Shown: piece after piece, positions 1-37,275 of the stretch
Layout: each line of letters opens with the position of its first letter
How positions within the stretch are numbered: the first letter of the stretch is position 1
NCBI GenBank assembly: GCA_010029175.1
Contig: RGNC01000002.1
Location: 1-37,275 of the forward strand
DNA: 37,275 nt
Direction: 5' to 3'
Source of the DNA: Synechococcaceae bacterium WB8_1B_136
GTDB lineage: Bacteria > Cyanobacteriota > Cyanobacteriia > PCC-6307 > Cyanobiaceae
Notes under the pieces: generated by a model
The model's input: only the letters and a program-made list of their open reading frames with translations
Databases searched by the model: none
What the model was told of the DNA's origin: nothing
Made by a program: the position numbers and the translations under genes

Positions 1-2
1 TG

Positions 3-542
3 GAGCTGCGCCAGCACAACCTGCTGCGGGATCCCCTGCCCCAAGCCCAGGCTGATCTGGTGTGGTGCCGCTGGGTGGCGATGTTTCTGCCTGAGCTGGA
101 CCCCCTGCTGGATCCCCTGCCCGCGGCCCTGCGACCAGGGGGCCAGGCGCTATTCCACGAATACCTGCACTGGGACACCTTCGCGCTGCATCCCCACGGC
201 GATGCCATCGCCCGCTTCGGCCAGGCGGTGCAGCGCAGCTTCCGGCAGGCCGGCGGGGATCCGGATGTGAACCGCCGTCTGCCGTCGCTGCTGGCGGCCC
301 GGGGCCTGCGGATCGAGGAGCTGCGGCCCCTGCCGGTGCTGGGCCGGTCCGGATCCATGGCCGCCCAGTGGATGGAGGCCTTCGTGGCCGTGTACGGCCG
401 CCAGCTGCAGGCCCTGGGGCTGTGGTGCGCAGCCGATGCGCAGCAAGCGGTGGCGGAGATCGCCGCCGCCCGGCAGGATCCGGGAAGCTACTGGGTGGGG
501 CCCACGCTGCTGGAGCTGCGGGCGACACGATGGGAGAACTGA
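3..542 (+). CDS. C-terminal part of a SAM-dependent methyltransferase (BioC-like); 5' end lies outside the window
   Basis: Open frame continues to the left edge (ELRQHNLLRDPLPQAQADLVWCRWVAMFLPELDPLLDPLPAALRPGGQALFHEYLHWDTF), resembling the C-terminal half of a class I methyltransferase. Confidence 0.65.
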   Translation, partial: ELRQHNLLRDPLPQAQADLVWCRWVAMFLPELDPLLDPLPAALRPGGQALFHEYLHWDTFALHPHGDAIARFGQAVQRSFRQAGGDPDVNRRLPSLLAARGLRIEELRPLPVLGRSGSMAAQWMEAFVAVYGRQLQALGLWCAADAQQAVAEIAAARQDPGSYWVGPTLLELRATRWEN

Positions 543-557
543 GCGCTTCCTGACCCC

Positions 558-1469
558 GTGCCCTGGACCGAGGCCGACACCCCCGACCAACGCGGTCGCG
601 TGGCCCTGATCACCGGCGCCAACAGCGGCCTGGGCCTGGAGACGGCCCGGGTCCTGGCCAGCCGGGGCGCCACGGTGCTGCTGGCCTGCCGCAGCCGCCA
701 GCGGGGTGAAGCGGCCCGCCAGGCCCTGCTGCCCACCGCCGGCGCCGGCATCGATGTGCTGGAGCTCGATCTGGCCGACCTGGCCAGCGTGCGCCGCGCC
801 TCCGATCTGGTGGCGCAGCAGTACGGCCAGCTGGATCTGCTGATCAACAACGCCGGCGTGATGGCGCCGCCGCGGCTGTTGAGCAGCCAGGGGCTGGAAC
901 TGCAGTTCGCCGTGAATCACCTGGGCCACTTCGCCCTCACCCGGGCCCTGCTGCCGCTGCTGGAGCGGCGCGCCGGGGCGCGGGTGGTGCATGTGAGTTC
1001 AGGGGCCCACTACTTCGGCCGCATCGCCTTCGACGACCTGCAGGGTGAACGGCGCTACGACGCCTGGGCCGCCTACGCCCAGAGCAAACTCGCCAATGTG
1101 ATGACCGCCCTGGAGCTGCAGCAGCGGCTGGAGGCCTCCGGCAGCGGCGTGCTCTCGCTGGCGGCCCACCCGGGGCTGGCCCGCACCAACCTGCAACCCA
1201 CCTCGGTGGCTTCCCGCGGCTCGCGGCTGGAGGGCCTGGCCTACCGGCTGATGGATCCCCTGTTCCAGAGCGCGGCCATGGGAGCCCTGCCACAGCTGTA
1301 TGCCGCCGTGGCCCCGGATGTGGAGGGCGGAGCCTTCTACGGCCCGGGTGGCCTGGCCAATCTCAAGGGCCATCCGGTGCGCTGCCGCGTCGCCAAGGCC
1401 GCCCACAACACCGCCCAGCGCCAGCGGCTCTGGCAGGTGAGCGAAGAGCTGAGCCATTGGGAACGCTGA
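558..1469 (+). CDS. SDR family NAD(P)-dependent oxidoreductase (GTG start)
   Basis: Rossmann motif [26 protein letters not shown], and a YAQSKLAN catalytic motif. Confidence 0.9.
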
Positions 1470-1470
1470 G

Positions 1471-1671
1471 GTGTTCCCTGAGCTGAGCCCCATGGCCCCT
1501 GCCCCGCACAATCAGCGCTCCAACCGTCTCAGCCAACCCCTGAGCAGCGGCAGTCCCGCCTGCCATAGCCTCGATCCAGACGACTGGCTGACCGACCTGC
1601 GCGACTGGGTGAACCTCTGCCACCGCGGGGTGGATCCACAGGAGGCCTGGCAGCGGCTGCAGCAGCCGTAG
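1471..1671 (+). CDS. Small hypothetical protein
   Basis: 66-aa ORF in the gap between two confident same-strand genes; no recognised domain. Confidence 0.4.
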
Positions 1672-1673
1672 CG

Positions 1674-2252
1674 TTGTGGCCCCTCACCCAGCCCGGGTCC
1701 ATGGCCTCCAGGCTCATCCAGGCGCGCAAACTGCATCGCGTGGTGGCGCCCATCCTGTTGGCGCCCCTGATGCTGGCGGCCCTCACCGGCGTGGCGGCAC
1801 GGGCTGGACGGAGCTGGTTCGCCATGCCCAAGCCCCTGGCCAGCTGGCTCTATTCGCTGCACGAGGGGGGCTTCCTGGGGGAGCCCCTGGTGCCCTTCTA
1901 CGTGTTGGCCATGGGGCTGGGGCTGCTCGGCCTCTGCGCCACAGGCCTGGTGCTGCTGCGTCAGCAGCCTGCCAGGAGCGCCAATGTGGCGACCCATCGC
2001 CGCCTGCACAGCTCGGTGGCCCTGGTGGCCGTGCTGCCGCTGGTGATGTCAGCCAGCAGCGGCATCCTGTTTCGCCTGCTGGAAAGCTGGGGACATCTGC
2101 CTGAGGAGCAGATCGAGTGGCTGATGGATCTCCATCAGGGCGCATGGCTCGGCGATGCCCTCAAGCCGGTGTATGTGGTTCTGGTGGGCTTGGGTCTGGT
2201 GGTGCTGCTCGGCTCCGGGGTCACCATGCTGCGGCGAGCACGGCTTCATTGA
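1674..2252 (+). CDS. PepSY-associated TM-helix-type membrane protein (GTG start)
   Basis: Several hydrophobic segments; repeated LYSLHEGGFLGEPLVPFYVLAMGLGLLGL / LMDLHQGAWLGDALKPVYVVLVGLGLVVL pattern. Confidence 0.6.
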   Translation: MWPLTQPGSMASRLIQARKLHRVVAPILLAPLMLAALTGVAARAGRSWFAMPKPLASWLYSLHEGGFLGEPLVPFYVLAMGLGLLGLCATGLVLLRQQPARSANVATHRRLHSSVALVAVLPLVMSASSGILFRLLESWGHLPEEQIEWLMDLHQGAWLGDALKPVYVVLVGLGLVVLLGSGVTMLRRARLH

Positions 2253-2254
2253 GA

Positions 2255-2326
<72 letters not shown>

Positions 2327-2364
2327 GGTTGCGCCATTCTGCAGGGCCACCGCCCGCTCCACCC

Positions 2365-2883
2365 ATGGCCAGCGGCCAGCAGCACGACCGCGCCACCTGG
2401 CTCCTGGCGCTGCCCTTCGGGGCCCTGTGGTGGCCGTGGCTGGGGCTGACGGGGGTGGCGACCGCCGGCCTGGCGTTTCTGCTGGGCGGTCTGCTGCTCT
2501 CCCCCGATCTCGACACCCACTCCCAGCCCACCCGCCGCTGGGGACCGTTGCGGCTGCTGTGGTGGCCCTACCGGCAGCTGCTGCGCCACCGCTCGCTGCT
2601 GTCCCACAGCCCGCTGCTGGGCATGGCCGGGCGCCTGGGCTACCTGACCGCCCTGCTGCTGGCACTTTGCCTGCTGCTGCAACCCCTGGGGGGGCCGAAG
2701 CCGGAGCAGCTGCTGGCCCTGGGGCAAGGGATCTGGCAGCAGCAGCGCCCCCTGCTGCTGGCGGCCCTGGTGGGGCTGGAGGCCAGCAGCTGGCTGCACC
2801 TGATCCAGGACGGCGATCCCATGCCGCGAACGCCACGGCTCCTGCGCCGCTGGAGGCGCCGACGCAGAACGATGAGAAGGTGA
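2365..2883 (+). CDS. YdjM/DUF2227-like membrane metal-binding (putative metal-dependent hydrolase) protein
   Basis: LLLSPDLDTHSQPTRRWGPLRLLWWPYRQLLRHRSLLSHSPLLG pattern plus hydrophobic helices. Confidence 0.65.
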   Translation: MASGQQHDRATWLLALPFGALWWPWLGLTGVATAGLAFLLGGLLLSPDLDTHSQPTRRWGPLRLLWWPYRQLLRHRSLLSHSPLLGMAGRLGYLTALLLALCLLLQPLGGPKPEQLLALGQGIWQQQRPLLLAALVGLEASSWLHLIQDGDPMPRTPRLLRRWRRRRRTMRR

Positions 2884-2912
2884 GAGGCAACCCGAGCGCC
2901 CGCCAGCGTCCG

Positions 2913-3758
2913 ATGCCCGCACCGACCGATCCAACCCTGGCCGCCCTGGCGGACCTGCAGGCCGTGGTGGCCCGTCTGCGGGATCCCCAGGGTGGCTGCC
3001 CCTGGGACCTGGAACAGACCCATGCCTCGCTGGTGCCCTACGTGCTCGAAGAAGCCCACGAGGTGGCCGATGCCATCCGCCACGGCGACGACGGCCACCT
3101 GGCCGAGGAACTGGGGGACCTGCTGCTGCAGGTGGTGCTGCATGCCCAGATCGCCAGCGAGGAGGGCCGCTTCGACCTGGCGCAGGTGGCCCGCGGCATC
3201 AGCGACAAGCTGGTGCGCCGCCATCCCCATGTGTTCGGCGACGCCGAAGCCGCCGATAGCGCAGCGGTGAAGCAGACCTGGGAGGCGATCAAAGCGACGG
3301 AGAAAGCCAGCCCCGCCTCCGCCAGCCCGCTGAGCGATCGCCTGGCCGGCAAGGTGCGCGGCCAGCCCGCCCTGGCCGGCGCCATGACGATTTCGCGCAA
3401 AGCCGCCGCCGCCGGCTTCGAGTGGGAGGCCATGGATGGCGTGTGGGCGAAGGTGCACGAGGAGCTGAAGGAGCTCCAGGAGGCCGTGGCCGAGGCGATG
3501 GTCAGCGGCGACCGGACCCATGCCCAGGAGGAGCTCGGCGATGTGCTGTTCACCCTGGTGAATGTGGCCCGCTGGTGCGGCATCGACCCGGAAGCCGGCC
3601 TGGCGGGCACCAACCGCCGTTTCCTGGCACGCTTCTCCCGGGTGGAGGCCGCCCTGGACGGCCAGCTCAGCGGCCGCTCGATCGGAGAACTGGAACAGCT
3701 CTGGCAGCAGGCCAAAGCCCAGATCCGGGCGGAACGCGGCCAGCAGCCAGACAGCTGA
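2913..3758 (+). CDS. mazG: Nucleoside triphosphate pyrophosphohydrolase MazG
   Basis: LRDPQGGCPWDLEQTHASLVPYVLEEAHEVADAI ... EELGDLLLQVVLHAQIA ... EELGDVLFTLVNVARW. Confidence 0.95.
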   Translation: MPAPTDPTLAALADLQAVVARLRDPQGGCPWDLEQTHASLVPYVLEEAHEVADAIRHGDDGHLAEELGDLLLQVVLHAQIASEEGRFDLAQVARGISDKLVRRHPHVFGDAEAADSAAVKQTWEAIKATEKASPASASPLSDRLAGKVRGQPALAGAMTISRKAAAAGFEWEAMDGVWAKVHEELKELQEAVAEAMVSGDRTHAQEELGDVLFTLVNVARWCGIDPEAGLAGTNRRFLARFSRVEAALDGQLSGRSIGELEQLWQQAKAQIRAERGQQPDS

Positions 3759-3773
3759 CCCCACCACAGCCAC

Positions 3774-3812
3774 TCTCCCTAATTCTGTACAGGCTGTACA
3801 GAATTAGGGAGA
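3774..3812. repeat. 39-nt perfect palindrome (19-bp arms, 1-nt centre)
   Basis: tctccctaattctgtacag-g-ctgtacagaattagggaga, read directly; between the convergent genes mazG and arfB. Confidence 0.95.
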
Positions 3813-3898
3813 CATTGCACGGGCCCATCCCCAAGCCTGTCCGGGTCCCGGGCCCCGACCGGCCCAGCCCAGGCGCCCCAGATGCCCCGCGCGGCAGC

Positions 3899-4345
3899 TC
3901 ATTCCTCCGGCAGGTCAACCCGGCCACGGCGCTGCCCCTTGATGGCACCGCGCTGTTTCTTGGCCGCCAGGCGTCGCTCCACCGAGCCGCGCGTGGGGCG
4001 GGTGGCCCTCCGGGGCGGCGGCGGCGGCCGCAGGGCCTGCTCCAACAGCTCCACCAGCCGGCGCTGGGCGGCAACGCGGTTCTGCCACTGGGATCGGTGT
4101 TCACTGGCGGCGATCACCACCGCCCCATCCACCAGCGTCCCCGCCAGACGCCGCAGGGCCCGGGCCTTCAACGCTGGTGGCAGCGCTTCGGTGGCAGCCA
4201 GGTCAAACAGCAGCTCCACCCGTGAATCGGTGGTGTTCACGTTCTGCCCACCGGGCCCGGACGAGCGCGAAAAGCGCCAGCGCAGCTGGGCCACCGGCAG
4301 CGCCACCGGCGCCTGCCCCGCCACAGTGAGCTGCAACACATCCAT
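3899..4345 (-). CDS. arfB: Class I peptide chain release factor-like protein (ArfB/YaeJ-type ribosome rescue)
   Basis: [24 protein letters not shown] motif, basic C-terminal tail, short length without a PrfA/B N-terminal domain. Confidence 0.85.
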
Positions 4346-4397
4346 GGAGGGCCTTCGCCGGCGATGCGCAAGTCTGGAGGGAGCAACCGCCGCACCG

Positions 4398-5270
4398 ATG
4401 GCCGAGAGCAGCAGCAAGCCAGCCCCCACGCCTGGCTGGGTGGATGAAATCTTTGATGGCGTGCGCTACGGCCTGGCCGGCCGCGTGATTGCGGAACAGC
4501 AGTCGCCGTTCCAGACGGTCACGATCATCGAGAGCGAGCGCTACGGCAAGGGCCTGCTGCTGGATGGCTGCTGGATGACGGCCGAGCGCCAGGAACGGCA
4601 CTACCACGAGGCGATCGTGCACCCCGCCCTCTGCGGCGCCGAGCGGATCGAGCGGGTGCTGGTGATCGGCGGCGGCGATGGCGGCACCGCCCGCGAGTGC
4701 CTGCGCCACGCCGAGGTGCAGCACCTCGACATGGTGGAGATCGACGGCCTGGTGGTGGAGTGGAGCCAGCAATATCTGCCCAGCATCGGCGGTGGCTGCT
4801 GGAGCGATCCCCGCTTCCACCTCAGCGTGGGCGATGGCATCGCCTGGGCCGCAGGCGCCCCCGATGCCAGCTACGACGTGGTGATCGTGGACGGCTCCGA
4901 TCCGGCCGGTCCGGCCGAGGGCCTGTTCAACCGCGCCTTCTTCCAGCACTGCCGCCGCATCCTCAAACCCGGTGGCGTGTTCGCCACCCAGAGCGAATCG
5001 CCCGAGGCCTTCCGCCAGGTGCACCTCGACACCGTGCGCCTGATCCGCGAGGTGTTCGGCCACGCCGATCCGATGTACGGCTGGGTGCCCATGTATCCAA
5101 GCGGCTGGTGGAGTTGGACGTTCGCCGCCACAGACGGCCGTCGCTATCTGCAGCCGGATCCCGCCCGCGCCGCGGCCGTCGTCTGTGGCTCCGAGATCTG
5201 GAGTCCCCGCTGGCAGCGCGGCGCCTTCGACGCCATCCCCGCCGCCATCGAGCGCGCCCTCAACGCATGA
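4398..5270 (+). CDS. speE: Spermidine synthase
   Basis: [65 protein letters not shown]. Confidence 0.92.
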
Positions 5271-6121
5271 ACAACCTCTTCGACACCGACGGCGCCATCT
5301 ACATGGGCAGCCGGCGCGACCCGGCCGGCTGCCGGGTGGGCTTGTTCGGCGTGCCCTACGACGGCACCACCTCGTTCCGGCCCGGCACCCGCTTCGGGCC
5401 CACCGCCATCCGCGAGGTGAGCCCCGGTCTGGAGAGCTACTGCCCCCAGCTCGATCGCGACCTGGAGGAGCTGGCCATCGCCGATCTGGGCGCCGTGGAC
5501 ATCCCCTTCGGCGCCCCCGAACCGGTGGTGGCGGCGGTGAAGGCGGCCACCGAGGCGGTGCTGGCGCTTGGCCTCAAGCCATTGATGCTGGGCGGCGAGC
5601 ACTCGATCAGCTCCGGTGCCGTTGCCGCCGTGGCAGCGCAGCACCCGGAGCTGGTGCTGGTGCAGCTCGATGCCCACGCCGATCTGCGCCACGAGTGGCT
5701 GGGCGCCCACCACAGCCACGCCTGCGCCATGCGCCGCTGCCTGGAGGTGCTGCCTAGCCAGCAGCTGCTGCAGATCGCCATCCGCAGCGGCACCCGCGAG
5801 GAGTTCACCGAACTCCGCCAGACGGGGCGCCTGGTGGCGATCGAGCGCATGGCCGAGGCCCTCAAGCCTCTGCGCGGCAAGCCCCTCTATCTCACTGTGG
5901 ACCTCGACTGGTTTGATCCCGCCGTGATGGCGGGCACCGGCACCCCGGAGCCCGGCGGCTTCCTCTGGAGCCATTTCGCCAGCCTGGTGGAGGAACTCCG
6001 CCACCACACTCTGGTGGCCGCCGATGTGGTGGAACTGGCACCCATGCTCGACCCCAGCGGCGTGAGCAGCGTGCTGGCGGCCAAGGTGGTGCGCAGCCTG
6101 CTGTTCCTGCTGGATCAGTAA
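5267..6121 (+). CDS. speB: Agmatinase / ureohydrolase family protein
   Basis: [49 protein letters not shown] metal-binding motifs; start overlaps the speE stop (ATGA). Confidence 0.92.
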
Positions 6122-6139
6122 GCGCTCAGCAGGCGCGTC

Positions 6140-6538
6140 CTAATAAGCGCAAGTCCCGCTGGCCCGCTGCTCGCGCAGGCGCTCGTGCTGCTGGCCGATC
6201 AGCTGCACCGCCAGGGTGGGGTGGTTGTGCAGCAGGTTGAGAAAGCGCAGGCGATCGAGCTTCAGCAACTCCACCGGGGTGCGGGCGAAGGCGTCGTTGC
6301 GGTACACCCCGTCCTTCCAGACAATGTCCTCGTAACTGAATAGTTCGCCGGGGCGATAGCAGAGCTTGTCGCCCTTGCTATTCACCACTTCCACAATGCC
6401 GCGCCCCACGCCATAAATGGCGTCGGCCCGCTGACCACGGGTGAACACAGCGCCACCAGTGGGAAACGACAGGGTCTCACAGTCGACCTGCGTTGCCATC
6501 AGGTCAACGGGAGTGGCGACAGTCAGCGATGGAGCCAA
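6140..6538 (-). CDS. Stand-alone Crp/Fnr-type cyclic nucleotide-binding domain protein, no HTH
   Basis: FPTGGAVFTRGQRADAIYGVGRGIVEVVNSKGDKLCYRPGELFSYEDIV cNMP-fold pattern; ORF ends without a helix-turn-helix region. Confidence 0.75.
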   Translation of the reverse strand: MAPSLTVATPVDLMATQVDCETLSFPTGGAVFTRGQRADAIYGVGRGIVEVVNSKGDKLCYRPGELFSYEDIVWKDGVYRNDAFARTPVELLKLDRLRFLNLLHNHPTLAVQLIGQQHERLREQRASGTCAY

Positions 6539-6647
6539 TCACCCACCTCCGGGCTTTTCGGATTTCTTCAGCTTGGCACCGAGAAGCTGTAACCCGTGCG
6601 ACGTGGAACACATTTGCACCTGCCGCAAGGCATTCTTCCGGTTCTGT

Positions 6648-6881
6648 TCAGCTTTCCAGCAGTTCGGCCAGCGCCAGCTGCTGATTGCGGGCCTGGAGCT
6701 CCAGTCCTGGTCCGGCCCCGATCACGGGCAGCCTTGGCGGCCGCGGCGTCCAGTGGTGACACCACAGCTCTGCCGCCAGTTCAGGGTGGATTCCCAGCTG
6801 TCGCAGCTGGCACCAGCCCATCGCACCACCGCTGGGCGGGGTGCAATGGCGGCAACTGCGGCAGCAGGGGCGGGTGCCCAT
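6648..6881 (-). CDS. Small Cys-rich protein, hypothetical; start codon uncertain (ORF is open to 7061)
   Basis: RPCCRSCRHCTPPSGGAMGWCQLRQLGIHPELAAELWCHHWTPRPPRLP looks protein-like with CxxCxxC spacing; no overlap with gcvT if this ATG is used. Confidence 0.5.
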   Translation of the reverse strand: MGTRPCCRSCRHCTPPSGGAMGWCQLRQLGIHPELAAELWCHHWTPRPPRLPVIGAGPGLELQARNQQLALAELLES

Positions 6882-7024
6882 CCACACCGGATCGGGGTGG
6901 CCCAGGCTACGCAGCCCAACCGCGACTGCCAGGGGCACGCCCCAAAGATGCGGGTTGTCTACTGGATGCTGAAGGCGATCGATCAGGCTGGCTCCATAGG
7001 ATCCGGGCCATTGCCTGCCGTGCC

Positions 7025-8188
7025 ATGGCCGCCCCGGAACAGCCACCGCTGCGGCGGACACCCCTGTTCGAGGCCACCCGAGCCGCCGGCGGACGCCTGG
7101 TGCCCTTCGCCGGCTGGGAGATGGCCGTGCAATACAGCGGCCTGGTGCAGGAGCACACCGCCGTTCGTCAGAGCTGCGGCCTGTTCGACATCTCCCACAT
7201 GGGGGTGCTCTGCCTGCGGGGCGATGGCGCCAAGGACGCCCTGCAGAGCCTGGTGCCCAGCGACCTGTTCCGCATCGGCCCCGGCGAGGCCTGCTACACG
7301 GTGCTGCTCAACGACCAGGGGGGCATCCGCGACGATCTGATCGTCTACGACCGGGGGTGGCGCCCGGGGGCCGACGGCCGGGAGAGCCACGAGCTGCTGC
7401 TGGTGATCAACGCCGCCTGTGCCGAGGCGGACACCGCCTGGCTCCGCAGCCAGCTCGAACCGGCCGGCATCAGCGTGCGTGATCACAAAGGCGCTGAGGG
7501 CGTTCTGCTGGCCCTGCAGGGTCCAGAAGCCGCAGCACACCTGGAGCGCCTGGTGGGGGAGAGCCTGGCGGGTCTGCCTCGTTTCGGCCATCGCGATCTG
7601 GTGCTGCGCCACGCCCAGGGCGACGCCGCCGGGGCAGCGGTGTTCGTGGCCCGCACCGGGTACACGGGGGAAGACGGCTTCGAACTGCTGCTGAGCCGCA
7701 ACGCGGGCCTGGCCCTGTGGGCCCAGCTGCTGGCCGACGGCGTTGTGCCCTGCGGCCTCGGCGCCCGCGACACCCTGCGGCTGGAGGCGGCCATGCATCT
7801 CTACGGCTCCGACATGGACGCCAACACCACTCCCCTGGAGGTGGGACTGGGTTGGCTCGTCCACCTGGACATGCCCAAACCCTTCATCGGCCGCGCCGTG
7901 CTGGAGCGGCAGACAGCCGAGGGCGTGACGCGACGGCTGGTGGGGCTGCAGCTGCAAGGACGAGCCATCCCGCGGCATGGCTACCCGGTGCTGGCCGCAG
8001 GGGCCGTGGCGGGCAGCACACCGATCGGCACGGTCACCAGCGGCGGCTGGTCCCCCAGCCTGGAGGCCGGCATCGCCCTGGCCCTGGTGCCCAACGCGCT
8101 GGCCAAGGCCGGCACCGCTCTGGCGGTGGAGATCCGTGGTCGCGTCGAACCGGCCACGGTGGTCAAGCGACCCTTCTACAGGCGTTGA
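7025..8188 (+). CDS. gcvT: Glycine cleavage system aminomethyltransferase (T protein)
   Basis: [73 protein letters not shown]. Confidence 0.96.
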
Positions 8189-8263
8189 CGCCGCCATGGG
8201 GCCGGCTTGCCATGGGGCGATCTGCGCTAGCCGCCGCTGCGGGGCCTGCAGCAACGCTCGCCA

Positions 8264-8286
8264 ATTCCGTACAGGCTGTACAGAAT
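8264..8286. repeat. Second, shorter copy of the CTGTACAG palindrome (one arm mismatch)
   Basis: attccgtacag-g-ctgtacagaat; differs from the 3782-3804 core attctgtacaggctgtacagaat at one base. Confidence 0.9.
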
Positions 8287-8304
8287 CCAGGAGGATCGCT
8301 GAGA

Positions 8305-8342
8305 CGTGCTGCAGGCCTACTGCTGGGGCGTGCTGCAGGCCT
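8305..8342. repeat. 14-bp direct repeat cgtgctgcaggcct, two copies 24 bp apart
   Basis: cgtgctgcaggcct at 8305-8318 and 8329-8342, upstream of aspS. Confidence 0.8.
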
Positions 8343-8436
8343 GCAGCTGAGACCTGAACCTCAGGCCTGAACCGGCTCCCCTCCAAGGGCCAGCCCCCCG
8401 GGTGGGACAATCGCCACTCCCAGACCCGATCCCAGC

Positions 8437-10260
8437 ATGCGCAGCCACGGATGCGGCGACCTGCGCCCCGATGCCACCGGCCAGGCCGTCGAACTGTGCG
8501 GCTGGGTGGACCGCAGCCGCGACCACGGCGGTGTGATCTTCATCGACCTGCGCGACCGCAGCGGCACGGTGCAGATCACCGTCGACCCCGACAACGGTGC
8601 GGAGATGTTCGCCACCGCCGAGCACCTGCGCAACGAGACGGTGGTCCAGGTGCAGGGCACCGTGCGGGAACGTCCCGCCGATGCCATCAACGACAAGCTG
8701 GCCACCGGCCGCATCGAGGTGCTGGCCAGCGCCATCACCGTGCTGAATGCCGTGAAGGGCAACCTGCCCTTCCCCGTGTCGGTGCACGACGAGGAGAACA
8801 CCCGCGAAGAGCTGCGGCTGCGCCACCGCTACCTCGACCTGCGCCGCGAGCGCATGAACGGCAACCTGCGGCTGCGGGCCCGCACCATTCAGGCCGCCCG
8901 CCGCTTCCTCGAAGAGCAGGGCTTCATCGAGGTGGAAACGCCGGTGCTCACCCGCTCCACCCCCGAAGGCGCCCGCGACTATCTGGTGCCGTCCAGGGTG
9001 TGCGGCGGTGAGTGGTTTGCATTGCCCCAGTCGCCCCAGCTGTTCAAGCAGCTGCTGATGGTGGGCGGCATCGAGCGCTACTACCAGGTGGCCCGCTGCT
9101 TCCGCGACGAAGACCTGCGGGCCGATCGCCAGCCGGAATTCACCCAGCTGGACATCGAGATGAGCTTCATGGACCAGGAGCAGATCCTGGAGCTCAACGA
9201 GGCCCTGATCGCCTCGATCTGGAAGGCGGTGAAAGGCGTGGAGCTGCCGCGTCCCTTCCCGCGCCTCACCTGGCACGACGCCATGGAGCGCTTCGGCACC
9301 GACCGCCCCGACACCCGCTACGGCCTGGAGCTCACCAACGTGAGCGACCTGGTGGCCGACATGGGCTTCAAGGTGTTCAGCGGGGCCGTGGCCAGCGGCG
9401 GCTCGGTGAAGTGCATCGCCGTGCCCGGCGGCAACGACGCCATCAGCAATGTGCGCATCAAACCGGGCGGCGATGTGTTCAGCGAGGCCCAGGCGGCCGG
9501 CGCCGGCGGCCTGGCCTTCATCCGCGTGCGCGAGGGCGGTGAGATCGACACGATCGGCGCCATCAAGGACAACCTGTCTGATGAGAAAAAAGCCGAGCTG
9601 CTGGCCCGCACCGCTGCCGAACCCGGCACCCTGCTGCTGTTCGGCGCCGGCGACACCGCCACGGTGAACAAGGCCCTCGATCGGGTGCGCCAGTTCCTGG
9701 CCCGCGAGCTGGGCCTGGTGAAACCCGACCGGGAGAACGACAGCTGGAACTTCCTCTGGGTGGTGGATTTCCCGATGTTCGAGTTCAACGCCGACGAGAA
9801 CCGCCTCGAGGCGCTGCATCACCCCTTCTGCGCCCCCAATGCCGAGGATCTGGGCAGCGACCCGGCCGCCTGGGCCGACACCCTGCCCACGGCCCGCGCT
9901 CAGGCCTACGACCTGGTGCTCAATGGCCTGGAACTGGGGGGAGGCTCGCTGCGCATCCACGATTCCTCCCTGCAGCGCCAGGTGCTGCAGACCATCGGCC
10001 TGCCCCTGGAGGAGGCCAACCAGCAGTTCGGCTTCCTGATGGACGCCCTCGACATGGGCGCCCCGCCCCACGGCGGCCTGGCCTTCGGCGTGGACCGGAT
10101 CGTGATGCTGCTGGCGGGCGAGGAGTCGATCCGCGACACGATCGCCTTCCCGAAAACCCAGCAGGCCCGCTGCCTGCTCACCGGCGCCCCCGGCGGAGTG
10201 GCCAGCAAGCAGCTCGACGAGCTGCACGTGGCCAGCACCTGGGTGGAGGAGGACGACTGA
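8437..10260 (+). CDS. aspS: Aspartyl-tRNA synthetase
   Basis: [79 protein letters not shown]. Confidence 0.97.
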
Positions 10261-10393
10261 GGCCGGCGCAGGGCCAGTTCACAGGCCACGGCCCGCGGCG
10301 GCACCAGAGCGCGAACCCGAACAGAAACGTTTGTTTTGGAGGCCTGAGCGCCCTCCCTGCTGACGCTGTGGGGGCCCCGCCCAGGATCCCTCC

Positions 10394-11521
10394 GTGTCCC
10401 CAGGTCGCAACCAACGGCGCGCCAGCACCGATCTGGTGCGGCTCTACCTGCAGGACATCGGGCGGGTTGAGCTGCTCAGCCATGAGGAGGAACTCACCCT
10501 GGCGCGGCTGGTGCAGCGGCGGGAGCTGCTGCTGCGGGAACGGCAGACCCTCGGCCAAGGCTGCTCAGAGCTGGGCCGGCTGATCGAGCTGGAGGACGGG
10601 CGCCAGCGCCTCGCCTCCCAACTGGGCCACTGGCCCACGGTGCAGCAATGGGCCGAACGCTGCAGCACCACGGTGCCCCAGCTGCGCGAGGCCATGCGCC
10701 TCGGCCACATGGCCTGGGCGCAGCGCATCGGTGTGAGCGTGGCCGAACTCAAGCAGGCGCTGCACCACGGCCGCCGCGCCCGCGACCGCATGATCCAGGC
10801 CAACCTGCGGCTGGTGGTGGCCGTGGCCAAGAAATACCAGCAGCGGGGGCTGGAGCTGCTGGACCTGGTGCAGGAGGGCACCCTCGGGCTGGAGCGGGCG
10901 GTGGAGAAGTACGACCCCACCCGCGGTTTTCGCTTCAGCACCTATGCCTACTGGTGGATTCGCCAGGGCATCACCCGCGCCATCGCCACCCAGAGCCGCA
11001 CGATCCGCCTGCCGGTGCATGTCACGGAAAAGCTGAACCGGATCAAGCGAGCCCAGCGCCAGATCGCCAGTGAGCACGGCCGTATCGCCTCAGTGGCGGA
11101 TCTGGCCCAGGAACTTGGCCTCAGTGAAGACGTGGTGCGGCTCACCCTGATGCGGGTGCCCCGCTCAGTGTCGCTCGACACGAAGGTGGGCCGCGAGCAG
11201 GACACGGATCTGGGCGATCTGCTGGAGGACGGCCACGCCACCCCCGAGCAACAGCTCACCCGCGATGAACTCCATGCCGATCTGGAGGCCCTGCTGGAGG
11301 AACTCAGCAGCCGTGAGGCCGAGGTGATTCGCCTGCGCTACGGCCTGGAGGACGACACCCCTCAGACCCTCTCTCAGATCGGAGAGGGTCTGCAGCTCTC
11401 GCGCGAACGGGTGCGCCAGATCGAATCACGGGCCCTGCTCAAGCTGCGCCAACCCCAGCGCCGCTGCCGGGTGCACGACTACCTCCATCAACTGGATGCC
11501 GATCAGCCGCGCGGCTTCTGA
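10394..11521 (+). CDS. RNA polymerase sigma-70 family, group 2-like sigma factor (GTG start)
   Basis: DLVRLYLQDIGRVELLSHEEEL; ANLRLVVAVAKKYQQRGLELLDLVQEGTLGLERAVEKYDPTRGFRFSTYAYWWIRQGITRAI; region 4 LSRERVRQIESRALLKLR. Confidence 0.95.
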   Translation: MSPGRNQRRASTDLVRLYLQDIGRVELLSHEEELTLARLVQRRELLLRERQTLGQGCSELGRLIELEDGRQRLASQLGHWPTVQQWAERCSTTVPQLREAMRLGHMAWAQRIGVSVAELKQALHHGRRARDRMIQANLRLVVAVAKKYQQRGLELLDLVQEGTLGLERAVEKYDPTRGFRFSTYAYWWIRQGITRAIATQSRTIRLPVHVTEKLNRIKRAQRQIASEHGRIASVADLAQELGLSEDVVRLTLMRVPRSVSLDTKVGREQDTDLGDLLEDGHATPEQQLTRDELHADLEALLEELSSREAEVIRLRYGLEDDTPQTLSQIGEGLQLSRERVRQIESRALLKLRQPQRRCRVHDYLHQLDADQPRGF

Positions 11522-11606
11522 CGATCTCCTACATCCGGCTTTGGTGCGCGGCGGCCATCGCTAGAACCGGAGCACTCGCCTGCGCCCCGCCAGCCAGCCT
11601 TCGGCC

Positions 11607-12107
11607 ATGACCTTCTCCTCCAGCGGCCCCAGCGCCCCACCGATCGACATCGGCATCCCCGCAGAGCAGCGCCAGCGCATCGCCGAGGGCCTGGGCCGGC
11701 TGCTGGCCGATTCCTATGTGCTGTACGGCAAGACCCACGGCTTCCACTGGAACGTGACCGGACCGATGTTCAACACGCTCCACCTGATGTTCATGGATCA
11801 GTATTCGGAGCTTTGGACCTCCCTGGACGTGATCGCCGAGCGCATCCGGGCCCTGAGCTGCCCGGCCCCCTTCGGTGGCAGCAGCTTCGCGGCCCTGGCC
11901 TCGATTCCCGAAACCCAGGGGGTGCCTCCAGCCCTGGAGATGGTGAAGGAGCTGGTGATGGGCCATGAGGCGGTGGCCCGCACCGCCCGGCAGGTGTTCG
12001 AGCTGGCCGATGCCACCAACGACCAGCCCACCGCCGACCTGCTCACCCAGCGGTTGCAGGTGCACGAGAAAACCGCCTGGATGCTGAGGAGCTTGCTGGA
12101 GGGCTGA
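11607..12107 (+). CDS. dps: Dps family DNA-protection / ferritin-like protein
   Basis: LLADSYVLYGKTHGFHWNVTGPMFNTLHLMFMDQYSELWTSLDVIAERIRAL. Confidence 0.93.
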   Translation: MTFSSSGPSAPPIDIGIPAEQRQRIAEGLGRLLADSYVLYGKTHGFHWNVTGPMFNTLHLMFMDQYSELWTSLDVIAERIRALSCPAPFGGSSFAALASIPETQGVPPALEMVKELVMGHEAVARTARQVFELADATNDQPTADLLTQRLQVHEKTAWMLRSLLEG

Positions 12108-12237
12108 GTCGGGCACCGGCCTGCGGCGGGCGCCAGCCCGGTGGGCTGGAATCCCGCCTTCGGCTCGGCGCCCGGCTCACCCTCCAGCGGCCGATGGGCG
12201 GGTGGTGGCGCAAGAACCCTCTCCCCACGCCCGCCCG

Positions 12238-12309
12238 CTTTGGGGCTGCTGCAGAGGCGGCTATCGCCCGCCCTGCGGGCGCCGAGCCGCCGAGTCAGCA
12301 GCCCCAAAG
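12238..12309 (+). other. Long structured hairpin (14-bp perfect outer stem plus nested stems); candidate leader, terminator or ncRNA (strand uncertain)
   Basis: ctttggggctgctg / cagcagccccaaag outer stem, inner ggcggc/gccgcc and gcccgc/gcgggc stems, all read directly. Confidence 0.6.
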
Positions 12310-12351
12310 CAAACCCCTCGATGGGGGTCGGTAAATTGAAGGGTCGCCTGA

Positions 12352-13953
<1,602 letters not shown>

Positions 13954-13977
13954 AACGCCAGCCTCAATCGACGGAGA

Positions 13978-15141
13978 TCAGAGCTTCCGCAATGCCTCGG
14001 CCTTGTCCTGGAAGCCACCCAACAGGAGCTGAAGGTAACTCACCTTGCGCAACTTGATGTTGGCCGTCAGCGACATTCCCACTTGAAGCGGCAACACTTG
14101 ACCGCTCTTCAGGTGGAACTGCTGGGAATTGAGGCGCACCGTGGCCGGGAAACGGTAGGTTTGCTTGAGCTGATCAGGCGGCAGAGCATCGGATCCCACG
14201 CTGCTGAGGGTTCCCTGCAGAACGCCGAAATCAGTAGAGGGGAATGAATCGATGGAGATTTCCGCTGGCCGGCCAACGCGCACAAAACCAATATCGGAGC
14301 TGTCGATTTCCACCTTGGCCTGCAAAGCAGAGAACGGCACGATCTTCATTACCGGCTCACTGCCCTGAGCCACAAAGCCAGGACCAGTGGGCTTGAGGTC
14401 AAACACCACTCCGTCCACAGGGGAACGCACATCCTGATATCGGATGTTCACTGACAGCTCTGTGAGCTTACTGCGCAGATCCGCAAGCTCTCCCATGATT
14501 TGCTGAACAGCCTGCTCAAGAATTGCCGTCTGCCGCAGCCTATCTACACGCAACTTCTCGATCTCGCCCTCCACCTCTCTCACTTTATTGCGCTGCTGAA
14601 GATACTGAAGCTCCGCCGAAGCACCTTCCCGCTTCAAGGCTTCCAAGCGATTGAGGATTTCCTTCTCCAGCTGAAGATTGCGACCCAGCACAGCCTCCTC
14701 AGTGTCGTTGAGATTCTGGTAGCGGCGCAACTCCACCTCCTTGAGCCTCAGCTGCTGCTCCTTGGCGGCGATCGACTGACGGATGCTGCCCTGCCGATCG
14801 AGGGTGGTTTCGTTGTCCAACCGCAGTAGCACCTGCCCCCGGGAAACCCGTTGGCCATCTTTGACCAACATCTGTTGGAGCACACCACCCACCGGCATCT
14901 GCACGGTTTTCACATCGCCAACCGGCTCGAGTTTGCCAGGTGCCACCACGACTTCATCCGTCTTGGCCAGGGCAAGCCACGCAATCGCCGCTCCAGTGGT
15001 GCCCACCAAGGTCCAGATGATCGTACGCACCAGAAAGCGAGACTGCTGCAGCCCCATTTCCTCACGATTGGCCTGAAAGCGACGTTCAATCGCATTCTGG
15101 GCTGAACGCATCAAAGCGCCGGGTTTGCTGGAACGGGTCAT
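13978..15141 (-). CDS. HlyD-family membrane fusion protein (type I secretion adaptor)
   Basis: N-terminal TM segment, biotinyl-lipoyl-like region GKLEPVGDVKTVQMPVGGVLQQMLVKDGQRVSRGQVLLRLD, coiled coil, VRSPVDGVVFDL. Confidence 0.92.
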   Translation of the reverse strand: MTRSSKPGALMRSAQNAIERRFQANREEMGLQQSRFLVRTIIWTLVGTTGAAIAWLALAKTDEVVVAPGKLEPVGDVKTVQMPVGGVLQQMLVKDGQRVSRGQVLLRLDNETTLDRQGSIRQSIAAKEQQLRLKEVELRRYQNLNDTEEAVLGRNLQLEKEILNRLEALKREGASAELQYLQQRNKVREVEGEIEKLRVDRLRQTAILEQAVQQIMGELADLRSKLTELSVNIRYQDVRSPVDGVVFDLKPTGPGFVAQGSEPVMKIVPFSALQAKVEIDSSDIGFVRVGRPAEISIDSFPSTDFGVLQGTLSSVGSDALPPDQLKQTYRFPATVRLNSQQFHLKSGQVLPLQVGMSLTANIKLRKVSYLQLLLGGFQDKAEALRKL

Positions 15142-18092
15142 CAGACAGCCTCCTGCTGGCGATAGAGCGCGAAGTAGCGGCCACGCCGCTCAATCAGTTC
15201 ATCGTGGGTGCCAACCTCTGCGATGGCACCGTCGTGCAGCATCACGATCTGATCAGCCCTGCGGATGGTGGACAGGCGATGGGTGATGAAGAACACCGTG
15301 CAATGCTGCAGGTTGTCGAGCAAGTTGTCGCACACCCGTCGTTCGGTGTCGTAATCAAGGGCGCTCGTTGCCTCATCGAGCACCAACAAACGAGGCTTGG
15401 ACAGCAGAGTACGTGCCAGAGCCAAGCGTTGTCGCTGCCCCCCGGAGAGGTTGGCGCCCCTCTCACCCACGTTGGCGCTGTAGCCACCGGGCAGATCCAT
15501 GATGAAATCATGAGCACAGGCGAGACGAGCGGCTTCAACGATGGCGTCGCTGGTGGCGTCGGGATCTGTGAGGGCAATATTTTCGGCCACAGACCCTGTG
15601 AACAAGAGGGGCTCCTGGGGAACGATCCCGATCTGACGCCGCAGGGAGTAAAGCTCGACTTTGTCGATGTCATAGCCATCGACGAACACGCGGCCACTGT
15701 TGGGCGAATAGAGGCGAGAGAGCATTTTGGTTAGCGTGCTCTTGCCACTGCCACTCTGGCCCACCACCCCAACAAACGTTCCCGCCGCGATGGTGAGATT
15801 GATGTGGTTCAGAACCAGGGGCGAATTAGGCGCGAAGGAGAAGCAAAGGTCGTCAAAGCGCACTTCCCCATCAATGGGAGGAAGGGGAATTTTGCCCTTA
15901 TCCGCCTCGTCGGATTCTTCGGGTGTGTCCACCACATCCGCCAAGCGCTCAAACGACACCTTCAACTCCTGGATGTTCTGCCAGATCGAGGAGAGACGCA
16001 GCAACGGCTGGGTGACATAGCCGGAGAGAATGCGGAAGGCAATCAACTGACCCAGACTCATTTCACCCTTCAGCACAAGGGTGGCTCCCACCCAGAGCAC
16101 CAGCAGCTGTGACAGCTTCTGGAGTACCTGGGATGTTTCCGTTAGGGCGGTGCCAGTGATGGTCTTCTCAAAGGCCCTGGCGATGTATTTGCTATAGAGG
16201 CTCTGCCATTTCCACCGGCTGATCATCTCCACGTTCTGGGCTTTCACGGTCTGGATGCCGGTGAGCACCTCCACCAGATGGCTCTGGGTGCGGGCATTTT
16301 CCTGGGCCGTATCGCGATACTGGCGACGGAACAGCGGTGCCCCAACCACCGTCAGGCCGATCTGAATCGGCAGCACACACAGGGCGATCAGCGTGAGCAG
16401 CCAGCTGTAGATCACCATCACCACGATGTAGATCACCGAGAAGGCGGTGTCCAGCAGGGTGGTGAGAGCTTGACCCGTGAGGAAATTGCGGATCTTCTCC
16501 AGCTCGGCGATGCGGGTTCCCAACTCCCCCACCGGACGGCGATCGAAGTAGTTCAGCGGCAGGCGCAACAGATGATCGATCACCTCCGATCCAAGGCGCA
16601 AATCAATGCGGTTGGTGGTTTCCGTAAACAGGAAGGTTCTCAGGGCACCGATCAAGCCTTCCAGCATGGTGACCACCACCAGGGCAATGCCCAGCACCTG
16701 GAGCGTATCCAGACTGCGCTGACTGATCACCTTATCGATGATCACCTGAATCAGCAGAGGATTGGCCAAGCTGAACAGCTGAACCACAAACGAGGCCAGC
16801 AGCACCTGAAACAGGATGCCGCGATAGCGACGCAGGGCCGGCCAGAACCAGCTGAAACCAAAACGCTCTTCAGGACTGCCGCTGCGACGCTCCAACAGCA
16901 GCAGCTCGATGCCATCGGGGAAGACCTCGGGCAAGTCTTCGGGGGGAACCACCACCAGGCCATCCCGCGGCGAAGCCACATGCAGACCGCGGGCATTGGC
17001 GGCCTTCACCAGGGCAAAGCCCTCCTTCCAGGGGATGAGCGCCGGTGTCTGGAGGCGGGTGCCCTGACTGGCCTGGACGCGCACGCCACTCACGTGCAGA
17101 CCCATCATCGCGGCGATGTTGCCGCAGAGCTGGAGATCGGGAGCCTGGCCGCGGCGCAAGGCATCGCGCAGGATCTTCTCAATCGCGTCGCGACGGAAGG
17201 GCAACTGCAATTCCGCCGCCAGCATCTGGAAGCAGGCCAGGGTTTCCTCCAGTGGCCCCTCACCGCGCAGCAGCCGGAACGGCACCTGATCGCGCTGACC
17301 GAGATCCAGGCCCGAGGCCAGGGGTGTGCCGCCTGAGGCACTCACAAGATCGCCCCCGATGGCAATGTCAGCGGAAGCTTGCGTCTGCTCGCCGGGCCGA
17401 GACGGACCTTCAAGCGAGGCCAGCCATTCAGCGCCAACGGCAATCAGACGCGGAGGGAGCGGTGGATTGGCTTGCGGCAAACCGGCAGCGGGATTCAGGC
17501 GCGAGCCGATTGGATGCTGGGGCAGGTTGTGACTGGCAGCCAGCAGCACCAGATCCGCCGGGAGCTGAGCCAGCACCTCGGCCTTGGGTTGAATCAGACG
17601 GGCCGAGGCGCGAGCAGCGCTGAACTGCTCCAGCAGGCTGACCCCCTGGCGAGGGTGTGCAGCGAGCAACACCTCCACCAAGGCCACAAGCTCGGCGCTG
17701 AACAGGTGGCTGGCGCACCACTGGGCAAAGCCGGGCTCCGAGGCCAAGAACCGCACCACCAGCGCATCGGGGATGGCCCATGCCCGCACGATCCCCGAGG
17801 CGCTGGCGTCTTCACAGGGTTTGGCTCGCAGCAAGGAGGCCAGACCCACGAACGCGCCAGAGCCGAGCTTCTCCACCGTGAACAGCCGGCCGTGGTCACG
17901 GCTGAGCAGTCGAACCTGGCCCTCGGACAGCAGCAGCACTTCGCTGGGAATCAGGTCAGGCTGGCTGAGGGACTGACCGGTGGAGAACTGGCGCAGCTGC
18001 GCGCTGGACTCCAGCTCTGCGCGTGCCTGGCCGCTGAGGGAGGCGAAAGCTGGATGGGCCTGCAGCAGGTTGGGAGAAGGGGACAGGGTCAT
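15141..18092 (-). CDS. Type I secretion ABC permease/ATPase with N-terminal cNMP-binding-like domain and a degenerate C39-like domain
   Basis: N-terminal cNMP-fold (SGQARAELESSAQLRQFSTGQSLSQPDLIPSEVLLLSEGQVRLL); ABC motifs GQSGSGKSTLTKML, LSGGQRQRLALARTLLSKPRLLVLDEATSALD. Confidence 0.93.
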   Translation of the reverse strand: MTLSPSPNLLQAHPAFASLSGQARAELESSAQLRQFSTGQSLSQPDLIPSEVLLLSEGQVRLLSRDHGRLFTVEKLGSGAFVGLASLLRAKPCEDASASGIVRAWAIPDALVVRFLASEPGFAQWCASHLFSAELVALVEVLLAAHPRQGVSLLEQFSAARASARLIQPKAEVLAQLPADLVLLAASHNLPQHPIGSRLNPAAGLPQANPPLPPRLIAVGAEWLASLEGPSRPGEQTQASADIAIGGDLVSASGGTPLASGLDLGQRDQVPFRLLRGEGPLEETLACFQMLAAELQLPFRRDAIEKILRDALRRGQAPDLQLCGNIAAMMGLHVSGVRVQASQGTRLQTPALIPWKEGFALVKAANARGLHVASPRDGLVVVPPEDLPEVFPDGIELLLLERRSGSPEERFGFSWFWPALRRYRGILFQVLLASFVVQLFSLANPLLIQVIIDKVISQRSLDTLQVLGIALVVVTMLEGLIGALRTFLFTETTNRIDLRLGSEVIDHLLRLPLNYFDRRPVGELGTRIAELEKIRNFLTGQALTTLLDTAFSVIYIVVMVIYSWLLTLIALCVLPIQIGLTVVGAPLFRRQYRDTAQENARTQSHLVEVLTGIQTVKAQNVEMISRWKWQSLYSKYIARAFEKTITGTALTETSQVLQKLSQLLVLWVGATLVLKGEMSLGQLIAFRILSGYVTQPLLRLSSIWQNIQELKVSFERLADVVDTPEESDEADKGKIPLPPIDGEVRFDDLCFSFAPNSPLVLNHINLTIAAGTFVGVVGQSGSGKSTLTKMLSRLYSPNSGRVFVDGYDIDKVELYSLRRQIGIVPQEPLLFTGSVAENIALTDPDATSDAIVEAARLACAHDFIMDLPGGYSANVGERGANLSGGQRQRLALARTLLSKPRLLVLDEATSALDYDTERRVCDNLLDNLQHCTVFFITHRLSTIRRADQIVMLHDGAIAEVGTHDELIERRGRYFALYRQQEAV

Positions 18093-18907
18093 CGTGGCTG
18101 GGCAGCAGACACCGGGGACAGCAGCAGCGGACGCAGTTGTTGCAGGCGGGCCTCGACGGCCTGCTCGAGCCACTGCTCGAACAACTCCTGGCTCATCTGG
18201 AGCGCCATGGGCTCGTCAAAGCTGGCGGGGGTGAGAGATTCCAGCCGGAACACCAGCCACCACCGCTCAATCTGGAAAGGCTCCTGCACCACTCCCGCCG
18301 GAGCCGTGCGGAGGCGCTCCACCAGCTGGGGATGGGCCTGGGTCAGCGGTACGGGGCCAACGATGCCACGGGTGGCACGTTCGGGACCTTCCGCGTAATT
18401 GGCAGCCAGGTCGGCGAAGTTGGCCTCACCCTCCTGAAGCTGAAGATAGAGCTCGCGGGCCAGGCCCTCATCCTCCAGGCGCAACAGGCTGTACACCACC
18501 CGATCCAGCTGATGCTTGCGCTCCAGGAAGCGGGCTTCGGCCTTGGGCCGGTAGAGCCGCTCGCAATGGCGGTGGATGCGCAGGGGCAACTCCACCTGAA
18601 CGGCGAGGGCCTCGGGGGTGAACAGGTTGGCCACACGGAACCGCTCCAGGGCTTCGCCATCCGGGAGACGCCGCTCCTGGGCGAAACTCACCACGGCCTG
18701 GCGTCGCTCCTCCTCACTGAGGTCTTCTTGGGCCACGGACTCCTGCAGCAGCTGCTGACGGAGGTAGGGCCGCAGCAAACCACACCGGGCCAAGGCTGCC
18801 AGGGCATCCTGCTGAAGATCGAAGCGGGGTGAGGGGGCGAGAGAGCCGTTGGACCATTCACCTTGGGGCGACGGACTGGACAAAACTGGCGCTCTCAACG
18901 GGGCCAT
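18089..18907 (-). CDS. Parvulin/SurA-like peptidylprolyl isomerase, T1SS-associated
   Basis: LYLQLQEGEANFADLAANYAEGPERATRGIVGPVPLTQAHPQLVERLRTAPAGVVQEPFQIERWWLVFRLE parvulin pattern; 4-nt ATGA overlap with the ABC gene. Confidence 0.8.
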   Translation of the reverse strand: MAPLRAPVLSSPSPQGEWSNGSLAPSPRFDLQQDALAALARCGLLRPYLRQQLLQESVAQEDLSEEERRQAVVSFAQERRLPDGEALERFRVANLFTPEALAVQVELPLRIHRHCERLYRPKAEARFLERKHQLDRVVYSLLRLEDEGLARELYLQLQEGEANFADLAANYAEGPERATRGIVGPVPLTQAHPQLVERLRTAPAGVVQEPFQIERWWLVFRLESLTPASFDEPMALQMSQELFEQWLEQAVEARLQQLRPLLLSPVSAAQPR

Positions 18908-18946
18908 GGTGCCATGCCCGGGCGGATCGCCCAATACCTTGATGGG

Positions 18947-19660
18947 ATGACTGAAACGGAAGCCGCACAACCAACTGAAACGAGTGCCGCCGCGCTGATG
19001 GGGGGGCTCCCGGTGGTGGAACGGTTCCACTCTCTGCAGGGAGAGGGAGTCCATGCGGGGCGGAGCGCATTCTTCATCCGGCTCGGCGGTTGCGGAGTGG
19101 GCTGCCAGTGGTGCGACACCAAGCACTCCTGGCCGGAGGCAGCGCACCCCAGGTGCAGCCTGAGCAGTCTGGGCCTGGAGGCGGCCAAGGCGGTGGCAGC
19201 AGGTGCGGCGTTCGTGGTGGTCACCGGGGGCGAGCCACTGCACCATGAGCTGACTGAACTCTGCCGGACGTTGAGACAGCAGATCTGCCGCATCAACGGG
19301 GAGGAGGCGCCGCTCCACCTGGAGACCAGTGGCGTGGATGCGCTCACAGGACGGTTTGACTGGATCACCCTCTCGCCAAAACCACACAAGCCACCAACAG
19401 ATGAGTTACTGGCGGCTTGCGATGAGCTCAAGGTGATCGTGCATGGCCCCCAGGATCTGGACTTCGCGGAACAGATGGCCAGAGCAGCTGCTGACCTGCG
19501 GGGATTAGGCAGAGGCTTCACAAGCCGTGGTGGCCCGACCCTCCTGCTTCAACCTGGCCACAAATGCGAACTGGGGCAACAACTGGCCATCGATCATGTG
19601 AAAGCGAATAGCCGCTGGAGGCTATCCCTGCAGACCCACAAGGTACTGGGTGTTCGCTGA
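18947..19660 (+). CDS. queE: 7-carboxy-7-deazaguanine synthase (radical SAM)
   Basis: VVERFHSLQGEGVHAGRSAFFIRLGGCGVGCQWCDTKHSW; VVTGGEPLHH; LSPKPHKPP. Confidence 0.93.
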   Translation: MTETEAAQPTETSAAALMGGLPVVERFHSLQGEGVHAGRSAFFIRLGGCGVGCQWCDTKHSWPEAAHPRCSLSSLGLEAAKAVAAGAAFVVVTGGEPLHHELTELCRTLRQQICRINGEEAPLHLETSGVDALTGRFDWITLSPKPHKPPTDELLAACDELKVIVHGPQDLDFAEQMARAAADLRGLGRGFTSRGGPTLLLQPGHKCELGQQLAIDHVKANSRWRLSLQTHKVLGVR

Positions 19661-19785
19661 TGGCAACGCAAACGCCCTGCAGATGTTGAGCACGAGAAGT
19701 TCGCGAGCATCACTCATACAAGCACCAACAATTAGGGCTGCCCAATGATTTCACCCCCTTTGCCAGCAACCGTGGGTCGCGTCGG

Positions 19786-20313
19786 TTAGGGCATCAACTG
19801 TGCCGACTGACTCTCGTTCTCTGCCTTCCAAAGCCGCCATCGCACTTCCAGGGGAGCGGGGGCATCCACCACGATCGGGACGCTGACGTTGTAAGGCACC
19901 ACGTAGGGCTTGCCGGCCATGGTGACGAACTTCGACTGGCGTTGATCGCCGGGGCAGGCCATGCGCGTGGAGATCAGCGGGCCCACATGGGTGACGCGGT
20001 AGAGCTCACGCTGGCCTTCCGGCAACCGCTCAGGGCTGATGCGGGCACTGAAGCTATGCAGGTTGCAGTCCACCAGAGCGGTCTGACCCACCAGCAGCTG
20101 CACACGCCAATCGCGCGGGTTGGCGGAGATGTTGGGATCACTGCTGGGACGGAGGACCCCAGGAAGCTGAATCACCCAGCGGCGGTCGCCCGCAACCGGT
20201 TTGGGGTAACCCGTGAGATCCAGGCGGGGAATGGCGCCAGCCCCCAGGGCAGACACCAACACCAGCGTTCCTGCCGCCAACCCTGCACGCAACGCCACAG
20301 CCCCACCAGCCAT
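19786..20313 (-). CDS. eco: Ecotin-like serine protease inhibitor, putatively secreted
   Basis: Signal-like N-terminus; [63 protein letters not shown] align with E. coli ecotin segments. Confidence 0.88.
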
Positions 20314-20371
20314 CTGGTGGCATCTTGGCGGTGAACCCCAGGGGCGTCAGCCATCTGTCAGCCTCCAAGCC

Positions 20372-21091
20372 ATGAGCAGCGCAACGCTTTCCGCTGGCAC
20401 AGCCGAGCAACCGCCCGGGCAGCAACGGCTCTCCATCGCCCTGCTCTCCGGCGGGCTGGATTCCGCCACCGCCGCCGCCCTCGCCATCGAGGCGGGTGAC
20501 CGGGTGATCGGCCTCTCCTTCGACTACGGCCAGCGCCACCGCCGCGAGCTCCAGGCGGCCGCAGCACTGGCCGAGGACCTCAACCTGGCTGAGCACCACA
20601 CCATCGCCGTGAACCTGGCGGCCTGGGGTGGATCAGCCCTCACCGATGCCGCCATCGCCGTGCCCACCGCTGGCGTGGAGGCCGGAGTGATCCCCAGCAC
20701 CTACGTGCCGGGCCGCAACACCGTGTTCATCGCCCTGGGCCTGAGCCTGGCGGAAGCCCGCGGCGCCAGCCGACTGGTGCTGGGGGTGAATGCCATCGAC
20801 TACTCCGGCTACCCGGACTGCCGCCCCGACTACCTGGCCGCTTATCAGACCCTGGCGGATCTGGCCACCAAGGCCGGCCGCGAGGGCCACGGCGCCAAGC
20901 TCTGGGCGCCCCTGGTGACCTGGAGCAAGACCCGTATCGTGCAGGAGGCCCTGCGGCTGGGTGTGCCGATCGCCAACACCTGGAGCTGCTACAGCGGCGG
21001 CGAACGGCCCTGCGGCCGCTGCGACAGCTGCCGCATCCGCGATGCCGCCCTGATCGAGGCGGGGCGCCCCGACCTGGCCAGCCGCCCGTGA
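20372..21091 (+). CDS. queC: 7-cyano-7-deazaguanine synthase
   Basis: [38 protein letters not shown]; Cys cluster [15 protein letters not shown]. Confidence 0.95.
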
Positions 21092-22398
21092 TCGTTCCCC
21101 GGCGCCTGGAGCTGCCCTGGCGGGACCCAGCCCTGCTGGCCCAGCGGCTGGCCGCCCACTACGGCGCGGAGGGGCTGATCTGGCTGGATGGCGACGGCAC
21201 GGGCCTCGGCCGCCACGCCACCCTCGCCGCCGCCCCCTTGGCCCAGCGGTGTTGCCGCGGCCTGCCGGGATCGGCGGGTGCCCTGGATCCCTTCCAGGCC
21301 CTGCGGCAGCTGGAACCCGGCCACTGGTGTGGCTGGCTCAGCTACGAGGCAGCGGCCTGGGTGGAGCCAGCCGCCCACTGGAAGGCCCACACGATGGCCT
21401 GCCTCTGGCTGGCCCGCCACGATCCGCTGCTGCGCTTCGATCTGATCGAGCGGCGCCTGTGGCTGGAGGGCACGGACCCCGACCGCAACGACGAGCTGGC
21501 CCAACTGGTGGAGGCTGAGGGCCCGGGGCCTGAACCCGGCCAGGGCGATGCCCTGCCGCTGGAGCACTGGCGGTGGCACAGCACCAGCGAGCAGTTTGCC
21601 GCTGGGGTGCAGCGCATCCGCGCCTGGATCGCCGGTGGTGATCTGTTCCAGGCCAACCTCACCGCCTGCTGCGAGCAGGAGCTCCCCGCGGCGGCGTCTG
21701 CCCTGGAGCTCTATCTGCGCCTGCGGCAGGCCAGCCCAGCCCCATTCGCCGGCCTGTTGATCGGCGCGGGCGGCGCCAGGGGCGAAGCCGTGCTCTCCGC
21801 CTCCCCGGAGCGCTTCCTGCAGGTGAGCGCCACTGGCCAGGTGGAGACACGGCCGATCAAGGGCACCCGCCCGCGCCACAGCGATCCCGAGCGGGACGCC
21901 GCGGCGGCCGCTGAACTGGTGTGCAGCCCCAAGGACCGGGCCGAGAACGTGATGATCGTGGATTTGCTGCGCAACGACCTGGGTCGCGTGTGCGTGCCGG
22001 GCTCGGTGCAGGTGCCGCAGCTGGTGGGGCTGGAGAGCTATGCCCAGGTGCATCACCTCACCTCCGTGGTGTGCGGGCAGTTGCGGCCGGCGCTGAGCTG
22101 GGTCGACCTGCTGCAGGCCTGCTGGCCCGGCGGCTCCATCACGGGAGCCCCGAAGCTGCGGGCCTGCCAACGGCTCAGCGCACTGGAGCCGGTGGCCCGC
22201 GGGCCCTACTGCGGCTCGCTGCTGCGGATCAACTGGGATGGCAGCTTCGACAGCAACATCCTGATCCGCTCGCTGCTGCTGCAGGGCCGGCGGCTGCGGG
22301 CCCACGCCGGCTGCGGCATCGTGGCCGACTCCGATCCCCACGCTGAAGCCGAGGAAATGGGCTGGAAACTGCACCCGCTGCTGCGGGCCCTGAGCTGA
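21088..22398 (+). CDS. pabB: Aminodeoxychorismate/anthranilate synthase component I family (GTG start)
   Basis: [69 protein letters not shown]. Confidence 0.9.
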
Positions 22399-23240
22399 TG
22401 GCCATCGCCTGGATCGATGGCCGCTGGGGCGATCCCGCCCACCTGGGGCTGCCCCTGCTGGATCGCGGCCTCCAGCTGGCCGACGGGTTGTTTGAAACGC
22501 TGCTGATCAGCGGCGGCCAGCCGCGGTTGCTGGCACAGCACCTGGCGCGCTGGCGGCACTCCGCCCGGCTGCTGGGCATGGATCCACCGCCGAGCGACGC
22601 CCAGCTGCAGCCCCTGATCGCCGAGGCCATCGCCCGCTGCCCGCTGGCCCCAGGCGGCAGCGGGGCCCTGCGCCTCAACTGGAGCCGCGGCCAGCCTGAG
22701 GCCCAGGGCGAGGGCCCCTCCGCCAGGGGCATTGCCTTACCGGCGCCGGACGAGCCCCCCCTGCGTCACCGTTTCTGGCTGCAGCTGAGCGCCTGCACCC
22801 CCACGTTCACGCCGCTTACGGCGATGGTGAGTCGCCAGGAGCGCCGCAACGCCAACAGCCTGCTGAGCCGGTGCAAGACCTTCGCCTACGGCCAGGCGAT
22901 CCAGGCCCGCCGCGAAGCCCGCGAGGCAGGGGTCGACGAGGCACTGCTGCTCAGCACCTCCGGCGAACTCTGCTGCGGCACCACCGCCAACCTGCTGGTG
23001 CTGCGCCAGGGCCGCTGGCTGACACCGCCCCTGACCAGCGGCTGCCTGCCGGGGGTGATGCGCCAGCGAGCCCTGGAGCTGGGGTTGGCTCGGGAGACCA
23101 GCTTGACGGCCGAACCGCAACCGGGCGACCGCTGGCTGCTGATCAACAGCCTGAGCTGTCGCCCCATCGTGGCCCTGCAGGGCCAGAACCTGGCCTCGCT
23201 CGACAACCCCGAGGCGTTCTGGACTCAGTTGCAGCCCTGA
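22398..23240 (+). CDS. pabC: Class IV aminotransferase, aminodeoxychorismate lyase-like
   Basis: LLDRGLQLADGLFETLLI; CKTFAYGQAIQARREAREAGVDEALLLSTSGELCCGTTANLLVL; follows pabB directly. Confidence 0.85.
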   Translation: MAIAWIDGRWGDPAHLGLPLLDRGLQLADGLFETLLISGGQPRLLAQHLARWRHSARLLGMDPPPSDAQLQPLIAEAIARCPLAPGGSGALRLNWSRGQPEAQGEGPSARGIALPAPDEPPLRHRFWLQLSACTPTFTPLTAMVSRQERRNANSLLSRCKTFAYGQAIQARREAREAGVDEALLLSTSGELCCGTTANLLVLRQGRWLTPPLTSGCLPGVMRQRALELGLARETSLTAEPQPGDRWLLINSLSCRPIVALQGQNLASLDNPEAFWTQLQP

Positions 23241-23692
23241 GTGGAGATCCGGTAGGTGAAGCCCGTGGCCGCCTGATCAGCGCTGGCGCCGATCTTGAAG
23301 TTGAGCTGGCTCACGGTTTTGCCGGGCACCGCCGGGATGCTCCACTGGCGGCCGGTGCCCACCTGGGGGGCATACGACTCATTGATCACCTGCAGGTTGG
23401 AACCATCGGTGAACTTCAGGTAGCCCTGAATCGGATAGGTGGCACTCACCGAGGAATCAGCGGTGAAGAAGAACTTGTAGCTGCCATAGGGCTGGGTCAC
23501 GAAGAAATCGGTGTTCCAGTTCGGGCGACCGAAGGGGTTGCCAGGGCCGATGGTCTTGGTGACGACCGGAGTGACGCCATTGCCTCCCACGGGGGACAGG
23601 AACTGACAGCGCTGGGCCCAGGCGGGAGCGGACGATGCCAGGAGGGCGCAGCTGCCGGCGCAGAAGCTGAGCAGACGGGTGGAGAAGGCCAT
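23225..23692 (-). CDS. Secreted hypothetical protein
   Basis: Signal peptide MAFSTRLLSFCAGSCALLASSAPAWA followed by a beta-rich-looking domain; 16-nt tail-to-tail overlap with pabC. Confidence 0.6.
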   Translation of the reverse strand: MAFSTRLLSFCAGSCALLASSAPAWAQRCQFLSPVGGNGVTPVVTKTIGPGNPFGRPNWNTDFFVTQPYGSYKFFFTADSSVSATYPIQGYLKFTDGSNLQVINESYAPQVGTGRQWSIPAVPGKTVSQLNFKIGASADQAATGFTYRISTQGCN

Positions 23693-23773
23693 GGCCTGAG
23701 GCAGAAGACAAGCCCCCCCTACTTAGCAGCAAATCGATGCAGCATGGGGCTCTTCTGAGCCCCACTCGGCTCC

Positions 23774-25351
23774 ATGGTCAGCGAGAGCTCCGGCCTGAAA
23801 CGCAGTCTCGGCCTGCGCAGCCTCACCCTGGCGGTGGTGACCAGCACCATCGGCTCCGGCTGGCTGTTCGCACCGTTCTATGCCGCCAGGGCCGCCGGCC
23901 CCATCAGCCTGGTGGCGTGGCTGCTGGGCGGCCTGCTCAGCTTCGCCCTGGCCCTGGTGTTCGCCGAACTGGGTGCCCTGGTGCCCAGTTCAGGGGCCCT
24001 GGCCCAGATTCCCCTGCTCAGCCATGGCCGCAGCGCCGGTTTCATCGGCGGCTGGTGTGCCTGGATCGCCTACCTCACGTTGCCAACCGTGGAGGTGCTG
24101 GCGATGTTGCAATACCTGGCCAGCAGCCTTCCCTGGCTCACGAGCGATGGCGGGCAGGGACAGGTGCTCAGTGGAGCAGGACTGGCACTGGCCATTGCGC
24201 TGCTGGCGTTGATGGCCTGGATCAACCTGGCGGGGATCAGCTGGCTGGCCCGCTGGATCGATGGACTCACCAGCTGGAAACTGGTGGTGCCGTTGCTCGT
24301 CTCGGTGTGGCTGATGCTCACGGCGGGGCACTGGGGCAACCTGCAGGGCAGCACCGGGCCAGCACTCGCCGAGCTGACCAGCGCCATCAGCAGCGGCGGC
24401 ATCCTCTTCAGCCTGCTGGGATTCCGCACGGCCATGGATCTGGCCGGTGAGGCCCGCGATCCCCAACGCACCGTGCCCAGGGCGATGGCCCTGGGGCTGG
24501 GACTGTCGCTGGGGATCTATGTCGTGCTCCAACTGGCCTTCCTGGTGGCGGTGCCGCCGGAGCTGCTCACGCAGGGATGGAGCGGGCTGACCCTCACCGC
24601 CCACGGCGGTCCCCTGGTGGCCCTCGCCATGGGGCTCGGGCTCACCTGGGTGGTGGGACTGCTGCTCAGTGATGCAGTGGTCTCGCCTGGTGCCACTGCC
24701 CTCACCTACATGGGGGTGTCGGCACGCGTGGCCTGGATGATGGGCCGCTGCGGGTTGCTGTCCGCCAGCTTGGGCCGGCTCAACCGTCAGGCCGTGCCCG
24801 CCGTGGCCCTGCTGTGGAGCCTGGCGATCGGCGTGGTGCTGCTGCTGGGCGGCCCGAGCTGGCAGCGGGTGGTGAGCTTCCTCACCGCCACCCTGGTGAT
24901 CGCCCTTGCTGTGGGCCCGGTGAGTCTGTTAGCCCTGCGCAGGCAGCTGCCAGCCGTGCCCCGCCCCTTTCAGCTGCCCGCTGCGGAGCTGTGGTGTCCA
25001 CTCACCTTCGTGGCCGCCAGCTGGGCCGTGCTGTGGTGCGGCCGAGCTGCCCTGGAGGGAGCCGTGGCCCTGGTGCTGCTGCCAGCCCTGCTGTTCTGCG
25101 GCCTGCAACAGCAGCGGGGCCACGCCATCGATGCACGCCATGGCGCCTGGTGGGTGCTGTACCTGGGCGGATTGCTCAGCATCGCCGAGCTCACGGGGCC
25201 TGGACGATGCCTGCCCCTGGGGAGCGGGCCCCAGTTGCTGCTGGTGGAGGGTTTTGCCCTGCTGGTGTTTCCCCTGGCGGTGCGATCGCGGCTGCCGCAG
25301 ATCTCAACGCAGGCTGGGGTGACCCTGGAGGACACCCCACTCACCCGCTGA
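23774..25351 (+). CDS. APC superfamily amino acid permease-like transporter
   Basis: About 12 hydrophobic segments; TIGSGWLFAPFYAARAAGPISLVAWLLGGLLSFALALVFAELGALVPSSGA. Confidence 0.85.
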   Translation: MVSESSGLKRSLGLRSLTLAVVTSTIGSGWLFAPFYAARAAGPISLVAWLLGGLLSFALALVFAELGALVPSSGALAQIPLLSHGRSAGFIGGWCAWIAYLTLPTVEVLAMLQYLASSLPWLTSDGGQGQVLSGAGLALAIALLALMAWINLAGISWLARWIDGLTSWKLVVPLLVSVWLMLTAGHWGNLQGSTGPALAELTSAISSGGILFSLLGFRTAMDLAGEARDPQRTVPRAMALGLGLSLGIYVVLQLAFLVAVPPELLTQGWSGLTLTAHGGPLVALAMGLGLTWVVGLLLSDAVVSPGATALTYMGVSARVAWMMGRCGLLSASLGRLNRQAVPAVALLWSLAIGVVLLLGGPSWQRVVSFLTATLVIALAVGPVSLLALRRQLPAVPRPFQLPAAELWCPLTFVAASWAVLWCGRAALEGAVALVLLPALLFCGLQQQRGHAIDARHGAWWVLYLGGLLSIAELTGPGRCLPLGSGPQLLLVEGFALLVFPLAVRSRLPQISTQAGVTLEDTPLTR

Positions 25352-25354
25352 CCG

Positions 25355-26068
25355 TCAGATGCTCAGGAAGCGGTCGACCACCTCTTTGCTGAGCTCGCCA
25401 GTGGGGCCGCTGGCCACCACACCGCCCTTCTGCATCGCGTAATACCAGTCGGCCTGGCGCACGAAGTGCAGATGCTGCTCCACCAGCAGCACGCTGATGC
25501 CGGTGGTGTCGATGATGCGGCGCACGGCCCTCTCGATGTCGAGCACCACGGAGGGCTGAATTCCCTCGGTGGGTTCATCGAGCAACAGCAGCTTGGGCTG
25601 GCCCAACAGGGCGCGAGCGATGGCCAGCTGTTGCTGCTGACCGCCCGAGAGGTCACCGCCGCGGCGGTTGAGGAACTGTTCCAGGATCGGAAACAGCTCA
25701 AACACCAGCGGATCGATGTGTCGATGCCGGGCCAGACCACCCGGCAGAGCCTCCAGCCCCAGCAGCAGGTTCTCACGCACCGTGAGCTGGGGAATGATCT
25801 CCCGCCCCTGGGGCACATAGCCGATGCCTGCTCGGGCCCTCCCATGGGGCGCCATGGCCGAGAGCTCCCGTCGCTCCAGTTCCACCGAGCCGCTGCGCTG
25901 GCGCAACAGGCCGATCACCGTTTTGAGCAGGGTGGTCTTACCCACGCCGTTGCGGCCGATCAGGCACACCATCTGCCCCGGCTTCACGCTGAGGTCGACG
26001 TTGCGCAGGATATGGCTCTCGCCGTAGTAGACGTTCAGCCCGCACACGTCGAGCAGAGTGCTGGTCAT
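25355..26068 (-). CDS. urtE: Urea ABC transporter ATP-binding subunit
   Basis: LLDVCGLNVYYGESHILRNVDLSVKPGQMVCLIGRNGVGKTTLLKTVIGLL; LSGGQQQQLAIARALL; position in urtABCDE. Confidence 0.93.
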   Translation of the reverse strand: MTSTLLDVCGLNVYYGESHILRNVDLSVKPGQMVCLIGRNGVGKTTLLKTVIGLLRQRSGSVELERRELSAMAPHGRARAGIGYVPQGREIIPQLTVRENLLLGLEALPGGLARHRHIDPLVFELFPILEQFLNRRGGDLSGGQQQQLAIARALLGQPKLLLLDEPTEGIQPSVVLDIERAVRRIIDTTGISVLLVEQHLHFVRQADWYYAMQKGGVVASGPTGELSKEVVDRFLSI

Positions 26069-26838
26069 GCCGCCTCCTGAGTGTCACTGCCGAGGTACAC
26101 CTCGATCACCCGCGGATCGCTCTGCACCTGTTCCATCGATCCCTCGCACAGCACGTGCCCCTCGTGCAGCACCGTGACCGGAGCCTGCAGATCGCGGATG
26201 AACTCCATGTCGTGCTCGATCACCAGCACGGTGTGATCCCCCGCCAGCTGCCGCAACAGCTCTCCGGTGCGAGCGGTTTCCTCATCGGTGAGGCCCGCCA
26301 CCGGTTCATCCACCAGCAGCAGATCGGGGTCCTGGGCCACCAGCATGGCGATCTCCAACCACTGCTTCTGGCCGTGGGAAAGCCCCCCGGCCGGCTGATG
26401 GGCATGGGCTTCCAGGCCCACCACCGCCAGCAGCTGCTGCACCCGATCGCGCTGCTCCACGCTCAAGGCACCGAACAGCAGCGCCGCCGGCCCATGGGGG
26501 GCCCGCAGCGCCAGTTCCAGGTTGCGCCGCGGTGTGAGGTTCTGATACACGCGAGGCGCCTGGAACTTGCGGCCGATGCCCAGGCGCGAGATGCGGTGCT
26601 CGCTCTGGCCCACGATCGAGCGCCCCCGGAACAGCACATCGCCGCGGCTGGGTTTCACCTTGCCGGTGATCACATCGAGGAAGGTGGTCTTGCCGGCGCC
26701 ATTGGGGCCAATCACGGCCCGCAACTCGCCCGGGGCGAGCTGCAGGTTGAGGTCGTTGAGGGCGAGAAAGCCGTCGAAGCTGACGCTCACCCCCCGCAGT
26801 TCAAGCAGAGTCATCGCCGATGGGGTTGTGGTGGTCAT
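26065..26838 (-). CDS. urtD: Urea ABC transporter ATP-binding subunit
   Basis: LLELRGVSVSFDGFLALNDLNLQLAPGELRAVIGPNGAGKTTFLDVITGKVKPSRGDVLF; LSHGQKQWLEIAMLVAQDPDLLLVDEPVAGL. Confidence 0.93.
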   Translation of the reverse strand: MTTTTPSAMTLLELRGVSVSFDGFLALNDLNLQLAPGELRAVIGPNGAGKTTFLDVITGKVKPSRGDVLFRGRSIVGQSEHRISRLGIGRKFQAPRVYQNLTPRRNLELALRAPHGPAALLFGALSVEQRDRVQQLLAVVGLEAHAHQPAGGLSHGQKQWLEIAMLVAQDPDLLLVDEPVAGLTDEETARTGELLRQLAGDHTVLVIEHDMEFIRDLQAPVTVLHEGHVLCEGSMEQVQSDPRVIEVYLGSDTQEAA

Positions 26839-27992
26839 GCGGCACCTCCGTGGGAACCGTCGTCGAAACGGCGCTGCTCGGCCTGCACCTCGGGGTCGAG
26901 ATCCAGGGATGGATAGGTGGCGGCCTTCGGCGGCCAACCCACCATGGCGATCAGGCGGGCGGGGCCGCCCTGACGCCACCAGCCCATCAGGCCATCCGGC
27001 AGCGCCGTGACCACCAGCAGGAACAAGCCCCCCTGGATGAACAGCCAGGTTTCCGGCAGCTGCTCACTCACCAGCGACTTGGCGTAGTTGATCAGCACCG
27101 CTCCAAGCACGGCACCGATCAGGGTGCCGCGGCCGCCCACCGCCACCCAGATCACCATCTCGATCGAGAAGGGCACCGCCATGTACTGGGGGCTCACGAT
27201 GCCCGACTGCACGGTGTAGAGCGCTCCGCTGATGCCCGCCAGGGCACCCGCCACCGCAAACACCACGGTTTTGTAGGCGGTGGGGTTGTAACCGGTGAAG
27301 CGCAGGCGGGGCTCATCGTCGCGGATGGCCACCAGGGCATCGCCAAAGCGGCCGGAGCTGAGCCAACGGCAGAGGAACCAGGCACCGATCACCAGCACCA
27401 GCGTGAGCCAGAACAGGTTGCGCTGCATGGCATCACTGCCCACCAGCTCACCAAAGATGCGCGCCGTATCGGTTTTGAGGCCGTTGGTGCCGTTGATCAG
27501 CTTCTGCTGGCCATTGAAGAAGTTGAAGAACACCAGCAGGGCGGCCTGGGTGAGGATCGAGAAGTACACCCCCTTGATGCGGTTGCGGAACACCAGATAG
27601 CCCAGCAGACCTGCCACCAGGGCAGGGATCACCCAGATGGCGAAGAAGGTGAACAACGGGGAGTTGAACGGCTGCCAGAAGGCCGGCAGGCTCTTCACCC
27701 CGTAGAGCGAGAAGAACTCCGGCAGTTCACCAGGCTGCAGTGAGGCAAGCTGCAGATACATGCCCAGGGCATACCCGCCAAGGGCAAAGAAGATGCCCTG
27801 CCCAAGGCTGAGCATGCCAGTGTAGCCCCAGATCAGATCAATGCCGAGGGCCACAATGCCCAGGGAGAGGAAGCGCCCGAGCAGATTGAGGCGAAAGGGG
27901 GGCAGCAGCACCGGCAGCACCAGGGCCGCCACCACGATCAGCAGCCAGGGCAGCCAGCGCCGCAGCTGGCGGCCCGAGAGAAGGTCCGGCAT
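26835..27992 (-). CDS. urtC: Urea ABC transporter permease
   Basis: LGIVALGIDLIWGYTGMLSLGQGIFFALGGYALGMYLQL; branched-chain permease family; operon position. Confidence 0.93.
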   Translation of the reverse strand: MPDLLSGRQLRRWLPWLLIVVAALVLPVLLPPFRLNLLGRFLSLGIVALGIDLIWGYTGMLSLGQGIFFALGGYALGMYLQLASLQPGELPEFFSLYGVKSLPAFWQPFNSPLFTFFAIWVIPALVAGLLGYLVFRNRIKGVYFSILTQAALLVFFNFFNGQQKLINGTNGLKTDTARIFGELVGSDAMQRNLFWLTLVLVIGAWFLCRWLSSGRFGDALVAIRDDEPRLRFTGYNPTAYKTVVFAVAGALAGISGALYTVQSGIVSPQYMAVPFSIEMVIWVAVGGRGTLIGAVLGAVLINYAKSLVSEQLPETWLFIQGGLFLLVVTALPDGLMGWWRQGGPARLIAMVGWPPKAATYPSLDLDPEVQAEQRRFDDGSHGGAA

Positions 27993-27995
27993 CGA

Positions 27996-29153
27996 TCAGG
28001 CCTCCACCATGCGACCTTTCTGCGGGAACAGACCGGCGGGTCTGATCTGCAGAAACACCACGATCAGGGCGAATACCAGCACCTTCGCCATCGAGGTGGT
28101 GGCAAAGAAACTGATCAGCCCATTGAGGGCCTCCGGCATGGCGGGCCACACCAGCAGCAGCGAACCCGATCCCACGATGTAGCTGAGCACGCCGATGCCC
28201 AGGGCCGCCAGCACCGTACCGGCGAGCTTGCCGACACCACCGAGCACCACCACCATGAAGCAATCCACGATGTAGTTGCCGCCGAGGTTCGGCCCCACCG
28301 ATCCCAGCAAGGTCACCGCCACACCGGCCACACCGGCGAGCCCTGAGCCGATCAGAAAGGTGAGCGCATCCACCGTTTGGGTGGGGATGCCGAGGCAGGC
28401 GCTCATGGGCCGGTTCTGGGTGACGGCACGGATGCGAATGCCCCACACGCTCTTCTGCAGGAACCAGCTCACCGCCACCAGGGCCAAGGCCGTGAGGGCG
28501 ATGATGAACAGCCGAGCGGCGGGCATGTTCACCGCCCCCACATCGATGGAGCCCCGCAGCCAGGTGGGTGCGGTCACGTCGATGTTGCGGGCGCTGAACC
28601 AGGGCTGATCCAGCGTGCGCTGCTCGCCCAGCAGGGAGGCCACCACGATGCCGATCAGGCCGGAGAGCACCCAGCTGCCGGTGCCGAGCAGCGGCGTCCA
28701 GCGCTGATGCCACCACCGCTTCGGGGTGAAGCGGGGAATCAGCAACCCGCCAGCCACCGCCAGCACCAGGCCGATGGCGAAGGCACTGCTGACGGAGCGC
28801 ACGAACTGCTGCAGGATCAGGCTCACCCCCCAGGTGGCCAACAGGGTTTCCAGGGGCCGGCCGTACAGGCGACGGATCACTGTTTTCTCCAGCAGCAGCC
28901 CCACCAGGCCGCTCACCAGAAACGCCAGCGGGATCGCCACCAGGATGTACACCGGGAACAGCGCTTCCGGCAGCACAGCCTTGAAAATGTTTTGCACCAC
29001 GAAGGTGGTGTAAGCACCGAGCATCATCAACTCGCCATGGGCCATGTTGATGACACCCATCAGACCAAACACCACGGCCAGGCCCAGTGCCGCCAGCACC
29101 AGCACCGAGCCAATGGCCAGGCCATTGAACAGTGTGTCGTAGAGAAGATCCAT
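27996..29153 (-). CDS. urtB: Urea ABC transporter permease
   Basis: LGLAVVFGLMGVINMAHGELMMLGAYTTFVVQ; operon position. Confidence 0.93.
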   Translation of the reverse strand: MDLLYDTLFNGLAIGSVLVLAALGLAVVFGLMGVINMAHGELMMLGAYTTFVVQNIFKAVLPEALFPVYILVAIPLAFLVSGLVGLLLEKTVIRRLYGRPLETLLATWGVSLILQQFVRSVSSAFAIGLVLAVAGGLLIPRFTPKRWWHQRWTPLLGTGSWVLSGLIGIVVASLLGEQRTLDQPWFSARNIDVTAPTWLRGSIDVGAVNMPAARLFIIALTALALVAVSWFLQKSVWGIRIRAVTQNRPMSACLGIPTQTVDALTFLIGSGLAGVAGVAVTLLGSVGPNLGGNYIVDCFMVVVLGGVGKLAGTVLAALGIGVLSYIVGSGSLLLVWPAMPEALNGLISFFATTSMAKVLVFALIVVFLQIRPAGLFPQKGRMVEA

Positions 29154-29257
29154 CGCACCCCGAAGGGATCAGGCAAAGGGAGAAACAACAGCAGCGGCAA
29201 AGCCGCTGCAGAAAGCCCGGTGGGGGATGGGGCTCCTGGCCACATCCCCGGGATCGA

Positions 29258-30550
29258 TCACATCTTGTACTTGCCGGCGTCGGGACGCTTCTGGGTCCAG
29301 TCGCAGGTGTAACCCTTGGTTTCGGGTACGTACTGGTTCCAGGCCACGGGCTTCACGAAGCCCTTGTCCTCAAGGATCTTGAACATGCCATCCTTCTGCA
29401 CCTCGCCGATCAGCACGCGCTTCTCCACGTGGTGGTTGGTCTGCACGGTCACCTTGCCCTCCGGCGCATCAAAGCTCACGCCAACCAGGGCTTCACGCAC
29501 CTTGTTGTCGTCGACACTGCCAGCCTTCTCGGCGGCGGCGGCCCAGAGATAGACCATCATGTAGGCGGCCTCAGCGGGGTCGTTGGTGACGCGCTTGTCG
29601 CCGTACTTGGCCTTGAAGTTCTTGGTGAACTCCTTGGAGGCCGGAGTATCAAGGCTCTGGAAGAAGTTCCAGGCGGCGTAGGTTCCTTCCAGGTACTCAG
29701 GACCGATGGCGGCGATCTCCTCCTCGGCGATCGAGAAACTCATGATCGAGTAGCCATTGGCAGGAGTGATACCAGCGGCCTTCATCTGCTTGAAGAAGGC
29801 CACATTGCTATCGCCATTGAGGGTGTTCACGATCACACCGCCCTTGGGCAGAGCCTGCTTGATCTTGGCGATGATCGGAGCCACCTCGGTGTTGCCCAGG
29901 GGCAGGTAGTCCTCACCGACAACCTTGCCGCCGTTGGCCTTGAGCTGCTCCTTCATGATCGTGTTGGCCGTACGCGGATACACGTAGTCGGAACCAACGA
30001 GGAAGAAATCCTTGCCCTTGTTCTTGAGCAGCCAATCCACCGCGGGCTCAGCCTGCTGGTTGGGCGCCGCACCGCTGTAGAAGATGTTCTTGGAGCACTC
30101 CTGCCCCTCGTATTGAATCGGGTAGAAGAGGAAGTGATCCTTGGCCTCGAACACCGGCAGCATCGCCTTGCGGCTGGCTGAGGTCCAACCGCCGAACACC
30201 ACAGACACCTGATCCTGATCGATCAATTTCTTGGCCTTCTCGGCGAAGGTGGGCCAATCGGAGGCACCATCCTCTTCAACGGGCACAATCTTCAGCTTCT
30301 TGCCGCCGATCTTCACCCCGCCCTTGGCATTGATCTCATCAATGGCCATCAGTTCGGCTTCGGCCACCGTGTTTTCGGAGATGGCCATGGTGCCGGAGCG
30401 GGAGTGCAGGATTCCCACCTTCACTTCGCCATCGAAGTTGCCAGAGGCCTTGTCGCCGCCACCGCAGGCCACCAGCGAGAGCGAAGTGGCGAGGGCCGTG
30501 GCACCGCACAGCAGACGCAGTGAAGTTTTCCGCATCGAGGCAGATGTCAT
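29258..30550 (-). CDS. urtA: Urea ABC transporter substrate-binding lipoprotein
   Basis: Lipobox LSLVACGGG; VKVGILHSRSGTMAISENTVAEAELMAIDEINAKGGVKIGGKKLKIVPVEEDGASDW. Confidence 0.94.
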   Translation of the reverse strand: MTSASMRKTSLRLLCGATALATSLSLVACGGGDKASGNFDGEVKVGILHSRSGTMAISENTVAEAELMAIDEINAKGGVKIGGKKLKIVPVEEDGASDWPTFAEKAKKLIDQDQVSVVFGGWTSASRKAMLPVFEAKDHFLFYPIQYEGQECSKNIFYSGAAPNQQAEPAVDWLLKNKGKDFFLVGSDYVYPRTANTIMKEQLKANGGKVVGEDYLPLGNTEVAPIIAKIKQALPKGGVIVNTLNGDSNVAFFKQMKAAGITPANGYSIMSFSIAEEEIAAIGPEYLEGTYAAWNFFQSLDTPASKEFTKNFKAKYGDKRVTNDPAEAAYMMVYLWAAAAEKAGSVDDNKVREALVGVSFDAPEGKVTVQTNHHVEKRVLIGEVQKDGMFKILEDKGFVKPVAWNQYVPETKGYTCDWTQKRPDAGKYKM

Positions 30551-30709
30551 GGGTTCTAAAAGCACAGATTGGTGACCCGCCGAACAGCGGTGGGGCGACC
30601 GTATCGAGCGCCCCCTGCGCCATTTGGTAGCCGATCGAACCGTTTGACGAACCCAGCAGAATCCAGGCCCCGCAATGGATTCAAGCGATGAAATCCGCTT
30701 GCGAACGCT

Positions 30710-30723
30710 GTGTCAGTTGCTAC
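30710..30723 (-). promoter_or_regulatory. Possible relaxed NtcA-type site upstream of urtA
   Basis: Minus strand GTAgcaactgaCAC = GTA-N8-CAC, one mismatch from GTA-N8-TAC; no footprint or mapped TSS. Confidence 0.25.
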
Positions 30724-30733
30724 CGAACCAGAC

Positions 30734-31339
30734 TCAGCTTGGTAGCTGTTGCAACACAAACGCCTCCACCCGATCGAGGCCCTCGCCGGAGTGGAGGTTG
30801 GTGAAACACCAGGGCCGCCCGGGCCGCATGCGCTCGGTGTCGCGCTCCATCACCTCCAGGCTGGCGCCCACCATCGGCGCCAGATCGATCTTGTTGATCA
30901 CCAGCAGATCGGAGCGGGTGATGCCAGGCCCCCCCTTGCGGGGGATCTTGTCGCCGGCGGCCACATCGATCACATAGATGCACAGGTCCACCAGCTCCGG
31001 GCTGAAGCTGGCGGCCAGGTTGTCGCCGCCGCTCTCCACCAGCACCAGATCCAGATCCGGGAAGGCCTGCTCCAGCTCCTGCACCGCAGCCCGGTTGATC
31101 GAGCAGTCCTCGCGGATGGCGGTGTGGGGGCAGCCCCCTGTTTCCACGCCACGGATGCGCTCGGGCTCCAGCGCCCCGGCGCGGGTGAGGAACTGGGCAT
31201 CCTCCTGGGTGTAGATGTCGTTGGTGACCACCGCCAGCTCCAGGCGTTGCCGGAGCCGGCGGCAGAGGGCCTCCACCAGGGCGGTCTTGCCGGAGCCCAC
31301 CGGCCCGGCCACACCCACCCGCAGGCGGCTGGCGGCCAT
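30734..31339 (-). CDS. ureG: Urease accessory GTPase UreG
   Basis: [82 protein letters not shown]. Confidence 0.96.
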
Positions 31340-32352
31340 CAGCTCACCACTTTGTCGGCCTGCTTCAGCAGCGCCTCCGGCAACTCCACGCCGATGGCCT
31401 TGGCCGTGGCCTGGCTCACCAGCAGATCGGTCTTGGTGAGAGGTTCGAAGGCCATCGTGGCGGGGGAAGCACCCTTGAGCACCCGCACCGCCAGCTTGCC
31501 GGCCGCGTAGCCGTCGTCGCGGTAGTTCCAGCCGATCACCCCCAGGCAGCCCGGCAGATCGATATCGGGAGGATCCACCGAATACACGGGGATCTTGTTC
31601 TCCAGACCCACCTTGCAGATCGCATTGAAGGCCTGAATGGTGGCGTAATCGCCGATTTTCACGAACGCCTGCACCTGTTTCTCGGCCAGGGCCTGGGCGG
31701 CCTGCAGCACCTCACCGGAATTGGCCACCGACTGTTCCACGATGGTGATGCCGCGCTGGGCCGCCTGCTGTTTGAGGATCTTGGCCTCGTATTCGGAGTT
31801 GGGCTCACCGGGGTTGAAGATCAGGCCCGCGGTTTTCAGCGCCGGATTCACCTGGCGGGCCAGATCCAGCTCCTGGCCCACGGGGTTGGTGCCGATGGTG
31901 CCCACCACATTGGGGCGGTGCTGGCCCACGCCGCCCGGGGGCTTGCCGGCCCCGGCGCCCCAGGGGTTGGAGCAGTAGCAGAAGATCACCGGAACAGACT
32001 CAGGCATCACCTTCATGGCCGCCTGCAGCGGCGGGGTGCCGACGGCCAGCACCATGTCGACCTTCTCGCCCAGAAACTGCTTCATCACCAGGGTGGTGTT
32101 GGGCAGTTCGCCGGCGGCGTCCTTCTGCAGGAAGGTGACGGTTTCGCCATTGCGGTAGCCCGCATCCACCAGGGCCTGGACGAATCCCTCACGGGTGAGG
32201 TTCGGCGGCGGCGCATCCACCATCTGCAGGATGCCGATCAGCGGCCCCTTGCGCGGGGCTCCACCCCCCAAGCGGCCGCAGGCGGCCAGCACCAGGGAAC
32301 TGCCGCCCCCAGCCGCCATCAGAGTGAGGAACTCACGCCGCCCGAAGCTCAT
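31339..32352 (-). CDS. ABC transporter substrate-binding lipoprotein, TrpX/ABC_sub_bind-like
   Basis: Twin-arginine RREFL plus lipobox [66 protein letters not shown]. Confidence 0.88.
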
Positions 32353-33131
32353 ACCAACTCTGGAGATTCGCTGCCAACTGTGCCGCTGCCATAGAGGGCC
32401 CGCAATGCGGCCGGCGTGAACTGTTGCCGCTCGGCGGCGCTCCAGTCGCCGATCAGGCGACCGTCCTGCAACATCACCAGCCGATCCCCGTGGCGCAGGG
32501 CCTGCTCCAGGCTGTGGGTCACCATCAAGGCGGTGGTGCCGAGCCGCGCCACCAGCCGATCGGTGAGCGCCATCACGGTGGCTTCAGCGCGGGGATCGAG
32601 GGCGGCCGTGTGCTCATCCAGCAGCAGCAGGCGCGGCTCCCCCAGGCTGGCCATCACCAGGCTGATGGTCTGCCGCTGGCCGCCGGAGAGCTGGCCGACG
32701 GGGGTATCGATGCGATCCGCCAGGGGCAGACCCAGCTCCTCCAGCAAGGCGGCATAGCGGCGGCGATCGGCGCGGCTGGGGTGAAGGCCCGCCAACCCCC
32801 GCCAGGCAAACAGGGAACGGCGGCGGCACTCCGCCAGCCGCAGGTTCTCGGCGATGGTGAGCCCCGGGGCCGTGCCATCGAGGGGGTTCTGCATCACCCG
32901 GCCGATCCAGCGGGCCCGGCGGTGGTCGCGCATCCCCAGCAGTTCGCGACCCTCCAGCTGCACGGAGCCCCCATCGGCCGCGAGGGTGCCCGCCACCAGG
33001 TTGAGCAAGGTGGATTTGCCGGAGCCGTTGCTGCCGATCACCACCACGAACTGGCCGCTGGGGCAGCTGAGGTTGAAGCCCTCAAACAGCTGCCGCCAAC
33101 CCCCGCCGGGCTGGGCATGGCCCCAGCGCAA
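32349..33131 (-). CDS. ABC transporter ATP-binding protein (TrpZ-like), N-terminus interrupted at the compositional junction
   Basis: VVVIGSNGSGKSTLLNLVAGTL; LSGGQRQTISLVMASLGEPRLLLLDEHTAALDP; only a TTG in frame before a TAG at 33153-33155. Confidence 0.85.
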   Translation of the reverse strand: MRWGHAQPGGGWRQLFEGFNLSCPSGQFVVVIGSNGSGKSTLLNLVAGTLAADGGSVQLEGRELLGMRDHRRARWIGRVMQNPLDGTAPGLTIAENLRLAECRRRSLFAWRGLAGLHPSRADRRRYAALLEELGLPLADRIDTPVGQLSGGQRQTISLVMASLGEPRLLLLDEHTAALDPRAEATVMALTDRLVARLGTTALMVTHSLEQALRHGDRLVMLQDGRLIGDWSAAERQQFTPAALRALYGSGTVGSESPELV

Positions 33132-33462
33132 TCCAGCCGACGACGCCCGGTACTAATGCCGAGATACTGTAATTTTGATTTGCTGTCACCGGTTTCACGA
33201 GCGACACGGCGGCTACTGTGACGCCGTCACGGCTCAAGAGTTGCGAGCCAACGCCCAGAACTACAGTCACAATTCCGGGCGACACCGTAATTGCCTGCAC
33301 GTATAGATATCGTCCGAGCGTGCTAGGAAATCGAATATTGCAGTCAACGAGGATGTCGTCTCTCAGTGTTATGCCGAGATCGTCGTCTCCGGTACTGCGA
33401 TCGTCCAGGGGGTACCGCCTTGTCGACTGCAGGTTGTACCAATTTTGATTGCGTATAGACAT
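33121..33462 (-). CDS. Phage-like hypothetical protein, C-terminus interrupted at the junction
   Basis: MSIRNQNWYNLQSTRRYPLDD...NYSISALVPGVVGWIALG; resembles the N-terminal part of the 35338-36279 protein; the ORF then reads into host-type DNA to 33082. Confidence 0.6.
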
Positions 33463-35334
33463 TTAACACAACCTGGACGCAATGCCGGTAAGATGAAAAT
33501 CGAGTGTAAAATCTGATGTAACGATTGCCGGTGTCGGCTCTGTCGCTGGCGGTTCTGGGATACCGCAGTCAAGCGGAATTGGCTTACCGGTTACAAACGT
33601 GCCGGTCAGTGTTGTTTGAATCTCTATTTTGGCCCGTGCCGAAAACTCTAGTCTAAATTTTACGTAACCGCTGTCGCCCGACTTGAGTTGCGGAAATGGA
33701 ATTAAATAAGTCAGTTGGGCTGGTTTGTTGATTGTGATTGTTTTTGCACTGAGTCCTGGAAAATAAACCTCTGTATAGCCGCACACAACAGTCGCATCAA
33801 TTTCTGCGACGTTTAGCGGCTCAACAGGTGTGCCAAATGTTTCTGCGTTTAATACACTTATAACGAGTTGTAGCGTCGACGCCGGCAAGCAATATTCGCA
33901 GTTGTTGCACACCATAACTGCTACATCAACAAACGGGGCACGTTGCGGAACGACTGCAATTTTTAACGGATTTCGAATTGTGCATTGGCGATACGCGTTC
34001 CACCGCGTGACGTTTATTTCATGAGCACTTTTAACGTCTGTCGCCCGCTGGCCAATTAGTTTGTAGCGGTCTCGCGTATAGTTCATGTACATTGCCGTCG
34101 CAGCATACTCTTCGCAACTGCAGCACGGTTTGCAATCTGCTCCAATTTGTTGCTGTGTGGTTGCTTGGGGTGCAGGAAATGGATTATCCGCGGTATATAC
34201 AGTAGTCCTGCGAATCCAAAGACAATCGCTGGCACTGAATAAGAAATGACCCGCAGTTTTTGGCGTAATGCCATTAATGCTTTTGATGGGATAGTTTATT
34301 TCTGGTTGCGTTGCACACGGATATTTACCTGTGCCCGTCCCGGGTATAGCGTTTAAACTAATTTGTGTTGTGCGGCGAAGTGCTGCAACCGTGGGCGAAC
34401 TGGCAACAATTTCTGTGTTGTAGCCATTGCGGAAAATAAAATTTCCGCGTTGCTGTAGTGTTTGCTGCGTACCGTTTCGCACGCTTAAAGACAGTACGTT
34501 TTTCGGCACGCGATATGTACTGCGGCTGTCGAGCACTGCAGACTCGGGTGCGAGATATTTGTCGTAATGTTTGGCCGCGCCTATTGTCACAATTGGCGGA
34601 AACGGCCAACCTGTGTTATTGACCCAATTTAGTGTCGGCACGCTGTCATTGTTGCCGGCGTTCAATGTAACGCCGGCGGCTGTTTCGGCTGTGTAGGCCC
34701 ACTCCCAACTATTGCTGGTGATACTCGCCGCAATAATCCATTGTTCGCTGCCGATGTCGTAATAAATGTACCAGTCTGACTCAGTGTTTTTGTACGTGGG
34801 TCTGTAGTTGTGTACGCCGTATTTTAAGTAGGTGCCGTTTGCTGGCGTTTGATTTGCGGCACTGACGACAACTAAACCGGATAGCCACGTAGTATACGCA
34901 AGTAACCGACACACTTTTCTATGCGTACGCCACGTATACAGCGTATAATCGTTACCCCATGGGATAATTGTTTCGTCTAATAACGCAGTATCCACGTCTG
35001 TGGTGTCGAAAATGACGTTGTCGGCCGCGTCCAGAATGACAATATCGGCAATTGGTTTTTCTTCGTCCTCGGGAGTCCGCGGCGGATATGTTGCCGGCAC
35101 TGTGTTCTCTACACAGCCGACATTGTAAAGCCGATGAATGCGCAGGGGATACTCGATTGGCTCCGCATCTGGAGCGTAATCGGTGTCGGCGTGCTGCGAA
35201 AAGTAAAAATCGGCTACAAGATAGCGTATGTCGTCAGACGGGTTAACAAACGGGTAGTCCAGTCCGCTTTGCGGCTGAATAACACCCACGCCCTCTCGCC
35301 CGCGGGGCGAAAAAATAAATTCGCTGCAACTCAT
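33463..35334 (-). CDS. Large hypothetical protein, possibly a virion structural protein
   Basis: 623-aa ORF abutting both neighbours; Cys-rich CKPCCSCEEYAATAMYMNYTRDRYKLIGQRATDV; no recognised family. Confidence 0.7.
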   Translation of the reverse strand: MSCSEFIFSPRGREGVGVIQPQSGLDYPFVNPSDDIRYLVADFYFSQHADTDYAPDAEPIEYPLRIHRLYNVGCVENTVPATYPPRTPEDEEKPIADIVILDAADNVIFDTTDVDTALLDETIIPWGNDYTLYTWRTHRKVCRLLAYTTWLSGLVVVSAANQTPANGTYLKYGVHNYRPTYKNTESDWYIYYDIGSEQWIIAASITSNSWEWAYTAETAAGVTLNAGNNDSVPTLNWVNNTGWPFPPIVTIGAAKHYDKYLAPESAVLDSRSTYRVPKNVLSLSVRNGTQQTLQQRGNFIFRNGYNTEIVASSPTVAALRRTTQISLNAIPGTGTGKYPCATQPEINYPIKSINGITPKTAGHFLFSASDCLWIRRTTVYTADNPFPAPQATTQQQIGADCKPCCSCEEYAATAMYMNYTRDRYKLIGQRATDVKSAHEINVTRWNAYRQCTIRNPLKIAVVPQRAPFVDVAVMVCNNCEYCLPASTLQLVISVLNAETFGTPVEPLNVAEIDATVVCGYTEVYFPGLSAKTITINKPAQLTYLIPFPQLKSGDSGYVKFRLEFSARAKIEIQTTLTGTFVTGKPIPLDCGIPEPPATEPTPAIVTSDFTLDFHLTGIASRLC

Positions 35335-35337
35335 TCG

Positions 35338-36279
35338 TTAGCCTGAACAATTGGTATCGCCCAGTCGACTGCCGAGCACGACCAGCCCCATTTGCGTCAC
35401 TTCGGCTCCGAGCCGGGTGACGAAATTTTGCAATGTCGCTACCCCGTCCCCGAATCTGTTAATCTGTGCGGTAATGGCGTCTAATTCAGCACAGCCGCAG
35501 CACGGTGCCGCACATGTATCACTGAGTGCTAATCCGTTCGCAATAGGCTGAATACTGACGCACTCGTCGGCAGAAAATACAAAGGTGCCGTCGTCACTGC
35601 ACACACCGTTGATGCAGCGAATGCACTCGGCTGTATCCGGAAGATTGCAGGCACAATCCTGATTCAGGTTTTCACCTGAAATGGCTTTGAAAATAATTTC
35701 GGTCGGCCCGGCCTCTAATACGTTTACATCGATACGAATATTTGTGCCGGCGACCAATATGACGTCGCCATAAATGTAGTCGCTGGCCTGATTGTTATTT
35801 ATGACTTGCAGCCGCGACACGCCCCGCAAATTAGGCCGAATTGCGTCCGGTTCGATTTCAGCGCCGGTCAGGCTAAACGTGTATGCACCAGCGGGGAGTG
35901 CGTCAATTTCAGTTAATACACCTAACGTAATCTGACCAACTGTGTCAGCAAACTCACCGATGCCGCCAAGTGCATATGTTTGATTGGGTGTGTGGTCTTC
36001 ACGTGGAATGCTTGCTGCCGCGACATCAACTTCTTCGCCGCCGTTGAGGTATGCAACTGTAATATTAAAACCAGTTGGGGCGATGAGCAGTTTTCGAATG
36101 AAGAAATTGGCCGGCGTGGTGACAAGCGTTGCGTTAATGGGCAAATACAGTCCCACAATAAAACTATCGGGGATGCGAATTGTATTGCTGCTGTCAACTT
36201 TACTGGCACGCTCTGTCAGCGGATACGAGCGTTGCGAGTTGTGATTGAGCCATTGTAAATTCCAATTACCGATTGGCAT
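35338..36279 (-). CDS. Hypothetical protein, possibly a virion structural protein
   Basis: 313-aa ORF MPIGNWNLQWLNHNSQRSYPLTERAS...; Cys-rich CAAPCCGCAELDAITAQINRFGDGVATLQNFV. Confidence 0.7.
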   Translation of the reverse strand: MPIGNWNLQWLNHNSQRSYPLTERASKVDSSNTIRIPDSFIVGLYLPINATLVTTPANFFIRKLLIAPTGFNITVAYLNGGEEVDVAAASIPREDHTPNQTYALGGIGEFADTVGQITLGVLTEIDALPAGAYTFSLTGAEIEPDAIRPNLRGVSRLQVINNNQASDYIYGDVILVAGTNIRIDVNVLEAGPTEIIFKAISGENLNQDCACNLPDTAECIRCINGVCSDDGTFVFSADECVSIQPIANGLALSDTCAAPCCGCAELDAITAQINRFGDGVATLQNFVTRLGAEVTQMGLVVLGSRLGDTNCSG

Positions 36280-36286
36280 GGCTCAC

Positions 36287-37267
36287 CTATGGCGTAGTTG
36301 GCTTAAACAGTATCCCGGCAACGCGTAAAACGCCAACTTCTGCTGGATATGCGTCAGCGGAAAGGCGGCCAAGCGTAACTAAAACGGTATCGCCGGCTTC
36401 TACTGTAAACGCCGCACTCTCTCGTTCAATTAATGTCTGCGGCGGTATAACGGCAACGCTATTAAAATTTAACGTGCTGTCCGCTAGTGGTAACGTTATG
36501 CCCGCCGGCGTTGCCGGTCTGGCAATGCGTCGATATGTCATGTACAGCGGCGGCAGTGCTTGGCCAATACCGCCTTGGCCGAAGAAACGTACCCGCAATC
36601 GCATGGCTACATTGTCGCCTAAATAGCCGTCTGGTACGTTAAACCGCATACGTAACAGCGACGCCTGACTAGGCGGAAAACCTAAATACGGAATATCGTT
36701 GAATAGCCGCTCAACCGTATCGCTGAGGCGAATAATTTGCGGCAGTATTTCGCGGTCTACAAACGGGTTGTCAAACGTAAAATTAACGACGCCTTGGTGC
36801 AGTAAAACGTTGTCACCAGCAGGTAAATCAAAATAGTCTTTTTCAATCGTCGTTAATGACCGCTGGCGAGAACTATTGATAGAAACCTGTGCTTGGTTAT
36901 GCACTACAACGCCTTCGGCTACCCAACCTGCTTTTAATTGGTGGTCGTTTACGATTGATTTAAATACTAAACCGCCAGTCGCTTCGCCGGTCGCAGTCTG
37001 CAATGCCAAATTCAGTTCGAGGTCGCCCGTGGTGGCCGGGAGTGCGTCGCAGTTTAATACGCGAATCGGACTATCAATTTCGCCGCTGGTTTGCGGGGCT
37101 AAACTCGTGACAACGCGGCGGTCATTTCCTGTGAGCATTCGTAAAAATACAACCGCTAGCCGCATGGTTTCGTCACGCGGGCATTCTGACACAGCCGTGT
37201 CCGGTTCTTCTACCGGCACAGACGTGTAATCTGCAGGCCAGGGGACATCGCCGTAACAACGGCTCAT
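36287..37267 (-). CDS. Hypothetical protein, possibly a virion structural protein; start is 8 nt from the window edge
   Basis: 326-aa ORF; beta-rich-looking C-terminus FTVEAGDTVLVTLGRLSADAYPAEVGVLRVAGILF. Confidence 0.65.
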   Translation of the reverse strand: MSRCYGDVPWPADYTSVPVEEPDTAVSECPRDETMRLAVVFLRMLTGNDRRVVTSLAPQTSGEIDSPIRVLNCDALPATTGDLELNLALQTATGEATGGLVFKSIVNDHQLKAGWVAEGVVVHNQAQVSINSSRQRSLTTIEKDYFDLPAGDNVLLHQGVVNFTFDNPFVDREILPQIIRLSDTVERLFNDIPYLGFPPSQASLLRMRFNVPDGYLGDNVAMRLRVRFFGQGGIGQALPPLYMTYRRIARPATPAGITLPLADSTLNFNSVAVIPPQTLIERESAAFTVEAGDTVLVTLGRLSADAYPAEVGVLRVAGILFKPTTP

Positions 37268-37275
37268 CCACCAGA

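Follow-up and report, generated by a model that had tools for sequence, protein, structure and literature searches.

Two neighboring open reading frames (ORFs) at the end of a contig from Synechococcaceae bacterium WB8_1B_136, coding for proteins of 623 and 313 amino acids, had been read as phage-like and as carrying the same cysteine-rich module. This raises the questions of whether the module is truly shared, what it resembles, and in what kind of element the two proteins reside. The window analysed here is the whole of contig C2 (37,275 nucleotides) from a genome in 357 contigs that is 83% complete; all genes, ORFs and protein segments located below lie on its minus strand.

A cysteine module shared by two proteins

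The 623-aa ORF spans positions 33463–35334 and the 313-aa ORF positions 35338–36279, and the peptides quoted for the module in the original prediction were located in these ORFs. In the 623-aa protein the module lies in mid-protein, at residues 350–419 (34078–34287), and reads IKSINGITPKTAGHFLFSASDC followed by CKPCCSCEE. In the 313-aa protein, which is built of an N-terminal domain, the module and a coiled coil, it occupies residues 220–275 (35455–35622), where a fibre-like INGV..GTFVFSADEC precedes CAAPCCGCAE. The cysteine cluster is C-x2-CC-x-C in the former (C401, C404, C405 and C407; 34114–34134) and C-x3-CC-x-C in the latter (C256, C260, C261 and C263; 35491–35514).

BLASTP aligned the two proteins with 36.6 bits and an E-value of 9e-7, at 27% identity over 146 columns. 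Their local alignment score of 80 was reached in none of 3000 shuffles made within 20-residue blocks (shuffle maximum 59), and with all cysteines masked the score of 60 still lay above the shuffle maximum of 52; since the score beats the shuffles even when masked, the similarity is not merely one of shared composition. The INGx..CCxC half carries the significance (62 against a shuffle maximum of 55), and the weak similarity upstream of it is not significant alone (441 of 3000 shuffles). Four cysteine pairs fall in exact alignment (C371/C240, C404/C260, C405/C261 and C407/C263, given as 623-aa/313-aa), with a fifth, C401/C256, one residue out of register.

The low identity and the non-significant upstream stretch could be taken as signs that the two modules are alike through convergence or composition, without homology; however, the block shuffles, with or without cysteines, and the equal order and spacing of the elements make this very improbable. 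As judged from the sequences, the module is genuinely shared by the two proteins, and the expectation of a reusable module with its elements in like order and spacing is borne out. From its four or five shared cysteines, the module may be metal-binding or disulfide-linked.

Likeness to a phage tail-fibre motif

A search of phage records with a 24-residue canonical query found the fibre motif SVNGxxPDxxGNVxLxAxDV in 192 records from phages of many hosts, many of them annotated as tail fibre. When the two-row core of the module was compared by hhalign with a profile built from 12 diverse phage sequences, the match had a probability of 93.5% over 23 columns; the best of 300 column-shuffled controls reached 11.6% and none reached 93.5%, a gap that remains large even though the motif was picked after the sequence had been read, which places the true significance below these figures. 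With an HMM of the motif, the 623-aa ORF ranked first among 3893 ORFs of the same genome at a modest score (E 0.13), and the 313-aa ORF by itself gave no significant score. These results partly support a reading in which the first half of the module, [IV]xxINGx..GxFxFSA, would be a cysteine-substituted version of the known fibre motif; C-x(2,3)-CC-x-C-x-E comes after it.

The module had not been recognised as a named family. Searches of Pfam, PHROGs and NCBIfam indeed returned no family for it, but it is not wholly new, since one half appears to be a recurrent fibre motif in variant form. The label phage-like gains indirect support from the match of the module core to this widespread motif, but not from any phage homologue found by sequence: none of the four proteins encoded in the block described below has one in PHROGs or in 50,697 phage records. 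Neither the 623-aa nor the 313-aa protein found a relative in PHROGs, Pfam, NCBIfam, the PDB, phage and plasmid records or the sampled cyanobacterial genomes, scans of genome contigs with both proteins gave none, and the block proteins were not found in a further 397 genomes sampled from the family.

Several matches from these searches were set aside. Weak matches in G001 and G007 were dismissed as chance, as was one in G125, which fell in a GC-rich frame within an unrelated stretch, and one in Vibrio phage qdvp001, which ran antisense to annotated genes. Matches to Mycobacterium, Gordonia and Microbacterium phages and to an elastase in the PDB were weak and are taken as chance, and those to PF12338 and SPP1_Dit were below cut-off. 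An NCBIfam match to PyrI, the regulatory subunit of ATCase, scored 18.3 bits (E 0.0014) where the cut-off is 171; neither Pfam nor the 623-aa ORF gave it again, and it too looks like chance. AlphaFold models of the 313-aa and 326-aa ORFs (pLDDT 36 and 34.5) were too poor to judge, probably because relatives were lacking.

A coiled coil follows the module in one protein

In the 313-aa protein the module runs directly into a heptad stretch at residues 266–301 (35377–35484). Over the 36 residues past CCGCAE, all 11 of the 11 a and d positions are hydrophobic, which none of 5000 shuffles reproduced, and the stretch ranks at the 99.99th percentile of 39,807 segments; a helix is also present here in the low-confidence model. 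By its heptad pattern, this is a predicted coiled coil, dimeric or trimeric. In contrast, the matching stretch after the module of the 623-aa protein has no heptad pattern (3138 of 5000 shuffles). A trimerising helix had been proposed to follow both modules; the helix is thus supported, as a coiled coil, for the 313-aa protein and unsupported for the 623-aa protein.

The module lies in a foreign block at the contig end

Four closely packed ORFs of 326, 313 and 623 aa and a 126-aa frame running into host DNA make up the last 4.1 kb of the window. The contig ends after the three complete foreign ORFs, none of which has a known relative in the libraries searched. An N-terminal domain at residues 7–120 of the 313-aa protein (35920–36261), absent from the original prediction, recurs in the 126-aa frame (BLASTP E 4e-6; 0 of 3000 shuffles). 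This third related ORF (33132–33462) has the N-terminal domain only, at 33142–33450, and is broken at the host junction. An S.R.YPL (SxRxYPL) signature marks the domain in both proteins, and the domain has no family match. Since the N-terminal domain is common to the 313-aa and truncated ORFs, and the cysteine module to the 313-aa and 623-aa ORFs, the block appears from its sequences to be a set of domain-sharing paralogues.

The first gene of the block, the 326-aa ORF (36287–37267), has no family match in the libraries searched. It is beta-rich, with a possible jelly-roll in its C-terminal part according to its low-confidence model, for which Foldseek gave weak jelly-roll-like matches with TM below 0.5 and none at E 0.001 in the PDB. 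These low-confidence matches, which resemble carbohydrate-binding modules, were not used as evidence; this part could be a sugar-binding appendage domain.

On the host side, the coding content agrees with that of a picocyanobacterium: the nearby genes encode the urea transporter UrtA, the urease accessory protein UreG, a TrpX-like substrate-binding protein and an ABC-transporter ATPase. At about 33131, GC content falls from about 0.70 in the host part to 0.49 in the block; over 80 contigs of the genome the mean is 0.68, and just 1% of 1-kb windows lie below 0.52. The 4.1-kb block is low-GC foreign DNA. Its junction with the host lies within the first codons of the ATPase gene, at 33131–33135, as placed by the end of homology, the fall in GC and the gene start found on contig C53, with an uncertainty of about 15 bp because the N-terminal-domain alignment runs a few residues past it.

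The ATPase gene in the window (32349–33131), followed by the TrpX-like gene, is without its first seven codons. Homology to nine ATPase relatives stops at 33126–33131; in these relatives the protein opens with codons ahead of a conserved LxWGH, and in the window the first seven are replaced by the block. The missing start, MSLVVDG, and the upstream permease gene are found on contig C53 of the same genome, where other low-GC DNA again interrupts the ATPase gene past codon 7 (C53:1–261). The two halves of the gene join without loss of a codon, and TGGA is present at both joins. This break at the same codon on two contigs, with matching host halves, suggests that a mobile element or phage truly inserted here, which we consider probable. 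A plain chimera arising from a misjoin at shared k-mers is disfavored by the same-codon break and by the mere 4 bp (TGGA) held in common, but other assembly artefacts may be the source of the junctions. No similarity to the block was found in the roughly 240 bp of foreign DNA on C53, no recombinase gene linked to the block was found, and no overlap between contig ends led to the remainder of the element. The same genome has a further low-GC island on contig C347 (8633–14602), in which a phage-type integrase gene accompanies a gene for a 915-aa surface-type protein with repeats, and no link between it and the block emerged as far as tested.

Discussion

Consideration of the shared module, the fibre likeness and the coiled coil gives a possible role for the two proteins. 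We propose that both serve as structural proteins in an element resembling a tailed phage, most likely within an appendage such as a tail fibre or baseplate decoration, a proposal for which the case and the objections are about evenly balanced. In this scheme, a fibre linker module occurs once in each protein. The INGx..GxFxF half would form a short beta structure at the axis of an oligomer, and the aligned cysteines that follow would clamp this joint through disulfides or a bound metal. In the 313-aa protein, the clamped joint would tie the N-terminal domain to a coiled-coil stalk, and in the 623-aa protein the same joint would be set between other domains. The virion location, the oligomer and the role of the cysteines are the conjectural steps of this scheme. 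The close packing of the four ORFs on a single strand, and the N-terminal domain common to two of them, fit what paralogous appendage proteins would show. Against this stand the failure to find phage homologues for the four proteins, the non-significant score of the 313-aa protein alone, the post hoc choice of the fibre motif and the lack of a helix in the 623-aa protein; in addition, no terminase was found in the genome, though the element is incomplete.

The block could instead be a mobile or surface-protein island of another kind, whose fibre-like motif arose by convergence. The lack of any phage hallmark within the block and of any phage homologue in the collections searched would fit this. 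However, it leaves the profile match to the fibre motif and the paralogous, closely packed ORFs less well explained, and the absence of the block from the other genomes of the family is as expected of a sporadic element; we regard such an island as unlikely. Less remote, though still doubtful, is the view that the cysteines are ligands of a metal or of an iron-sulfur cluster and do not form a disulfide clamp; the module would then be a small metal-binding domain of a virion tip protein and would work in the manner of the lambda gpL C-terminal domain. The four aligned cysteines and their C..CC.C spacing favor metal, as does the precedent of iron-sulfur clusters in the tail tips of lambda and RcGTA (PMC10721106; PMC7296036), but the module has no sequence match to any Pfam metal-binding family, and the NCBIfam match to the ATCase regulatory subunit looks like chance.

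Taken to its furthest extension, the appendage proposal would have an as yet uncharacterised lineage of temperate picocyanobacterial phages that integrate into coding genes, and whose paralogous appendage proteins use one cysteine-clamped fibre joint, so far undescribed, between their different domains. We offer this as speculation that is more probably wrong than right by a wide measure; our overall verdict draws on the statistics of sequence comparison together with a single motif match. If the appendage proposal is right, it would mean that a cysteine-locked joint can arise from a very common fibre linker, and a set of virion proteins wholly missed by current family libraries would gain a testable marker. 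From the reciprocal junctions with host DNA there is also a hint of an integrated element in picocyanobacteria, a group in which, to our knowledge, integrated phages have seldom been documented.

Two known systems invite comparison with the module. In lambda gpL, the iron-sulfur cluster of the tail tip is bound by four cysteines (C173, C182, C205 and C212; PMC10721106), and in the RcGTA hub four cysteines likewise bind such a cluster at the tail tip (PMC7296036); both papers cite Tam et al. (2013) for this iron-binding domain. The module resembles these proteins in its four conserved cysteines, which in gpL and RcGTA lie within a virion tail-tip protein, but its C-x2/3-CC-x-C arrangement with one upstream cysteine differs from the gpL spacing, and it gave no match to the gpL-type iron-sulfur tip family in Pfam, PHROGs or the PDB. 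The fibre motif, as exemplified by the tail fibre of Streptomyces phage Endor2, gp204 of Rhodococcus phage E3 and Pectobacterium phage CBB, shares with the module the order and spacing of [IV]x[SCT][IV]NG, a glycine-bearing turn, alternating hydrophobic residues and [SA]A. Where the fibres carry the valine of DVGA, however, the motif in the module ends in a cysteine, and the PCCxCxE cluster that follows the motif in the module is absent from the translated fibre seed stretches displayed.
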